The position numbers and the translations under genes are program-made. This document shows positions 1 to 64,000 of a stretch of DNA of 64,000 nucleotides, in pieces. Within the stretch, counting starts at the first letter, position 1. Each line of letters starts with the position of its first letter. The notes below the pieces were generated by a model. The model saw nothing but the letters and a program-made list of their open reading frames with translations. It had not been told where the DNA came from and did no database searches. The DNA lies in the NCBI RefSeq assembly GCF_000966285.1, contig NZ_KQ031391.1, positions 5,642,430 through 5,706,429 of the forward strand. The letters are read 5' to 3'. Origin of the DNA: Pseudofrankia sp. DC12 (GTDB lineage Bacteria; Actinomycetota; Actinomycetes; Frankiales; Frankiaceae).

Positions 1-2
1 TC

Positions 3-314
3 ATCATCTACCACATCCTCGACCTGACGGCGCTGGTCGCGAACCCGAACGGGGCCGAGGGGAAGCCCTACGACAACGTCGTCGCCGACTTCTCGCCGTC
101 GCACTGGTACATCGCGGTGGCGTACATCGTCGCGATGCTGGCGCTCTGCGCGCACATCGCGCACGGCTTCTGGAGCGCCGCCCGCACGCTGGGCGCCGTC
201 TCCAGTGCCACCCAGGCGACCACCTACAAGGCGATCGCCGGCGTCCTGGCGGCCGTGATCACGCTCGGCTTCCTGTCCGTCCCCATCGCGGTCCTCGCAG
301 GGCTGGTGAGGTAG
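3..314 (+). CDS. sdhC: Succinate dehydrogenase cytochrome b subunit, C-terminal part
   Basis: The reading frame is already open at the window start and ends in TAG, giving the last 103 residues. It contains two hydrophobic stretches and a His-rich helix (CAHIAHGFWSAARTLG) typical of the haem-binding membrane anchor of single-polypeptide SdhC proteins. The anchor ties SdhAB to the membrane and passes electrons to menaquinone. The sdhA start follows 3 bases after the stop, with GGTGAGG upstream, so the two are one operon. The 5' part lies outside the window. Confidence 0.85.
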   Translation: MIYHILDLTALVANPNGAEGKPYDNVVADFSPSHWYIAVAYIVAMLALCAHIAHGFWSAARTLGAVSSATQATTYKAIAGVLAAVITLGFLSVPIAVLAGLVR

Positions 315-317
315 TCA

Positions 318-2377
<2,060 letters not shown>

Positions 2378-2381
<4 letters not shown>

Positions 2382-3127
2382 AACTCACCCTGCGCATCTG
2401 GCGGCAGACCGGCCCGGAGGCCCCAGGCGAGCTCGTCGACTACCAGCTGGACGACGTCAGCCCTGACATGTCGTTCCTGGAGATGCTCGACGTCCTCAAC
2501 GAGAAGCTCATCCTCGACGGGGCGATCCCGGTCACCTTCGACCATGACTGTCGCGAGGGCATCTGCGGCTCCTGCGGCATGGTGGTCAACGGCGCGCCGC
2601 ACGGCCCGCAGACCCTGACCACGACGTGCCAGCTGCACATGCGCTCGTTCTCCGACGGCGACACCGTCGTCGTCGAGCCGTGGCGCTCGGCGGCGTTCCC
2701 GGTGGTCAAGGACCTGATGGTCGACCGGTCGGCGTTCGACCGGATCATCCAGGCCGGCGGCTACGTGAGCGTCTCCACCGGCGCCGCCCCGGAGGCGCAC
2801 TCCCAGCTGGTGCCGAAGCCGGACGCGGACCTCGCGTTCGAGAACGCGGAGTGCATCGGCTGCGGCGCCTGCGTCGCGGCCTGCCCGAACGGCTCGTCCA
2901 TGCTCTTCGTCTCGGCGAAGATCTCGCACCTCAACGTGCTGCCCCAGGGCCAGCCGGAGCGCGAGAGCCGAGTGATGAACATGGTCGAGCAGATGGACGC
3001 CGAGGGCTTCGGTGGCTGCACGAACACCGGCGAATGCACCAACGCCTGCCCCAAGGGCATCCCGCAGGCGAGCATCGCCCGCCTCAACAAGGAGTACCTG
3101 CGCGCCTCCCTTACCGGCAAGCGTTAG
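2378..3127 (+). CDS. sdhB: Succinate dehydrogenase iron-sulfur subunit
   Basis: The product is 249 residues and transfers electrons from SdhA FAD to the membrane anchor. The N-terminal 2Fe-2S ferredoxin domain has [10 protein letters not shown] with a later Cys (TTTCQ). The C-terminal domain has the 4Fe-4S motif [11 protein letters not shown], then [12 protein letters not shown] for the other cluster. The start is the ATG overlapping the sdhA stop (ATGA). The frame stays open upstream, but that extension is just the shadow of sdhA. A strong hairpin begins at the stop codon, so this is the operon end. Confidence 0.97.
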
Positions 3128-3179
3128 CCGTACACGCCGGGCCGGGACCGTCTCAGGCGGGTCCGGCCCGGCGTACGGC
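3127..3179 (+). terminator. Long GC-rich hairpin after sdhB
   Basis: The left arm at 3127-3147 (GCCGTAC..GCCGGGCCGGGA) pairs with the right arm at 3162-3179 (TCCGGCCCGGCGTACGGC). There is a two-base bulge and a loop of about 14 bases. It begins at the sdhB stop codon. No U-tract follows, as is common for actinobacterial terminators. Confidence 0.75.
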
Positions 3180-3224
3180 ATCTCTCCCGGTCGAGCCGCC
3201 AGGTGGCGGCCGTCCCACGGCCAG

Positions 3225-3854
3225 CTATTCGTGGTCGGATCCCGGCCGATTCCCATCGAGACCGGGCAGCCGAGCCTCCAGCAGCCGGCGGTGCGCTCCT
3301 GGCCCCAGGTAGTCCTCCTCGTGCGTGAGGAACGTGAACCCCAGCTTGCGATACAGCTTCACGGCAGAGTCGTTGTAGGGGTTCACCGTCAGCCGCACCC
3401 GGCTTACCCCGGCCCGGGCCAGGCGCGCGAACGTGGCGCGCGCGAGCCGTTCACCATGGCCGAGCCCACGGGCTGTCGGCTCCACCCCCAGGCCCAGGAT
3501 CCAGCCAAGCCCGGGCACGGACCCGGCGACTCCGAGACAGTAGCCTCGCAGCCGTCCGCCATCGTCAAGAACCAGCAGGTCGGCCGGGTGCAGGTCGAAC
3601 AGCTGCCGTAGGACGAAATACGGGTACGCGAACTCGCCGAACAGGCGCGTGTCGAGGTCGACGAGCAGGGGAAGCTCGGCAACCTCGACGGGCCGGACGC
3701 GACCGCCTACCGCGACACGGCCACCGCCCGCCCCGTTGCCGGCTAAGTCGGCGCCGAAAACTGTCGGCCCGCGGCCGTCTGGATGCGCCGTCGTTCCGGG
3801 CACGGAGTCGTCGGGCGTAGACGGCTCTCCCCGCCCGGGCTGGCCAATGGTCAT
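3225..3854 (-). CDS. GNAT family N-acetyltransferase (RimI-like)
   Basis: A GNAT domain fills the C-terminal half. It has an acetyl-CoA binding loop resembling R/Q-x-x-G-x-G/A (ARGLGHGERLARATFARL), then VNPYNDSAVKLYRKLGF, the usual beta-strand/helix end of RimI-type enzymes. The substrate cannot be told. The ATG at 3854 was chosen because it overlaps the stop of the upstream small gene as ATGA. The frame continues upstream to 3965, but that part is proline/arginine-rich and overlaps the other gene. The first about 40 residues are low complexity. Confidence 0.8.
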   Translation of the reverse strand: MTIGQPGRGEPSTPDDSVPGTTAHPDGRGPTVFGADLAGNGAGGGRVAVGGRVRPVEVAELPLLVDLDTRLFGEFAYPYFVLRQLFDLHPADLLVLDDGGRLRGYCLGVAGSVPGLGWILGLGVEPTARGLGHGERLARATFARLARAGVSRVRLTVNPYNDSAVKLYRKLGFTFLTHEEDYLGPGAHRRLLEARLPGLDGNRPGSDHE

Positions 3855-4039
3855 CTGTTCGTCAGCCAACCGTCGCGCAACGAGAAGCCGAGGTTCTCCA
3901 CCCGCGCGGAACCGGCGAGCCGCTCGTACCAGGCGAGGTCGTCGACTGTGTGGCGGTGCGTCCACTCATGTAGTTCGGGAGCATCAGGGACGGGCCTGAC
4001 GGCGGCTGACACGTCCAGTGCGCGAGGATATCGGTACAC
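3851..4039 (-). CDS. Small protein translationally coupled to the acetyltransferase
   Basis: The product is 62 residues from a GTG that sits 7 bases after AAGGGGGA, a strong ribosome site. A longer version from an ATG at 4087 is possible. The protein has a conserved look (ELHEWTHRHTVDDLAWYERL, then a basic end), with G or C at most third codon positions. It ends in ATGA shared with the acetyltransferase start, so the two are likely co-translated. Its family was not recognised. A regulatory or partner role for the GNAT enzyme would be a guess from context only. Confidence 0.6.
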   Translation of the reverse strand: MYRYPRALDVSAAVRPVPDAPELHEWTHRHTVDDLAWYERLAGSARVENLGFSLRDGWLTNR

Positions 4040-5074
4040 CTGCTGTTCCCCCTTTTCCACTAGCCGCGATGAGAACCTGGAAAACACGCTGGTCAGCGCC
4101 CGCCTCGGTAAAGGCGCCGCCAGGCGGTCCGGCCGTGTCGCTGCCCGGTCGCAATGTGGCGATCAGCGCCAGGTCCCCAACGCCCCGGCTCATGATCGTG
4201 CGCCGGGTTCTCTGCCATGCCTTTCTGGATCGCCCTGGGACGCCATAGATCCGACCCGTGAGCGCCCCGGCCCTGGGTGGCCGAGAGAGCTGGCAGCGCG
4301 GCCCACCAGCAAGTCTGGGCAGCTCTCGGAGAATCCGCCGACCCGCATCCGCGAGTGCTGTCGGGACTTCGGCCCGGCGAATCTCGGGGACCCGAATTGG
4401 CTAGGCATACGCGTGCTCGAACGGTCGCGGATGGGCGAGTGGGCCAATGGCGCCGTTCCCGTCTGAGGTGATGACAGCGGGGGTAATCCTAACAAGTCGG
4501 TCGTGCTGGCGCCGGAGAAACAGAGCTGTTACTCGGCAATCGGCCGCCGGCTCCCAAGCCGCACCGCCGGCTGCGGCCGGCGAACTCGGTGCCGCCGGTC
4601 AGGCGCCCGCGCAGGCTGTTCGTCCGAACGGCCGCGGCGCGCGCCTGCCGGCGGCGCCGGGAACGACGAGGAGACGGGGAACGGTGGACGAGCCGGAAGC
4701 CCCGGACGCCAGCTGCGACGGCCGTCGCAGGCCCGCAGGCCCGCAGGCCCGCCCGCCGGCCCGCCCGCCGGCCCGCCGGCCGGCCCGGTCGCGTGGTGTT
4801 CGCCCAGTGGGCGCGGCGAGTGAGTTCGTGGGTGCTGACAGAAAGCTACTCGTGACTCTGATAACCTGCGGACGCACTGGGACGGTGGCGTGAAACCAAT
4901 CCTGAGTGGCGACCTGCGGGCTGGCTCAGCCCAACCGGTTCACGCAGCCGGTCCGCGGCGCCTTGCCACTCTCGGCGATGCGCTCGTCCGAGGTGTGGCC
5001 GCGGGCGGCCGGCCGCTGGCCGCGAGCCGCCGTCGGTCGTGTGCGACTGCGCTACTCATTCCTGGACGGCGGCC
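4040..5074. other. Gene-free stretch
   Basis: No frame here has convincing codon usage, ribosome sites or recognisable protein motifs; the open frames present are arginine/proline-rich shadows. It holds a low-complexity GC repeat near 4.73-4.79 kb and presumably the promoter of the operon that starts at 5075, which could not be pinned down. Confidence 0.5.
4728..4788. repeat. Low-complexity CCCGC/CCGGC repeat tract
   Basis: Short overlapping repeats of gcaggccc and gcccgccg run for about 60 bp, almost pure G+C. The tract lies in the gene-free stretch. It may simply be slippage, or may fold strongly. Confidence 0.7.
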
Positions 5075-6928
5075 GTGCGGATCCAACCGAGACACCAGAT
5101 TCTCGACATATGGCGAGCGGTTCTGGCGACCGCCTACCAAGACAGCGCATGGAGCTGGGGCGGTCGTGACGACTCCAACTCGATCAGCGACGCCGAGCAG
5201 TTGTTGTGTCTCCTTTATCCGGCTACCGAGATCGACACGCTGACGCTCGACCGCGCGGACTCGACCGGCGCCGACGTTCGCCGCGCGCTGCGGCCGCTGG
5301 GGGATACCAGCCAGCTGCCGCGTGCACTGCTGGAGATCGTCGAGCTGTACCTTCGGAGGTACACAGCCGAGGACGGCGAGCCGATCTTCAGTTCGGGCCG
5401 CTATGTGTCCACCGATGATCCGAATGGTGTCTCGGTCGAGCAGTCGGACCTGCACATCGTCGATGCCTACTCGATGTCCGTGACGCTTTGTCTGGCGACG
5501 CTCGGCTTCCTCGAAGTATACGAGCCCCCACCCCGCCGAGTGGATCTTCGGCGGCGCATCGAATTCGTTCGCGAGGCGATGAGCCGTCGACTGACCGATT
5601 CCATGGTTGGCCTGCTGCGGAGCTTTGTCGTCCAGACGACCAAGCCTGACGAGGTGGCGGGCCGGGCGATCCTGAGCATGATCAATGTGTCCGGTGTCCC
5701 GGAGCAGGTGGTGCTCGAACGGCTGCGCCGGCAGCTTGCCAGGGTCCGGTCGCGACTGCGTGACGACATCCGAATCGGCCTCTCGCCCGACCTGAAGAAC
5801 CGGCTGGACGACGACAGCCTGCTTTTCGAGTGCGGCTGGACGTGGGGAATCGCGGAGAACGCGGAACCCATCGACTTCGTGGCCGATCTCAAGATTAACA
5901 AACGGCAGGGGTGCGCCGAGGATCGTCCGTACCTCTACTTCACCGTTGTCGCGCTTGACGGCATCAACGACCTCGTGTCGTCCCGTACCCGAGAACTCGG
6001 GCTACTCAATGACGAGCAGCGCCGCCTCGCGGACGCGCTTCAGATCCGCTGGGACATGACGCAGCGCTACTGGTCGACCGTCGCCAGGTTCGGCGACCAG
6101 ATGTGGCCGCTGGAGAACATCCCGTGGCGGACGTCCGATGACGAGGAGTCGGACTATTTCAGTCTTCTGGTCTCGGCGGTGCTCGTGCAGGACCTCCAGC
6201 AGCGCCGAGCGACCGATGACGACCTCACCCGGGCGGTACAGGTCTTCGAGGAGCTTGCGCGGCGCGGCAGGATTACCAGCCGCGTGACTCGGGGAGACCG
6301 TGCGATCGCCCTGCACGAGCCCGGCGTCAAGATGTCCTTGCGTGGCGCGGACCTGCTAGGCCCGCCGCTATACCGCAACGTCGCGGACTTCGCCCCGCTG
6401 CTGCTCAAGCGCAGCCTTCAGGCCGCCGGACTGTCTCAGAACGTGCATGCGCGTGACAGGCTGATGCTCGTCGCCGAGTCCACGATGGATCACCTGAGCC
6501 GTCGGCGCCTGCGGACCGGTAGCGCCGCCGCGGGCCTGTGGGACGACCCCGTCGAGGTGCTCGCGCCCTACGCCACTGGTGAGTCGGACCAGCGGCCGTC
6601 GTGGTACATCACCGAGCGAGTCGTCGAGGGCCTGGTCGCGGCCACGAAGGCTTTCGACGGCCTGCCGCTGCGCAGCGGAGCCCAGGTGGACCATGCCCTC
6701 CAGCTGCTCTCGGAGGCAGACCACCTGCTGAACCGCGAGATGATGACCGCCGACGCCGACGACCAGTCGGCGATGCAGGCGGGCCTCCTCCAGATCGAGG
6801 GCCGGCTCACCCGAGCGCGCCGGATCCTGAATGACAGGCCTGGAACCGCCGCGGCGCTGGCCATGGACGCGCTTCGTCAGCTGGACGGGCTAGCGGTCGC
6901 TGACAGCGACGCCACGAGGAGCATGTAG
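5075..6928 (+). CDS. SCO2524-like uncharacterised protein, first gene of a four-gene operon
   Basis: The product is 617 residues from a GTG at 5075 preceded by GGACGGC. The frame remains open to 5039, but the conserved-looking sequence begins at VRIQPRHQILDIWRA. There are no transmembrane segments or known catalytic motif; the protein looks helical and Arg/Asp-rich, with a charged C-terminal half. It is followed without a gap by the ParA-like gene (TAG then ATG). Gene order and protein character match the uncharacterised actinobacterial SCO2524/2523/2522/2521 set, so this is assigned as the SCO2524-like member. That assignment comes from memory of the family, not from a search. Function unknown. 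Confidence 0.75.
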   Translation: MRIQPRHQILDIWRAVLATAYQDSAWSWGGRDDSNSISDAEQLLCLLYPATEIDTLTLDRADSTGADVRRALRPLGDTSQLPRALLEIVELYLRRYTAEDGEPIFSSGRYVSTDDPNGVSVEQSDLHIVDAYSMSVTLCLATLGFLEVYEPPPRRVDLRRRIEFVREAMSRRLTDSMVGLLRSFVVQTTKPDEVAGRAILSMINVSGVPEQVVLERLRRQLARVRSRLRDDIRIGLSPDLKNRLDDDSLLFECGWTWGIAENAEPIDFVADLKINKRQGCAEDRPYLYFTVVALDGINDLVSSRTRELGLLNDEQRRLADALQIRWDMTQRYWSTVARFGDQMWPLENIPWRTSDDEESDYFSLLVSAVLVQDLQQRRATDDDLTRAVQVFEELARRGRITSRVTRGDRAIALHEPGVKMSLRGADLLGPPLYRNVADFAPLLLKRSLQAAGLSQNVHARDRLMLVAESTMDHLSRRRLRTGSAAAGLWDDPVEVLAPYATGESDQRPSWYITERVVEGLVAATKAFDGLPLRSGAQVDHALQLLSEADHLLNREMMTADADDQSAMQAGLLQIEGRLTRARRILNDRPGTAAALAMDALRQLDGLAVADSDATRSM

Positions 6929-7840
6929 ATGCTGGTGTTCGCCGCCTCCGACAAGGGCGGGACCGGGCGTTCGGTGACGAGCTGCAACATCGCCTACCGC
7001 CTCTCGATGACGGGCCGCGATGTCGCTTATCTGGACTTCGACTTCGGCTCACCGACTGCTGGCGCGATCTTCGAGATCGCGAAGATCGACCGTGGTACCC
7101 CGACCACCGGGCTGCACGAGTGCATCGCCGAGGGTGCCACGGACCCCGACCAGTTCGACGTCCGGAGCCACTCCGACCGGCAGGAGCTGCGGGCGCTGCA
7201 GGCAGGCGCCGGCCGGCTGGTGCTGTTCCCCGGCGACCTCGGTGGCGCGGAGTTCGGCAGCACACCGGAGGGGATCGCGCGGTGCGTCGACCTCTTCCAG
7301 CGCCTCGACAACGAGTTCGACATCTGCGTGGTCGACCTGTCGGCCGGCCGCTCACACGCGGTCGGCATGTCGTTGGCCGCGATGGCCACGCCTGAGCTTC
7401 GGACCGTGCCGGTGCGCTGGGTGGTCTTCCACCGCTGGACGCGGCAGCACATCGTGGCCGCCGCCAACCTGGTGACCGGCGAGCACGGGCTCCTCAAGAT
7501 GGGCGCCGACGTGAGCCACGACCCGGAGCGACTGGCGAACGCGATCAAGTTCGTCCGCACCGCCGTCCCGGAGCTCAGGTCGCCGACGGCGGCGGCACGG
7601 CCGACGCAGGCGCGCTGGCTGCAGCGGGCGGACCGCGAGCTGAACGAGCTGGCCAGACGCTATAACGTCGGTCAGGACCTGCTGCTCGGTTCCACTCCTG
7701 TCGAGCCGGTTCTGCAGTGGCGCGAACAGTTGATCATTGATTCGGACGTGACGGACAACATCGCCAACGGCGAGACCGTCGCGGCCTTCAACCAGCTCGT
7801 CAAGGACCTGCTGGACGACGGGGAGTGGGAAGGGCAATGA
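6929..7840 (+). CDS. SCO2523-like variant P-loop (ParA/MinD-like) protein
   Basis: The product is 303 residues and starts immediately after the previous stop. The N terminus has a ParA-type deviant Walker A in altered form: K9-G-G-T-G-R14-S. The signature Lys9 is kept, but the P-loop lysine of KGGxGK(S/T) is Arg14. The following Asp-rich strand (AYLDFDFGSPTAG) and FDICVVDLSAGRSH match the switch and Walker B regions of the fold. It therefore probably binds nucleotide weakly or differently from ParA. This is expected to be the central protein of the operon. The stop overlaps the next start as ATGA. Confidence 0.85.
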   Translation: MLVFAASDKGGTGRSVTSCNIAYRLSMTGRDVAYLDFDFGSPTAGAIFEIAKIDRGTPTTGLHECIAEGATDPDQFDVRSHSDRQELRALQAGAGRLVLFPGDLGGAEFGSTPEGIARCVDLFQRLDNEFDICVVDLSAGRSHAVGMSLAAMATPELRTVPVRWVVFHRWTRQHIVAAANLVTGEHGLLKMGADVSHDPERLANAIKFVRTAVPELRSPTAAARPTQARWLQRADRELNELARRYNVGQDLLLGSTPVEPVLQWREQLIIDSDVTDNIANGETVAAFNQLVKDLLDDGEWEGQ

Positions 7841-8796
7841 CCGCCGTGGCGGACGTCGTCTCATACAACGAGGCGAGCAACCAGGACGACCTGACGTCGC
7901 TCCCGCTCGCGCACCTTTCCGTCGAGGTCGGTCATTTCTACATGGACGAGCTGCTCAACGGTGACGAGCCGATCCGCGCCCGCTTCGCCGCCGTCCGGCC
8001 ATGGCTGGACGCCGCGCGCGCATCCGTGCGCTCCACCAGCCGGCCCCGGGTGAGCACCTGCTTCCTGATCGATGACTACTTCTACGCGCGAACGAACCCA
8101 GCCGACATCATGCCCCGGCTGCTGGCCGCCGCAGAGGCGAGCGGTGTCACGATCGACTATGTCGCCCGCGAGGCTGGCTGCTACGAGGCCGACAACGTCG
8201 ATCTCGCGGCGCTGACGGCCGCTCGCCTCGTCGACGAGCCGGCGCCGAAGACGAACGGCTCGCGACCGCCCACGCACCAGTCGGGCTGGCTTTCCAACGG
8301 CGCTCGGTCGTCGCCGGACGACGGCGGGCAGGCACTGCGCTCGAGGTCCTGGGAGCCGCCGCAGGAGTTCGGCCGGCGTAACCACTCGATCTTTCTGGAC
8401 GTCGAGCTGTGGCGGGACGAGCGGGACCGGCTGTGGTCCTGCCCGTTCCTCGCGGGCATCTGGCATCTGCTGCGCCTAGGGGTGCTGCGCAACTTCGGCG
8501 AGCCGGTGGCACAGCCACAACTGTGCTCGCCCACGCAGGACTGGCCGTCGGCCTGGGACGACCTCCCGGCCGTGATGCAGCTCCGCGAGGGCGCGGACCC
8601 GTTCAGCGCATACCACGTGCTGTCGATCCTGCCGAGGTCCTACCTCCCGATCGAGCACGCGATCCAGGTCATCCTCGGCCAGCTCGACCTTGAGAAGCCG
8701 GTAGTCGACGACCTGGTTCGCCGCGCCGCGCGGGAGAGGATCACCGTCCCTCCCGCGGTCACCGATCGGATCTCGCACGTCTTCATCGACGGCTGA
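7837..8796 (+). CDS. SCO2522-like uncharacterised protein
   Basis: The product is 319 residues. The ATG at 7837 follows GGGAAGGG and overlaps the previous stop (ATGA), so translation is coupled. Conserved-looking blocks include LSVEVGHFYMDELL, STCFLIDDYFY, IDYVAREAGCYE, WLSNGARSS, and NHSIFLDVELW followed by WSCPFLAGIWHLLRLG. No membrane segment and no catalytic motif were recognised. The many acidic and aromatic residues in conserved blocks suggest an enzyme-like or binding fold, but this is inference. It matches the SCO2522 position and character in the four-gene set. Confidence 0.8.
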   Translation: MTAVADVVSYNEASNQDDLTSLPLAHLSVEVGHFYMDELLNGDEPIRARFAAVRPWLDAARASVRSTSRPRVSTCFLIDDYFYARTNPADIMPRLLAAAEASGVTIDYVAREAGCYEADNVDLAALTAARLVDEPAPKTNGSRPPTHQSGWLSNGARSSPDDGGQALRSRSWEPPQEFGRRNHSIFLDVELWRDERDRLWSCPFLAGIWHLLRLGVLRNFGEPVAQPQLCSPTQDWPSAWDDLPAVMQLREGADPFSAYHVLSILPRSYLPIEHAIQVILGQLDLEKPVVDDLVRRAARERITVPPAVTDRISHVFIDG

Positions 8797-8805
8797 CCGG
8801 CGCCC

Positions 8806-9756
8806 ATGCTGCTGCTCGGCGAAGTTCGCACCTGCCTGCTCCGGACCTCTACCCAGCTGCCCCTGGGCGTGGCCGAGCAGGTTCTTGAGCTGCTCCCCGG
8901 ACGCCGCGTCCTCACGACGACTCGGCCGTGCGCCAAGTCCGTCTCCGCGCCCCTGCTCACCGGTGTCGACTGCAAGCTCGCGAGCCCTCCCCAGGCCGCA
9001 CGGGGCTCCCGCGTGATCGGCACCGTGTCGGCGAACGCGGTGATCACCGGCGGGCTGGTCCTGCAGGCGTCGGCCCGCACCCGCGTGGTCCAGGCCGCCA
9101 GGCCGAACCGGCTCCCCTGGTCGCACTACGCTGCACTGCCCGGCGTCGTGGAAGCGGTCACCCCGACGGACGCGGAGGTGGTCGCCGACGGGTTCCTCGG
9201 GAACCCGAGCCCGGGCCCGACCCTGGACCTCGGCGCCGTCGCCGAGCGGCTCATCGGGACGGTCCAGCGCGACCGTCGGCTCGACCACGTGACCGCCCTG
9301 CGCTCACGGACGATCCGGGTGCGCTGGGTCGCGCTGCCGGACGCGACGGCCAGGACGCCGAGAGCCGAGGTCCGGCTCGTCGACGACGTCGTGCGAAGCG
9401 TGCGGCTGGCCATGCCGCCCGAGCAGCTCGATCTCGCGCAGTCCTTCGTCGAGGACTTCGCGCTGCACGACTGGCTCCTGACCTCGCTCGACCGGGTGAT
9501 CGAAGATGCCGAGCGGCGTCGGATGGCCGGAGAGGACCCGACCGACCTCGTGCGCGCGGCCGTCGAACGCCTCGAGCACCTGTGGATGCCGGGTGCCCGG
9601 ATCGCGACCGAGCTGGCCGGGCTGTGGCCGGCGCTGGACAGCAACCCGGGCTACTCGAGGCAGTGGAACTCGCTGGTCGGGCGGATCCACTCCCAGATCG
9701 CGCTGCGGACCCTCCAGGCCCTCGCCGACGCCCGGCGGCGCAGCGCGGGCTGGTAA
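8806..9756 (+). CDS. SCO2521-like uncharacterised protein, last gene of the operon
   Basis: The product is 316 residues starting 9 bases after the previous stop. Conserved-looking blocks are MLLLGEVRTCLLRTS, RPCAKSVSAPLLTGVDC, GTVSANAVITGGLVLQ and RPNRLPWSHYAALPG. The C-terminal 120 residues are helical and Arg-rich. There is no signal peptide or membrane helix. It corresponds to the SCO2521 member of the set. No function is known. It converges on a channel-like membrane gene 26 bp downstream. Confidence 0.8.
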   Translation: MLLLGEVRTCLLRTSTQLPLGVAEQVLELLPGRRVLTTTRPCAKSVSAPLLTGVDCKLASPPQAARGSRVIGTVSANAVITGGLVLQASARTRVVQAARPNRLPWSHYAALPGVVEAVTPTDAEVVADGFLGNPSPGPTLDLGAVAERLIGTVQRDRRLDHVTALRSRTIRVRWVALPDATARTPRAEVRLVDDVVRSVRLAMPPEQLDLAQSFVEDFALHDWLLTSLDRVIEDAERRRMAGEDPTDLVRAAVERLEHLWMPGARIATELAGLWPALDSNPGYSRQWNSLVGRIHSQIALRTLQALADARRRSAGW

Positions 9757-9782
9757 CCGGGCCGGTCACCGCGCCCGCGGCC

Positions 9783-10610
9783 TTACAGCCGGAACCAGCG
9801 CCGAACGATGAGCGCGAAGAACACGCTCGTCGAGATCAGGCCGACATAGGACTCCACCACGAGCGGGATGCGGGCCGATGTCGGCAGATCTCCCTCGCCG
9901 CTGCTCAGCGGGTTGAGGTAGTTCACGAGCGCGACGTACGTGCCGTTCGCGATCGGCGTCCCGAAAACAAGAATGAAAAGGAGACTGAACACGACCAGCT
10001 GACAGGCGCCCCACCCGAGCAGCCGATAGGGCTCGTAGCCGTAGCCGCACAGCCAGTCGGCCGCCGTCTCGCGCGCCTTGACGACGCCCGGCTTGCGGGC
10101 CTGATGCCGGGCGCGCAGGCCCGCCAGCACACACTTGTCACGGGCGCGCTGTTCGTCCGCCGTCTGGAAGAGCGCGGCGGCCCGGGTGTAGGCGAGCGCG
10201 GCGTGCAGCGGGAGCTGCCAGCCGCGCAGCTGGTTGCCCAGTGTCTCGGCGATACCCGCGAGCCGGAGAGTCTGGGCGGTGGTCAGCCGCAGAGGTCCGT
10301 TCGCCTCCGTCTCGGCGGCCAGCAGCGCGGCCAGCAGACACCGCAGGTCCTCGTGCTTGTCCTGGTCCAGATCGTCGGCGTCCGCGGCGGCCGGAGTGGT
10401 AGCCGTTTCGTAGAGGGCCTGGAAGACCAGCGCATCTGACTTCCGCGCCTCGCGGGGGATGTCCCGGACATAGTCGTCGAGCACCTTCGCCATCATGGAC
10501 TCGAATCGATTGGCCAGCTCCGCCTCGTCGTCCCGCACCGTTCCGTTGTCCCGGCTGGTCAGCAACTCGTTCGCGTGCTGGCCTGCCTTGCGACGGATCG
10601 AGCCCGCCAT
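9783..10610 (-). CDS. Two-helix membrane protein with ion-channel-like C terminus
   Basis: The product is 275 residues. The first about 180 are soluble and helical with an Asp-rich patch (DADDLDQDKHED). Then come two hydrophobic helices, around QLVVFSLLFILVFG and LVVESYVGLISTSVFFALIV, separated by a short re-entrant-like segment (GEGDLPTSAR). This helix, pore-like loop, helix layout, plus the lead-in WLCGYGYEPYRLLGWG, resembles two-TM ion channel domains attached to pentapeptide-repeat and other actinobacterial proteins. The TVGYGD filter is absent. The annotated start is the ATG at 10610. A better ribosome site lies upstream of an ATA at 10655 (separate entry). Confidence 0.65.
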   Translation of the reverse strand: MAGSIRRKAGQHANELLTSRDNGTVRDDEAELANRFESMMAKVLDDYVRDIPREARKSDALVFQALYETATTPAAADADDLDQDKHEDLRCLLAALLAAETEANGPLRLTTAQTLRLAGIAETLGNQLRGWQLPLHAALAYTRAAALFQTADEQRARDKCVLAGLRARHQARKPGVVKARETAADWLCGYGYEPYRLLGWGACQLVVFSLLFILVFGTPIANGTYVALVNYLNPLSSGEGDLPTSARIPLVVESYVGLISTSVFFALIVRRWFRL

Positions 10611-10652
10611 CGCCTCGGTGAAAGGCTTGGCGACTGACGAGATCGGCCTGGT

Positions 10653-10667
10653 TATCGGTGCCTCCTT
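10653..10667 (-). promoter_or_regulatory. Perfect Shine-Dalgarno placed before an in-frame ATA
   Basis: On the minus strand AAGGAGG (10667-10661) is followed after 5 bases (CACCG) by ATA (10655-10653), in frame with the membrane protein. The sequence that follows (ITRPISSVAKPF) joins it without a stop. ATA is a very rare initiator, so either this gene uses it, or an ATG/GTG mutated to ATA. Confidence 0.5.
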
Positions 10668-11081
10668 GCGACTGCTACGCCTCGCGCCGGGCCGGCCGCC
10701 AGCAGCGGCCGACCCGCCAGGGCGGAGGCGTGGTGGAGTGGCCTGCGCCGAATCCGTATTCCGATTGTCGCGCCTCGTCTCACGATTCGCTACGTCTTCT
10801 CCCGAATAGGCTGGCCGACGTCGCTCTGGCCATCGTGGGAGGCGCTCTGCGTGGCACCGCCGCGCTACGTCGCGCCGGCGTGTGGCGGGGCAGCCACCGT
10901 CGTCAGGACGGGCGAGCGCCAGGCGACGAGACGCTCGCCACCCTCTTTGGCGGGCGAGGCATCGACGGGCGTTCCAGCAGGGCACCGAAGGTAAGGTCTC
11001 ACTTATCGAACTTTGTCCACGAGAACCTTTGGCCGGGCTGGTCGCGACCGGTGCCGGTTGCCCGGTCGAAAGGTCATCCGC

Positions 11082-13145
11082 GTGAGCGGTGCGCAGGTGG
11101 TCTCCGGAGCTGAGCCGGTCGAACCGGTCCCGGCAGCAGGAGCGCAGACCGTGCCGGCGGGCGGCCCCGACGATGTGCCCGCGCTGGTGCCAGCTGCCCG
11201 GCTGTCCCCCCGGTCGCGGCTGGCCCGCCTGGCCGGTGAGGCCCTGGCGGCGCCCACGTCCGCGGGACGGTCGGCCGACGCGCCCGTGGACGCCCCGGCG
11301 ACGACAGCTCTTCCCCGGCCGCGCCGCAAGCCTGCGCCGTCCGTGCCGGGGTCGGACGGCGCCAGGGACGGCATCGTCGAGCCTGGCGGCATCGTCGAGA
11401 CTGGCGGCATCGTCGAGCCTGGCGGCGCGGTGACGGCCGTCGGCGTCACCAGCCCGCCAGGCACGTCCGCCGAGGGTGACGAGGGCCGGCGCCCTCACGC
11501 CGGTGGCGCCGCGGCGGCGGAGCCCGAGATCACGGAGGCGCCGACCGAGTGGATTCCACCGGAAGGCCTCAACGAGCTGCCCGACAAGCTCAGCCCGCGG
11601 CCCGAGGCCGACGGTGGTTCGCCCCGGCGGCCTCGTGGGCTCGTCAGGGCGCTGGTTGTCGGGCTGGCCGCGATCGTGTCGTGTGCGTTGTTCCTCGTGG
11701 CCGGGCTCGGCTACGGCGCCACGAAGTACTACGAGACGCAGCTGAGCCGGACCGACCTGGGCGCGGGGCGGGTCGAGGGGACCCGGCCGCCCGCGGTCCC
11801 GCACGGGCGGGAGACCTGGCTGCTGGTCGGCTCGGACGTCCGCACCGGCGCGGACTCGGCCGAGGTCGGTGGGGCCCGCTCGGACACGATGATGATCGGC
11901 TATCTCGGCGCCAACGGCTCGACGACTCTGGTCTCGGTCCCGCGTGACCTCAAGGTGACCATCCCCGCGTTCACCGACTCGGCCGGCAAGCACCACTCCG
12001 CGCGCACCGACAAGATCAACGCGGCGTTCAGCCTCGGCGGCCCGGCGCTGCTGGTGCGGACCCTCGAGAACGTCACCGACGTGCGCATCGACCATTTCGC
12101 CGAGATCGACTTCGGCGGTTTCAAGCAGATGAGCGACGTGCTCGGCGGCATCGAGGTCTGCATGGTCAAGGACCCGTTCAAGGAGTACGTCGCCGAGGAC
12201 GGGAAGACGTCGACCAACCTCAACGACCCGATGTCCGGGTTCCGCGGGCAGGTGGGCCCGAACCTGCTGGAGGGCGACAACGCGCTGGCGTTCGTCCGGC
12301 AGCGGCACGGCTTCGTCAACGGAGACTACTCCCGGATCCAGCGGCAGCAGGCGTTCCTCGCGGCGGTCTTCCGCAAGGTCAACAGCGGGAACCTGCTCAC
12401 CGACCCTGGGAAGCTGGCCGGCTTCCTGAACGCCGTCACGGGCGCGGTCACAGTCGACTCGGGCACGAGCCTGACCGATCTGAAGACCCTCGCCGAGCGG
12501 CTGCACGCGATGAACGCCGGGCAGGTGCACTTCACCACGATCCCGCTGTCCGGCGCGCAGTCCGCCCCGGTCTACTACGCGCTTTACGACCCGGCCACGG
12601 TCCGCGGGTTCATCAAGCAGATCCTCGCCAGCGACGACGCGACGGCGGCTGTCGCCGGATCGCCGACGCCGTCCGCGGCGCCGAGCCCGACCGTGGACCC
12701 GAGCCAGATCCGGGTGACGGTGCTCAACGGCAGCCCGACGGGGGGCACCGCCAACAAGGCGGCGGCCAAGCTGCGGGCCGCCGGCTACCAGGTGGTCCGC
12801 GTCGGCACCAACGCCTCGCGCCAGGTCGCCAGCACCGAGGTGCTCTACCCGCAAAGCCTGGCCGCCGCGGCCAGCCGGCTGCTCGCCGACATTCCCGGGG
12901 CCCGGCTGGTTCCGAACACCGAGGCCGCCGGCTCGTCCGGTGGAGCCTTGACGACGTCGCCGGCCAGTCCTTCCGCCACGGCGACGGCGACCAGCGGGAT
13001 GATCACCCTGGTCGTCGGCGAGGACATGGTCACCGGCGACACATCGGTCATCGCTACGCCGACCGCCGCCACTCGGGCGCCGGGCGCCGTGGTGCCGTAC
13101 TACACGCAGGCGCCCGTCTCGGCCGCCGCGGGCTGCGTCAAGTAG
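11082..13145 (+). CDS. LytR-CpsA-Psr (LCP) family cell-wall ligase with LytR C-terminal domain
   Basis: The product is 687 residues from a GTG at 11082 preceded by AAAGG; the frame is open to 11013 without a better site. About 190 low-complexity cytoplasmic residues come first, with an IVE(P/T)GG repeat. One membrane helix follows near 191-212. The LCP domain is next, with DVRTGADSAEVGGARSDTM, VPRDLKV, KINAAFSLGG and the Arg-rich RQRHGFVNGDYSRIQRQQ, which bind the polyprenyl-pyrophosphate donor. A LytR_C domain spans about residues 540-620 (IRVTVLNGS...AGYQVVRVG). LCP enzymes attach anionic glycopolymers to peptidoglycan outside the membrane. Confidence 0.93.
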   Translation: MSGAQVVSGAEPVEPVPAAGAQTVPAGGPDDVPALVPAARLSPRSRLARLAGEALAAPTSAGRSADAPVDAPATTALPRPRRKPAPSVPGSDGARDGIVEPGGIVETGGIVEPGGAVTAVGVTSPPGTSAEGDEGRRPHAGGAAAAEPEITEAPTEWIPPEGLNELPDKLSPRPEADGGSPRRPRGLVRALVVGLAAIVSCALFLVAGLGYGATKYYETQLSRTDLGAGRVEGTRPPAVPHGRETWLLVGSDVRTGADSAEVGGARSDTMMIGYLGANGSTTLVSVPRDLKVTIPAFTDSAGKHHSARTDKINAAFSLGGPALLVRTLENVTDVRIDHFAEIDFGGFKQMSDVLGGIEVCMVKDPFKEYVAEDGKTSTNLNDPMSGFRGQVGPNLLEGDNALAFVRQRHGFVNGDYSRIQRQQAFLAAVFRKVNSGNLLTDPGKLAGFLNAVTGAVTVDSGTSLTDLKTLAERLHAMNAGQVHFTTIPLSGAQSAPVYYALYDPATVRGFIKQILASDDATAAVAGSPTPSAAPSPTVDPSQIRVTVLNGSPTGGTANKAAAKLRAAGYQVVRVGTNASRQVASTEVLYPQSLAAAASRLLADIPGARLVPNTEAAGSSGGALTTSPASPSATATATSGMITLVVGEDMVTGDTSVIATPTAATRAPGAVVPYYTQAPVSAAAGCVK
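11370..11423 (+). repeat. 18-bp in-frame repeats in the LCP gene
   Basis: Three 18-bp units encode GIVEPG, GIVETG, GIVEPG in the disordered cytoplasmic N-terminal tail of the LCP protein. The repeat is in frame. Confidence 0.9.
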
Positions 13146-13256
13146 CGGCCGCCGCCAGTGATCACGAGACGGGCTGATCTCGGGGGTGCGGCGCTAGGCT
13201 GGGCAGGGCCGTCCGGGCATGGGCGGCGACCGTCCGTCGCACCGCGAGGAGCCCGC

Positions 13257-13565
13257 ATGGCACGCCCGGCGCCGCTGTCCACGGACGAGATCACCGAGGC
13301 GCTGCGTGGGCTGCCCGCCTGGGCGCTCGCGGACGGGGCGATCCGGCGCACGGTCACGGCGCCGACCTTCCTCGCCGGTGTCGAGCTGGTCCGGCAGGTG
13401 GCCGCGGTGGCCGAGGAGATGGACCACCACCCGGACATCGACATCCGCTGGCGGCGGGTCACCTTCGCGCTCAGCACCCACGACGCCGGCGGTATCACGG
13501 TGCTCGACCTGGAGCAGGCGCGGGCCATCGACGGCCTCGCCCGCGCGCTCGACGGCGGCGCCTGA
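13257..13565 (+). CDS. 4a-hydroxytetrahydrobiopterin dehydratase (PCD/DCoH family)
   Basis: The product is 102 residues, the usual size for pterin-4a-carbinolamine dehydratase. It carries the signature E-M-D-H-H-P-D-I-D-I-R-W with the catalytic His pair, and the early LPAWAL block. It dehydrates 4a-hydroxy-tetrahydropterin so that the cofactor of aromatic amino-acid hydroxylases can be recycled. The start at 13257 follows GAGGAG; the frame extends upstream to 13158 without a site. No hydroxylase gene is adjacent. Confidence 0.92.
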   Translation: MARPAPLSTDEITEALRGLPAWALADGAIRRTVTAPTFLAGVELVRQVAAVAEEMDHHPDIDIRWRRVTFALSTHDAGGITVLDLEQARAIDGLARALDGGA

Positions 13566-13828
13566 CCGCTACGTCGGGCCTCCCTCGTCCTCGTCGTCCT
13601 GCAACCTGCGTCCCCCTCGGCCGGCCGGCCTGCGGACGCCGCTGCCGCGCGTTCTGACGGGTCTACGGTGGATGGGGTGTCGGGCGTGGGTCTGGCGGGT
13701 TTCGGGCTGGGTGACGTCCGGCCCATTTACCTGGACGTCCTAGAATCCGGCCTTCTGCCAGGAATGATGGCCTGTTGGATCGCCCCTGACACCCGGCAGC
13801 TGGGCGGCGAAGCGAGAGGGGACTCGTG

Positions 13829-14716
13829 ATGGGCGAGCAGGTGGGCGCCACCGCGCCGACGGTCGAGCGGCTCGGCGTCATCGGCTGCGGGCTGATGGGC
13901 TCCGGCATTGTCGAGGTCGCCGCCCGGGCCGGGCTGGACGTGCTGGTACGCGAGATCGACGCGCGCGCCGCCGAGGCCGGGCAGGCCCGGCTCGCCCGCT
14001 CGCTCGAGCGTGGCGTCACCCGCGGGAAGCTCTCCGCCGAGGAGCGGGACGCGGCGCTGAGCCGGATCGCGTTCACCACCGACCTGGGTGACTTCGGCGA
14101 CCGGCAGCTCGTGGTCGAGGCGATCGCCGAGAGCGAGCAGCTCAAGACCGAGATCTTCGCGACGCTCGACAAGGTGGTCGCGGACCCGGCGGCGATCTTC
14201 GCCTCGAACACCTCCTCCATCCCGATCATGAAGCTGGGTATGGCGACCAGCCGGCCCGAGCAGGTCATCGGGATCCACTTCTTCAACCCCGTTCCGGTGC
14301 TGCCGCTCGTCGAGCTGGTGCCGTCGCTGCTGACCAGCGAGTCGACGATCCAGGCCGCGCGGACGTTCGTCACCGGGCCGCTCGGCAAGCAGGTCATCAC
14401 CTCCCAGGACCGCGCCGGCTTCATCGTCAACGCGCTGCTGGTCCCGTACCTGCTGTCGGCGATCCGGATGTTCGAGTCCGGCTTCGCCTCGGCGGTGGAC
14501 ATCGACAACGGCATGGTGCTGGGCTGCAGCCACCCGATGGGCCCGCTGGCGCTGTGCGACCTGATCGGCCTGGACACGGTCAAAGCGGTCGCCGAGTCGA
14601 TGTACGACGAGTTCAAGGAGCCGCTGTACTCGCCGCCGCCGTTGCTCGCCCGGATGGTGGACGCGGGTCTGGTCGGGAAGAAGGGTGGTCGCGGGTTCCA
14701 CGACTACCACGGCTAG
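13829..14716 (+). CDS. 3-hydroxybutyryl-CoA / 3-hydroxyacyl-CoA dehydrogenase
   Basis: The product is 295 residues. The N-terminal NAD fold has VIGCGLMGSGIVEVAARAG. The catalytic histidine lies in IGIHFFNPVPVLPLVELV, and the C-terminal helical domain ends in KKGGRGFHDY. It oxidises L-3-hydroxyacyl-CoA in fatty-acid beta-oxidation or butanoate metabolism. The ATG at 13829 follows GAGAGGGG. A GTG one codon upstream is too close to the site. The downstream acyl-CoA dehydrogenase is in the same direction and fits the same pathway, but a 17-bp repeat array lies between them. Confidence 0.94.
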   Translation: MGEQVGATAPTVERLGVIGCGLMGSGIVEVAARAGLDVLVREIDARAAEAGQARLARSLERGVTRGKLSAEERDAALSRIAFTTDLGDFGDRQLVVEAIAESEQLKTEIFATLDKVVADPAAIFASNTSSIPIMKLGMATSRPEQVIGIHFFNPVPVLPLVELVPSLLTSESTIQAARTFVTGPLGKQVITSQDRAGFIVNALLVPYLLSAIRMFESGFASAVDIDNGMVLGCSHPMGPLALCDLIGLDTVKAVAESMYDEFKEPLYSPPPLLARMVDAGLVGKKGGRGFHDYHG

Positions 14717-14728
14717 CCCGCCGGTAGA

Positions 14729-14829
14729 CCAGGTATCCCGATCAGCCAGGTATCCCGATCAGCCAGGTATCCCGATCAGCCAGGTATCCCGATCAGCCAG
14801 GTATCCCACCAGCCAGGTATCCCGACCAG
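14729..14829. repeat. 17-bp tandem array, six units
   Basis: The unit ccaggtatcccgatcag is repeated head to tail at 14729, 14746, 14763 and 14780, all perfect. A 16-bp variant follows at 14797 (one t and one g lost or changed) and a one-base variant at 14813. There are no spacers, so it is not a CRISPR. It fills most of the gap between the hydroxyacyl-CoA and acyl-CoA dehydrogenase genes and ends 22 bp before the GTG of the latter. Confidence 0.95.
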
Positions 14830-14851
14830 CGAGGTAGGAAGAAGGCACAAG

Positions 14852-16015
14852 GTGGACTCCAGTTTCGATCTGTACCGGCTTCCCGAGGAGCACGACGCTC
14901 TGCGCGCCGCGGTTCGTGATCTCGTCGAGTCCGAGATCGTCCCGCATGCGGCCGATGTCGACGAGAACGAGCGGTTCCCCCACGAGGCGCTCGACGCACT
15001 GAACCGGGCCGGTTTCGCCGCCGTACACGTTCCCACCGAGTACGGCGGCGAGGGCGCCGACTCGGTCGCGACGTGCATCGTGATCGAGGAGGTCGCCCGC
15101 GGCTGCGCGTCGAGCTCGTTGATCCCGGCGGTGAACAAGCTCGGCACGATGCCGATCCTGCTCGCCGGGTCGGAGGAGCTGAAGAAGCTGGTACTGCCGT
15201 CGATCGCGGCCGGCGAGGCGATGGCGTCCTACGCCCTGTCCGAGCGGGAGGCGGGCTCGGACACAGCATCGATGCGGGCCCGCGCCAGCCGCGACGGGTC
15301 CGACTGGGTTCTCAACGGCACCAAGTGCTGGATCACCAACGCCGGCATCTCCACCTGGTACACGGTCATGGCGGTGACTGCCCCCGACGCCGCCCGCAAG
15401 GTCGACGGCGTCTCCGCCTTCGTCGTACACAAGGACGACCCGGGCTTCGAGGTCGGTTCCAAGGAGCGCAAGCTCGGCATCAAGGGCTCGCCGACCCGCG
15501 AGATCCACTTCTCCGGCTGCCGGATCCCGGCCGACCGGATCATCGGCGCTCCCGGCACCGGGCTGCGGACCGCGTTGCGCACCCTCGACCACACCCGGCC
15601 GACGATCGGCGCGCAGGCGGTCGGTATCGCGCAGGGGGCATTGGACGCGGCGATCGCGTACACGAAGGAACGCAAGCAGTTCGGCCGGCGGATCGCGGAC
15701 AACCAGGCCGTCGCGTTCATGCTCGCCGACATGGCGATGAAGATCGAGGCCGCCCGTCACCTCGTCTATGTCGCCGCCGCCCGCGCGGAACGCGGCGAGC
15801 CGGATCTCGGCTTCGTCACGGCCGCCGCGAAGTGCTACGCCTCCGACGTCGCCATGTCGGTCACCACCGACGCGGTCCAGCTGTTCGGCGGCGCCGGCTA
15901 CACCCGCGACTTCCCCGTCGAACGCATGATGCGCGACGCCAAGATCACCCAGATCTACGAGGGCACGAACCAGATCCAGCGGGTAGTGATGTCGCGGCAG
16001 TTGCTCAAGGGCTGA
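14852..16015 (+). CDS. Acyl-CoA dehydrogenase
   Basis: The product is 387 residues, standard for the short/medium-chain family. It has YALSEREAGSDTASMRA (FAD and substrate loop), CWITNAGISTWYTVMAV, RKQFGRRIADNQAVAFMLADM, GGAGYTRDFPVERMMRDAKI and the active-site glutamate in IYEGTNQIQR. It catalyses the first beta-oxidation step with electron-transferring flavoprotein as acceptor. The start is a GTG at 14852 after GGAAGAAGG. It probably works with the preceding dehydrogenase. Confidence 0.95.
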   Translation: MDSSFDLYRLPEEHDALRAAVRDLVESEIVPHAADVDENERFPHEALDALNRAGFAAVHVPTEYGGEGADSVATCIVIEEVARGCASSSLIPAVNKLGTMPILLAGSEELKKLVLPSIAAGEAMASYALSEREAGSDTASMRARASRDGSDWVLNGTKCWITNAGISTWYTVMAVTAPDAARKVDGVSAFVVHKDDPGFEVGSKERKLGIKGSPTREIHFSGCRIPADRIIGAPGTGLRTALRTLDHTRPTIGAQAVGIAQGALDAAIAYTKERKQFGRRIADNQAVAFMLADMAMKIEAARHLVYVAAARAERGEPDLGFVTAAAKCYASDVAMSVTTDAVQLFGGAGYTRDFPVERMMRDAKITQIYEGTNQIQRVVMSRQLLKG

Positions 16016-16090
16016 CCGACCTGCTGTTTTCGCTGGTCAGAACGAGGCGTCGATGAGCCGGAGCGCGTGCTGCCCCTGGCCGACAATGCA

Positions 16091-16135
16091 CTTGGCCTGG
16101 ACGGTGAGCAGGACGCTTGGCCTGGACAGGTGAGC
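16091..16135. repeat. Direct repeat of about 19 bp next to a vapC-like gene
   Basis: cttggcctggacggtgagc (16091-16109) recurs as the same sequence with one inserted a at 16116-16135, just beyond the 3' end of the PIN toxin gene. It could be a duplication left by an insertion event. Confidence 0.7.
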
Positions 16136-16136
16136 G

Positions 16137-16550
16137 TCATCGGCCGGTGAGCTGGACGACTTCGGAGCGGACGCCCGCGAGTTCACCGAAGCCGGCGTTG
16201 GCGTCGGTCGTGAGCAGCACGCGGCTGGTGGCGGCCGCAGTCGCCGCGATCGCCATGTCATGGGCTGATCGTGGCCGGCCGCTGGCCATCGCGGCGACAG
16301 TCAGGCGCGCGTGCACCCGCGCGACGCCGAGGGTGTAGGGCTCGATCGGGAGGCTGGACAGGATCGCCTCCACGCGGACGGCACGGGCTTGGCGGCGTGC
16401 CTCGTCAGCACGCTCGGCGCCGACCAGGAGTTCCATCGCGGTGACCGCAGCGATCACGGCGTCGTCCAGCCCGAGGAGGGTGTCGACGTCGAGCGTGCCT
16501 CTTTCCACAGCGATGAGGACGCCGGTGTCGAGGATTACTCGCCTGGCCAT
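16137..16550 (-). CDS. vapC: PIN-domain toxin (VapC-like)
   Basis: The product is 137 residues with all PIN acidic positions: ILDTGVLIAVE (first Asp), TAMELLVGAERA (Glu), SAHDMAIAATA (Asp) and LLTTDANAGFGEL (last Asp). VapC toxins are Mg-dependent RNases that cut tRNA or rRNA. The gene overlaps the antitoxin gene by 16 bp, the usual coupling in these pairs. Confidence 0.92.
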   Translation of the reverse strand: MARRVILDTGVLIAVERGTLDVDTLLGLDDAVIAAVTAMELLVGAERADEARRQARAVRVEAILSSLPIEPYTLGVARVHARLTVAAMASGRPRSAHDMAIAATAAATSRVLLTTDANAGFGELAGVRSEVVQLTGR

Positions 16551-16798
16551 CCGCGCACCTCATCGCTGAAGCCGGAGCCCAGCTCGGCGTGGATATGCTC
16601 CAGGTCGTCGGCGAAGCCCGCATCGGCCGGGTTGTCGCGCAGCGCGGCCTTGAGCCGGTCCGCGGACGTCTGCCGTTCGGGGACGAGCCGACCGACCGGC
16701 ACGCCGTCGCGGGTGATGACGACGATCTCTCCGTGCTCGACGGCATCGAGGATGTTCGCGAAACTCCGCGCTGCCTGGGTGGCCGTCACGGTAACCAT
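16535..16798 (-). CDS. Phd/YefM-type antitoxin
   Basis: The product is 87 residues. The N-terminal Phd fold is VTVTATQAARSFANILDAVEHGEIVVITRDGVPVGRLVP (read in parts), and the acidic C-terminal tail would wrap the PIN toxin. It is upstream of and overlapping the toxin. It should repress its own promoter in the AT-richer stretch just upstream (attacatactatctgatctg, near 16800-16820). Confidence 0.92.
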   Translation of the reverse strand: MVTVTATQAARSFANILDAVEHGEIVVITRDGVPVGRLVPERQTSADRLKAALRDNPADAGFADDLEHIHAELGSGFSDEVRGWPGE

Positions 16799-17088
16799 GA
16801 TTACATACTATCTGATCTGCTCCGAGGGCATGTACTCATGGCGTCCACGCCGTATCCAGCGTCGACGGTCTGCCCTCCTAACGCCGGCACGCACGGCCCG
16901 CGCCACGGTGCCGGCAGGCATCGAGCCTGCCGAAGGCGTCAACCGCACGCCTACTGGTCCACGGAGCTTGGCCACTTGGGTCGCCCGATATCTCCGCCAA
17001 CACGTCTGCCCAGCCACTTTGCCACGTGCCGGGATCCTCGGACGGCCCCGCGCCGGAGGGCACCTCGGCGCGGGCAGAAAATCACGGC

Positions 17089-17466
17089 ATGACGCTGCCT
17101 GCTGCGGTACGTGATGCCGTGGACGCCTACCTCCTGGCGGTCGATGCCGTAGATCCCGATCTCGTGGAAGGCTTCTACGCGATCGGGTCCGCGGCCCTGG
17201 ACGATTTCCGTCCCGGGGCCAGCGACGTCGATTTCGTCGCCGTCACCACCACGGCCCCTACAGACCTTCAGGTCGCGGCGTTGACCCGCATCCACGCCCG
17301 TATGTCCCGCCGCCCGATCCTCGACGGGATCTACACCACGTGGCCCGACCTCGCCCGGGACCCAGGACAGGCATCGCCAGGACCGCATGCCTACGGCCGA
17401 CGGTTCCACCCGCGCTGCGACCACCACGGCACGGTCAGGGCCTCGGTGCGGGGCGAGTCGGAGTAG
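17089..17466 (+). pseudogene. Truncated nucleotidyltransferase (AadA/aminoglycoside adenylyltransferase-like), N-terminal part
   Basis: The frame has 125 codons from ATG 17089. It carries the nucleotidyltransferase signature GSAALDDFRPGASDVDF (G-S ... D-x-D) preceded by a short helix, as in AadA-like enzymes, which run to about 260 residues. Here the conserved sequence ends near HAYGRRFHP, a few unrelated residues follow, and the stop comes just 33 bp before the next gene. The C-terminal helical domain that holds the substrate is missing, so it is most likely a deletion remnant. A small functional minimal NTase is a less likely reading. Confidence 0.7.
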
Positions 17467-17499
17467 CTCCCGCGCCCGGGGGCCGTACCGTTTGTGGGC

Positions 17500-18642
17500 A
17501 TGGGCGGACGCATTGTGGTGTTCGGCGCCACCGGCTACACCGGCCGGCTCGTGACCGCGGAGCTGGTCGCGGCGGGGCACCGACCGGTGGTCGCGGGGCG
17601 CGACCGGGCGCGGGTCGACGCGCTGCGTGCCCGCCACGGTGACCTGCCCGGCGCTCTGGCCGACGCGGCCGACGCTGACTCGGTGCGCCGGCTGGTCGGG
17701 CCTGGCGACGTCCTGGTCGCCACGGTGGGCCCGTTCTCTCGGTTCGGCCGGCCCGCCGTCGACGCGGCCATCGTGGCCGGGGCGCACTACCTGGACAGCA
17801 GCGGCGAGGCTGATTTCCTGCGCCAGGTGTACGACGACGCGGGCCCACGGGCCGAATGCGCGGGCGTCGTGCTGCTGCCGGCGTCCGGGTTCGACTGCGT
17901 GCCCGGCAATCTGGCCGGCGCGCTCGCGCTGCGCGACGCCGGCGAGGAAGCCCGCCGGGTCTATGTCGCCTACCAGGTCGTCCCTCCGGGCGGGCGGCTG
18001 CACCGGCTCGGAGTCAGCAGCGGCACGAGGGCGACGATGCTGGCGTCCGCCCTCAGCCCGGTGGAGGCGTTGCGCGCCGGCCGGCTCGTCACCCTTCCCT
18101 ACGGGCGCGAGGTGCGGGCCTTTCAACAGGACAGGTCGGTCTTGACCGGCGTGCTGTGGGCAGGCACCGAGGCGCGCACGCTGCCCCGGCTCGCGCCGCG
18201 GCTCACAGAGGTCGCGACCTACATGGTGACAGGCGGCGTCCCGGCCCGGCTGGCTCGGGCCGCGTCCTACCCGCTCGCGACGCTGTCCCGGCTGCGCGCC
18301 TTCACCCGGCTGGCGGGCCTGGCGACGGCGCCGGCGCTGCGGGTCACCGGACGCGGGCCGGATCCGGCGGCCCAGGCCGCCACCAGCACCGTCGTGCTCG
18401 CCGCCGTGGCCGATGCCACCGGCCGACAACTGGCCACGGTCCGTCTGCAGGGTGTGGACCCCTACGTCTTCACCGGCCGGATCATGGCCTGGATCGCCGG
18501 CCAGCTGGCGTCCGGCGCGGCGGCCGGGCACGGCGCCCTCGGCCCGGTGGAAGCGTTCGGCGTCGACGAGCTCGAACACGCCGTCGCGGCGGCTGGCCTA
18601 CGCCGCGCGGGCCTGCCCGGAGCCAGCTCCGGATCGAGTTAG
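17500..18642 (+). CDS. Saccharopine dehydrogenase-like / trans-acting enoyl reductase family protein
   Basis: The product is 380 residues. The Rossmann fold starts directly (RIVVFGATGYTGRLVTAELV), followed by TVGPFSRFGRPAVDAAIVAGAHYLDSSGE and GFDCVPGNLAGALAL, the family hallmarks. Members include mycobacterial trans-acting enoyl reductases and membrane-associated saccharopine dehydrogenase-like oxidoreductases; the substrate cannot be told here. The ATG at 17500 was preferred to the GTG at 17494. It starts just after a truncated nucleotidyltransferase, so its promoter may lie inside that remnant. Confidence 0.88.
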   Translation: MGGRIVVFGATGYTGRLVTAELVAAGHRPVVAGRDRARVDALRARHGDLPGALADAADADSVRRLVGPGDVLVATVGPFSRFGRPAVDAAIVAGAHYLDSSGEADFLRQVYDDAGPRAECAGVVLLPASGFDCVPGNLAGALALRDAGEEARRVYVAYQVVPPGGRLHRLGVSSGTRATMLASALSPVEALRAGRLVTLPYGREVRAFQQDRSVLTGVLWAGTEARTLPRLAPRLTEVATYMVTGGVPARLARAASYPLATLSRLRAFTRLAGLATAPALRVTGRGPDPAAQAATSTVVLAAVADATGRQLATVRLQGVDPYVFTGRIMAWIAGQLASGAAAGHGALGPVEAFGVDELEHAVAAAGLRRAGLPGASSGSS

Positions 18643-18730
18643 CCGGCCAGCTGCTGACGGAAGCCGGCCAGGTCGCCCGCGAGGCGACGCAGCCTCCGCC
18701 GCAGATTCTCGCTGTCAGCTGCCTTCGTTT

Positions 18731-18830
18731 TCAGGCCGCAGCGGGTTGGGTGGTGGCCTGGCGGCGCCATTCGGACAGGTAGCGGCGGGCGGTGCTCGCG
18801 TGCAGGTCGATGACCGGCGGTACGCCACCA
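18731..18830 (-). pseudogene. C-terminal scrap of a helix-turn-helix-like protein
   Basis: On the minus strand the stretch IDLHASTARRYLSEWRRQ ending at a TGA (18733-18731) looks like the end of a DNA-binding protein, but no start or upstream domain is present. It sits between convergent genes. The call rests on codon usage and the ARRYLSEW-type helix only. Confidence 0.25.
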
Positions 18831-18851
18831 GCCGGCGCCGGCCGCGGACCG

Positions 18852-19112
18852 TCAGGGCGGCGCGGTGGCGGCCTTCCATCGCCGGAAGGCCGCGAGCAGC
18901 TTGTCGCGCATGTCCGGTCGCAGCTCGTCCTGCTGGAGCGTGCCGGCCAGCCGGACGGTGTCGCGCAGCTGCTCGACGTAGGCGTCGCAGCCGTCGCAGA
19001 GCTCGAGGTGTTCGGTGAATCGCCGGTGGGTGTCGGCGTCCAGCGTTCCTTCGAGGTAGCCGGTGACGATCTCGACGAGCTCGTTGCAGTCGATCTCCAG
19101 GCCGCGGGTCAT
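18852..19112 (-). CDS. Anti-sigma factor with zinc-finger (ZAS) motif
   Basis: The product is 86 residues and starts in the ATGA overlap with the sigma factor stop. It carries the ZAS zinc site HxxxCxxC (H-L-E-L-C-D-G-C) with an upstream His in the HRRFTEHLELC helix. No transmembrane segment follows, so it is a small soluble anti-sigma factor, possibly redox-responsive through the zinc cysteines. It should bind the sigma factor encoded immediately upstream. Confidence 0.88.
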   Translation of the reverse strand: MTRGLEIDCNELVEIVTGYLEGTLDADTHRRFTEHLELCDGCDAYVEQLRDTVRLAGTLQQDELRPDMRDKLLAAFRRWKAATAPP

Positions 19113-19774
19113 GCCTGTGCCTCGTTCATGTAGTCCTCCAGCACCTGCCGCAGCCGGGCCCGCCCGCGGTGCAGCAGCACCCGCTGGTTGCCGGGTTCGA
19201 TGCCGAGCAGCGCGCAGACCTCGTCGGCTTCCAGCCCCTGCACGTCGCGTAGGTGCACCACGGTGCGCTGCCGGGGCGGCAGCGCGTCGAGGGCGGCGCG
19301 CAGCCGGGTGCGGACCTCGTGGGACAGCAGGGCCGGCTCGGGCAGGTCCCAGGGCCGCGGCGCGGTCGCCCAGTGCCCCGGCCACTCGTCGCCGGGTGGG
19401 CGGAACCGGCTGGGGTCGACCGTCGGGCCGGTCTCGTCCTCGGGAAAGGCACTGCTGAACGGGACGCTGCGGCGCTCGCGCACGCCCCGGCTCCGGGCGA
19501 GATTGAGCAGGATGGCGAACACCCAGGTTCGGAGGCTGGACCGGCCCTCGAACCGGTCGAGGCCGGTCAGCACGGCCAGCCACGTCTCCTGTACGACCTC
19601 CTCGGCCACGGTCCGGCTGGGCACATGGCCCGCCGCGACCGCCAGCATCGCCGGTGCCATCCGGTCGACCAGGTCCGCGAAGGCCGCCTCGTCGCCGGCC
19701 CGCAGCGCCTGCACGACGCGGGCGCCTTCGGTGCCCGGAGCCGGGCCGACCGGCACAGTCCCTCGAACCTCCAC
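19109..19774 (-). CDS. ECF-type sigma-70 factor
   Basis: The product is 221 residues from a GTG at 19774 (weak AGG upstream). Region 2 covers FADLVDRMAP...VAEEVVQETWLAVLTGLDRFEGRSSLRTWVFAILLN, with the -10-recognition helix. A linker of about 50 residues follows. Region 4 reads ALDALPPRQRTVVHLRDVQGLEADEVCALLGI..., the -35-recognition helix. The length fits ECF sigma factors. It is co-translated with its anti-sigma. The target regulon is unknown; the divergently oriented Rieske-GltS gene 195 bp away is one candidate. Confidence 0.93.
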   Translation of the reverse strand: MEVRGTVPVGPAPGTEGARVVQALRAGDEAAFADLVDRMAPAMLAVAAGHVPSRTVAEEVVQETWLAVLTGLDRFEGRSSLRTWVFAILLNLARSRGVRERRSVPFSSAFPEDETGPTVDPSRFRPPGDEWPGHWATAPRPWDLPEPALLSHEVRTRLRAALDALPPRQRTVVHLRDVQGLEADEVCALLGIEPGNQRVLLHRGRARLRQVLEDYMNEAQA

Positions 19775-19969
19775 GAAACGGAACCTAGGCGGCGCCGGGC
19801 CGCGCCACAATCTCCCGCGCCCACCGGGCCGACGGAGATTGTGCGGCGCGGCCTTGGGCGACGCCCCGAGGCGGTCGCTCGCGCGACGTTGTGTGGGGTT
19901 CGGTGTAACGCCTGGCCTTCTGCGACGACTGTGCTGGCGTCCGAGTAGCGCGGTGACGGGGAGGCCCGG

Positions 19970-21724
19970 ATGACGGGTGTGGAGATGGTCGTCGAAACGG
20001 CGGCGGCCGGCGAAGTCGCGGGCGGTGCGACCTGGGAGGTTGTGGTTGCCGACTGGGCGGCGCTGCCGGCGCGGGAGCCCGCCCGGGCGGTGGTGGACGG
20101 CCTCGACCTGGTGGTGGTGCGTCTACGCCCGGATAGCCCGGGGATCGGCGCGCCAACCGCGTTCGGCCCGGACGGTCCCGATGGGCCTGCTGGCGCGCAC
20201 CTGGCTGACGGGGCCGTGGCGGTGTTCGAGGGGCGGTGCCCGCACCGCGGCGCGCTCCTGGCCGACGGCCGGATCGAGGGGCACAGCATCGTGTGCGGCG
20301 TGCACGGCTGGGACTTCCGGCTGGACACCGGGCTGAGTGACTACGACCCTTCGCAGCGGCTGCACCGCTTCCCGGCCCGGGTGCGCGCGGATGGGATGGT
20401 CATGGTCGACCGGCGCGAGCTGGACGCCTACCGGGCGGTGAAACCGCAGACGGCGGTGACCGACGTGTATGCGCGGCTGTTCGTCGACCCGCACCAGGCC
20501 AGTGCGGAGGAGCCGTACGTCGGGGAGATCCACGAGCTGGCGGCGGACGGGCTGAGCAGGCTGGGTCACCACGGCCGGACGGCGGCGATGGGAGTGCCAC
20601 GGACCGAGCTGCCGAAATGGGAGGACCTGCAGATCCTCACCGCGCAGCTGTCCCGCTTTCCGCTGCTGGACGACGAACCGGTCGGCACCGACGTGGTGAT
20701 CGGGCCAGGAGCGGCGCGGCCGTTGCGGCTGGACATTCCGCTGTTCGTCTCCGACATGAGCTTCGGGGCGCTGTCCGCCGAGGCCAAGCGAGCGCTGGCT
20801 ACCGGCGCGGAGGCGGCCGGGACCGCGATCTGCTCGGGCGAGGGCGGGATGCTGCCGGAGGAGCAGCAGGCCTGCTCCCGATATCTCTACGAGCTGGCGT
20901 CGGCGCGGTTCGGCTGGGACGAGGCGCACCTGGCGCGGGTGCAGGCGCTGCACCTCAAGCTCGGGCAGGGCGCGAAGACCGGCACCGGCGGGCACCTGCC
21001 AGGCCACAAGGTGACCGGCCGGATCGCGCAGGTCCGCGGGCTGGCGGAGGGCCAGCCGGCGATCTCGCCGGCCCGGTTCCCGGACTGGCGCTCGCTGGAT
21101 GACGCCCGCGACCTGGTGAACCGGGTGCGCGAGGTCTCCGGGGGCATCCCGGTCGGGGTGAAGATGTCCGCGCAGCACGTGGAGGCCGACCTGGACGCCG
21201 CGCTTTCGCTGGGCGTGGACTACGTGATCCTCGACGGCCGGGGTGGCGGTACCGGTGCCGCACCGACGATCTTCCGAGACAACATCAGCGTGCCGTCGAT
21301 GGCGGCGCTGGCCCGGGCCCGCCGCCATCTCGACCGGGTCGGCGCGGACCAGGTCAGCCTGGTCGCGACGGGCGGGCTGCGCCGGCCCGCGGACTTCGTC
21401 AAGGCACTCGCGCTGGGCGCGGACGCCGTGGCGGTGTCGAACTCCGCGCTGCAGGCCATCGGATGCGTGGGAATGCGCGCCTGCCACACCGACAACTGCC
21501 CGATGGGCATCGCGACCCAGAAGCCGCACCTACGCGCCCGGCTGCCGGTCGAGCGGGCCGCCGCCCAGCTGACCCGGTTCCTGACGTCGTCGGTCGAGCT
21601 GATGGCGGTACTGGCCCGGGCCTGCGGCCACCGGCACCTGTCCGGGTTCAGCGCGGACGATCTGACGAGTTTCAAGCGGGACGTGGCCGACCTGGTCGGC
21701 GTGGCCTACGCCGGCGTCCGCTGA
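19970..21724 (+). CDS. Rieske domain fused to glutamate synthase-like FMN domain
   Basis: The product is 584 residues. An N-terminal Rieske 2Fe-2S domain has CPHRGALL and CGVHGWDF (Cys/His pairs around residues 90-111). Then comes a GltS-type FMN barrel: PLFVSDMSFGALSAEAKRAL, GKTGTGGHLPG-like loop, KMSAQHVEADLDAALSLGVDYV, DGRGGGTGAAP, and a cluster site CVGMRACHTDNCPMGIAT. Classic archaeal-type GltS has ferredoxin domains. Here a Rieske domain may serve as the built-in electron donor. There is no glutaminase domain. The ATG at 19970 directly follows gaggcccgg. The amino donor and acceptor are unknown. Confidence 0.88.
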   Translation: MTGVEMVVETAAAGEVAGGATWEVVVADWAALPAREPARAVVDGLDLVVVRLRPDSPGIGAPTAFGPDGPDGPAGAHLADGAVAVFEGRCPHRGALLADGRIEGHSIVCGVHGWDFRLDTGLSDYDPSQRLHRFPARVRADGMVMVDRRELDAYRAVKPQTAVTDVYARLFVDPHQASAEEPYVGEIHELAADGLSRLGHHGRTAAMGVPRTELPKWEDLQILTAQLSRFPLLDDEPVGTDVVIGPGAARPLRLDIPLFVSDMSFGALSAEAKRALATGAEAAGTAICSGEGGMLPEEQQACSRYLYELASARFGWDEAHLARVQALHLKLGQGAKTGTGGHLPGHKVTGRIAQVRGLAEGQPAISPARFPDWRSLDDARDLVNRVREVSGGIPVGVKMSAQHVEADLDAALSLGVDYVILDGRGGGTGAAPTIFRDNISVPSMAALARARRHLDRVGADQVSLVATGGLRRPADFVKALALGADAVAVSNSALQAIGCVGMRACHTDNCPMGIATQKPHLRARLPVERAAAQLTRFLTSSVELMAVLARACGHRHLSGFSADDLTSFKRDVADLVGVAYAGVR

Positions 21725-21818
21725 CGCCACGCCGCCGGCAGCCCACGCCGCTCCGGCGCGCCCACCTTTCTTTCCTTCTCTTCCTTCGCTGCGGCGGGTC
21801 CAGCCTGCCGGCGCCGAC

Positions 21819-22853
21819 GTGGAGCGGGCAGCGGGGCTGCTGCGCGCTGCCCGCCGGCCGGTGTTCATCGTCGGCCACGGCGCCGCGCAGGCCCGGGAGC
21901 AGGTGCGGGCGCTCGCCGAACGGCTGGGGGCGCCGGTGCTGACGACCTTCCGCGCGAAAGGCCTCGTGCCCGACACGCATCCGCTCGGCGCCGGGGTGCT
22001 TGGCCGCAGCGGGACCCCGGTCGCCAGCTGGCTGATGAGCACCTGTGACCTGCTCGTCGTGGCCGGCGCCTCGTTCTCCAACCACACCGGGATCGCGCCC
22101 TACAAGCCCGTCATTCAGATCGACGACGACCACGCAGCCATAGGCCGGTTCCAGAAGGTCGACGTCGGCCTGCTCGGAGACGCGGCACTCACCCTGGACG
22201 CCCTCGCCGACGCCCTCGGCGCGGCGCCGACCGCCGCCGTCGACCAGCGCGGCGACGTGGCCGAGCGGTGGCGGCTGTGGCGGGCGGAGAAGGCCCGCCG
22301 GGCCGGCGACGACCGTGGCCGCGGCCTCAGCTCCGCCGCCGTGTTCGACGCACTGTCCCGGCACACGCCGGTGGACGCCGTCATGACGGTCGACGTCGGG
22401 AACCATGCCTACTCGTTCGGCCGCTATTTCGAGTCCGCTGGCCGGCCGGTGCTGATGTCGGGCTACCTCGGCTCCATCGGTTTCGGCTACCCCGCGGCAC
22501 TCGGCGCCGCGATGGCCGCACCGGACCGACCGGTGGTCGCTTTCACCGGCGACGGCGGATTCGGCCAGTACCTGGCCGAGGTCACCATCGCCGTGAAGTA
22601 CGGCATCGCCATCAAGCACGTCCTGCTCGACAACGGAACCCTCGGAAAGATCGGCAAGGAGCAGCTGGCCGAGCAGTTCCAGGTCTGGCAGACCAGCCTG
22701 CACAACCCCGACTTCGCCGCCTACGCCCGGCTCTGCGGGGCGCAGGCCAGCTCCGTCCGCCGGCCCGGCGAGCTGGACGACGCCATGGCCGCGCTGTTCA
22801 CCGCCGACGGGCCGGCTCTGGTGCACATACGGACCGACGCCGACCTGCTCTGA
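21819..22853 (+). CDS. ThDP-dependent enzyme lacking the N-terminal PYR domain
   Basis: The product is 344 residues from GTG 21819. It has the central domain of the acetolactate synthase/pyruvate oxidase family (PVFIVGHGAAQAREQVRALAERL; VIQIDDD) and the C-terminal ThDP domain (AFTGDGGFGQYLAEVTIAVKYG...DNGTLGKI), which binds the pyrophosphate and Mg. Family members are about 550 residues. The first about 180 residues, with the PYR half-site and catalytic Glu, are absent. Family-like sequence begins a few codons before the GTG (QPAGAD), after a 27-base pyrimidine tract. This looks like a 5' deletion; a split partner elsewhere is possible. Confidence 0.75.
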   Translation: MERAAGLLRAARRPVFIVGHGAAQAREQVRALAERLGAPVLTTFRAKGLVPDTHPLGAGVLGRSGTPVASWLMSTCDLLVVAGASFSNHTGIAPYKPVIQIDDDHAAIGRFQKVDVGLLGDAALTLDALADALGAAPTAAVDQRGDVAERWRLWRAEKARRAGDDRGRGLSSAAVFDALSRHTPVDAVMTVDVGNHAYSFGRYFESAGRPVLMSGYLGSIGFGYPAALGAAMAAPDRPVVAFTGDGGFGQYLAEVTIAVKYGIAIKHVLLDNGTLGKIGKEQLAEQFQVWQTSLHNPDFAAYARLCGAQASSVRRPGELDDAMAALFTADGPALVHIRTDADLL

Positions 22854-22905
22854 GCGGGCGACAACGACAACCGGCAACAACCAACACGACTCGTGGGGAG
22901 ACGAG

Positions 22906-23625
22906 ATGACCGAGAACATGAGCCAGCACAGCGGTGTCGACGACACCTTCGTCCGTACCCGCGCGGCGCTGCACGCCGTCGCCGAGCATGTGCTGGCCGC
23001 CGCGCGGTACCGCGCCACGGGCCGCATCGGTCTGGTCGTCACCCCGGGTGGGTTCGGTACGCCGCCGTCCGGTGACGAGGGCCGGGTCGTCGCGGTCGAC
23101 GGCACCGACCTGGTCGTCAGGTCCGGCGGCTCGGACGGGGCTTCGGGCTCGGCCGTGACAAGGGCGCCGCTGCGCACGCTGGCCGCTGCCGCGGCGCTCG
23201 CCGGGGTGCCCGCGCCCGGGGGACCGGCCGGCGTCTACCACCTGAACACGCCGTGCGACCCGGATGCGGCGCTGGAGGTCGACCCGGACGCGGCCCGCCG
23301 CATCGCGGACTGGTACACGCTCGGCGATGCGGCGCTGCGCCAGTGGTGCGCCGAGATCGCCGCCGACGAACCCAGCGACATCACGCTCTGGCCCGAGCAC
23401 GCTGACGTCGCGATCCGTGCCGCGGACATCAACTACGGCGCGTCGCCCGGCGACGAGTACGTCGCCGATCCCTACCTCTATGTCGGCCCGCCGGCGCCCC
23501 CGCCGCCCACCGAGGACGGGTTCTGGAACGCGCCCTTCGGGGCCTACCTCACCTGGGACAAGGTGCACTCCGTCGCAGACGCCGTCGACTTCTTCCGCCA
23601 GGGCCGCCGACTCGCCCGGCGCTGA
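22906..23625 (+). CDS. Conserved actinobacterial protein of unknown function
   Basis: The product is 239 residues; the ATG follows GGGGAGACGAG. The N-terminal helical segment (TRAALHAVAEHVLAAARYRATGRIGLVVTPGGFGTP) leads to a C-terminal block with SDITLWPEHADVAIRAADINYGASPGDEY, then PYLYVGPP and FWNAPFGAYL. These blocks recur in many actinobacterial hypothetical proteins. No catalytic motif was assigned. The start lies 52 bp after the ThDP gene in the same direction, so the two may be co-transcribed. Confidence 0.8.
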   Translation: MTENMSQHSGVDDTFVRTRAALHAVAEHVLAAARYRATGRIGLVVTPGGFGTPPSGDEGRVVAVDGTDLVVRSGGSDGASGSAVTRAPLRTLAAAAALAGVPAPGGPAGVYHLNTPCDPDAALEVDPDAARRIADWYTLGDAALRQWCAEIAADEPSDITLWPEHADVAIRAADINYGASPGDEYVADPYLYVGPPAPPPPTEDGFWNAPFGAYLTWDKVHSVADAVDFFRQGRRLARR

Positions 23626-23697
23626 CGCGCGGCGGGCCATCGACGCGCAGCGGCGCCGCCTGACTGCGCATCCCCGTCGATCCCGCCGCCGCGACTG

Positions 23698-24040
23698 ATG
23701 CCGGGCGATGCGGTGCTGCTGCCGACCGGCTCCGAACCCGGGCTAGCAGGGGATCCGGACGGTCCGCTGGAACCTTTCGACCACGCCGCGTCCGCGGCGG
23801 GGCTGGAGAAGGACCTCGGTGTCGGCGTGCTGCTGATGGTCTTCTGCCTGCAGGCCAGGGTCGCCGAGCGCTACCGGCGTCTGGTGGAGGCTGACAGGTA
23901 CAGCGTGCCGCTCCGGCCGTACATCCTGCGCCGGCCGATGTGCCTATCGTGCTCGACGCCGAGAGGGCCCGGGAGGCTCTGCCTTCCGGTGGCCTTCGTG
24001 TGTCCGAGCGGCACCCGGTCAGCCAACGGCTCCGAGATGG
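23698..24040 (+). pseudogene. Frameshifted fragment of an unknown gene
   Basis: From ATG 23698 the frame has strong third-position G/C (DPDGPLEPFDHAASAAGLEKDL, LLMVFCLQARVAERYRRLVEAD). Coding character then jumps to another frame near 23935 (VPIVLDAERAREALPSGGLRVSERH). It appears to be one former protein interrupted by a frameshift and then running into sequence coded on the other strand. The family is unknown. Confidence 0.4.
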
Positions 24041-24389
24041 CTGTGGGCAGGAACGCCAACGTGGTGTCGACGTCGCCGAACCACTCGACGAACCGGGCCG
24101 TGGCCGGCAGCCGGCGCAGGAGGGTGAGCACGCCCGCGACGTCGTCGTCCGGGCGGACCGTCACCTCGAACTGACCTTCCGCCGTCAGCCGCGCCCGGCC
24201 AACCTCGGCGCGCGGCGCCTCGTCGCCGGGGTGGACGGAGCCGGGGAGCCGCTCCGGCTCGGCTGTGTCCGTGTGGCTGGGTGTAGGGCTGAGGGCACTG
24301 TGGCCGGCGCATAGATCCCGACGGGACCCGTCCGGCCCGGGCGAGCGCGGGCTTCCAAATCGGATGCGATATATCACCGTCAACCGCAT
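23871..24389 (-). pseudogene. Possible remnant of an uncharacterised protein (FEVTVRPDDDV motif)
   Basis: Between about 24060 and 24220 on the minus strand, third codon positions are nearly all G or C. The sequence LTAEGQFEVTVRPDDDV...ALLRRLP-like, then TARFVEWFGDVDTTLAFLP, looks like real protein. No convincing start or ribosome site was found, and the 3' end overlaps another coding remnant. A very similar segment (FEVTVQPDDDV) occurs at 57.55 kb. It is either a small intact gene with an unusual start or a fragment. Confidence 0.35.
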
Positions 24390-24392
24390 CCG
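24361..24392. repeat. Perfect 8-bp inverted repeat around gatatatc
   Basis: CGGATGCG (24361-24368) and CGCATCCG (24385-24392) flank 16 bases, overlapping the palindrome gatatatc at 24367-24374. This AT-rich core is unusual for the region. It lies just beyond the 3' end of the PIN-like gene, and could be an operator or an element end. Confidence 0.6.
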
Positions 24393-24401
24393 TTCGTTCG
24401 T

Positions 24402-24611
24402 TCATGAGTGTGCGATCAGTTCGGCGATGTGGGTGCCGATCGCCGAGCGGGCGGTGCTGGCCTCGGCGAGGCAGAGCGCGGGCAGATCCAGCGTGGGGCC
24501 GCCGTCGATGGCGCCGCTGATCAGGCGGGAGAGCTCGCGGCGGTGGTGTTCGCTGCTGGCGGCGCCGAGGCCGGCGGTGAGCGCGAGGTCGTCGAGGACG
24601 TAGCCGGTCAT
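24402..24611 (-). CDS. Short PIN-like protein, possibly truncated
   Basis: The product is 69 residues. It begins GYVLDDLALTAGLG, which resembles the first PIN strand with its Asp, and includes LDLPALCLAEAST, which resembles the PIN Glu helix. It then stops before the second half with the remaining acidic residues (VapC is usually 130-150 residues). It starts in an ATGA overlap with the upstream 100-residue gene, so the pair is translationally coupled. Either a truncated toxin, or a minimal relative that pairs with its neighbour. Confidence 0.6.
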   Translation of the reverse strand: MTGYVLDDLALTAGLGAASSEHHRRELSRLISGAIDGGPTLDLPALCLAEASTARSAIGTHIAELIAHS

Positions 24612-24910
24612 GATCCGGCGCGGTACGCCGTGAGCGCGTCGAGCGCGGCGTGGCCGAGGGTCAGGGCGGGGTCCCGGTCGTCGCCGGGGGCGCGCAGGTC
24701 GGCCGCAACCTGTTCGAGCTGGGTGGCGATCGGCAGTGGTGTCGGGTAGCTGCCGACCGCCTCGCGGATCCAGGCGAGCGCGGCGGCGTGGGCGCCCAGC
24801 ACGTCGACCGACCGGTCGGCAGCCGCGTCTGACGGGCCGAACAGGGCCCTGACCAGCGCGTGCGCTTTGGCACGCTCCTCCTCCGGCGCCACGAGCGCAA
24901 TCGTAGCCAC
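24608..24910 (-). CDS. Small helical protein coupled to the PIN-like gene
   Basis: The product is 100 residues from a GTG at 24910 preceded by GAGAGGGGAG, an excellent ribosome site. The frame runs on upstream but without other signals. The protein is helical and acidic (VAPEEERAKAHALVRALFGPSDAAADRSVDVLGAHAAALAWIREAVGSY in parts) with no recognised domain. Its position and overlap suggest the antitoxin-like partner of the short PIN-like product, although no DNA-binding motif is visible. Confidence 0.6.
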   Translation of the reverse strand: MATIALVAPEEERAKAHALVRALFGPSDAAADRSVDVLGAHAAALAWIREAVGSYPTPLPIATQLEQVAADLRAPGDDRDPALTLGHAALDALTAYRAGS

Positions 24911-25101
24911 AGCCGCTCCCCTCTCCCCGACGCAACCAGACGACAACCCGACGATCGGCCCGCCACCGCGAACGTGACGGAGCCATCCGTGATGGGTCAT
25001 GCAGTACCAGGTTGATCGCGGACGGCTGACGTACCGGGTGCCGCACTTCCAGGAGAGGGGCACTGCCGCCGACCGGGCTGAGCAGCCCGGTCGGCGGACG
25101 C

Positions 25102-25600
25102 TCAGCGAAGGCCGAGCTGAGTCTCCAGCAACTCGCTGTTGAGCGCGACCGTGTCGCCTTCGGTGCGCAGGATCTCGTAGCCGTCGATGTTGAGGATGCG
25201 CTGCGCAGCGAAGCCGCGTTTCCTGGGTGTCGGCCGCCTGGCGGACCTGGGTCGCCAGCATCGCGACGTTGCGGGCGGTCCGCATCTCGCTGACGCCGCT
25301 GATGCCGAAGATGGCCGATGCCCGGCTGCGTGCCTCCGTCCAGGAATCCTCGCGGGGCAGAGGCTCGGCGACGACCCGCGCATCGGCGGGCAGCCGGCGC
25401 AGGCTGGTCAGGTCGACCGGCTCGTCGTGGTGGACGAGCGCGCGGTTGGTCTGCTCGACGAACACCTGGACGACGAGATCCGCGTGCTCGGGCAGGAGCC
25501 CCATCGGCTTCGGGTCGTCGAGCCAGTTCCGAAGGTCGCCGACGGTGACCGGCTTGCCCGCGGCCTCGGCCTCGACGGTCCGGCGGCCGAGATGATCTGC
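25102..25600 (-). pseudogene. C-terminal fragment of a large protein, perhaps PglY/DUF6079-like
   Basis: Two minus-strand frames join to give one plausible protein end. The first reads TVGDLRNWLDDPKPMGLLPEHADLVVQVFVEQTNRAL, then REDSWTEARSRASAIFGIS. After a frameshift near 25215 the second reads AQRILNIDGYEILRTEGDTVALNSELLETQLG and stop. The W-x-DDP...L...EQTNR and E-x-W-x-x-A pattern recalls the C terminus of DUF6079/PglY ATPases of BREX type 2. That is memory-based and uncertain. It is cut off at its 5' side by an ISL3-like transposase fragment. Confidence 0.4.
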
Positions 25601-26060
25601 CCAGTGGTCAGCCGGGTCGCCGGCGTGCTCGGCGCGAGCTGGCACACCGCGCACGACGGCTTCGTGCGGGTCGCCGACCAGGCCGGGATCGTGCTCACCG
25701 ATCCGGTCGAGGCGGCGGAGGCCGACCAGGCCGACCCGCCCGCCGAGGCCGATCGGGAGCCCGCCAACCGGGAGTCCGCTGGTCCGGGGCCGGGCCGGTC
25801 GGTGTCCAGGCCGCTGCCGGAGGTCGGGGTGCTGGGGCTCGACGACCACCGGCGGGGCTCGACGACCACCGGCGGGGCTCGCCGCGCTGGCACCGCGACC
25901 CGGTGACCGGCCGGTCCGTCGCGGACGCCGACCGCTGGCAGACCGTACTGATCGACGCGACCGGCGGCCACGGCCTGCTCGGCGTCGTCGAGGGCCGGGC
26001 CTCCGGCCCAGGTCGTTCCTGGTCGGCGCTCGTGTCGGCGCGGGCCGCCTCTCGGTCGCA
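25590..26060 (+). mobile_element. ISL3-family transposase fragment, frameshifted
   Basis: The plus-strand segment VSRVAGVLGASWHTAHDGFVRVAD (helix-turn-helix) leads to VGVLGLDDHRRG. After a frameshift come SPRWHRDPVTGRSVADADRWQTVLIDATGGHGLLGVVEGR, the start of the ISL3 DDE domain with its first Asp. The frame break coincides exactly with a 20-bp tandem duplication at 25834-25873. The rest of the catalytic domain is missing, so the element is dead. Confidence 0.65.
25834..25873. repeat. 20-bp tandem duplication inside the ISL3 fragment
   Basis: The unit ggggctcgacgaccaccggc occurs twice (25834-25853, 25854-25873), followed by seven bases of a third copy. As 20 is not a multiple of three, the duplication shifts the transposase frame. 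Deleting one copy restores a continuous ISL3-like protein. Confidence 0.9.
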
Positions 26061-26215
26061 GGACCTGTCGGGACGGTGCCGCACTACTGTCGGCGGAGTG
26101 AACGGAATATGGACGACCGCTGGCCGTCGTCAGTTGCCGGCGTCGGCCCTGGCCCTGGACGCCACACCCCGCCCTGTCCATCAGGTCCACACCTGCGCCC
26201 GCCGCCGTGAGTGGC

Positions 26216-27061
26216 ATGGCTGAGCTGGCGAGACCGTCGGAAGCGCCCGGTTCTCGCCGGGCATCGCTGGGGCAGGCGTGGGACTGGCTGTCGTTCGAGA
26301 ACGCCACGGCGAGTCGCAGCCGCTTCCTGGCGGTGCATCTGGCCCTCGAGACGCTGCTCATCATCGTCGGCTTCCAGCTGTATTCGATCATCGCTGACCA
26401 CGCGCCTCGCCACGCCCAGCAGGCACTGGGCCGCACCGACCGGGTGTTGCGGGCCGAGCGCGCGGTCCACCTGTCCCCGGAACTGTGGGTGAACACCTGG
26501 TGGGCGCGGTCCCATCTTCGGGAGACGGTCGGGAACTACTACTACGACGGTCCGCACTTCATTGTGACTGCCTTGGTGCTGACGCTGTTGTTGGTGCTGC
26601 GGCCTCACCGGTACCGGCTGTACCGGGACATTCTGCTGGTCGCGAGCCTGCTGGCGCTGGTCGTGTTCTGGCTCTGCCCGGTCGGACCGCCGCGGCTGCT
26701 GCCCTCGGCCGGGTTCGTCGACACGGTCGCGCGGGTGCGGACATTCGGTGCGGGTGGACAGCATGGGATCACCTCCGCGGAAAACCCTTTCGCCTCAATG
26801 CCATCGCTTCACGTCGGATGGGCGCTGTGGGTAGCGATGGCCAGCCGTGCACTGACGGACAACCGGTTGCTACGTGCCCTGGCGTGGTGTTATCCGGCCC
26901 TCACCACCTTCGTTGTGATAGCGACGGGAAATCATCTTCTGGCGGACGCTGCCGCGGCCGCGGTGCTCCTGCCGCTGTCGAGCGCGCTGGTCCACGTGTG
27001 CCTCGGCGCGAGAGAGACGACGTCACGCGAGCCGGCTCGGCGCGAGGTCGCCAGCGAATGA
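26216..27061 (+). CDS. PAP2-superfamily membrane phosphatase / phosphotransferase
   Basis: The product is 281 residues with about six membrane helices. The phosphatase signature is present as PSLHVGWALW (motif 2 with catalytic His) and GNHLLADAAAA (motif 3). The first motif is degenerate, as in the inositolphosphotransferase (AUR1/Ipt1-like) branch often seen in actinobacteria. It acts on lipid phosphates at the membrane. The ATG at 26216 was preferred to the GTG at 26207. It lies between an ISL3 remnant and an IS5 remnant, whose runoff frame overlaps its 3' end. Confidence 0.88.
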   Translation: MAELARPSEAPGSRRASLGQAWDWLSFENATASRSRFLAVHLALETLLIIVGFQLYSIIADHAPRHAQQALGRTDRVLRAERAVHLSPELWVNTWWARSHLRETVGNYYYDGPHFIVTALVLTLLLVLRPHRYRLYRDILLVASLLALVVFWLCPVGPPRLLPSAGFVDTVARVRTFGAGGQHGITSAENPFASMPSLHVGWALWVAMASRALTDNRLLRALAWCYPALTTFVVIATGNHLLADAAAAAVLLPLSSALVHVCLGARETTSREPARREVASE

Positions 27062-27062
27062 C

Positions 27063-27690
27063 CGGCGGTCTGCGCGCGGCCGAGGGGTTGGTGGTGAGGT
27101 TCGCTATGCCGCGCGTTTGTGCCGACGCGGCGGGGGCAGCCGCGGTAGCGGTCGAGGACATGCCAGTTCTTGAGGACGGCGAATCCTCGTTCGCAGACGG
27201 CGCGGGTGGCCGAGAGGGCGCGGTTCTTCTCCTTGTCGGCGTCGGGTAGTTCGGCGTTCTGGGGTTTCTTGCGGGGGGTGAGGAGCTTTTCGCTCTCGCC
27301 GCCGACGTAGCCCTTGTCGGCGTAAAGGTAGATCGTCTCCGCCTGGTTGATCACGTGGAGGACGTTGTGGGACCTCGCCGCGGAGAGGTCGTGGGTGGAT
27401 CCGGGCAGTCCGTTGGAGATCCAGATCATCCGTCCGTAGGGGTCCATCAGGCCCTGGAGGTTGACGCCGTGGTGTTTGTGTTTGCCGGAGTAGTAGAGCC
27501 TGTTGTGGGCGCGGATCCGGTTGATGCGGATGACGGTGCCGTCGAGGATGAGGAAGTTGCTCCGGCACCAGGCGAAGGCCCAGACGGCGGCGAGCAGGGT
27601 CCGGCCACGGCCGGCGAGCAGCGCGACGGCCTCGTGGACGTAGCGGCACACGGTGGCCACCCCGATCTGGAATCCCTCGGCGAGGGAACG
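27063..27690 (-). mobile_element. IS5-like (DDE_Tnp_4) transposase fragment
   Basis: From LAEGFQIGVATVCRYVHEAVALLA (helix-turn-helix) it reads FLILDGTVIRINRI (first Asp), YLYADKGYVGG (second Asp) and RAVCERGFAVLKNWHVL (Glu), the DDE triad of the IS5/HARBI-like group. The N terminus is cut by a junction to an IS1380-like fragment near 27690. The C terminus runs off into the PAP2 gene. So the coding part is nearly complete but broken at both ends. Confidence 0.8.
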
Positions 27691-28048
27691 CGGCCACGGC
27701 CCGGTGCAGTCCGTCGAGGGTCTCCTCGTCGGCCTCGTCGAGGAACCGCCACACCGTCGGGGTCGAGGCCACCGGCCCGGTCACCGGGGCCAGGTGGCGC
27801 AGGCCCTGGAAGTCGCTGATCGCCTCCCCGCCGAGCAGCAGCGCCAGCCCGAGGTCGACCGCGAGCTGGCCGCGGTCGTAGACCGGGGTGAACCCGGGCC
27901 GGGCCCACGCCGCGGACAGCGCGGCCCGCAGGCCGAGCTTTTCGGCCAGAAGCCGGATCGGTAACACGCCGACGGAGGCGACAAGCCGGTCGTCGTCGCC
28001 GACGAACTCAAGTCGATCGGCCCACGCGGAGCATGGCGTAGCCTGCAC
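27690..28048 (-). mobile_element. IS1380-like transposase, N-terminal fragment
   Basis: DDRLVASVGVLPIRLLAEKLGL, then RGQLAVDLGLALLLGGEAISDFQGLRHL and TVWRFLDEADEETLDGLHRAVA match the N-terminal half of IS1380-type transposases. The protein stops being IS1380-like at the junction with IS5-like sequence near 27690. Two copies of GGTGCACC (28055-28062 and 28110-28117) lie just upstream and might belong to the element end. Confidence 0.65.
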
Positions 28049-28206
28049 GGAAGAGGTGCACCCGTTTCAACGAGAAGTGATCCTAGACAAATCACATCGT
28101 TGCTGGTCAGGTGCACCTCGATCACGTTCCGGCCAGGTCAGCCCGGCATATCACCACGGGCCGTGAAGGGCGGAGGCCGGTTCTCCGGCGATGTTCCAGG
28201 TCGCGG

Positions 28207-28320
28207 TCAGCCGAGGGTGACGCCGATGACGATGGCGGCTATGCCCAGGATGAGGACGAGGGACATGACGTGCTGGCCCGCGTAGACCTGGACGTGGATC
28301 GACTGCCACGCGCTGCCCAT
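28207..28320 (-). CDS. 37-residue single-helix membrane peptide
   Basis: An ATG-to-TGA frame gives a short polar head (MGSAWQSIHVQVYAGQHV) and one strongly hydrophobic helix (SLVLILGIAAIVIGVTLG). It lies alone between the IS remnants and the XRE/ImmA/PIN cassette, on the opposite strand. A related but start-less sequence at 44672-44758 supports it being a true gene family. No strong ribosome site was seen. A toxin-like or regulatory small membrane protein are both possible. Confidence 0.5.
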   Translation of the reverse strand: MGSAWQSIHVQVYAGQHVMSLVLILGIAAIVIGVTLG

Positions 28321-28405
28321 GACCGGCACCCTGGACGTCGGGGCGACGCTGATGCCCTGCCCGGTGCCCAAGGGCTGTCACCCTGGAGCTGCTGACGCTA
28401 GACTT

Positions 28406-28430
28406 GAATCAGTTTTCGTCACAGTGATTC
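28406..28430 (+). promoter_or_regulatory. Candidate operator upstream of the XRE/ImmA/PIN cassette
   Basis: GAATCA (28406-28411) and TGATTC (28425-28430) form a perfect inverted repeat with 13 bases between, ending directly before the AGGAGGGGG ribosome site of the XRE gene. Position and AT-richness fit self-repression by the XRE protein. Confidence 0.5.
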
Positions 28431-28444
28431 AGGAGGGGGCTGTC

Positions 28445-28792
28445 GTGGAGTTGGCTGCCATCGCCGGCAAGATCAGGGAGGCTGCGAGCACGGCCAACCT
28501 GAGCCAGCGCGCCCTGGCCCAGGCAACGGGCATCTCGCAGTCGACGCTTTCCCGCATCATGAGCGGCGAGCGACCGGCCAAGATGCCCGACATCCTCCTG
28601 ATCGCCGATGCGACGGGGCACTCCGTGGCGGAGCTGACGGGCGTGGGTTCTGTGGCCGAGCGGGTCCAGTACGCCGCCCGGGCCACAGGCGGCGCCGAGA
28701 TGGCCGAGATGCGCAGGGAACTACTGCGCTTCCTCGACCTGGACGCCTACCTGGACGACCAGGGCCTCCCGTCGCTTCCGGTGGTCGAATGA
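28445..28792 (+). CDS. XRE-family helix-turn-helix regulator (antitoxin-like)
   Basis: The product is 115 residues from a GTG at 28445 after AGGAGGGGG, which decides the start; upstream open frame was discarded. The XRE domain is IREAASTANLSQRALAQATGISQSTLSRIMSGERPAKMPDILLIADATG (read in parts), with a helical C-terminal tail for dimerisation or partner binding. It overlaps the ImmA/IrrE gene by ATGA. In such pairs the XRE protein represses and the metalloprotease relieves repression. Confidence 0.92.
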   Translation: MELAAIAGKIREAASTANLSQRALAQATGISQSTLSRIMSGERPAKMPDILLIADATGHSVAELTGVGSVAERVQYAARATGGAEMAEMRRELLRFLDLDAYLDDQGLPSLPVVE

Positions 28793-29637
28793 CGCCCGAA
28801 GCGGAAGGCGGGGATGCGGCGGCGCGCTTCCGCCACGACCACCGCCTGGGTGCGCAGCCGTTGGGTGATCTCGTCGCGATCGTCGAGCAGACCACCGGCA
28901 TCGACGTGGCCGTGCTCGACGTCGGGAAGGACGAGCACGGGCTGACAATGCGCGATCCGGTCCGGGACTCGGTCTTCATCGGCGTAGCGCGCACGATCCA
29001 GCCGATGCGTCAGCGCAGCACTCTCGCACATGAACTAGCGCACGTGCTGTTCGCGGACTGGGGCGATCTGCCGGAAGGCCCCTGGAGCGAACGCAGGCCC
29101 GAGGAAGTTCGTGCCGACGCGTTCGCCCGTCATCTGCTCGTCCCGGTCGAAGGGCTAAGCGAGTTCCTGGGCGACCGTGGACCCGGTGATCTTTCTCTGG
29201 TCTTACTCTCCCAGGTGGTACAGCGTTTCCTGGTGTCTCCGGTGATGGCAACGATCGCCCTCCGTCAGGCGGGTTACATCTCCGGCGCCACCAAATCGAA
29301 CTGGATGGCGGTGACCACGCCTCCGCTGGCCTCACGGTTCGGATGGATCGACCAGTATCGCGCCCTCCAGGACGAGTCCAATCGACGTCGAGCGCCCCAG
29401 CGTCTTCTCGCCCGGGCAATAGTCGGTTACCAGGAAGGCGTGGTCTCCGTTCAGACGCTTGCCACGCTTCGCGGTGTCGATGCCGCCATCGTCGAGGCTG
29501 AGCTGCGCGACGCCGGCATCGAACCTGGAGAATCCATCTCCGCGTGCTCGGACGGCTCCGATCTGCCTGAGGCGGACGTCGATCTGACCGAGCTGGATGA
29601 CCTTGCAGATCGTTCTTCCGAGGCATCCGCCCAATGA
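28789..29637 (+). CDS. ImmA/IrrE family metallopeptidase
   Basis: The product is 282 residues. The zinc protease motif HELAH lies near residue 80 (STLAHELAHVLFADW), with a downstream Glu-rich helix (EEVRADAFARHLLVP) giving the third ligand, as in COG2856. These proteases cleave their cognate XRE repressor. Its C-terminal about 150 residues include a second helical region unlike a minimal ImmA. It overlaps both neighbours by ATGA, so the three genes form one translationally coupled unit. Confidence 0.93.
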   Translation: MTPEAEGGDAAARFRHDHRLGAQPLGDLVAIVEQTTGIDVAVLDVGKDEHGLTMRDPVRDSVFIGVARTIQPMRQRSTLAHELAHVLFADWGDLPEGPWSERRPEEVRADAFARHLLVPVEGLSEFLGDRGPGDLSLVLLSQVVQRFLVSPVMATIALRQAGYISGATKSNWMAVTTPPLASRFGWIDQYRALQDESNRRRAPQRLLARAIVGYQEGVVSVQTLATLRGVDAAIVEAELRDAGIEPGESISACSDGSDLPEADVDLTELDDLADRSSEASAQ

Positions 29638-30170
29638 CCGCACGGCCCGTCATCGACGCCGGGCCCGCTCTGGGCTTCCTGGCCATCAACAAGGAGCGGC
29701 TGCTCATCAGCGTCCTCGGACGCTTGAGCGCTCCGGAGACCGTCGCGGATGAGGTTCTCCGAAAGAGCCGGTCCGATGGCCGGTTCGAAGCAGCCGAGGC
29801 CGTTTGGCAGAAGCTGACGCCGAAATGGATCGAGATCCTGCCCGACGACGTTACGCCAGAGCTCGCCGCGGTCGTCGCGCGGATCGCGCGTCTACCCATG
29901 CGCGAACGCATGAATCAGAAGAAAGACCTGGGCGAGACAATGGTCATCGCGCACGCGGTGGTCGCGGCCGAGGCCGGCGCGGTGGCCACCGTGCTCATCG
30001 ACGACGGTGCTGGCGCCGCGATGGCCGCTGCGGAGCGCCGGCGTCTTGAACGGCTACGGCTCGGCGGAATGCCAGTCGGCGAGCTGAGGCTTATCAGTAC
30101 GCTGACCGTGCTCGAACGCGCTGCCGGAAGCGTGCACCTGCCTGACAAGGCAGCCATGAGAAGCGTCTAA
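29634..30170 (+). CDS. PIN-like nuclease, third gene of the cassette
   Basis: The product is 178 residues. The PIN pattern is VIDAGPALGFL (Asp), ETVADEVLRKS (Glu), DLGETMVIAHAVVAAEAG (Asp/Glu) and VLIDDGAGAAMAA (Asp). Longer than VapC, it resembles the PIN proteins sometimes linked to XRE-COG2856 pairs. It is likely the effector RNase, held in check by the XRE/ImmA genes upstream with which it overlaps. The last about 40 residues are basic and unassigned. Confidence 0.8.
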   Translation: MTARPVIDAGPALGFLAINKERLLISVLGRLSAPETVADEVLRKSRSDGRFEAAEAVWQKLTPKWIEILPDDVTPELAAVVARIARLPMRERMNQKKDLGETMVIAHAVVAAEAGAVATVLIDDGAGAAMAAAERRRLERLRLGGMPVGELRLISTLTVLERAAGSVHLPDKAAMRSV

Positions 30171-30404
30171 TCGCGTCTGCGTGAGCGGGACGATGGTCTT
30201 CCGCCTATCGAGCGAACCCGCCTCCTCTCGCCAGACCGTTGGACCGCGAAGGCTCCCGCGCAGATGTTGCCGTGACGGTCGGCGCCGAGCACAGAGGGGT
30301 TGAAGGGCTGATCTTGCTGCTGTTTTCGCTGGTCTTGTGAACGTGAACATGGAAGGTGGGCGCTATGTGATGGCATGCTTACTAAGCGTGGTGCTGTGTG
30401 AGAG

Positions 30405-30650
30405 ATGGGGGAAGCGGTGCTCCTTGGTACGGGGATCCGCGCGGCCCTCCGGAGCCGTCCTGCGGGGGAGGCTCCAGACCACCCGGCGGTCGTGCTCCCC
30501 ATCGGCAGGCGCATCGACGGCCGTCTGGTGCGCTGGGCAAAGGGAAAATTCAAGCGGCTGAGGAGAAGCAATCGTCGGGCATGGGCATGGCTGAAGAGGG
30601 TCCGGAAACGGTCCCCTGGCCTGTTTGCACACTGGCGGTTGCGGTACTGA
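30405..30650 (+). pseudogene. Group II intron maturase, C-terminal remnant
   Basis: The last about 50 codons read RRIDGRLVRWAKGKFKRLRRSNRRAWAWLKRVRKRSPGLFAHWRL (in parts), the basic maturase end of group II intron reverse transcriptases. The reverse transcriptase domain is absent. The preceding codons do not look like the maturase and may be unrelated. It lies just upstream of intron-like domain V/VI sequence, in the expected order. Confidence 0.65.
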
Positions 30651-30752
30651 GCGCCCCGTAGGGCGGTGCGGCAACCGGCGGACTCGGCCAACCTCTGGGG
30701 ATGAGCAGGAGCCGTTGGTGGTCAGGCGGGCACCGCCCGTGACACGCAGCAG

Positions 30753-30830
30753 GAGCCGGATGAATCGAGAGATTCACGTCCGTGATCTGCCGGGTAGCCC
30801 GCAACTGAGATGCCCCGGGCTACCCCGGCA
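30753..30830 (+). ncRNA. Group II intron domain V and VI remnant
   Basis: GAGCCGGATGAATC-GAGA-GATTCACGTCC (30753-30780, read in parts) has the domain V layout: AGC near the 5' base, a GNRA-type loop and the CG-bulge stem. Its closing strand (TCCGTGATC) carries an extra base or mutations. A second hairpin, CCGGGTAGCCCG ... CGGGCTACCCCGG, at about 30790-30829 fits domain VI. Only the 3' end of the intron is present. Confidence 0.65.
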
Positions 30831-31125
30831 GCAATGCGGCGCCGTCGTCGAGGCGCACCATGGTGCGCGAAGATTCGGCGCTTGTGGGCTGTTGCGGTCA
30901 GGCCGACGTGGGGTCGATCGTGGTGGGGTTCGTCGTGCCGAAGGGTTGAGCTGGCGGACGCGCGACCTCCGTGTCCACGGTCCACCCGGTAGTCCGATGG
31001 ACAGGGGGTTGGGTAGCTCCGAAACCCTGGCTGACCTGGCACTTCGCGACCGGGCCGCAGGCCGGCAAACCAGGCCTTGGCCGTGTCATCGCGCGAGCCG
31101 GCCGCGCCTGTCCACGGCGAGGAGG

Positions 31126-32853
31126 CTAACCCGCGTCAGCGGGGAGCGGGACCGCGATCTCGTCCCAGGTGCCGTCCTCGTCGTCGCGGTGGCCGGTGAG
31201 CACCTTGGCGAGCCGTGTGTTGATAGCGTCCTGGTCGAAGGGCACCGAGTCGTCGCCGTCGCAGTCCTCGTTCCAGTCTTCGACCGGTGCGTCGCCGTGC
31301 CCGCCCGTGCAGACCGGCGCCAGCTCCGTCCCGGCGGTGACATCGGCGCCGTCGTAGGTGCCGACGGCTTCCAGGGTGATCGTGTGGCGCCAGGTGTCAC
31401 CGAAGTCGTAGATGTAGGTCAGCTTCGCACCTTTCTTGGGTACCACCTGGTAGAGCGTGACGTGGTACTCGCTGTCGGCGTCCTCCGGGTCGCCGTAGAC
31501 GTCGCCCGACGCTGTCCTGAACGCGTGGAGGTGGTCGTCATCCCAGCCGAACAGGACCTGGAGGACGTCGTGCAGGTCGCCTAGGGTGATCGCGGCCGGC
31601 ACCGTCACCCGCCGCCACGGCGCCGGAGACAGCACGGTGAGCTCCACCTTCAGCTGGAAGCGTCGGGGCGCGCCGCCCGCCGCGACGAACGCGGCGACGG
31701 CGTCGCGGAGCTCGGCCTCGTCGGGATGGCCGCCGCCAAGCGTGGCCTCGACCCCGCCCTGGATGACCAACTCGTCGGCGGCCGCCTGGGCGCCGTCGGT
31801 CGCGAGCGTGGCGAGCGCCGACTCGGCCGCGAGCCACCGGCTCGTGCGCTCGTCGGGCGGGGGGCCAGCGTCGTAGGCGAACAGGACCTCGGCGAGGTGG
31901 GGCGCGAGTGCCGGCACGTCGCGCAGCGCCCTGAGCGCCGGAAGAAGTTCGGGGAGGCCCGCGTCGACGAGGCGCTGGCGCACCGCTGGCCCGGCGCCGG
32001 CGGCGGCGCGCAGCAGCTCGGTGAGAGCCGGGACCCGGTCGGCCGGGTCGCCCCGAAGGCCGAAGCGGTCGGGCAGCCACTCCGTGAGCACCGCCGCGAC
32101 GTCCTCGGGCGACTTCGCGGCGGCGAGCAGCGGTACCACCGCCTCGGCCGGCATGCCGCGCGTCGGGCGCGCCCGCTGTGTGATCGTGCGCAGCCAACGG
32201 CCGAGCGGGGTGATCCGCACCTGCCCGTCTGCCGCGTCGAGAGCGCCGAGCACGGCCAGGATGTCGCGCGCCCCGTCGTACGGGTCGTCCCAGCGCCGGA
32301 ACGTGTCGCTGGAGATCCAGCTCCCGGCGGAGCGGGCCTGTTCGCGGAAGCTGCCGCGCGCGTCGGTCTCGTCGACCGCTGCCTCGGCGACCGCGGACAG
32401 CAGCGAGACGCAGGCTTCGCGCGGGCCGCGCGGTTCGCTCGGCCGCGCCGCGTTGAGGCATACCTCGTCGAACACCGCGACCCAGCGTCCCAGTACGTCC
32501 CGGCCGGGCTGCTCGCCGTCGCCGGGCTCGGCCGGCCCGTCGTCGGCCGCCCTCGCCTGGCGGCCCTCGACGACCAGCAGACCCGCCGCCCGGGCCGCCG
32601 TCCAGGCCTGCTGCAGATCCCGGATGTCGATCGCCCGCCGCGACGTCGGCGGCAGCGCGACACCGGCCGCGGCGCACACTGCCGCGAGGTCGGCGGGCCT
32701 CGGCGCCCCCGCTGGCGTCACCGGCCGGCCGGCGCCCGCCCAGGCGGCGAGCCCCCGCCCGCGGATGAAAAGCAGGCAGCTCTCGGCGGCGCGTGCGAGC
32801 GTGTCAGGATCGTCGAGCGCGGCGGCGGAGTCCAGAGTCTTGGTCACGATCAC
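31126..32853 (-). CDS. Plasmid pRiA4b ORF-3-like domain protein with long N-terminal region
   Basis: The product is 575 residues. The C-terminal about 190 residues form a pRiA4b ORF-3 domain: FQLKVELTVLSPAPWRRV, LGDLHDVLQVLFGWDDDHLHAF, LTYIYDFGDTWRHTITLE and CTGGHGDAPVEDWNEDCD. The N-terminal 380 residues are alanine/arginine-rich and helical with no recognised domain. The function of this family is unknown, though it is often found on mobile DNA. The start is a GTG at 32853; a second GTG lies two codons later. Confidence 0.82.
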   Translation of the reverse strand: MIVTKTLDSAAALDDPDTLARAAESCLLFIRGRGLAAWAGAGRPVTPAGAPRPADLAAVCAAAGVALPPTSRRAIDIRDLQQAWTAARAAGLLVVEGRQARAADDGPAEPGDGEQPGRDVLGRWVAVFDEVCLNAARPSEPRGPREACVSLLSAVAEAAVDETDARGSFREQARSAGSWISSDTFRRWDDPYDGARDILAVLGALDAADGQVRITPLGRWLRTITQRARPTRGMPAEAVVPLLAAAKSPEDVAAVLTEWLPDRFGLRGDPADRVPALTELLRAAAGAGPAVRQRLVDAGLPELLPALRALRDVPALAPHLAEVLFAYDAGPPPDERTSRWLAAESALATLATDGAQAAADELVIQGGVEATLGGGHPDEAELRDAVAAFVAAGGAPRRFQLKVELTVLSPAPWRRVTVPAAITLGDLHDVLQVLFGWDDDHLHAFRTASGDVYGDPEDADSEYHVTLYQVVPKKGAKLTYIYDFGDTWRHTITLEAVGTYDGADVTAGTELAPVCTGGHGDAPVEDWNEDCDGDDSVPFDQDAINTRLAKVLTGHRDDEDGTWDEIAVPLPADAG

Positions 32854-33005
32854 GAGACTAGAACCGCCTCGTTGCCGGCCTCGCGGCGAGATGGCCCGGG
32901 CGGGAGGGGTCCGCCTGTCGCCTGCCTCGGCACAGTCACGGGCGTTGCGAGTCCGCCTTGTCGGCCGGACTGGCAGACTGCTGGCATTGCAGGTAAAATG
33001 CAGGC

Positions 33006-33236
33006 ATGACCGCGATCACGATCCGCGACGTCCCGGACCCGGCCCTAGAGGCGCTGAAGCTGAAGGCCGCGCAGACGGGCCGCAGCCTGCAGGCCTACCT
33101 GCTCGACCTGGTCACCCGAGATGCCCGTACGCCGACCCTGGCGGACATGATGGCCCGCCTCGACCGTGAAACGCGCACCGAGCTCGCTACCTCGGACATC
33201 CTGGCCGCGATCGACGAGGGCCGGGAACGCGGGTGA
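33006..33236 (+). CDS. FitA-like ribbon-helix-helix antitoxin
   Basis: The product is 76 residues. ITIRDVPDPALEALKLKAAQTGRSLQAYLLDLVTRDA (in parts) is the FitA/VapB ribbon-helix-helix that binds operator DNA. The acidic tail (TLADMMARLDRETR) neutralises the toxin. It overlaps the PIN gene by GTGA. The preceding aggtaaaatgcaggc is AT-richer and may hold the promoter. Confidence 0.92.
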   Translation: MTAITIRDVPDPALEALKLKAAQTGRSLQAYLLDLVTRDARTPTLADMMARLDRETRTELATSDILAAIDEGRERG

Positions 33237-33640
33237 GCGATCCGGCAGCCGTGATCGACTGCTCGGCGCTGGTACGTACGTTGACCGATCACGGCCCGAC
33301 CGGGCAGGCGGTGCGTCACCGGATCGCCCGCATCACGTCGCTCGTCGCGCCTGGGCTGCTTGACTACGAGATGGTCTCGGCTCTGTTCGGGATGGTCCGT
33401 GGCCGCAAGCTCACCGCGGGGGAGGCGGAGAAGGCCATCGGTGATTACCAGCTTCTGCCGCTTGTGCGACACGAGACACTGATCCTCTGGACACGCGTCC
33501 GCGACCTGCACCACAACCTCAGCGCCTACGACGCCCAGTACGTCGCCCTCGCTGAGACCTTGAGATTGCCGCTGATCACCAGCGACGGCCGGATCGAGCG
33601 CAGCGGCGCCGCCAGGTGCCCCGTCGAGGTCTTCGCGTGA
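33233..33640 (+). CDS. vapC: PIN-domain toxin (VapC/FitB-like)
   Basis: The product is 135 residues. The acidic set is AVIDCSALVRTL (Asp), LLDYEMVSALFG (Glu), LSAYDAQYVALAE (Asp) and LITSDGRIER (Asp), a complete PIN site. The GTG start lies inside the antitoxin stop (GTGA). It is expected to be an RNase toxin neutralised by the upstream RHH protein. Confidence 0.92.
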   Translation: MSDPAAVIDCSALVRTLTDHGPTGQAVRHRIARITSLVAPGLLDYEMVSALFGMVRGRKLTAGEAEKAIGDYQLLPLVRHETLILWTRVRDLHHNLSAYDAQYVALAETLRLPLITSDGRIERSGAARCPVEVFA

Positions 33641-33716
33641 CGCGGGCGATCCGGGCCGATTACGCCGCCGAGGAATCCGAGTCTTCCTCGAGTCGGCCTG
33701 ACGCCGGGTTCGGACG

Positions 33717-34093
33717 ATGAACGGTCCTCGTCTGGCGGGCCGCCGCTATGTTCGGCGGCCTGATCACCGGGGCCGGCTCGGCCAGGCGACGGACGGCCTG
33801 CTGACGGACCTCGATCTCGCCGAGCCGCGGCCGCTGCTGGGTTTTCTCTACAACGTGAGCAGGGCGACGTCGCCGCCTCGCCGGAGCGTCGTGACCTGCT
33901 CATGGTCAACGCGATCGACCGCGACGGGGCCTGCCTCGGGCTCACCAGGTCCGCTTCCGGCGGCGCGGTCGAGGACCTCGCCAGCGCGTGGCAGGTGCAG
34001 CCGGGTCGGTCTATCGCGGTCGGCGGCGCCTTGGTCGCCAGGCTGGCCTCGCTTCTTACCGCGTTGCACGAACGCCCCGCGCTGCGCCGCTGA
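33717..34093 (+). pseudogene. Fragmented gene of unknown function
   Basis: Codon usage and protein character appear in two frames. RGRLGQATDGLLTDLDLAEPRPLLG comes from the first part. QREQGDVAASPERRDLLMVNAIDRDGACLGLTRSASGGAVEDL and RSIAVGGALVARLASLLTALHERPA come from the second, up to the stop at 34093. No start codon with a ribosome site covers the second part. The family was not recognised. The remaining sequence from 33641 to 33716 and 34094 to 34168 shows nothing. Confidence 0.35.
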
Positions 34094-34168
34094 CCAGGAT
34101 CAATTCTGCTGCGCTCCAACCCCCGGCAAATGTCCGTGCCACGCTCGCTGAGCGGCCAGGCGCCGCTG

Positions 34169-34612
34169 TCAGCGTGCGCTGTGGATGAGCGGATTGCGCA
34201 CGGTCAGGTCGGGGAACCGGCCGAAGTCGCGGTCTGCGCTCCAGAGTTCGCGGACGCCGTTGGCCAGGCAGAGAGCGGCGATGCGGGCGTCGTGGACGAG
34301 GGGCCCTTGGACCTTGCCGGATTCGAGCATCGTTCGCAGGGTCGGCCAGTAGGTGACGCCCTCGTGCAGGAGGTCGAGCGACGGGGAGCCGAGCCAGGCC
34401 TCGATCTGGGCGAGGGCTTGGTCGGGCTGGCTGGGTGGATCGTAGATCCGGGTGTGGGTCGTGATCGAGTAGAACTCGTGGACGCAGGGCCATGGGATCG
34501 CCCAGGCGGCGGCGGATTCCGCGAGGCCACGCATGACGGCTGCCGCGGGTTCGTGGAACGCCGAGTCGCGGCGGTGGGCGTAGACGAGGACGTTGGTGTC
34601 GACCGCGATCAC
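34169..34612 (-). CDS. vapC: PIN-domain toxin (VapC-like)
   Basis: The product is 147 residues. IAVDTNVLVYAHRRDS (Asp), IPWPCVHEFYSI (Glu), GPLVHDARIAALCLANG (Asp) and LWSADRDFGRFPDL (Asp) make a full PIN site. The H..FH segment and length match the class of VapC with the start IAVDTNVLVY. The ATG overlaps the antitoxin stop by four bases. Confidence 0.93.
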   Translation of the reverse strand: MIAVDTNVLVYAHRRDSAFHEPAAAVMRGLAESAAAWAIPWPCVHEFYSITTHTRIYDPPSQPDQALAQIEAWLGSPSLDLLHEGVTYWPTLRTMLESGKVQGPLVHDARIAALCLANGVRELWSADRDFGRFPDLTVRNPLIHSAR

Positions 34613-34863
34613 GTGCGGTCGCCGTAGCTGGCGGCGAGCAGGTCATCCCAGCCGGCACCGCGTAACTCAGGTCGTACGCCCTTGCCGCCGACCGATGCGT
34701 CTGGGAGTTCGAACCGGGTTGCCGAGCGACGTCGGGCGAGTACGGCGCGCAGGCCGTCCTCGAGGAGTGCCCGCAGCGTCGTGCCCTCGGCGCGGGCGAC
34801 GTCCTGCGCCTCGCGCACAAGCGCGTCGGGCAGGTCCACGGTCGTCTTCATACTGCTGACCAT
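34609..34863 (-). CDS. vapB: Ribbon-helix-helix antitoxin (VapB-like)
   Basis: The product is 84 residues from the ATG at 34863, which sits 6 bases after GGAGG; a second ATG four codons later is less well placed. KTTVDLPDALVREAQDVARAEGTTLRALLEDGLRAVL (in parts) is the RHH fold. The tail ends in GWDDLLAASYGDR, typical of this VapB group. Just upstream are three copies of an 8-bp repeat (actcccgt, 34874-34895), where its operator could lie. Confidence 0.9.
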   Translation of the reverse strand: MVSSMKTTVDLPDALVREAQDVARAEGTTLRALLEDGLRAVLARRRSATRFELPDASVGGKGVRPELRGAGWDDLLAASYGDRT

Positions 34864-34972
34864 ACTTCGCCTCCCGTACTCCCGTACTCCCGTACTGACC
34901 GTGGGCAAGTGCCAGGCTACCTGACTGGTCCGACAGTGTCCGAGTCGGCAGGAGTGTGCGGCTGAGTGCCAG

Positions 34973-35679
34973 ATGCAGGGGGAAGGGGTGTCGCGAGTGT
35001 GTTTCGTTTGCTTTGAGAGACGGTGCGGCGACCAGTGGCGTGCCTACGCTGACCGCGTCACCTGGACAGATACGCCTTCGGCTCCCGCTGACGCCGCGCC
35101 TGCCGCGCCCCCCGTCGACGAGATCGCCGTCATCGACCTGGCACCCTTTCTCACAGGCGGCGACCCGGCGCCGGTGGTGCGGCGGATCGCCGAGGTCTAC
35201 CCGCTGGTGAGCTTCCTGCAGGTCGTCGGGCACGGGATCGCGCCGGAGACGTTCGACCGGCCCAGCCCGACCAGGACCCGGCCGCCGAGCCTCCGGTGAC
35301 GTTCTGGGAGCGCTCCGACTCCGGCATGCTGACCGTGCTTCACCAGCGCGGCGACTACGCCGGCCTCCAGGTCAGGGACCTCGACGACAGCTGGATCACC
35401 GTACCCGTCAGCCCCGACACCCTGGTCATCAACATCGGTGACCTGATGGCCCGCTGGACCAACGACCGCTGGCCGTCGACCCGCCACCGCGTCGTCGCCG
35501 CCCCGGACACCACCTCGACCCGCGACTCGATCGCGGCCTTCCACCTGCCCAACGTCGACACCGTGATCGCCCCGCTGGAGCCGTTCGTGGGTGCCGATGG
35601 CCCGCGCTACGAGCCGGTCACGCCCTACGTCTGGGAGGCCATGTTCCTCGCCGAGTACGACCGGCGCGTCCCCTCCTGA
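34973..35679 (+). pseudogene. Broken 2-oxoglutarate/Fe(II) oxygenase (isopenicillin N synthase-like)
   Basis: The first frame (to 35299) contains the family N terminus IAVIDLAPFLTGGDPAPVVRRIAE and FLQVVGHGIAPETF. The second (35296-35679) has SDSGMLTVLHQRGDYAGLQVRD, INIGDLMARWTNDRWPSTRHRVV (distal Fe His) and RDSIAAFHLPN (2-oxoglutarate Arg-x-Ser). The roughly 130 middle residues are missing. The HxD iron ligand at the junction reads R-S-D instead of H-S-D. It therefore cannot be an active enzyme. Confidence 0.75.
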
Positions 35680-35839
35680 ACGCTCCTGAACGAGCCCGAC
35701 GACGGGGCCGGACGAGGACAGGCCGGCAGGCTCGGCTCGGCCCGCTGATTGACGTACGCGTGGCGGCGCAATGGCCAGTAGGTGACATTCCATCGGAGTA
35801 CCCGCCGCCGCCGAGGTACTGCCGGCAGAGTGCAGCCCC

Positions 35840-37813
35840 GTGCCTGTTTCTCGCCCGCGTGTCAGCGTCGCCTCGGTGTGCGCCGGAGTGTTGACCCTTT
35901 CGGGATTCGCCGTCGCCGGAGTGCTCGCCGCGCAGCCCGCGGCCGCCGCGGACCCGGCCGGCTATCAGAACGTCCGGATCAACGAGGTCACCTCGTCGAA
36001 CAACGACACGGTGGAGCTGTACAACGCCGGTTCGGCCTCGGTGAGTGTCAGCGGCTGGAAGATGTCCGACGACAGCTTCTCGCCGCAGTCGTTCAGCCCC
36101 TCGGCCAGCACGATCCCGGCCGGCGGCTTCGTCACGTTCAACTCGCCCAAGGGGCTCGGCGACGCGGACAAGCTGGTGATCTACACGTCCGGCGGCACGG
36201 TGGTCGACCGGGTCGAGTGGGCCACCGACAAGGCGAAGCCGGCGATGGCGCGCTGCGGCGGCGATGGCACCGGCGCGTGGGTGACCACGACGACCGCGGC
36301 CACGTTCGGCGCCGCGAACGCGGCCGGCTGCCCCTCGTCGATCCCGGCGGCGAGCCGGGTGCGGATCAACGAGGTCACCTCGAACGGCTCCGACACCGTG
36401 GAGCTTTTCAACGGTGGAACGAGTGCGGTCAGCGTCGGGTCGTGGAAGTACGTCGACGGCGACACCAGCCACTCCGCGGCGACGATCTCGTCCTCGTCGC
36501 CGAGCGCGACCAGCATCCCCGCGGGGGGCTACGTCACGTTCAACTCGACCATCGGCCTGGGTGACAACGACTCGCTGTTTCTGCTGGACAGCAGCGGCAA
36601 CACGATCGACTCGGTGACCTGGGCGACTGACGGCGCGAAGCCATCCGATGAGCGCTGCGCGAACGGTTCTGGCTGGTTCCGGACCGCCACGACCGCGACC
36701 CTCGGCGGCGCGAACCCCTGCACGGGCTCCGGCGGCGGTACCGGTGGCGGTACGGGTCAGCTGCTGGGCGGCGGCGGCGCGCTGACCAGTGGTTGCACCC
36801 CCGAGGCCCCCATCGGCACGGGCGCAAGCCCGGCGGGCACGTTGGCCTGGCCGGGTGGCCTCGACGTCACGATTGCCGACAACGTCTGCGCGTTCACCAC
36901 GTCGACCGGTCCCGAGGGCCGAGACCTGAGCGGGCTGGCGTTCGACCCGGCGAACCCCTCCGTGCTGTGGGCGGCCAAGAACAAGAACTGGCTGTTCAAG
37001 CTCGTCAAGAGCAGCGGAAAGTGGATTCCGGACCCGTCGTGGAGCGCGGCCGGAAAGCAGCTGCGTTTCCTGGGCGGCTCCGGCCAGCCGGACACGGAGG
37101 GCCTGACGGTCGGCGCGAACGGCCACGTCTACGTGACGTCCGAGCGTGACAATGCCGCGAACACGGTGCCCAAGGACACGATCATGGAGTTCGACCCGGC
37201 GGCGACCGGCTCGACGCTGACGCCGCTGCACCAGTGGGACATGACCTCGCAGTTCCCGCAGCTCAACACCGGCGACAAGGACGACGCCAACCTGGGCTTC
37301 GAGGGCGTCGGCTACGTGCCGGACAGCTGGCTGACCGCGAACGGCTGGAAGGATCCGCTCACCGGCGCCGCGTACAACCCGGCGAACTATCCGCTGCACG
37401 GGTCGGGCCTGTTCTTAGCCGGCCTGGAGTGGGACGGCACGCTGCACGTGTACGGACTGAACTCCGACGGCACGTTCACCACCTTCGGCACGGTGGCGAC
37501 CGGCGAGGCCTTCGTGATGGACGTGCTGTTCGACGCCGGAACGCAGCGTGTCGTCGCGACCTGCGACAACACCTGCGGCGAGACACACACCCTGCTGAAG
37601 ATCAACGCCAGCGGCGTGATCGTCCCGGACGTGGCCTACACGAACCCGGCTGTCATGCCGATCGACAACCTTGAGGGCTTCGCGCTCGCGCCGACCTCGA
37701 CCTGCGTCAACGGCTCCCGCGAGGCGGTCTGGTCCGACGACGGCGTCTACGGCTTCGGCGCCGGCACATCCTCCTACGGACACGCCCTCTACAGCGGCAC
37801 CTTCCCCTGCTGA
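35840..37813 (+). CDS. Secreted protein with two lamin-tail domains and a beta-propeller-like C terminus
   Basis: The product is 657 residues from a GTG. A signal peptide (VCAGVLTLSGFAVAGVLAAQPAAA-AD) comes first, then two lamin-tail domains of about 125 residues each: VRINEVTSSNNDTVELYNAG and VRINEVTSNGSDTVELFNGG, each ending in a Cys-containing turn. A Gly/Thr linker follows. The last about 370 residues have propeller-type strands (LSGLAFDPANPSVLWAAKNKNWLFKLVK; DTEGLTVGANGHVYVTSERDN; NLEGFALAP), like SdiA-regulated/esterase-like proteins. It is extracellular. The ligand is unknown. Confidence 0.85.
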   Translation: MPVSRPRVSVASVCAGVLTLSGFAVAGVLAAQPAAAADPAGYQNVRINEVTSSNNDTVELYNAGSASVSVSGWKMSDDSFSPQSFSPSASTIPAGGFVTFNSPKGLGDADKLVIYTSGGTVVDRVEWATDKAKPAMARCGGDGTGAWVTTTTAATFGAANAAGCPSSIPAASRVRINEVTSNGSDTVELFNGGTSAVSVGSWKYVDGDTSHSAATISSSSPSATSIPAGGYVTFNSTIGLGDNDSLFLLDSSGNTIDSVTWATDGAKPSDERCANGSGWFRTATTATLGGANPCTGSGGGTGGGTGQLLGGGGALTSGCTPEAPIGTGASPAGTLAWPGGLDVTIADNVCAFTTSTGPEGRDLSGLAFDPANPSVLWAAKNKNWLFKLVKSSGKWIPDPSWSAAGKQLRFLGGSGQPDTEGLTVGANGHVYVTSERDNAANTVPKDTIMEFDPAATGSTLTPLHQWDMTSQFPQLNTGDKDDANLGFEGVGYVPDSWLTANGWKDPLTGAAYNPANYPLHGSGLFLAGLEWDGTLHVYGLNSDGTFTTFGTVATGEAFVMDVLFDAGTQRVVATCDNTCGETHTLLKINASGVIVPDVAYTNPAVMPIDNLEGFALAPTSTCVNGSREAVWSDDGVYGFGAGTSSYGHALYSGTFPC

Positions 37814-37834
37814 AGGCCCGCGACCGCATAGCGA

Positions 37835-37893
37835 CGAAGCTCCTGGCAGGCAGGCTCACGCCCCCCAACGAGCCCCACCTGCCAGGAGCTTCG
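37835..37893. terminator. Perfect 16-bp inverted repeat after the lamin-tail gene
   Basis: cgaagctcctggcagg (37835-37850) and cctgccaggagcttcg (37878-37893) are exact inverse complements separated by 27 bases, 22 bp after the stop. It can serve as a terminator, but the length and perfection also resemble an element end or a palindromic repeat unit. There is no U-tract. Confidence 0.65.
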
Positions 37894-38000
37894 ACCGGCT
37901 GGTCGAGACCTTTCCCGTGGCAGAGATCAATGCCGTAGAGGCGGCGCTGACGTCAGGCAAGGTCGTCAAGCCCGTCGTGTTCCCGTCCGTGGCTCGCTGA
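37887..38000 (+). pseudogene. 3' fragment of a zinc-dependent alcohol dehydrogenase gene
   Basis: The last 37 codons read SFDRLVETFPVAEINAVEAALTSGKVVKPVVFP (in parts), then a stop. The pattern F-P-hydrophobic-x-E-I-N-x...G-K-x-hydrophobic-K-P-V is the usual C terminus of medium-chain zinc alcohol dehydrogenases. No start and no catalytic domain remain. It begins inside the right arm of the 16-bp inverted repeat. Confidence 0.55.
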
Positions 38001-38049
38001 CGGTCGCCCGGCCGTCGCGGGGCTCCGGTCCGACCTGTATTGGCTGGCG

Positions 38050-39985
38050 TCACGGCCACCACGTGAACGCCTTCGTGATGGACGACACCACCCGGTCGAT
38101 AATCTCGTCGCCGACGACAATGCTCAGCACCGCGGGCAGTTTCTCGATCAGAGTGCCGCGTCCCTCGGTGGCGGCAGCGGTGAGGAGATCGGCGATCGCC
38201 CTGCGCTCGCAGGCCGGCGCCAGGTAGACCAGCAGGTTGGCCAGGCCGTCGGCCCGTTCCGACGGGTCCTCTACGGCCGAGACGCCGTCGAGGATCGCCA
38301 GCGCCGCCGGCTCACGCCTGTCGGCGGGCGTAGGCCTGATCAGCCAACCCAGGGTCTCCAGCCGATCCAGCGGGTCGGCGACCTCCAGCGCCGCGGCGAA
38401 CGCCTCGTCCGGGGCTGGCTTCCGCGGCGCCGGCGGATAGAGGGAGTGGCCTTCGCCCAGGAACGCAACGCCGCCCGCCGATGCCTGGGCGTGAGATGCG
38501 GGACGAGAGTCGCCAGCACCGCGGCCCGGTCCGGCCGCTCCTCGATGGCCGCGGCCAGCTCGAACGCGAGCGCCAGGACCTCGGGAGAAACCACCGGAAG
38601 ATCGAGCTCCTCGAAGCCCGATCTTCGACCCCGCGCGCGGCCAGGAAGTCGGCGACCGCCTTTTCGCGCCTCGCTGGGATCGCGGGCCGGCAGCTCGGAG
38701 GCGTCGAACACGAAATCCGGCAGCGCGGACCCATCAGCGGGCCCCATGAACCGGATCATCTCCGGCAGACGAGCGAGTAGGTCGCCCGACAGCTCGCTTG
38801 TCAGGCTCTGCGCCGCCGCGCGGCGCTCATCGGCAGTGCCGTTCGCGCGATCGACCTGGACCAGAGACCGGTGGGCGAGCGTCCGCAGCAGCTCGTCGGC
38901 CTCCAGGCGCACCAGCCCACCGGTGACGGCCCACAGGCGCAGGACGGCCGCCGGCACGCTGCCCCGGCCGGCGAAGAAGGCGAGCTCGCGGAACCGCGTG
39001 GCCGCGACGGGGTCCAGCGCCGCGCCCGAGGCGTTCAGCGCGGCGAGCAGGTCGGTGTGCGGGTAGTCGATGAACCTGCCGGCAAGCCGTCCCAGGTCGG
39101 ACTGGTGTAGGAGGTCCACGACCGTCCCCCAGGGCGTTCCCTCTGGGACCATGCCGCCGACGAGCGCCAACGCCAGGACGAGGCCCCCGCAGCGGTCGAG
39201 CGCCGCGTCGGCCTCCGGGGGCAGCCGCGCCGGCGTGCACCCCGCATACGCCGCGAGCACCTCGCGCGCGGTCGGCTCGTCGGCAGCCCCGAGATCCATC
39301 ACCGTGCTGGCTGTGAACAGCGCGTCGCGGTTGCGCGCCGTCACCAGCAGCCGGGTGCGCCCGCTGGCCGGAACCGCGCGCAGCACGCCCGGGCTCCACA
39401 CGTTGTCCAGGACGACCAGGCAGGGCGCGTCCGCCAGCAGCCGGCGCAACCGGGCGGTGCCTTCGGCCGCCGTGAACGGGGGCGCGAGGTCGCCGAACGC
39501 GGCGAGCAGCGCGGCGACCAGGCCGGGCACGTCCGGATCGGGATTGACCTCCACCCAGACGATGCCGTCCGGGAAGCGCTCCTGCACGTCCGCGTCGTGG
39601 ACGAGCGCCCGGGCCACCGTCGACTTGCCGATGCCGCCCATCCCGATCAGGCCCACGACCGGGCCTTTGCCCGGATCGAGCAGGAGGCGCCGGGCCCGCT
39701 CGATCTCGGCGACCCGGGGAACGAACATCACCGGCAGGTCCGGCAGCAGGTCCCGCGGCGGCTGGGTCCGCGTCGACGATCTGCCGGGAAAGTCGGCGCG
39801 CGCGGGCACCGCACGCGCCGAGGGCGGGAACGGAGGCGCGCTCTGCGGCCTGGCGCGGCCACCCGACACCGCGAGGCCGGCGGCGTCCGCCAGCCGGTGC
39901 CGCGCCTCTGTCTCGGCGAGGTCGAACAGGTCGAGTGTCACGACCTGGGCCAGTAGGCCCAGCCGCGCGCAGTCGGCGACGCGGG
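38050..39985 (-). pseudogene. STAND (NB-ARC) NTPase gene with multiple frameshifts
   Basis: The longest frame (39941 down to 38340) encodes an NB-ARC ATPase: VVGLIGMGGIGKSTVARAL (Walker A), LADAPCLVVLDNVWSP (Walker B), GRTRLLVTARNRDAL (sensor) and LDRCGGLVLALALVGG (GLPLA-like). Upstream codons in the same frame (VADCARLGLLAQVVTLDLF) look genuine but lack a start. Downstream the coding frame shifts near 38640-38680 (KAVADFLAAR in another frame). It shifts again near 38460 into GHSLYPPAPRKPAPDEAFAAALEVADPLDRL, ending at TGA 38052-38050. Such proteins are signalling or defence switches; this one is decayed or carries sequence errors. Confidence 0.7.
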
Positions 39986-40307
39986 GTGGCGACGTGGTAG
40001 CCCAACGCCGAGATCAGCCAGGACAGCACCCGCGGGTCCGTCTCGATCGACAGCCGGTTCCGCAGGAGCGGTACGGTCGCGGCGCTGAAGGTACGGCGGT
40101 GGTCCTCAGCTGGAGGTCCGAGTTCGCGCAGCACGCGGGCGCCGAGTTCCGCCGGACCGCGTCGGCCTCCGCCAGTAGCGCCGCGGCGGTGTCGAACACC
40201 TCGCGGGTATCCCGTTGGTGTAGGGCCACCAGATGATCCGGTCGCCGTTCACCGTCGTCTTCGGCGACCTCGCCCAGCGCGGCGGCGAACAGCTGATCTG
40301 TCGACAT
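39985..40307 (-). pseudogene. HEAT-repeat protein, N-terminal fragment with frameshift
   Basis: From ATG 40307: MSTDQLFAAALGEVAEDDGERR, VALHQRDTREVFDTAAALLAEAD. After a frameshift near 40130 it reads VLRELGPPAEDHRRTFSAATVPLLRNRLSIETDPRVLSWLISALGYH (in parts), a HEAT/armadillo pattern. It ends abruptly where the NB-ARC sequence begins, so two different gene remnants are joined near 39985. Confidence 0.5.
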
Positions 40308-40491
40308 CGCCGTGTAGCGGTCAGAGCCGATCGGTGGCACGGCAGCATCATCCATGTCCAGCGGAATCACGCTCGGCCGGCCCTGCGCCGGGCCCAAACT
40401 ACCTGGGCGTTCTGCCACGGTGTGAGACGTTATGCCTTTTCGCCCGCGGCGGTGAGCCCGCAGTCCGAACGCTGAGCCCTGCTGCCTGTGC

Positions 40492-40884
40492 ATGGGGGCC
40501 GCTCTCCAGACCGGTGTTGGTGTTCTCCACTACGGCTGGCGGGACCCGTACGCCGGAGCGGCGACCTCGATGGTCGTGAGCAATCCCCAGCTCAGCCGGC
40601 GCAGCTTCGCCGTCGTTGGACCCGCCGAGGGCGTCGTGGAGGCGGTGACCGGGCTCCTGGTGACCTGCCACTACTTCTACCGCAGGCCAGGACGAGGAGT
40701 GCAGAGCGTCGCCTGGCGTGCGGAACGGCCCGACCTTGTCACGGCGGTCGCACAACCGGCCGTAGCCTCCGCGATCGCGCAGGCCGCCGCCCGCGACGCG
40801 AGCATCGACTCGCTGATCGACGAACTGCGACCAATCCTCGAAACGGGCACCAACGGACTCTTGACCGGGCCTACTGATCGTTGA
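40492..40884 (+). CDS. Uncharacterised small protein
   Basis: The product is 130 residues with high third-position G/C throughout. Parts: MVVSNPQLSRRSFAVVGPAEGVVEAVTGLL, VTCHYFYRRPGRGVQSVAWRAERPDLV, and a helical acidic end (AAARDASIDSLIDELRPILETG). There is no recognised domain and no clear ribosome site at the ATG. A start at the internal ATG 40570 is possible. It is either a small gene or the 3' part of one. Confidence 0.45.
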   Translation: MGAALQTGVGVLHYGWRDPYAGAATSMVVSNPQLSRRSFAVVGPAEGVVEAVTGLLVTCHYFYRRPGRGVQSVAWRAERPDLVTAVAQPAVASAIAQAAARDASIDSLIDELRPILETGTNGLLTGPTDR

Positions 40885-41232
40885 GGCAGCCGCGGGGGAG
40901 CCCGGCCACCTCAGCGAGGGGACGTCTTCAGCGCCGCAGCGCGCGGTGAGGTGCTCGTCGACGCCTGGCTACGCCAGAAGGGAGGCTATCGATGACCGAG
41001 GAAGACGTCAGGCGCAGGACCCTTCCTGTCGCGGTGCCTCCATGACTGGACCAACGCACCTGGTCTCCCTTGGTGAACGTCGCCATGACGGCTCTCCAGC
41101 GACTCGTGCCTTCCCGTGCGGGTTCTCACGCCATCCCCGGGCATTGCAGAAAGTAACTGGGTTGATTGAGTAACGATAGCTGGTTAGCATTTCTAACAAG
41201 TCGACACTGCTCCGGCGACCTGGGGGATCCGT
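40885..41232. other. Upstream region of the helicase-PLD gene
   Basis: Apart from the 17-codon frame at 40992, no gene is seen. The last 70 bases are distinctly AT-rich (attgcagaaagtaactgg ... ttctaacaagtcg). They include ttgatt at about 41162 and ttagca about 16 bases later, a possible promoter for the helicase gene. The ribosome site GGGGGA precedes the ATG at 41233. Confidence 0.4.
40992..41045 (+). CDS. Possible 17-codon leader peptide
   Basis: ATG at 40992 follows AAGGGAGG by 6 bases, one of the best ribosome sites in the window. The frame encodes MTEEDVRRRTLPVAVPP and stops. It precedes the helicase-PLD gene by about 190 bp. It may be a leader ORF, or simply the decayed start of a lost gene. 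Confidence 0.25.
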   Translation: MTEEDVRRRTLPVAVPP

Positions 41233-44200
41233 ATGCCGACCGGGTGGGTCGCGGAGATCGTCGATGCCGTTCAGCGGTTGGTGCCCAGTACACGAACCCC
41301 TCGCTCCCGTCCGAAGCCGCTGGCTGAAGCCCGTTGGGTCGGTGAGGGGCGGTACGTCGTGTCGACCGTTCGACGGCCTATCAAGACGGAATCGTTCACC
41401 GATCTCCATCTTGCCCCGCGAGACGCTGACGGCGGGAATCGCTCGACCTACCGGGTCTCGACGGTGGAGGAGGGGCAGTCTGAGCTGCTGGTAACGGTCG
41501 CCCCGCACGCACCGGACGGCGGGTTGTGGCTGTGGGGCACCGCGCGTCCGCCGGGCGAGCTGGAACGCAACCTCCTTGAAGCCTGGCAGCGCCTGGACGA
41601 CCCCGGCCTCGCGACGCGCATCGTGACGGGCCGGCTGGACCCGGTACCCACAGGTGCCGCAGGCGACGTCGCTGGTCTGAGCCGAGCTCAGATCTCCGCC
41701 TACCTCGCCTGCACGACACCGGGGGTACGGGTGATCTGGGGTCCACCCGGGACCGGCAAGACGACCGTCCTTGCCCGTGCGATCGATGATCTGGTCACCC
41801 GCGGGCGCCGCGTCCTGCTCGTGTCGAGCACCAACATCGCGGTCGACAACGCCCTGGCGGCGGTCATCCGCCTGCGCCAACCGCCACCCGGCGAGCTGGT
41901 TCGTGTCGGGCCGCCGACCATGGCCGAGATCGCGCGGGACGACCGGGTCGTGCTGCCCCGGCTGGCCGAGGCGGCGGTGGCGAAGCTGACGGCGGAGCAG
42001 GTCCAGGTCGGACAGGAGATCAAGGAGCTGGCCGCGCGGCCCGAGATCGCCCACTTGCGGGAGCTTGACCAGCGCCTGGCTGGTTTCGACCCGGACCGCT
42101 ACCGTGCGGCGGCCGCCCGGCACGAACGCGACCGTCGACTGGCCGAACTCACCGATCGACTCGCGGTAGCCGAAGATCAGGTCCAGGCGGCCGGCCGGAC
42201 CCGAGAGGACTGGCGTCGCGCCCACCAGGTGGCGGTTGAACGGCACGTGGCCGCCGAGCCGGCCAGGGCCCAGTTGAGGGCCGCCGCTAATCTGCGGGCG
42301 GAAGCCGAACGGCTCGAGACGATTGCCACCTCGGCCGAGGCGGACGTACTTACCGTCGAAGCACGGATACGCGAAGCGCGCTGGAGGCAGGAATCGCTGT
42401 CGGGCGGTTCCCCGGCCGCACGGCTGCGCTCCAGGCCGGAGCGTTCCCGTCTCGCGGCCGAGATTTCCGCATTCGAGCGTGACCTGGCCGTCGTTGGGAG
42501 GAGCTGGGAGGACGCCCGCCGGCTGGCCGATCGGTTCCGTAACCTCAACGCCCCCCGCATTGCTGAACATGAGCGTGCGGCCGCCCCGGTCACGGAGGTC
42601 GATCTCGCGTGGCTCGACCAGGCGGTCGCCGGCGCCCAGTCGGGCGCGGCGACGGCCGATCGGGCCTTGCGGGACGCCGAGCGCGAGCGGGCCGACATCC
42701 GGAGCCAGCGGGAGGAGACGCTGGCGCAGCCAGGCGCCGACGCCATCGAGAGCGCCTATCTCGCGGCGGCCGATCGAGCCGGCCTGCCCCGGCTTGCGGC
42801 GGAGCGTGCCGAACTCGCGGCGGCCATGCGCACCATTCTCGCTCACCGACAGGCACTCGAAGAACGCTACGAGCAGCTCCTGACGGCCATCGCGCGGGCT
42901 CAGAACGACACCGAGCCCACCTTGATTGGCCAGGCGCGGCTGGTCGCGACCACCCTCAGCCGGTTCCGGCTCAACCGCCATGTCTACCGAGGCGGCTATG
43001 ACGCGGTCTTCATCGACGAAGCTGGAGCGGCCGCGCTGCCCGAACTCCTGCTGGCCGCGGCGAAGGGCCGCCAGACGGTTGTACTGCTGGGCGATTTCCG
43101 GCAGCTTGGCCCGGTCCAGCCGGATGATGTGGCTCAGCCGAATGATGCGACCAGGAAATGGCTCGACGAGCGGTCCTGCTTCGATCTGCTCGACCTCAGA
43201 GACCCTGAGGACGCCCTGACGCGGCCGGGGGTGGTGACCCTGCGCGAGACCCGCCGCTTTGGCGCCGACGTCGTTGAGCTCGCGAACCGAATCGCCTACG
43301 GTGGCGTCCTCATCCCCTCGGCGACACAGGGACGACCTGCCGTCGACGACGGGGGCGATGCCCAGATCGTCCTGGTCGACGTGGATGGCCTGGGTGATGT
43401 CAGTCGGGCCCGCGTTCCCGACTCGGGTTCGGGCCGGTGGTGGATCATTGGCAGCCTGCTTTCACGGGCAATTGCCGAGCATCACCGCGAACGCGGCGAG
43501 AGCACCGGTATCGTGACGCCGTACCGAGCAGAACGATTCGCGATCATCGATCATCTCGACGACGTGGGGTCTCTGGGTGGCATCCCGGCGATAGAAGCCG
43601 GTACCGTGCATTCGTTTCAGGGCCGAGAGTTCGACGTCATCATCGTCGACACCGTCGAGGACGGCGAATGGGCCGGTTGGTGCGCGAGCGCGGCGATCGA
43701 GAGTTCCCGGCCGAGGGAGTACAGCGGCGCGCGCCTGGTCAACGTGGCCGTGACCCGAGCGCGCCAACGCGTGTACCTGCTGGTGAGCGGCCGGGCCATC
43801 CGGTCAGCCGCGCCCAGGACGACGTTCGGCCACATCAGAGCCCTTGTGGACCAGCGGACCATTCGGCTCGTCCGCGCTGCCCAACTACTCGGCCTGCCCG
43901 CCGACGAACTCGACCAGGCGCGACCCGACCCGCTCGTTTCCGAGATCTGGGCGGCGTTCGCTGGCCATGTCGTCGCCGAGGCGGTGTTCGACGAGTTTGG
44001 CTACATCACCGCTGTGGTCGAGGCGATCAGCCGGGCGCAGCATTCGGTCTGGATCTGGTCGCCCTGGTTCGGCGCTCGGCTCGACGAGGTGCTGCCCGCG
44101 CTCGCGCTGGTGAAGGATCGGGGTGTCACCACCAGGGTATTCATCGTCGACGACTCGGACAGCGTCATCAGGGGCCAGCGGGCACAGGGTGTGGACGTCG

Positions 44201-44562
44201 ACGGACGCCTGACAAGCCTGCGTGCGGTGACGAGTCAGGTCGTCCGCATCAGGCAGATGCATCAGAAGATCGTGATCATCGATGACGAGACCATCTTCCT
44301 GGGCAGCTACAACACACTCTCCAGCCGCGGCCGGAGGGAGATCATGGTGCGTCATCGCGGCCGGCGTTTCATCCAGAAGATCCTCGAGCACGAGCGGGCG
44401 GCCATCCTCGCCCAACCGCCCACCTGCGCCGAGCACCGCCGGCCCATGGAGGCCAGGAGATCCTCTTCCCGACGCAGGGGCTATCCGTGGTATTGGGCCT
44501 GTGCCCGGGCAGATTGCAAGCTGCGGAGCGAGATTGGGAATGCGGCGATCCCGCGCCGGTGA
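41233..44562 (+). CDS. UPF1-like SF1 helicase fused to a PLD nuclease and Cys-rich tail
   Basis: The product is 1109 residues. Walker A GPPGTGKTT lies near 170. A long Arg/Glu-rich coiled-coil insertion (about 250-560) follows, then Walker B FIDEAGAAALPELL near 594, motif III LLGDFRQLGPV, motif V GTVHSFQGREFDVIIVD near 792 and motif VI VNVAVTRARQRVYLL. The C-terminal PLD domain has one HKD motif, MHQKIVIIDDETIFLGSYN, near 1008, so nuclease activity would need dimerisation. The last 60 residues (CAEH, WACARADCKL) look like a zinc ribbon. It is probably a nucleic-acid helicase-nuclease for defence. The start follows GGGGGA. Confidence 0.88.
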   Translation: MPTGWVAEIVDAVQRLVPSTRTPRSRPKPLAEARWVGEGRYVVSTVRRPIKTESFTDLHLAPRDADGGNRSTYRVSTVEEGQSELLVTVAPHAPDGGLWLWGTARPPGELERNLLEAWQRLDDPGLATRIVTGRLDPVPTGAAGDVAGLSRAQISAYLACTTPGVRVIWGPPGTGKTTVLARAIDDLVTRGRRVLLVSSTNIAVDNALAAVIRLRQPPPGELVRVGPPTMAEIARDDRVVLPRLAEAAVAKLTAEQVQVGQEIKELAARPEIAHLRELDQRLAGFDPDRYRAAAARHERDRRLAELTDRLAVAEDQVQAAGRTREDWRRAHQVAVERHVAAEPARAQLRAAANLRAEAERLETIATSAEADVLTVEARIREARWRQESLSGGSPAARLRSRPERSRLAAEISAFERDLAVVGRSWEDARRLADRFRNLNAPRIAEHERAAAPVTEVDLAWLDQAVAGAQSGAATADRALRDAERERADIRSQREETLAQPGADAIESAYLAAADRAGLPRLAAERAELAAAMRTILAHRQALEERYEQLLTAIARAQNDTEPTLIGQARLVATTLSRFRLNRHVYRGGYDAVFIDEAGAAALPELLLAAAKGRQTVVLLGDFRQLGPVQPDDVAQPNDATRKWLDERSCFDLLDLRDPEDALTRPGVVTLRETRRFGADVVELANRIAYGGVLIPSATQGRPAVDDGGDAQIVLVDVDGLGDVSRARVPDSGSGRWWIIGSLLSRAIAEHHRERGESTGIVTPYRAERFAIIDHLDDVGSLGGIPAIEAGTVHSFQGREFDVIIVDTVEDGEWAGWCASAAIESSRPREYSGARLVNVAVTRARQRVYLLVSGRAIRSAAPRTTFGHIRALVDQRTIRLVRAAQLLGLPADELDQARPDPLVSEIWAAFAGHVVAEAVFDEFGYITAVVEAISRAQHSVWIWSPWFGARLDEVLPALALVKDRGVTTRVFIVDDSDSVIRGQRAQGVDVDGRLTSLRAVTSQVVRIRQMHQKIVIIDDETIFLGSYNTLSSRGRREIMVRHRGRRFIQKILEHERAAILAQPPTCAEHRRPMEARRSSSRRRGYPWYWACARADCKLRSEIGNAAIPRR

Positions 44563-44982
44563 CCGGGAAGGTGGCCACACCAGCGGCGAACGAGCTCTGC
44601 TGATCGTCGTCTCCGGCTAGCAGATCGACCGCTGCGCCGATACGTTCCGCTATCCGCACGGCCCGCCGCGGTCAGCGGAGGTTGACGGCGACGAGGATGG
44701 CGACGGCGCCCAGGATGAGGACGAGGACCCATCGCCGGGAGTGCGTCGGTCTTGTGAGTCAAGCTCACCCGCGGCCTCTGGCACCTGAAGGTGTCTGCTC
44801 GCACGGGCGCTGCGGTGCGGTCGCCGCCGACGCGGACGACGCCGACATGCTGAGACTGGTCGGTGCCGTGGCCGGCTCACCGACGCGCTCCAAGTCGCCG
44901 CCGCCGGGTTCTCACGCCAGCTCGGTATCGAGACGTCGCCATGGCCGCGCGACCGCGAGGTACGAAGACAGCGCGCGGCTGG
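44563..44982. other. Gene-poor gap with one decayed small membrane ORF
   Basis: No intact gene is seen. The minus strand holds a start-less hydrophobic frame (separate entry). The plus strand from about 44780 to 44980 has short runs of coding-like codons (DADDADMLRLVGAVAGS) without a start or continuation. Confidence 0.45.
44672..44758 (-). pseudogene. Decayed copy of a small single-helix membrane peptide
   Basis: The open frame LTRPTHSRRWVLVLILGAVAILVAVNLR (in parts) ends at TGA (44674-44672). A stop lies immediately upstream and there is no ATG/GTG/TTG before the helix. At both DNA and protein level it resembles the 28207-28320 peptide, sharing cccaggatgaggacgagg on the plus strand. Confidence 0.45.
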
Positions 44983-46053
44983 CTACGCCAACAGGGCGGA
45001 GAGCGTGACGACGCCGTAGCCGCGGTCGCGCAGCGCCGTGATGATCCCGGGAAGCGCGTCGGCGTCGAGCAGCGAGTGATCCTGCGGGTGCGAACCCAGG
45101 TGCATCAGGACGATCTCCCCCGGCGTGAGCGCGCTCACCACCCTGTCGGTGACCGAAGCCACGCTGCGCCCGCCGGAGGTGCCCTGCCAGCCGAGGGTGT
45201 CGACAGTCCAGCGGACCGGAACGTAGCCGAGCGCGTTCACCGCGGCGATGGTGCGCTGGTCGCGATCGCCGAACGGGAACCGGAACAGCGGTCGCGGGTC
45301 GCCGCCGGAAGCCGACCGGATGTCGTGCTCGGCGCCAAGCACCTGGCCGCGGATCTCTGCATCGGTCAGTTTCGTGAAGTATGGGTGAGTCATCGAGTGG
45401 TTGCCCAGCCGGTAGCCGCCAGCGGCGATGTCCCGCACCTGCGCCGGGTAGCTCTCCGCGAACTGGCCGGTAAGGAAGAACGTCGCCGGCACCTGCTCGC
45501 GCGCCAGCGTCGCGAGGATCGGCGCGACGCCGTCGGCGTTCGCGCCGGCGTCGAAGGTCAGTGCGACGACCTTGCGGTCCGTGGGCATCCGCTCCCAGTC
45601 TCGGCCGAGCAGCGACGCCGGCAGGCCGGGCCCAGGTGTCGGCGGCAGGCCGGTCGACGGCCGCGTGCCCGGCGATTTCGCCGTCGTGCCGGCCGGCGCA
45701 GCGGTGGCGGGAGATGTGCCGGTGCCTGACGGCAGCTGGCTGGTCGGCGTACTCGGGGCCGGAGTCCCACTGGTGGTCCGGCTGGCGGACGTAACGGCGG
45801 CACGGGGACGGCCGTTCCCGTTTCCGCAGGCAGCGACCGCGACCACCAGCAGGCAGAGGAGCGCGCCGAGGGCGGCCGCGCGGCGGCTGCGAATGACGGT
45901 GGAGATGACGTGCCTGCCCGCCGCCGGGTTGCGCGGGCCCCGGCGAGTCAGCCAGTCGTAGAACGGACGCCTTCGCGGCGTCCCGGCGCCGTCGCGAGGG
46001 GCCGTCAGGCCCTGGTTTCGCTGGGCCGGATGAACCTGGGGCGTCTCGGTCAC
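44983..46053 (-). CDS. Polysaccharide deacetylase (NodB domain), membrane-anchored or lipoprotein
   Basis: The product is 356 residues from a GTG at 46053. The first about 47 residues are polar. A hydrophobic segment follows, with a lipobox-like end (LLCLLVVAVAAC), then a Ser/Thr/Pro-rich linker. The NodB domain has VALTFDAGANADG (metal Asp), LGNHSMTHPYF (two metal His), FRFPFGDRD and IVLMHLG. It de-N-acetylates surface or wall glycans outside the cell. If translation began at an internal GTG before VISTVIRSRR, the signal peptide would be normally placed; the start is therefore uncertain. Confidence 0.88.
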   Translation of the reverse strand: MTETPQVHPAQRNQGLTAPRDGAGTPRRRPFYDWLTRRGPRNPAAGRHVISTVIRSRRAAALGALLCLLVVAVAACGNGNGRPRAAVTSASRTTSGTPAPSTPTSQLPSGTGTSPATAAPAGTTAKSPGTRPSTGLPPTPGPGLPASLLGRDWERMPTDRKVVALTFDAGANADGVAPILATLAREQVPATFFLTGQFAESYPAQVRDIAAGGYRLGNHSMTHPYFTKLTDAEIRGQVLGAEHDIRSASGGDPRPLFRFPFGDRDQRTIAAVNALGYVPVRWTVDTLGWQGTSGGRSVASVTDRVVSALTPGEIVLMHLGSHPQDHSLLDADALPGIITALRDRGYGVVTLSALLA

Positions 46054-46394
46054 ACCTCACTGTTTCCCAGGATCTGGGGACTGAGTCACTCCGCGTGGCC
46101 CTGTGACACGGTAGGAATCGCCCTGGACGAAGTTCGTGGTGCCCGGCCGGCGGGCTGCGCGCGGCCCTGACGGGTCGTGCTCGCCGGCGGGCGGCTGCTG
46201 GCGAGCGCCGTCAAATTGCTATGCGGGAGAATCAGACTCGTGGCTGCTCCCGGGACACGCCGGTCGACGTTGGCTCGAAGCCGGGCTCTCGTCACGCAGA
46301 GATCCCAATGCCAGGCCCTACGCTCTCCGACCCGGCCGCCATGATCGGAAACCGGGTCGGTCGACGCATCGAATCCTCGTGTGCGAAAGACGGA
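46054..46394. other. Intergenic stretch upstream of the deacetylase
   Basis: No gene seen on either strand. It should contain the deacetylase promoter; no clear -10/-35 pair was found. The region 46220-46380 has lower GC than its surroundings. Confidence 0.4.
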
Positions 46395-46823
46395 TCAGCC
46401 GCTCTTGGCGAGTTCGTCGGCGTCGGCGCGTGTGATAACCGCGTCGGCGATCGCGTACTCGGCTTCGTCGAGGACGAAGAGCGCGAAGTCGATCGCGTTG
46501 ACGGCGTCCTGCTCCGCCGCCTCAGCATGGAGCTCCGCCTTTCGGGCGTCCCAGTCCTTGCGGCGCTCCTCCGCGTCTGCGCGGATCTCGGCGAAACGCT
46601 GGTTCACGGAAGAGCGCACAGCGTCCCAGTGCTCCTTCATGCCGGCCTTCGCCCCGGCGGCGTCCTGCTTGGCCTTGGCCTTGCCCCGCTCGACAGAGGT
46701 CTTCAGCTCGGCCCGCTGCGCCTCCAGCCGCTCGCGGTTCCTGTCCCGCGCCGCGGAAACCACGTCCTCGATCTTCCGTGTTCCCTCGGACAGCTCGTCG
46801 AGCTGCTCAAACAGCGTCGTCAT
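46395..46823 (-). CDS. Coiled-coil protein of unknown function
   Basis: The product is 142 residues. Almost the whole protein is charged heptad-like helix (RKIEDVVSAARDRNRERLEAQRAELKTSVERGKAKAKQD in parts), with a C-terminal segment NAIDFALFVLDEAEYAIADAVI that may pack on it. The ATG follows GGGAGG by 5 bases. Such proteins are common and unnamed in actinobacteria. No partner is obvious. Confidence 0.82.
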   Translation of the reverse strand: MTTLFEQLDELSEGTRKIEDVVSAARDRNRERLEAQRAELKTSVERGKAKAKQDAAGAKAGMKEHWDAVRSSVNQRFAEIRADAEERRKDWDARKAELHAEAAEQDAVNAIDFALFVLDEAEYAIADAVITRADADELAKSG

Positions 46824-47084
46824 CCTGACCTCCCTGCCCCTGCTGTTCGTGGCCCTTGATCCGTTCTGGCTGACCGGTCAGCACTCGGTGTCCATACCCT
46901 GGCCCGTGGGTCCCGCACATGGACGCATCCGGAAGCGCGGGAACCGGCCGCATACGGAGAGTCACGCACCTGGGGTGCGCGTCGACATCGTGCGCTACGA
47001 CGCGCGCCGGCCACGGTCAAAACCACCCAGAACCGTGCGGCCCCGGCGCCGAGCAAGATCGGGCAGTGTGACCTGGCGCATGAA

Positions 47085-48662
47085 TCAGGCTCGTAGGACG
47101 GTGACCGTGCGGCCGGTTGGGGTGGTGGCGGTGTCGAACTGGGTGCGTTCGCTCAGGTCAGGGGCATCCGGGCGGCGGTCGAAGCTGATGAGGGTGCCGG
47201 TGGCGAGGCCGAGGCGGTCGAGGTAGTGGTCGAGCTGGGTGAGGCCCTGGCGTAGCGGGTTGGCTTTGTCGGGGTGCCAGACCTTGAGTTCGAGGGCTTC
47301 GCGCTGCCAGTGGCGTTTGCCGTTGTCGTCGGTGTAGGGCCGGCGGATCAGCAGGTCGATCCTTCCGCGGCCGACATCGTATTCCCGGTCCACGTAGCCG
47401 CCACCGTTCACGACGCGCTGGAGGAATCCCATGAGGACGAGCTGTGGGGCAACCTCGTGGTAGTGCTCGGTTGTGGTCAGCACATCGCCGTGCTCAATCC
47501 AGAACTCGGCGAACTCCCGTAGGAGCAGTTCGACGTCGAGACGACCGTCCGGCAGGACGAAGCCGCGGGGGTCGGTGACGATGTTGGCTTCTACCTGTGT
47601 GGTCAGAACGCGGACGATGACTTCTCGGTAGGTGGGGTTGGCGATCCGGACCGGGTTGCTCGTGGCGATCAGGCCGAGGTCGCGGGTATAGGCGAGATCG
47701 TCGTCGTAGGGGTCGAGCTGGACCAGGTCACCGGCCAGCAGGGGCTGCACGATGCGGCGGACCCGTGGTTCGGCCAGCCGAGCCGCCAACGAGTCAAGGT
47801 GCGTTGCCCGGGCAAGGACCAGCCGTTCCTTTGCCTGTTCCACATGATCAACGGTGATCGGTCGCGAGGCCGGGACCTCCAGTTTCACGACGATCTCGCG
47901 AGCCAGGGCGTTGACCAGCCAAGGCTGTCCCGCGGTCAGCTCGAACGCTCGGGCCACGGCCGCCGAGGTGATCTCCTGCCCGGTGTCGGCGGCGTGCTGC
48001 CCGTACAGGTGGGCGACCTCGTCCACGGTGAAGTCTCCCAGCCGCAGGGACTCCAGCTTGATGTTGAACGGGCTGGACGTTCCCAGTCGCGACGGGTCGC
48101 CCCCCGAGGCCGCCTTATAGTCACGGACGTCGCGGAGGCCGCACAGGGCGATGGAAGCGGGGAAGCTGGTCGGGCGGTCGCGGTAGCCGTCCCGGAGCTG
48201 GCTGAGGACACTGATCAGGCTCTGCCCGCTCAGCGCGTCGATCTCGTCGAAGAACAGCACCAGCGGCCGGGGGCAGGCCCGTGCCCACGCCGCCAGGCCT
48301 GCGGCGAGAAGTGTGCCCTCGGACGCCTCTGGCCACGGCGGCGGCCGCAGGGCCTGCGGCAGAGCCGTTTCCGCGACCGCGCGCAGGCGAGCGAGGAGGT
48401 CGCGGGTCGCTGCGCCATAGTCGTCGAGGGCGGCCCGCCCCGCCTCGCAGGAGAACAGCAACGCGGCATAGCGGCCCTTGGCAGTCAGTTCGTCGGCGAG
48501 CGCGGTCAGTGTCGTGGTCTTGCCGGTCTGGTGGGGCGCGTGGACGACGAAGTAGCCTTCCTGCTCCACCAGGTCGGGGACCTCCGGCAGCCGAGACACC
48601 GCCGGAACCATGTAGTCGGTCCCGGTGCGGCACGGGCCAGCGGTCTGGAACCGGCGAGCCAT
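47085..48662 (-). CDS. AAA ATPase fused to a PD-(D/E)XK-type nuclease domain
   Basis: The product is 525 residues. The N-terminal P-loop is VVHAPHQTGKTTTLTAL (near 40-56), with Walker B RPLVLFFDEIDALSG, then a winged-helix region (AFELTAGQPWLVNALAREIV). The C terminus has a nuclease-like core: DREYDVGRGRIDLLIRRPY (Asp) and QREALELKVWH (E-x-K), followed by GLTQLDHYLDRLGL, as in DUF1703-type restriction-like folds. It lies directly downstream of the Wadjet operon on the same strand, 125 bp from jetD, so it may be part of the same defence locus. Confidence 0.85.
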   Translation of the reverse strand: MARRFQTAGPCRTGTDYMVPAVSRLPEVPDLVEQEGYFVVHAPHQTGKTTTLTALADELTAKGRYAALLFSCEAGRAALDDYGAATRDLLARLRAVAETALPQALRPPPWPEASEGTLLAAGLAAWARACPRPLVLFFDEIDALSGQSLISVLSQLRDGYRDRPTSFPASIALCGLRDVRDYKAASGGDPSRLGTSSPFNIKLESLRLGDFTVDEVAHLYGQHAADTGQEITSAAVARAFELTAGQPWLVNALAREIVVKLEVPASRPITVDHVEQAKERLVLARATHLDSLAARLAEPRVRRIVQPLLAGDLVQLDPYDDDLAYTRDLGLIATSNPVRIANPTYREVIVRVLTTQVEANIVTDPRGFVLPDGRLDVELLLREFAEFWIEHGDVLTTTEHYHEVAPQLVLMGFLQRVVNGGGYVDREYDVGRGRIDLLIRRPYTDDNGKRHWQREALELKVWHPDKANPLRQGLTQLDHYLDRLGLATGTLISFDRRPDAPDLSERTQFDTATTPTGRTVTVLRA

Positions 48663-48787
48663 CGATCGTCACGCTCCACACGCCAGGCGGCATAGATCAC
48701 TGCATTCACACCCTACGCATCCGCCCATTATCGTTCGTGATCTCTGGGGTTCGACCGTCAGGCCGCTGGACGGGCAGGCGCGCAAGG

Positions 48788-50194
48788 CTATGCCATCCCC
48801 CGGCGCCCCCCTGTCGGCTGGTCACGCGCCGGCTTGACGAGTGCCTGCGGAGTGCGTCGCCTCGCCCACTTCTCTGGCCTCGCCCACAGCGTTCTGCCGG
48901 TCGGCCCGAGGTCGGAAGGATCAGCGGCGAGGTCGGCGAGAAGGTCCGGGAGTACCAGCTCCTCGTCGATGCGTATGGCGTGCTGCTCGAGGGCGGGTCG
49001 CAGTTCTGGATCCCAGGCCGCGTCGACGGGCCGGCCGGTGAGCGCACCGCCGCCGACGGCGAGCGCGGCCCGGTAGGCCTCGGCATCGAAACGCCAGGGC
49101 TGCCAGGTGATCCGTTCCAGCAGGCCACCGGCGATCCGCAGGCCACCCCAGTCGAAGTCGCCGTGGTAGACGAACCGGGCGCCGTCGCGGGCGAGTGCGT
49201 CGAGCAGGCTCAGCACCGCGGCCGACGGCTGGCCCGACACGCAAACGAGGGGCGGGGCGGTGGCGCCCAGCTCGTCGGCCGCGCTGGCCAGCACGATGGG
49301 GTTCTCGCAGAGGAAGACGGTGCGCGTGCCGACGCCGAGGTCCGGCTGGTGCTGGCTGTGGCTGAGCTGGCGCAGCGTGAGCACGCAGGGCTCCCCGGTC
49401 TCGGCCGCGGCGGCGAGCACGCGCCCGGTCGAGGTCGCCGAGCCGCCGGGCAGGCCCAGGCACAGCACGGTCGACGAGAGGTCGTCGCGGTGGACCCCGA
49501 CGGTGGCCCAGGCGGCTCGGCGGCCCGCGGCGGAGCCGTCGCCGGTCGGGCTGGAGCCGCCCAGCACCCGGGCCGCGGGCAGCGCGAGCGTCGTCAGCGG
49601 TCGGCCGTCGTCCAGGGCGTGGGCGTCGCCGGCGCAGGCCGCGGCCAGCCGGCCGAGTGCGATTCCGGGCGAAGGCAAGGCCTCGAGCACCGCCACGAGT
49701 CCGCGGACCAAGGCCGCGGCCGTCTCCGGGGTTCCCGTCAGCCGGCGCAGCGTGCCAGTGCCGTCCAGCCAGCTCAGCCAGGATGTGAGGATCGGACGCG
49801 CGGCGACGAGCTCGTCCAGCGGTGCCCGCGCCGCCGACCAGGCCGACCCCTCGGCGGCGGCCTGCGCGGCCAGATTCTGGACGGGGCCGGTCAACAGGTG
49901 GATGGCCTCGGCGAGCCCCCCGGGCGCTGCGCCGCTGGCGCGCAGCAGGGCGTCGACGTCGTCCAGGGACACCGACAGCGACGCGCCGGCACCCGCTCGG
50001 CGGCCGAGCAGCAGTTCGGCCGCCCGCCGCTGGTCCGGGCTGGCGTTGCCAAGGGTGACGACGCCGGTGAGCGGCCGGCCCTGCTCGAGGCGGCGCCGCG
50101 CCCGGCTGACCAGCCAGCCGGTGTGCTCGCCGCCCAGCAGCCGCCGCAGCCGATCGCTGTCGCGGCTAGGCGGACCCGAGGCGTCGGCGCCCAT
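48788..50194 (-). CDS. jetD: Wadjet JetD nuclease subunit (TIGR02679/DUF2399-type)
   Basis: The product is 468 residues. The C-terminal Toprim-like domain has TVFLCENPIVLASA (Glu) and FVYHGDFDWGGLRIAGGLL near 346 (Asp-x-Asp), the DUF2399 signature related to topoisomerase VI. JetD cuts DNA that the JetABC motor has recognised. The ATG at 50194 was chosen; a TTG one codon upstream also exists, and an ATG at the jetC stop runs into a stop. It starts 13 bp after jetC. Confidence 0.92.
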   Translation of the reverse strand: MGADASGPPSRDSDRLRRLLGGEHTGWLVSRARRRLEQGRPLTGVVTLGNASPDQRRAAELLLGRRAGAGASLSVSLDDVDALLRASGAAPGGLAEAIHLLTGPVQNLAAQAAAEGSAWSAARAPLDELVAARPILTSWLSWLDGTGTLRRLTGTPETAAALVRGLVAVLEALPSPGIALGRLAAACAGDAHALDDGRPLTTLALPAARVLGGSSPTGDGSAAGRRAAWATVGVHRDDLSSTVLCLGLPGGSATSTGRVLAAAAETGEPCVLTLRQLSHSQHQPDLGVGTRTVFLCENPIVLASAADELGATAPPLVCVSGQPSAAVLSLLDALARDGARFVYHGDFDWGGLRIAGGLLERITWQPWRFDAEAYRAALAVGGGALTGRPVDAAWDPELRPALEQHAIRIDEELVLPDLLADLAADPSDLGPTGRTLWARPEKWARRRTPQALVKPARDQPTGGRRGMA

Positions 50195-50207
50195 CAACCG
50201 GCGCCCA

Positions 50208-53200
50208 TCAGTCGAACGGAAGCAGGGCGGCGGCGTCAGGCGGAGCGTCCTGCGCGGTTCGCGGTGCCTGCGGGAGGTGCGGCACCGGCCGCTCCAGGCG
50301 GGACCGGGCCTGACCGTCCCAGCGCCAGGGGGTGACGAGCACCGCGTCGACGCCGTCGCGGCGGGAGAGCTGGGCGATCGCCAGGCCGGGCACCTCCGGG
50401 TAGCAGCCCCACTCGCGTTCGCTCGTCATGACGACGTCCAGGTCGAACGCGGCCAGTAGGCCGAGGCATTTGGCGCGGGAGTCGTCGTCGACGCCCGCGA
50501 AGGCCTCGTCCAGCGCGATCAGGCGCGGCGCCCGCTGTCCGCCGGCCGAGTCGTAGAACGAGGACGCGGCGGCGAACAGCGGCACCGAGGCGGCGAGCAC
50601 CCGCTCGCCGCCGGACGCCGGACCGGTCGCCGGGCGCCACACCCCGTCCTGGAAACGCTGGACGGCGAACTCGTGCCAGTGCCGGTAGTCGAGGGCGCGG
50701 GTCAGCTGCTCGGCCCAGCCGCCGGTGGTGTCGGCGCTGTGCTCCCGGCTGATCTCCTCCTGGAGGAACGCGCCGACCGCCGCCCGGTCGGCGGCGCTCC
50801 ACGCGTCGGTGGTCTGGCGCAGCAGCCGGTCGCGGACCGGCCCCAGCCCGTCGGGCGCGGTGCGGGCGGTCCGCCACTGCAGCCGCAGCCGCATCCCGGT
50901 CGAGGTCGGCCGGGTCTCCAGCGCGGCGTTGATCTGGCGGACCTGCTCCTCGGCGGCGCTGATCAGCTCCTGCAACGCGCCGGCCACCTCGTTGACCAGA
51001 TGGTTCTCCAGGATCTCGCGTTCCTTCGCCGAGAGCAGCAGCGCTCGCTGCTCGGTCTCGGCGGCGAGCGCCGCGACCAGCGCGGGGACGTCCTGTCGAC
51101 GGCCCTGGAAGAGCACATCGACGACGATCACACCGTCGGTGACGACCATCCCGACCGTGTGGCCATGGCGGGACAACGCGTCGGTGAGGATCTTGTGTTC
51201 GGCTGACACCCGCTGCTGGACGAGCTCCCAACGGCGGTCGGCCTCGTCGACGCCGTCGAGCGCGGCGTTGACGGCCCGGGCGAGTGTGATCGCCGGGCTG
51301 GGGACCCAGGACACCGCCGGGTCGGGGATCTCCAGCTCCGGGACCGCGACCGCGAGCAGCCCGGTCGCGGCGAACGCCCGCAGCCGGTCGACGGCGGCCT
51401 CCCGATCGGCGGCGGCCTGCGCGATGGAGGCGGCCAGGGCCTCCCGGCGGCCCTGCGCCTGGCCCCGTTCGCCGAGCGCGGCGCGCTCGGCCGCCCGGGC
51501 CGCCTTCTCCTCCCGGCCGCAGGTGGCAAGGCCGGCGTCGACGGCGGCGAGTCTGCGGTGCAGCTCGTCGACGGCGGCGCCGGAGTTCTCGACCAGCACA
51601 CGGTGCCGTTCGGCGGCGGCCTCGGCCTGCGCCGCGGCTTCGGCCTGGTCCTCGAGAGCAGCGGTGTGCCGGCTGGCCGCGTCGTCGAGCTCGGCGGTGG
51701 CCCTGTCCTGCGTCTGGTGGGACCGGGCGAGCGCCTGCGCCGCCGGCCACAGTCCGGCGAGCGCCGCGCGGTAGTCACCGAGGGCCGCGCGCACGAGCGC
51801 GAGCGCTGCCTCGTCGATGGGTAGCCCGACGTCGCCCGCGAACTCCACCGCTAGGGCGTGTGCCTGCTCCGCTTCGGCTCGGCGCTGGCCAAGGACGGTG
51901 ACCGCCTGCTCGTGTTCGAGATCGACGCGTCGGCGTGCGGCGTGCTCGTGGGCGAGGGCTGCGTGGGCGTCCCGAAGTGCCGTGTCGGCCGGCAGCTGCC
52001 CGTGCTCCGCGGCGAGCGCGCGCTGCTGGTCGGCGAGGCCGGCCACCGCCGCGGCAAGGGTGGCCAGACGCTCGCGCAGGCCGTCCGCCTCGGCGCGCAG
52101 CCGGACCAGCCGCTCCCGCCGGGCCGCTTCCCGCGCACCCTCGCCGAGGTAGGTCGCGGCGGGCTTGTGCCACGAGCCGGCCAGCACCCCGTTGCGGAAG
52201 CGGCCGTCGACACCGACCCAGGTGGCCCCGTCGTCGTCGTCCAGGCCGATCGCCGCGAGAACCCGCGCCAGGACAGCGTCGTCGAGCGCCGCGGCCGACT
52301 GGTCGGCGCGGTCGACCGCCGGCACGAGCACCGTCGCGAGAGTGCGGCCCGCCGCCGGGCGGTCGGCCGCGACGAGCACGTCGTCGGTGACCGCGTCGCG
52401 CAGCTGGCCGCCGGGGCTGACCCAGGCGTCGAGGATGCCAGCCGCCTCCAGCGCGGCCTCGATGCCGGCCCGGTGCTCGGCGGGCACCCCGTCCGCGAAG
52501 TCCACCGCCTTCCACAGCGGCGCGCCAGGGCGACCCGTGCGGGCCGGCGCCGCGCGGGTGTACGGCGTGGGCGGCGCGTCGTGGCCGCCGGCGACCAGCC
52601 GGTCGATCTCCTCGGTCAGCGCCGCGAGCTCGGTCCGCGTGGTCTCGGTCTCGGTCTCGGCCTCGGCCTGCCGGCGGCCGAGCGCCGCGGTCGCGTCCCG
52701 GGCCGCCTCGTCGACGGCCGTCACCAGCGGGCTGCGGCCGTCAGGAGCGTCCACCCAGTCGGCGAGGGCGGCCAGCGTCACGTCCTGGTCCGGCAGCCGC
52801 AGGTGCAGACAGCGGCGCAGGTAGGCGGCGGCCGCCTCCAGCAGCTGGTCGCCGCGCTGGGTGACCTGGTCGTCGGCCGCCGCGATGCGGGCGGCGACCG
52901 CCTGCTGCTCGCCGATGATCCGGTCCAGCGCGACCCTGGCGGCGACTGCCGCCGCCGCGACCGCCGCCGCCGTGCCGAGCAGTCCCTCCAGGCTCGACAC
53001 GGCCCGCTGCTGGTCGGTGAGGATCGCGTCGGCCGCGCGGCGCGCGTCCGGATACGGCGGCGCCTCCCGTTCCAGCTCGCGCAGCACGCGGGCGTGCCGG
53101 TCGCCGGCCAGGGCGGCGCCGGCGGAGCGGGCGGCGTCATCGGCGACGGCGGCGAACGACACCTCGTCGCCGTGGACCGCGCTCTGGGCGTCGGCGACCT

Positions 53201-54398
53201 GGGCACGCCAGCTCTCGACGGCCTGGGCGGCCTGCTGGCTGTCCCGCGCGCGCTGCGCCGCGAACCGGGCGAGCCGGCCGGCCTCCTGCTCGGCGAAGCC
53301 CAGCGCCTTGGCGTCGCGCATCTCCGGGCTGTCGCTCAGGGCCTCACGCCGGGCCGCGAGCTGTTCGGCTTCCCGCGCGAGCGCCTCCAGCCGCGTGACC
53401 GCGGAGTCCAGCGCCTCCTGCGCGCGCTCGCGGGCGGTCTCCGCCTCGGCCAGCTCGCGGCCGTGCTGCTCGTAGCGGCTGTGCGCCTGGCGCGGCGGTG
53501 CGGCGAAGCGCTTCGCCGCGATCTGGGCGTAGCGGCCGTAGTGGGTGAGGAATGCCTGCGTCGCGGCCTGGGCCTCGGTGAGCGCGCGCAGCACCTCCCG
53601 CTCCTCGTCCAGCCCGCGGAACGCCTCGGCGACCGTGGTCACCAGGGCCGGGTCCAGTGGCGCGAGCGCCTCGGTCAGCGCCCGGGACAGCAGCTTCTCG
53701 TCCGGCTTCTTGGACAGCTGCGGCTGGCGGAGCTGGATGAGCAGGTTCACCAGCGTCTCGTAGCGCTGCGGCCCGAGGCCGAACAGCGCCTCGTCGACGG
53801 CTCGCCGATAGTCGGACGCAGTGTCGTACACCTGCCCGTGGCCCTCGACGACCTCCTTGAGCTTGTCCCTGGTCAGTGCCACCCGGGTCGGGCCGACGAG
53901 GGTGAAGTCGGCGCCGACCCGCCGGCTCGTGACGAAGAACCAGTGACGGGCGATCCCACGGCCGGCGACCGCCTTCAGCCCGGCCCCGATCGTGCGGTAC
54001 TCGGGCGCACCATCCGCGCCGACCCGGCCGAACTCGAGCCAGGTGTAACCGAGCCGTTCCGGGTGCGGGTGCCGGCCGCCGAGCAGCAGGTTCCACTCCA
54101 TCCGCTTGTTGCGGTCGCCGTCGGGCTCGACCCGGTGCGGGGCAAGCTCCCCGTCGAGCAGGAACGGCAGCGTCAGCGCGAGCACCTTCGACTTGCCGGT
54201 GCCGTTGTTGCCGCGCAGCAGCAGCCGCCCGTCGTAGAAGTGAAACTCCTCCACGTCGTAGTAAAAGAGGTCCACCAGCCCGGCACGGAGCGGCTGCCAC
54301 CGGTCCCGGCGCGGGACCGGTGGCAGCGTCGGGCCCACGCCATTGGCTGGCACCCCGCCCGCGGCGGGGCTGGTCAGTGCCTGCGCCGTGTTGCTCAC
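50208..54398 (-). CDS. jetC: Wadjet JetC SMC-like ATPase (TIGR02680-type)
   Basis: The product is 1396 residues. Head motifs: Walker A GNNGTGKS at 63-70; ABC signature GPASGGERVLAASVPLF near 1260; Walker B LIALDEAFAGVDDDSRAKCLGLLAAF near 1296. About 1000 residues of Ala/Arg/Glu coiled coil lie between, with a hinge-like middle (about 600-770). It is the MukB-like motor that loads on and extrudes DNA loops, sensing small circular plasmids. The GTG overlaps the jetB stop (GTGA). Confidence 0.95.
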   Translation of the reverse strand: MSNTAQALTSPAAGGVPANGVGPTLPPVPRRDRWQPLRAGLVDLFYYDVEEFHFYDGRLLLRGNNGTGKSKVLALTLPFLLDGELAPHRVEPDGDRNKRMEWNLLLGGRHPHPERLGYTWLEFGRVGADGAPEYRTIGAGLKAVAGRGIARHWFFVTSRRVGADFTLVGPTRVALTRDKLKEVVEGHGQVYDTASDYRRAVDEALFGLGPQRYETLVNLLIQLRQPQLSKKPDEKLLSRALTEALAPLDPALVTTVAEAFRGLDEEREVLRALTEAQAATQAFLTHYGRYAQIAAKRFAAPPRQAHSRYEQHGRELAEAETARERAQEALDSAVTRLEALAREAEQLAARREALSDSPEMRDAKALGFAEQEAGRLARFAAQRARDSQQAAQAVESWRAQVADAQSAVHGDEVSFAAVADDAARSAGAALAGDRHARVLRELEREAPPYPDARRAADAILTDQQRAVSSLEGLLGTAAAVAAAAVAARVALDRIIGEQQAVAARIAAADDQVTQRGDQLLEAAAAYLRRCLHLRLPDQDVTLAALADWVDAPDGRSPLVTAVDEAARDATAALGRRQAEAETETETTRTELAALTEEIDRLVAGGHDAPPTPYTRAAPARTGRPGAPLWKAVDFADGVPAEHRAGIEAALEAAGILDAWVSPGGQLRDAVTDDVLVAADRPAAGRTLATVLVPAVDRADQSAAALDDAVLARVLAAIGLDDDDGATWVGVDGRFRNGVLAGSWHKPAATYLGEGAREAARRERLVRLRAEADGLRERLATLAAAVAGLADQQRALAAEHGQLPADTALRDAHAALAHEHAARRRVDLEHEQAVTVLGQRRAEAEQAHALAVEFAGDVGLPIDEAALALVRAALGDYRAALAGLWPAAQALARSHQTQDRATAELDDAASRHTAALEDQAEAAAQAEAAAERHRVLVENSGAAVDELHRRLAAVDAGLATCGREEKAARAAERAALGERGQAQGRREALAASIAQAAADREAAVDRLRAFAATGLLAVAVPELEIPDPAVSWVPSPAITLARAVNAALDGVDEADRRWELVQQRVSAEHKILTDALSRHGHTVGMVVTDGVIVVDVLFQGRRQDVPALVAALAAETEQRALLLSAKEREILENHLVNEVAGALQELISAAEEQVRQINAALETRPTSTGMRLRLQWRTARTAPDGLGPVRDRLLRQTTDAWSAADRAAVGAFLQEEISREHSADTTGGWAEQLTRALDYRHWHEFAVQRFQDGVWRPATGPASGGERVLAASVPLFAAASSFYDSAGGQRAPRLIALDEAFAGVDDDSRAKCLGLLAAFDLDVVMTSEREWGCYPEVPGLAIAQLSRRDGVDAVLVTPWRWDGQARSRLERPVPHLPQAPRTAQDAPPDAAALLPFD

Positions 54399-55669
54399 CG
54401 ACGGTCTCCCCGGTTCTTCGCGGCCCTGGCCCGGCGGCTGGCGCCGACAGGCGCGGCGTCGGTCTGGCGGTCCCTGATCGTCGGCGCGTCGACGGCGTAC
54501 CGCGCGATCGCCGGCCGGGCGAGGACCGCGGGCGGCTCGTCCGGCTCGGCGGGCGCGTCGGCCACCAGACGCAGTGCGCGCAGCTTCTCGAGCGCGGTCG
54601 CGAGAAGCTCGGCGTCCGCGCCGGGCTCGGTGACGCCGCGCCGCCAGTACGAGGCGTGCTCGGCGGCCTGTTGGCGGACATAGGCGCGCAGCCGGCTGAG
54701 CGGCACCGGCTGGCCGGCGCCGGCGCGCTCGGCCAGGTACTCGGCGACGAGGAGAGTGAGGTGGCCGTCGGTGCGCTGTTCGGGCATCCGCACGTCGGTG
54801 AGCTCGTCATCGGGGTCGACCATCGCGATTCCCTCGGCCCGCATCTCCGTGACCAGCCCGGTGGCATCCTCGATCCGCCGGGTGATCGCGTGGCGCTGGC
54901 CGGCCAGGTAGGCGCGCTCGTCGTCGGCGAGCTCGTCGTAGTAGACCACCGGCTCGTCCAGCAGCCGGCGGGTCAGCCGCTGGCGCAGCGCCCGGTTGCG
55001 CAGGTCGTCGGTGTCGGGCACCGGCTCGGCGGTGAGCTCGGCCAGCCTGGTGTCGAAGGCGGCCGCGTCGATGGTCGACGGCCCGCGGGTGCCGGTCAGC
55101 ATCGACCCGAGCACCCGGCGGTGCACGTCGTACAGCGCGTCGCCGCTGTTGGACAGGTAGGCGTCCTCGTCGCCCGCGACCCGCTCGAGCACGCCGAGCG
55201 AGAGCAGCAGCCGCACGACCGCGACCAGATCCGAGCGTTCGTCGCGGCGGCCCAGGGTGAAGGTGACTCCCGCCGCGGTGAGCTCCGGGTCGCTCGCCGC
55301 GACCAGCACCCCCTCGGCCAGCCGGCCGAGGGTGATCTGGGCGTCGGCCGCCTCCAGCACCGACAGCGCCAGGCACAGCAGCACATAGCGGCGCCGGCCG
55401 AAGGGCGCCTTGCCCTTGCCGTCCCTGGCCGGGTAGGTGGCTTCCGAGGTGGTCGCGACGGTCTTGAACAGCCGGGCGGAGTCCGCGCCGACGACCAGGC
55501 GCCAGCCGGTCTCGGACGCGAGCCACTCTCGCAGCTCGGTCGCGTGCCGTCGGATCAGCCGCAGCACCTCGTCGTCGGCGCCGGCGGTGCGCAGCGGCCC
55601 GGCCAGCAGCGCGCGCAGTGCCCGGCGTCGCGCGGCGCGGTTCTCGGCCTCGCGCGGCTCTAGCTCCAT
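54395..55669 (-). CDS. jetB: Wadjet JetB subunit (TIGR02678/DUF2398-type, MukE-like)
   Basis: The product is 424 residues from an ATG at 55669 that overlaps the jetA end by 10 bp; the longer open frame upstream is a shadow. Winged-helix-like segments are seen: RLFKTVATTSEATYPA, GRRRYVLLCLALSVLEAADAQITLGRLAEGV, LVAVVRLLLSLGVLERV and YYDELADDERAYL. JetB is the MukE-type bridge between JetA and the JetC heads. Confidence 0.92.
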   Translation of the reverse strand: MELEPREAENRAARRRALRALLAGPLRTAGADDEVLRLIRRHATELREWLASETGWRLVVGADSARLFKTVATTSEATYPARDGKGKAPFGRRRYVLLCLALSVLEAADAQITLGRLAEGVLVAASDPELTAAGVTFTLGRRDERSDLVAVVRLLLSLGVLERVAGDEDAYLSNSGDALYDVHRRVLGSMLTGTRGPSTIDAAAFDTRLAELTAEPVPDTDDLRNRALRQRLTRRLLDEPVVYYDELADDERAYLAGQRHAITRRIEDATGLVTEMRAEGIAMVDPDDELTDVRMPEQRTDGHLTLLVAEYLAERAGAGQPVPLSRLRAYVRQQAAEHASYWRRGVTEPGADAELLATALEKLRALRLVADAPAEPDEPPAVLARPAIARYAVDAPTIRDRQTDAAPVGASRRARAAKNRGDRR

Positions 55670-57375
55670 GGTCGATTTCCTGCTCCGACGGGTTCCCGCT
55701 CGTCGCGCGACGGCGACGGCGGGTGGCGGCCGGGACCCACCCGCTGGGGTGGGACCACGGCGGCCGCGAGATCGACGATCTCCACGACGTGCTGCGGGCC
55801 ACGCAGCGTTCCGTCCTCGGTCTCGACGGTCACGACGCCGCCGTCCGGTACCACGGACAACCGGACGAGGATCGTGCCGTCGCTCGACGTCGTCGTCACC
55901 TCGTCGTCGCCGGGAAGACGCGCGGAGAGGGCATCGCCGAGCAGGCTGAGGAACAGGCGGAACGCATGACGGTCCAGGGCGCCGAGCTCGGAGAGCAGGA
56001 CCGGCCGGTCGGTGGCCAGCCGGGCGCGGGCGGCCGCGGCCTGCTCGGCCTCCGCGGCCGCGTACTGCTCCAGTAGCTGGCGCTGCGCCGCCCGGTCGGC
56101 GACCCGGTTGGGGCTCCCACGCCGCTCGTAGGAGCCGGTCCGGCGCAGCTGTGGGCTGATCCGCACCGGCGGCGCCTCCCGCCAGGGTGTGCCCGGCGCC
56201 GGAGTCTCGGCCTCCCAGGCGGTGATCGTCTCCTGCGTGACCGTCAGGTGCCGAGCCGGGGAGAGCCCGAACGCGGCCCGCCACAGCCGGTGCGCCGCCG
56301 CGTCGTCCGGCGCCTGGGCGAACCAGCGCGCGAGCGTACGAAAATCCGCCGACCGGTCGGACCGGCCGGAGCGCCGCTCGTTGAGCGCGGCCACGGTGTC
56401 GATGAGCTGGGTGATCGCCGTGACGGCCGCGCCCCGCAGCAGCCGGGCCTGCGAGGGATGACCGGCACCCGAGACGAACCAGTCCCGCAGGCCGCGCCAC
56501 CGGTTGCGCCAGCCGGCCAGCGCCGCCTCGACGGCCGCGTCGTAGGCCGACCCGGGGACGGCACTCGCTCCGGTCGGCTCCTGCTCGCCAGGAAGCGGGT
56601 CCGGCAGGGCGTCGCTCGCCTCTCGGCGGGCGACGACGAGCAGCAGCGGGGTGACGTCGGCCTGTTCCAGGTGGCCCAGCAGGGTGGCGATCTCCGCGCC
56701 GCGGTTCGCCAGGTCGGCGATGAACCGGTTGATGTAGTCGATGAGCCGCTGCTTGTAGGCGACGAACGCGTCGACGTCGCCGTCCGAAAAGTCGATCACG
56801 CGGCGTAGTGACGCCATGAAGGCCTGCGCGTTGTCGGCCAGGCCGGTGAACCGCTCGGCGAGCCCGAGCACCAGCAGATGAACCTTGGCCGGGTCCAGCG
56901 TCGACCGGTCGGCCGAGGCCAGCTCTAGCAGCGCCCGCAGCTGCGAGGCGATGTCCGCCAGGGCGACGGACTGCAGGGCACCGCGCCGGCCGATCGCCTG
57001 CTCGTAGACCGCGATAGCCTCCTCGGCCGCCTGTCCGGCCGGCGTCAGCTGGTACAGGTAGCGCGCCCGGTGGAAGTCCGCCACGGTCGTGACCCGGCCC
57101 GTGTCCGGGTCACGACGCAGGTTGCCCCACTCGGCGAGCTGGTCGAGCACAGCCGTCATCGACTCGGCCAGCACGGCGCCACCGACATCCGCGCTGACGT
57201 CCTCGGGCCGCAGATGGACGATGAAGCGGTCCCGCGCACGGGCGAAGGCGGTCAACACGTCCCGGTAAAGCGTGGCGTTGGGCGCGCCGAGGTGCGCGAA
57301 CGGCGCAGGATTGGCGGACGGGCCCGGCGCGACACCGCCGGTAGCCGGCATCTCAGCTTCCCCTTGGTTGGCCAT
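55660..57375 (-). CDS. jetA: Wadjet JetA subunit (TIGR02677/DUF2397-type, MukF-like)
   Basis: The product is 571 residues and is the first gene of the operon. Recognisable blocks are HLGAPNATLYRDVLTAFARARDRF, VLDQLAEWGNLRRDPDTGRVTTVADFHRARYLYQLT, FMASLRRVIDFSDGDVDAFVAYKQRLIDYINRFI and HLTVTQETITAWEAETP. It is the kleisin/MukF-like member. The four-gene order A-B-C-D with overlapping stops and starts is that of Wadjet type II. Confidence 0.92.
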   Translation of the reverse strand: MANQGEAEMPATGGVAPGPSANPAPFAHLGAPNATLYRDVLTAFARARDRFIVHLRPEDVSADVGGAVLAESMTAVLDQLAEWGNLRRDPDTGRVTTVADFHRARYLYQLTPAGQAAEEAIAVYEQAIGRRGALQSVALADIASQLRALLELASADRSTLDPAKVHLLVLGLAERFTGLADNAQAFMASLRRVIDFSDGDVDAFVAYKQRLIDYINRFIADLANRGAEIATLLGHLEQADVTPLLLVVARREASDALPDPLPGEQEPTGASAVPGSAYDAAVEAALAGWRNRWRGLRDWFVSGAGHPSQARLLRGAAVTAITQLIDTVAALNERRSGRSDRSADFRTLARWFAQAPDDAAAHRLWRAAFGLSPARHLTVTQETITAWEAETPAPGTPWREAPPVRISPQLRRTGSYERRGSPNRVADRAAQRQLLEQYAAAEAEQAAAARARLATDRPVLLSELGALDRHAFRLFLSLLGDALSARLPGDDEVTTTSSDGTILVRLSVVPDGGVVTVETEDGTLRGPQHVVEIVDLAAAVVPPQRVGPGRHPPSPSRDEREPVGAGNRPWS

Positions 57376-57863
57376 CGGTCCAGTATCCCGACAAGGCCCG
57401 ACAACCCGGAGGGCGGTTCAGTCATCAAACGGCTACTGGCGGCGAGAACGTGCGACTGGTCAGCCCGGCAGCCACAGTCGGCGGCTCACGAGCGGCGCCG
57501 GACCGGTCATGGCCGGCGGGGGGAGGGGAGCACGAGCAGAGCCAGTTTTGAGGTGACGGTCCAGCCCGACGATGACGTCGAGCACGCCGACGAAGCGATC
57601 CGATCCGCTCGACTCGGGCATCCCAATGGCGGCCGGCAGCGACTGTCGGCGCCGCGGCCGCTCGAGCAGGTCAGTTGTACGCATTCGATCACGGTCTGGT
57701 ACCGTTGGCTACGACAGTGCATGAGCAGACAGTTCTCGTGCCGGCAGGTCGAGGGGCGAGCGGTGGCAACTGCGCCGAGCGTGAGCCGCGCCAGCGTCTT
57801 TCCGGGAAGGGGGGCGGAATCCCACCCGGCTGCCGCCACAGACCTCGGCGCGCCGGCCGCCGG
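57376..57863. other. Gap upstream of jetA
   Basis: No intact gene. Near 57545-57640 on the plus strand a coding-like segment (FEVTVQPDDDVEHADEAIRSARLGH) resembles the 24.15-kb remnant but has no clear start or end. The jetA promoter should lie close to 57380-57450 but was not identified. Confidence 0.4.
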
Positions 57864-58871
57864 TTACAGGGTCACGAACGTGTAGCCCCTGCTCTTCAGC
57901 TGAGGCAGGACCGTTGCGAGGGCCTGCACCGTCTCCGAGCGGTCCGTACCGCTGTCCCCGCGCCGGTTCCCGTCGCCGTCGTGGCAGAGCAGGATGTCGC
58001 CCGGCCTCGTCGCGAGGAGGCTCGCGACGATCTTCTGGGTGCCGGGGCGAGACCAGTCCGCGGGGTCGACGTTCCAGGCGATCGGGGTCAGGCCGTTCTT
58101 GGCCGCCGTCGCGAACGCGGCCGGCGGGAAGTCGCCGCCCGGTGCGCGGAACAGGCGCGGCGCGGTGCCTGCGGCCTTCGTGATCACGGACTGGGCCTGG
58201 TCGATCTCCTGCCCGATCGCGGCTGCGGACCGGTGCGAGAACGGCAGCGGATGCGTCATGCTGTGGTTACAGATCGCGTGGCCATCGGCGACGATCCGCC
58301 GGACGAGATCCGGGTGGGCCTGTGCCTGCCTGCCGATGAGGCAGAAGGTCGCACGGACGTTGTACTTCCGCAGCAACGCGAGCATGCGCGGTGTCCAGGT
58401 GGGGTCCGGCCCGTCGTCGATGGTCAGCGCGACCGCGTTGGCCGGAGCGTGCGGAAGGATCTGGTGCACGGTGTAGACCGGTCGCTTCCGCACGGCCGCT
58501 GACGCCGCCGCTGCTGGCCGTGTCGCCGGTGTCGGGTGCGCGGCCGGGGCCTGCTGCGCCGCTGGACTCCGCGTTGCCCTCGGGGACTCGGACGCCAGGG
58601 CCGGGCGCGCGGTCTCCAGCACTCCCGCCGACGTCAACCCGACCGCACCCGCCACGGCCCAGACCAGCACGCGGGATCGGATGTCGCGTTCGCCCCGGTC
58701 ACGGGCCGTCTCCGGTGACCGATCACGCCACCAGGTCCTCGCTCGGAGTCCGCTTGTCCGGCCATCGGTGGGCGGCGTGCCTTCAGGCTGGTTGGACGGG
58801 GTGGTCTTGGCGCGGAGCGACAAAGAAATGCTTTCCCACGACACCTGCGGAATCCCGGCAGCCCGGCGCAT
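57864..58871 (-). CDS. Secreted polysaccharide deacetylase (NodB domain)
   Basis: The product is 335 residues from an ATG at 58871 (a GTG at 58844 is equally possible; the frame is open to 59063). After about 65 polar residues comes a hydrophobic segment (VLVWAVAGAVGLTSAGVLETARPALA), then a Pro/Ala linker. The NodB domain has VALTIDDGPDPTWTPRML (DD metal site), ICNHSMTHPLPF (His pair), FRAPGGDFP and ILLCHDG. It should trim N-acetyl groups from wall glycans. It resembles the 45-kb deacetylase only in the catalytic domain. Confidence 0.9.
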   Translation of the reverse strand: MRRAAGIPQVSWESISLSLRAKTTPSNQPEGTPPTDGRTSGLRARTWWRDRSPETARDRGERDIRSRVLVWAVAGAVGLTSAGVLETARPALASESPRATRSPAAQQAPAAHPTPATRPAAAASAAVRKRPVYTVHQILPHAPANAVALTIDDGPDPTWTPRMLALLRKYNVRATFCLIGRQAQAHPDLVRRIVADGHAICNHSMTHPLPFSHRSAAAIGQEIDQAQSVITKAAGTAPRLFRAPGGDFPPAAFATAAKNGLTPIAWNVDPADWSRPGTQKIVASLLATRPGDILLCHDGDGNRRGDSGTDRSETVQALATVLPQLKSRGYTFVTL

Positions 58872-59332
58872 GAAAGTGCGGCCGGCTTGTTGTGCCAGCG
58901 ATGAAGGCGCTCGGTGGCACCAGCCGGACGAACGCCTGAGATCGTTCCGCTTCTGCCCCGCGAACAGAGAAGATGACAGGTGCCGGAACCGTGGGCAGAA
59001 CTCGATGTCGGCCCGGCATTCGTGCCCGGGCGGGTTCGTGCCGCCGACCGGAACGGCACCCACGATAGACAGCGCTCTGTACTCCGGGCAAACACCTAGC
59101 GTCGCCAGAGGTGCCCCCGGTCGCTGACTGTGTGCATCTCCCCTTCGCCCACAGTGAGACCGGCGGCCGGCCTGTGGTCATCGTCACGCGCTGTCCCCTA
59201 CCCGGGGTATTCCAAGCGTGGCCGACCTGCGTCGTGACGTGTCGAACGTGAGGCGGAGCCGCCGCTGAGCGACCCCGCCGCTCGCCCGGTGGTTCTCGCC
59301 TCGGCACGACGCGTCGACACGACGATGGAGCT

Positions 59333-59773
59333 ATGACCGAACGTCACACCGGCGAACCCATCGTCCGCCTCGCCGCACGGGTCGTGCTCCTGCATGCCGA
59401 CGGCGCGGTGCTTCTCCAACTCCATGACAGGCCGCACGAACCGCACTGGGCCTGCCCGGGCGGCGGGATAGAACCCGGAGAGGACCCGCGTGCCGCGGCG
59501 CGGCGCGAACTCGCCGAGGAGACGGGACGCGACGACCTGCCCGGCGACGAGCTTTGGCATTGGCGCCACCGCTTCCGCTTCGCGGACGGGCTTGTCACTC
59601 AGCACGAGACCTACTACCTGGCCCGGACCACCGCCCTCGATCTGCCCCGGTCCCTGGCGGACCCTGCCGACGGCATCGTGCTGCGAGCGTGGAAGAGACC
59701 GGAGCAGATCCGCCGCCTGACCGAACCCGTCTGGCCCCCGAACCTCGCCGACCTCATCGATCAGCTCGGCTGA
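59333..59773 (+). CDS. Nudix hydrolase
   Basis: The product is 146 residues with a full Nudix box, GGGIEPGEDPRAAARRELAEETG, preceded by WACPG and followed by WRHRFRFADGLVTQHETYYLA. It hydrolyses a nucleoside diphosphate linked to another moiety; the substrate cannot be told. The ATG follows GGAG by 3 bases. Confidence 0.93.
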   Translation: MTERHTGEPIVRLAARVVLLHADGAVLLQLHDRPHEPHWACPGGGIEPGEDPRAAARRELAEETGRDDLPGDELWHWRHRFRFADGLVTQHETYYLARTTALDLPRSLADPADGIVLRAWKRPEQIRRLTEPVWPPNLADLIDQLG

Positions 59774-59983
59774 ACCCGGTGCCTGGCTGGCCAACCGTCG
59801 ACCGGGCTGGTCTAGGTTCGCGGCCCCTTTCGCCCGCGCGAGGGGGCAGAACGCCGCGTCGGAACCGGCGGCGGCCGCGGTGCTCCGGCTGGCAGCCGGA
59901 GTCGGCTGGGATGCCCCCGCCGGGCCGTCGCCGGTACGGCAGCCGGAGGCTAGCGCCACGGCGACGGCGAGGACAGCGAGCAC
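59760..59983 (-). pseudogene. Lipoprotein 5' fragment
   Basis: From a GTG the frame reads VLAVLAVAVALASGC, a signal peptide ending in a lipobox, then RTGDGPAGASQPTPAASRS and SDAAFCPLARAKGAANL. It then runs antisense through the Nudix gene without protein character. In-frame codons before the GTG (SEPPSNRRPWYAVGAG) look like a tolerated extension without a start. Probably the left-over start of a lipoprotein gene. Confidence 0.35.
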
Positions 59984-60063
59984 AACGCAGTCGGCACCGG
60001 CCAGTTCGCCGGCGCCGACTGCGTACCACGGCCGCCGGTTCGATGGCGGCTCGCTTGATTCTT

Positions 60064-62331
60064 CTAGTGTGCGGAGCGGACCAGTTCCCGCTCGTCCCCC
60101 GGACGGTCGTCGTCGGACGGGCCGGCGCCGGAAGCCGCGATGACCGGCTGGTCAGCCGGTTCCACGGAGAAATGCGGAGTGATCCGGTCGAGCCACCGGG
60201 GGAGATACCAGTTGGCCTTGCCGAAGATGTTCATCAGCGCGGGCACGAGCATCGTCCGCAGGATGAACGCGTCCAAGAAGACCGCAGTGGCGAGACCGGT
60301 GCCAAAAAGCTTGATCGGCCGGCCCGGGCTCAGGAAGAAGCCGAGGAAGACGGCAATCATGATCAGTGCGGCGGCGGTGATGATGCCGCCGGTCTCGGCC
60401 TGGCCGATCGTCACCGACCGCCTGTTGTCGCGGGTGTGCACCCATTCCTCGTGCATGCGACTGACCAGGAACACCTGATAGTCCATCGACAGGCCGAACA
60501 GGATGGCGAACATCATGACCGGCATCCAGGCGTCGATCGGCCCGCCTGGTCCTGCGCCGACGCTGTCGGAAAGCCAGCCGTACTGGAAGACCGCCACGAC
60601 CACGCCGAAGGAGCCGGCCGCGGCCAGCAGGTTCATCACCGCGGCGGTCACCGGGATGACCAGGCTGCGGAACGCGAGCAGCAGCAGGATGAACGACAGG
60701 CCGACCACGACCGTGATGAACAACGGCATCTTGCGTCCGAGCACCGTGGCGAAGTCGACGTTGATGGCCGTGCCGCCGTAGGCATAGATGTGGTTGCCTG
60801 AACCGTCGTACAACGGCGGGAGAACGGTCGAACGCAGGTGCCGGACCAGCGTGTAGGTCTTCTCCGACTGCGGAGACGTGGTCGTCTTGAAGGTGACGAA
60901 CGCGACGTCCTTGGTCAGCTGGCTGGTGCCCAGGCTGCCTGGGTCGATGCCTGGGATGCCGGCCAGCGTCTTCGACACGCGCTCCAGATAAGCCTGGTCC
61001 GAGGCGCCCGGGCCACTGACGACGGCTTCCAGGGCCGAGTTGTAACCGACACCGAAGCTGCTGGCGATCAGGTCGTAGCCGGAACGAGTGGTGGAGCCCT
61101 TCGGATCGCTGCCCTGGTCGCTGGCGCCCAGCTGGAGCGAGAAGAACGGCAGTGCGATGACGACCATCATCGCTCCCGCGACAACCGCGACCGGAATGCG
61201 GTTGCGGGCGACGAACTGCGACCACCGGGCCCAGATCCCCACCGGCTGGTCGTCGATGAACTGGCCGGCCCGCACGGCCGCCCGGTGCCGCCTGGGCAGC
61301 ACCTTCAGGCCGAACAGGCTGAGCAGCGCGGGTAGTAGGCTAAGCGAGGCGATCATGGTGAAGCCGACCGCGAGCGCTGTTGCCACGGCCATGCCGTTGA
61401 AGAAGCTCACGCCGAGCGCAATGAGGCCAAGAATGGCGATGCAGACGGTCGAGCCGGCGAAGAGTACGGCGCGGCCCGACGTGTTGATCGCGTTCACGAT
61501 GGACTCGGCAACGGGCATTCCGCGCCGCAGGTTGCGGCGATGTCGCGTGACGATGAACAGCGCGTAGTCGACACCGACGCCGATGACCATCAACTCGGCC
61601 AGGTACGGGGTGATGTTTGACACATTGATGGCGTGGCTGAGGATGTAGATGAGCCCGAGGCCGCTGACGAGGGCGACCACCGCGCTGGCCAGCGGAAGCA
61701 CCGTGGCGGCGACGGTACGGAACACGAACGCCAGGATGATCAGTGCGGCGAGGAACCCGATGAGGACCGAGTTGCCCGAGCCGCCGCTCTGCCCGATGCC
61801 GTTGAAGGCGTCGCCGGTGAACTCGACCTGGAGCTGGTCGCTGCCCAGGGTCTTCAGCTCGTCGTAGACGTTCTTGAACAGGGTGGCGTCGTAGTGGTCA
61901 TTTTCCCAGATCACCGTGACCAGCGCAGTGGTGGAGCCACGGGAACGGTTGAGCAAGGTCGGGTTCCCCGGGCCCGCCGCGGCGCTCTTCGAGCAGTCGA
62001 TCGACTGCCACGGCGTCGCGATCAGGGCCACGTGGTCACCCGAGCCGCACAGCTTGACCAGAGCTGGCTGCAGCTGCGCGGGTGCCCCGCTGAACGCGCC
62101 GGTCCGGTCCTTGAGGACGACTGTGCCCGACGCGCCGTTCTGGTTGTTCAGCCCCGCATTCTTCAGCAGGTTCGCCACTGAAGCGGTCTCAGTGTGGGGG
62201 AGGCTGAACGTGTCCTTGTATGATGCCCCGCCCATCGCGCCGGCAATACCCTGCACCGCGATGACGAAGACAACCCAACCGGCGACGACAAGCCATCGGC
62301 GACGGACGGCGAACTCCGCGATCCCTCTCAA
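60064..62331 (-). CDS. MMPL/RND-family transporter
   Basis: The product is 755 residues from a TTG preceded by GGGAG (5-base spacing). One helix is followed by an outside domain of about 160 residues (GGASYKDTFSLPHTETAS...), then helices. The proton-relay motif is GVGVDYALFIVTRHR. A second outside domain and the repeat motif GLSMDYQVFLVSRMHEEW follow. The Asp-Tyr pairs in both halves are typical of MmpL proteins, which export lipids or other hydrophobic compounds using the proton gradient. The tail is charged and cytoplasmic. Confidence 0.94.
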   Translation of the reverse strand: MRGIAEFAVRRRWLVVAGWVVFVIAVQGIAGAMGGASYKDTFSLPHTETASVANLLKNAGLNNQNGASGTVVLKDRTGAFSGAPAQLQPALVKLCGSGDHVALIATPWQSIDCSKSAAAGPGNPTLLNRSRGSTTALVTVIWENDHYDATLFKNVYDELKTLGSDQLQVEFTGDAFNGIGQSGGSGNSVLIGFLAALIILAFVFRTVAATVLPLASAVVALVSGLGLIYILSHAINVSNITPYLAELMVIGVGVDYALFIVTRHRRNLRRGMPVAESIVNAINTSGRAVLFAGSTVCIAILGLIALGVSFFNGMAVATALAVGFTMIASLSLLPALLSLFGLKVLPRRHRAAVRAGQFIDDQPVGIWARWSQFVARNRIPVAVVAGAMMVVIALPFFSLQLGASDQGSDPKGSTTRSGYDLIASSFGVGYNSALEAVVSGPGASDQAYLERVSKTLAGIPGIDPGSLGTSQLTKDVAFVTFKTTTSPQSEKTYTLVRHLRSTVLPPLYDGSGNHIYAYGGTAINVDFATVLGRKMPLFITVVVGLSFILLLLAFRSLVIPVTAAVMNLLAAAGSFGVVVAVFQYGWLSDSVGAGPGGPIDAWMPVMMFAILFGLSMDYQVFLVSRMHEEWVHTRDNRRSVTIGQAETGGIITAAALIMIAVFLGFFLSPGRPIKLFGTGLATAVFLDAFILRTMLVPALMNIFGKANWYLPRWLDRITPHFSVEPADQPVIAASGAGPSDDDRPGDERELVRSAH

Positions 62332-62609
62332 CAGTACTCCCGCTCAACGTCTGGCAACCGTCGAAACAACAGGACATCGACGGCCGAATACGGATCAGCT
62401 GCAGTTTTACACAGGCTTTTGGCTGGTCGGCATCTCGAAGGAAAAGAGTGACGAGCATCCTGCCGCCGGTGGGAGGCGGCTCCGCGCGCGCAATCTGGCC
62501 AGTCCGGATTGGCCGACCGGGACGGGGCCGGTCAGGGCCGAGGCCCCCGGCCCGCCTCGCGGAACCCCCGCGATCGGCGCACTGGCAGGCACGGAGCAGC
62601 ATCTCGGGC

Positions 62610-63338
62610 GTGGAGACGACGGTTGCCGGGTTGGCCGGCGAGGCGGGCGACGACGACCTGGTGGCGGCGGTGCGGGTGGCGCTCGTCGCTGCGGCCGATC
62701 CGGCGAAAGCGCCAGGTATGCAGGCGTACATGAAGTCGCGGATGCCGTTCCTCGGAGTACCGAAGCCGGCCCGCGAACGCGCGCTTCGCCCCGTGTTCAC
62801 CGCACGGACGCTTCCGGACCCGGACCGCTGGACGGCCACCGTCCTCGCGCTGTGGCGGCGGGCGGAGTATCGGGAAGAGAGGTATGCGGCAATTGACTTG
62901 ACCGGCCATCGCGCATACCGCACCTACCAGCGATCGACGACGCTGGCCCTGTACGAGGAGATGGTCACCACCGGTGCCTGGTGGGACTACGTGGACGAGA
63001 TTGCCTCCCGCCGGATCGGGCCGCTGCTCGCCGCCGACCCGGCCGTCGTCCGTCCCGAGATGCTGGCCTGGAGCCGGGACAGCGACCTGTGGCGGCGCCG
63101 CACGTCGATCATCTGTCAGCTGTCCTTCAAGGCGGCGACGGACCTCGACCTGCTGTACGCCTGCATCGACGCCAACCTCGCCGACCGGGACTTCTTCATC
63201 CGCAAGGCGATCGGCTGGGCGCTGCGCCAGTACGCCTGGACGGACCCAGGCGAGGTCCGCCGTTTCGTCGCCGCACGCGGCGACGCCCTGTCGCCGCTGT
63301 CCCGCCGCGAGGCACTGAAGAACATCACGCCCCAGTAG
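62610..63338 (+). CDS. AlkD-like DNA alkylation repair protein
   Basis: The product is 242 residues from GTG 62610 (GGAG lies 13 bases upstream; the frame is open to 62448). HEAT-like helices carry family blocks: MKSRMPFLGVPKPARERALR, WRRAEYREERYAAIDL, TTGAWWDYVDEIASRRIGPLL, WRRRTSIICQLSFK and FFIRKAIGWALRQYAWTDP. AlkD glycosylases remove N3/N7-alkyl purines without base flipping. It is divergent to the MMPL gene; the shared 278-bp gap contains an AT-richer stretch (ttttacacaggctttt) where promoters may lie. Confidence 0.93.
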   Translation: METTVAGLAGEAGDDDLVAAVRVALVAAADPAKAPGMQAYMKSRMPFLGVPKPARERALRPVFTARTLPDPDRWTATVLALWRRAEYREERYAAIDLTGHRAYRTYQRSTTLALYEEMVTTGAWWDYVDEIASRRIGPLLAADPAVVRPEMLAWSRDSDLWRRRTSIICQLSFKAATDLDLLYACIDANLADRDFFIRKAIGWALRQYAWTDPGEVRRFVAARGDALSPLSRREALKNITPQ

Positions 63339-63445
63339 CCCGCGGAGCTCGCGAGGTTCAGCCATGCGCCGCGGTGGTGGGTAAGCCCGGACAGCGTCCA
63401 CGGCGTAGGACTCGACGCCGGCCAGATCGACCGATGAGGGCTGGG

Positions 63446-64000
63446 TCAGCTCGTGACGAGGCGTAGTGGCTGCGGCCGGTCGCGGTTGAGACGGTCGAGC
63501 GCCGCGGCCGTCGCCGCGTCGGCGGGCAGGTGGGCGAGCAGGCGCTGGTCGTCGTCGACAGCCGCTGGTCCTCGCTCGGCGTCAGCAGGATCTCGCAGTC
63601 GAGCACGATGGGCCCGATCGCCGGGTGCTGTACCCGCATCCGGCTGTGGCGGGGCACCGCCACCTCATGCGGCTGCCAGAGCGCGACGAACTCCTCGCTG
63701 GTGGCGCTGAGCCTGTTGACGAGCGCGGTGGCGTCGGTGTCGTACCTCGGCGCGCCACGGCCGCGCGCAGGTCGGCCACCAGACGGTGGCCCTGGTCGCC
63801 CTGTTCGTCAGCCGGGTACGCGCGCCGCACCGCCGGGTCGTTGAACCACTGCCACACGACGTTGTGGTCCTGCGTGCAGTCGTGGCGGCGCAGCGAACAG
63901 GGGGCCGCCGAACAGGTCGCGAAGACCTACCCCCTGGCAGAGAGAGCTGAGACGGCTGCGCACCGCCTAGGTGGTCGGCGCCGGGCACGCCTTCGTCCAC
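63446..64000 (-). pseudogene. MmyB-like transcription regulator, frameshifted and cut by the window end
   Basis: Pieces of the MmyB ligand-binding domain occur in order but in different frames. VVWQWFNDPAVRRAYPADEQGDQGHRLVADLRAAVA is followed by YDTDATALVNRLSATSEEFVALWQPHEVAVPRHSRMRVQHPAIGPIVLDCEILL (in parts). Later comes AATAAALDRLNRDRPQPLRLVTS, ending at TGA 63448-63446. At least two or three indels separate them. The XRE-type N-terminal domain would lie beyond the window. Such proteins are XRE-family regulators with a fatty-acid-binding-like fold. Confidence 0.65.

Follow-up and report, generated by a model that had tools for sequence, protein, structure and literature searches.

Four adjacent genes in the 64,000-nucleotide stretch of Pseudofrankia sp. 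DC12 DNA analysed here (the window) form the core of a seven-part actinobacterial module, which further comprises a GNAT acetyltransferase, a membrane partner and, in most relatives though not in the window, an SCO2525-type methyltransferase. Besides this composition, what is new here are the two clade-matched forms of the membrane partner, the apparent replacement or loss of the block at one chromosomal slot and a toroid-like model of the first core protein. The set is strictly conserved and widely shared among actinobacteria, soil species included, it has been linked in Streptomyces to growth and development, and it previously had neither an assigned function nor a model; that function can now be tested by partner, nucleotide state and ligand.

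A four-gene core with an arginine P-loop

All four core genes lie on the forward strand. Gene A (5075-6928; GTG start, 617 aa) belongs to the SCO2524 family (NF040567, 800 bits), gene B (6929-7840; ATG, 303 aa), which encodes a MinD/ParA-like protein with a variant P-loop, to the SCO2523 family (NF040564, 453 bits), gene C (7837-8796; ATG, 319 aa), an alpha/beta protein, to the SCO2522 family (NF040566, 411 bits), and gene D (8806-9756; ATG, 316 aa) to the SCO2521 family (NF040565, 328 bits). The four scores exceed the curated NCBIfam equivalog cut-offs of 300, 200, 200 and 150 bits, respectively, by a wide margin, and B additionally passes the Pfam cut-off for CbiA (PF01656; 28.9 against 25.4 bits). 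The reading frame of A is open from 5039, and the GTG at 5075 is taken as the correct start since homologues begin there. A and B abut (TAG directly followed by ATG), B and C overlap by four bases (ATGA), and nine bases separate C from D; all four open reading frames are present, and the overlapping or abutting arrangement described by the sequence-only reading is thus confirmed. By hydropathy, B, C and D are free of transmembrane segments, and A shows a single borderline peak at the cut-off (residues 128-146). The four-gene set and its odd P-loop are not new in themselves, as NCBI already uses the name “SCO2523 family variant P-loop protein”.

When co-occurrence was followed with family models across actinobacteria, a check that the sequence-only reading had proposed, A, B (above its cut-off) and C were present in exactly the same 7 of 397 genomes, in a phylum-wide search that covered these three families and scored D by adjacency, D adjoining A-C in all seven. 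Reading 47 regions in detail (46 of them distinct, L033 being identical to L089), with genes called and proteins clustered, showed A-D grouped together in 45 of the 46 loci. The exception is Micromonospora RP3T (L059), in which A is not found within 10 kb; a core lacking A was ruled out for this strain, A being encoded elsewhere in its genome. Some variation in arrangement occurs: Catenulispora spp. carry two inverted copies of the core, and in Micromonosporaceae D lies on the opposite strand. The SCO2521-2524 core is thus inherited as a unit, and the single machine proposed earlier from operon structure holds as far as co-conservation is concerned, although the unit extends beyond these genes to neighbours that the sequence-only reading had not included. 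B is carried by 19 of the 35 genomes of the source order, and the function of the core is dispensable, because about half of the genomes in this order lack it.

The N-terminus of B reads MLVFAASDKGGTGRS, in which the variant P-loop D8-K9-G-G-T-G-R14-S15 (6950-6973, forward strand; Arg14 codon at 6968-6970) keeps the signature lysine, Lys9, and carries arginine at position 14. B therefore departs from the KGGxGK[ST] pattern of MinD/ParA proteins at the P-loop lysine only, and it does so together with its whole family: in the set of 51 B homologues the loop is SDKGGTGRS in 50 and SPTGGTGRS in one, so that Arg14 occurs in 51/51, the odd sequence being that of L059, where the signature lysine is lost as well. 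Arg14, Lys9, Asp36, Asp38 and Asp136 are each at least 98% conserved, the three aspartates being those of switches I and II, and B also keeps the family-specific residues R141, R163-W164, H168-R169-W170 and Q173-H174. The P-loops read in ParA/MinD relatives, both in the source genome and in other actinobacteria, have lysine at this position except for two KGGTGAS proteins. Outside its own family, B scores best against the NCBI KGGVGR-motif family (NF047398; 45.3 bits, with a cut-off of 90 that is not reached), and Arg P-loops are thus found elsewhere too. The sequence-only reading had noticed the combination of a kept signature lysine with an arginine P-loop and had taken it for something other than random decay; both points are borne out, the arginine being the rule among the homologues and not peculiar to this genome. 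Its presence in all 51 of them, which like the shared occurrence of A, B and C goes well beyond chance, set beside the lysine of ParA/MinD relatives, argues for an old, fixed and selected trait of SCO2523 rather than decay, and may point to altered nucleotide use. SCO2523 would in this respect be another natural MinD/ParA family that has given up the P-loop lysine.

Two membrane partners and apparent exchange at one chromosomal slot

Around the core, a GNAT acetyltransferase gene (in the window at 3225-3965, reverse strand; PF00583, 52 bits) of the same family stands by the core in 31 of the 46 loci. The membrane partner comes in two types, with 29 loci carrying type I, 15 carrying type II, none carrying both and two (L059 and L087) carrying neither. 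Two transmembrane helices at the N-terminus of the type I partner, m4, are followed by a linker and a C-terminal domain whose resemblance to DUF6879 stays below threshold. The type II partner, ch7, is encoded in the window at 9783-10610 on the reverse strand (275 aa), and by alignment and hydropathy consists of an N-terminal helical part followed by GYGYxP, a first transmembrane helix, a loop, a second helix and RRWFR; the loop reads NYLNPLSSGEGD in the window (NPLSSGEGD) and NPLGxGD in several homologues. No family in NCBIfam or Pfam covers ch7, and among 247 genomes of the phylum two, both of which carry the core, gave a full-length match. An identity of ch7 as a K+ channel was considered and rejected, as Pfam gave no match, the hhalign probability was 0.5% and a TVGYGD-like filter is absent; the layout of two helices with a loop remains.

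Immediately upstream of A, 28 of the 29 type I loci and 3 of the 15 type II loci encode the SCO2525-type methyltransferase (NF040568; NNMT/PNMT/TEMT family). The module of the window is of type II and lacks this gene, which was found neither upstream of A nor anywhere else in the source genome, and a search for remnants of it upstream of A gave none either. In Micromonosporaceae, including Actinoplanes, an FAD-dependent oxidoreductase resembling amino-acid oxidases (DAO) adjoins the module. The loci have no transporter, precursor peptide or regulator in common.

A tree of A+B+C built from 51 rows separates type I from type II cores with 100% SH-aLRT on each side, by a quick method that leaves some long branches and with the L059 and L087 rows falling on the type I side. 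Since the cores separate in this way, the membrane partner follows the core. Nearest to the window core are those of Candidatus Frankia meridionalis and Solihabitans. In two genomes of the source genus, G425 and G429, the position that the module occupies in the window, with frdB on one side and a LytR gene on the other, holds a type I module with methyltransferase. Their flanks are nearly those of the window (frdA/frdB 97-98%, LytR 89%, downstream genes 94-97%), whereas their module proteins share only 41-59% identity with those of the window. At the nucleotide level, blastn against G425 gives 96% identity up to position 3157 and 89% from 11574, and only patches of 73-87% in the divergent block between these frdB-side and LytR-side flanks (3158-11573, no strand assigned). 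Three further genomes of the genus (G424, G427 and G428) have the LytR gene directly after frdB, that is, an empty slot. Within the genus, the module thus appears to have been replaced or lost as a whole at a single chromosomal position, and the exchange could have run in either direction. The window GNAT groups with the GNATs of the same-genus type I modules, which suggests that the block from A to ch7 was exchanged around a resident GNAT that was retained.

Predicted structures and possible function

The AlphaFold2 model of A (617 aa) is confident (mean pLDDT 90.6, pTM 0.88), and its top 50 Foldseek matches are mostly alpha/alpha toroids, with probabilities up to 0.99 and target TM up to 0.55; these neighbours include GH9 and GH76 enzymes, cellobiose 2-epimerases, terpenoid cyclases and the TE domain of complement C5. 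No match reached E<=0.001, and the likeness is suggestive rather than significant, so that A is described as toroid-like and probably acts as an enzyme or binds a ligand. The earlier description of A as a large helical protein stands as to its helices and falls short as to its shape. To model C and D as a single chain, the TGA that separates them was read through, and the mean pLDDT was 86.8; D shows a beta-rich N-terminal part and a helical C-terminal part. For C, alignment of the 51-row set gives the invariant residues D79, D80, D107, R111, E112, H183, D188, E190 and C202, and this Asp/Glu/His/Cys/Arg set looks catalytic. Searched with Foldseek against the PDB and viral libraries, the C-D model returned nothing at E<=0.001; its top match, an arginyl-tRNA synthetase (E 0.015, TM 0.21), was judged a chance one. 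Nothing significant came from sequence-profile searches of the PDB with A, ch7, C and D.

As for the literature, a search returned only passing mentions of SCO2521-2524. SCO2525 is said, in the work of Gehring et al. of 2004, to influence colony growth and development. In Streptomyces coelicolor, sco2521-sco2526 have been described as one operon under the control of HupS, and the same paper cites SCO2525 as required for normal growth (PMC11472566); another cites it with a morphogenetic role (PMC6344877). The published phenotype is therefore that of SCO2525, a gene absent from the source genome, and it was obtained in another genus.

The reading we prefer, tentatively and as a possibility well short of probable, is that of a membrane-coupled accessory complex of actinobacteria with B as its nucleotide switch and the regulation of growth or development as its output. 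A-D would assemble in the cytosol into one complex that docks on the membrane partner. B would bind nucleotide and dimerise while hydrolysing little or not at all, because its MinD/ParA fold, signature lysine and switch aspartates are intact but its P-loop carries arginine; its role would then be that of a stable switch or scaffold, not that of an ATPase that cycles or oscillates. The toroid of A and the invariant residue set of C would provide the enzymatic or ligand-binding parts, which may act with the GNAT and the methyltransferase on a small molecule or peptide, with the membrane partner reading out the result of this chemistry. The complex would in this way regulate growth or development rather than take part in DNA partition. 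Counted in favour of the accessory complex were the co-occurrence of the core, the exclusive and clade-matched partners, the conserved Arg14, Lys9 and switch aspartates, the lack of a clear transmembrane segment in the core, the toroid shape of A and the S. coelicolor operon; counted against it were the missing Foldseek matches at E<=0.001 for both A and C-D, the published phenotype being that of SCO2525 in another genus, and the absence of the core from about half of the order.

Two rivals weigh most, each of them unlikely and neither more so than the other. One is a conflict system, be it anti-phage, kin-recognition or self-killing: A-D would detect a trigger, and the membrane partner of either type would permeabilise the cell. 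The exchangeable two-helix partners would suit such a system, as would the divergence within one slot (41-59% for the proteins against 90-98% for the flanks) next to empty slots in a single genus, the patchy occurrence in 19 of 35 genomes of the order, and the KGGVGR-motif family as the best outside match of B; however, the PADLOC defence models gave no credible match for the module beyond one weak P-loop match (B), plasmids searched with C and phages searched with A returned no match, the module holds no known toxin or nuclease domain, and the HupS-controlled operon of S. coelicolor has a housekeeping style. A related and rather unlikely proposal joins both lines of thought into a new signalling or conflict system, in which an Arg-locked MinD-fold switch and a toroid protein would act through either of two unrelated two-helix membrane outputs and be exchanged as a block at one slot. 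The other main rival is a small biosynthetic or modification pathway, where A, C, the GNAT, the methyltransferase and the FAD oxidase of Actinoplanes would make or modify a metabolite with B as an accessory NTPase. That the best structural neighbours of A include toroid enzymes (cellobiose 2-epimerases, GH76, GH9 and terpenoid cyclases), that SCO2525 belongs to the NNMT/PNMT/TEMT family and that a DAO gene adjoins the module in Micromonosporaceae all fit this pathway, but transporter, precursor peptide and regulator are not common across the loci, and the non-core enzymes are not obligatory, whereas B is present in all loci examined.

The remaining alternatives concern B itself. It would be an ordinary ATPase if arginine, likewise a basic residue, stood in for lysine with near-normal activity, and the recurrence of the change in a second curated NCBI family with a KGGVGR P-loop could be taken in this sense; this is nevertheless improbable, as the replacement of the P-loop lysine by arginine usually cripples hydrolysis and the ParA/MinD relatives read keep lysine, the two KGGTGAS proteins excepted. 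Least likely, though by little, is a true ParA/MinD-type positioning ATPase with A, C and D as cargo or adaptor: fold, signature lysine and switch motifs are indeed kept in B, but the P-loop lysine is replaced in 51/51 homologues, A, C and D lack a ParB match in Pfam and NCBIfam, and B lacks the C-terminal amphipathic helix of MinD. The suggestion of a role in localisation, secretion or the nucleoid, made from the sequence alone, accordingly finds no counterpart in a ParB-like partner, a secretion component or a MinD-type C-terminal membrane helix, and nothing supports a partition or secretion role.

Comparison with known systems

The closest known relatives of the core are those described by the NCBIfam families SCO2521 to SCO2525 (NF040565, NF040566, NF040564, NF040567 and NF040568), whose gene order is that of A-D here; in contrast to this set, the window has no SCO2525 and carries the ch7 membrane protein. 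With the deviant Walker A ATPases of the MinD/ParA/FleN/Nbp35 type, B has in common the fold, the signature Lys9 and the switch aspartates, whereas it differs in the replacement of the P-loop lysine by arginine and in the additional invariant residues Arg141, Arg163-Trp164 and His168-Arg169-Trp170. The KGGVGR-motif variant AAA ATPases (NF047398) share the P-loop arginine with B, although its score lies below their 90-bit cut-off. On the membrane side, ch7 has no significant match to K+ channels (PF07885), the ion-selectivity signature of which it does not conserve; the C-terminal GYGYxP-TM1-loop-TM2 region of ch7 distantly matches Streptomyces two-helix, pore-like proteins with beta-helix N-termini.

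A candidate third membrane partner

When the surroundings of the SCO2521-2524 module are considered in other genomes, a GNAT acetyltransferase fused to a multi-helix membrane domain is found adjoining it in loci L032 (6749-7966) and L059 (12926-14203, Micromonospora RP3T). Since neither of the usual membrane partners, type I or type II, was found in L059, where the fusion is present, this protein may constitute a third partner type.

Repeats and a likely toxin-antitoxin pair

In the window, a 17-base unit, CCAGGTATCCCGATCAG, is repeated in tandem 6.4 times between two genes (14729-14836). The gap holding this array can be aligned with that of the same-genus locus L085 but differs in length, and thus its copy number may vary. 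Another repeat, comprising 3.1 copies of a 27-base unit (330-413), lies directly upstream of the likely start (447) of a fumarate reductase/succinate dehydrogenase-like gene and shares its reading frame. The PIN-domain toxin and Phd/YefM-type antitoxin encoded at 16137-16798 (-) likely form a type II toxin-antitoxin pair.

The region preceding the four core genes

Upstream of the SCO2524-family gene, no credible gene was found across the ~1.1 kb of 3966-5074, which includes a low-complexity stretch rich in GCCGGCCC (4726-4787). In same-genus type I loci, the equivalent position is occupied by the SCO2525-type methyltransferase.
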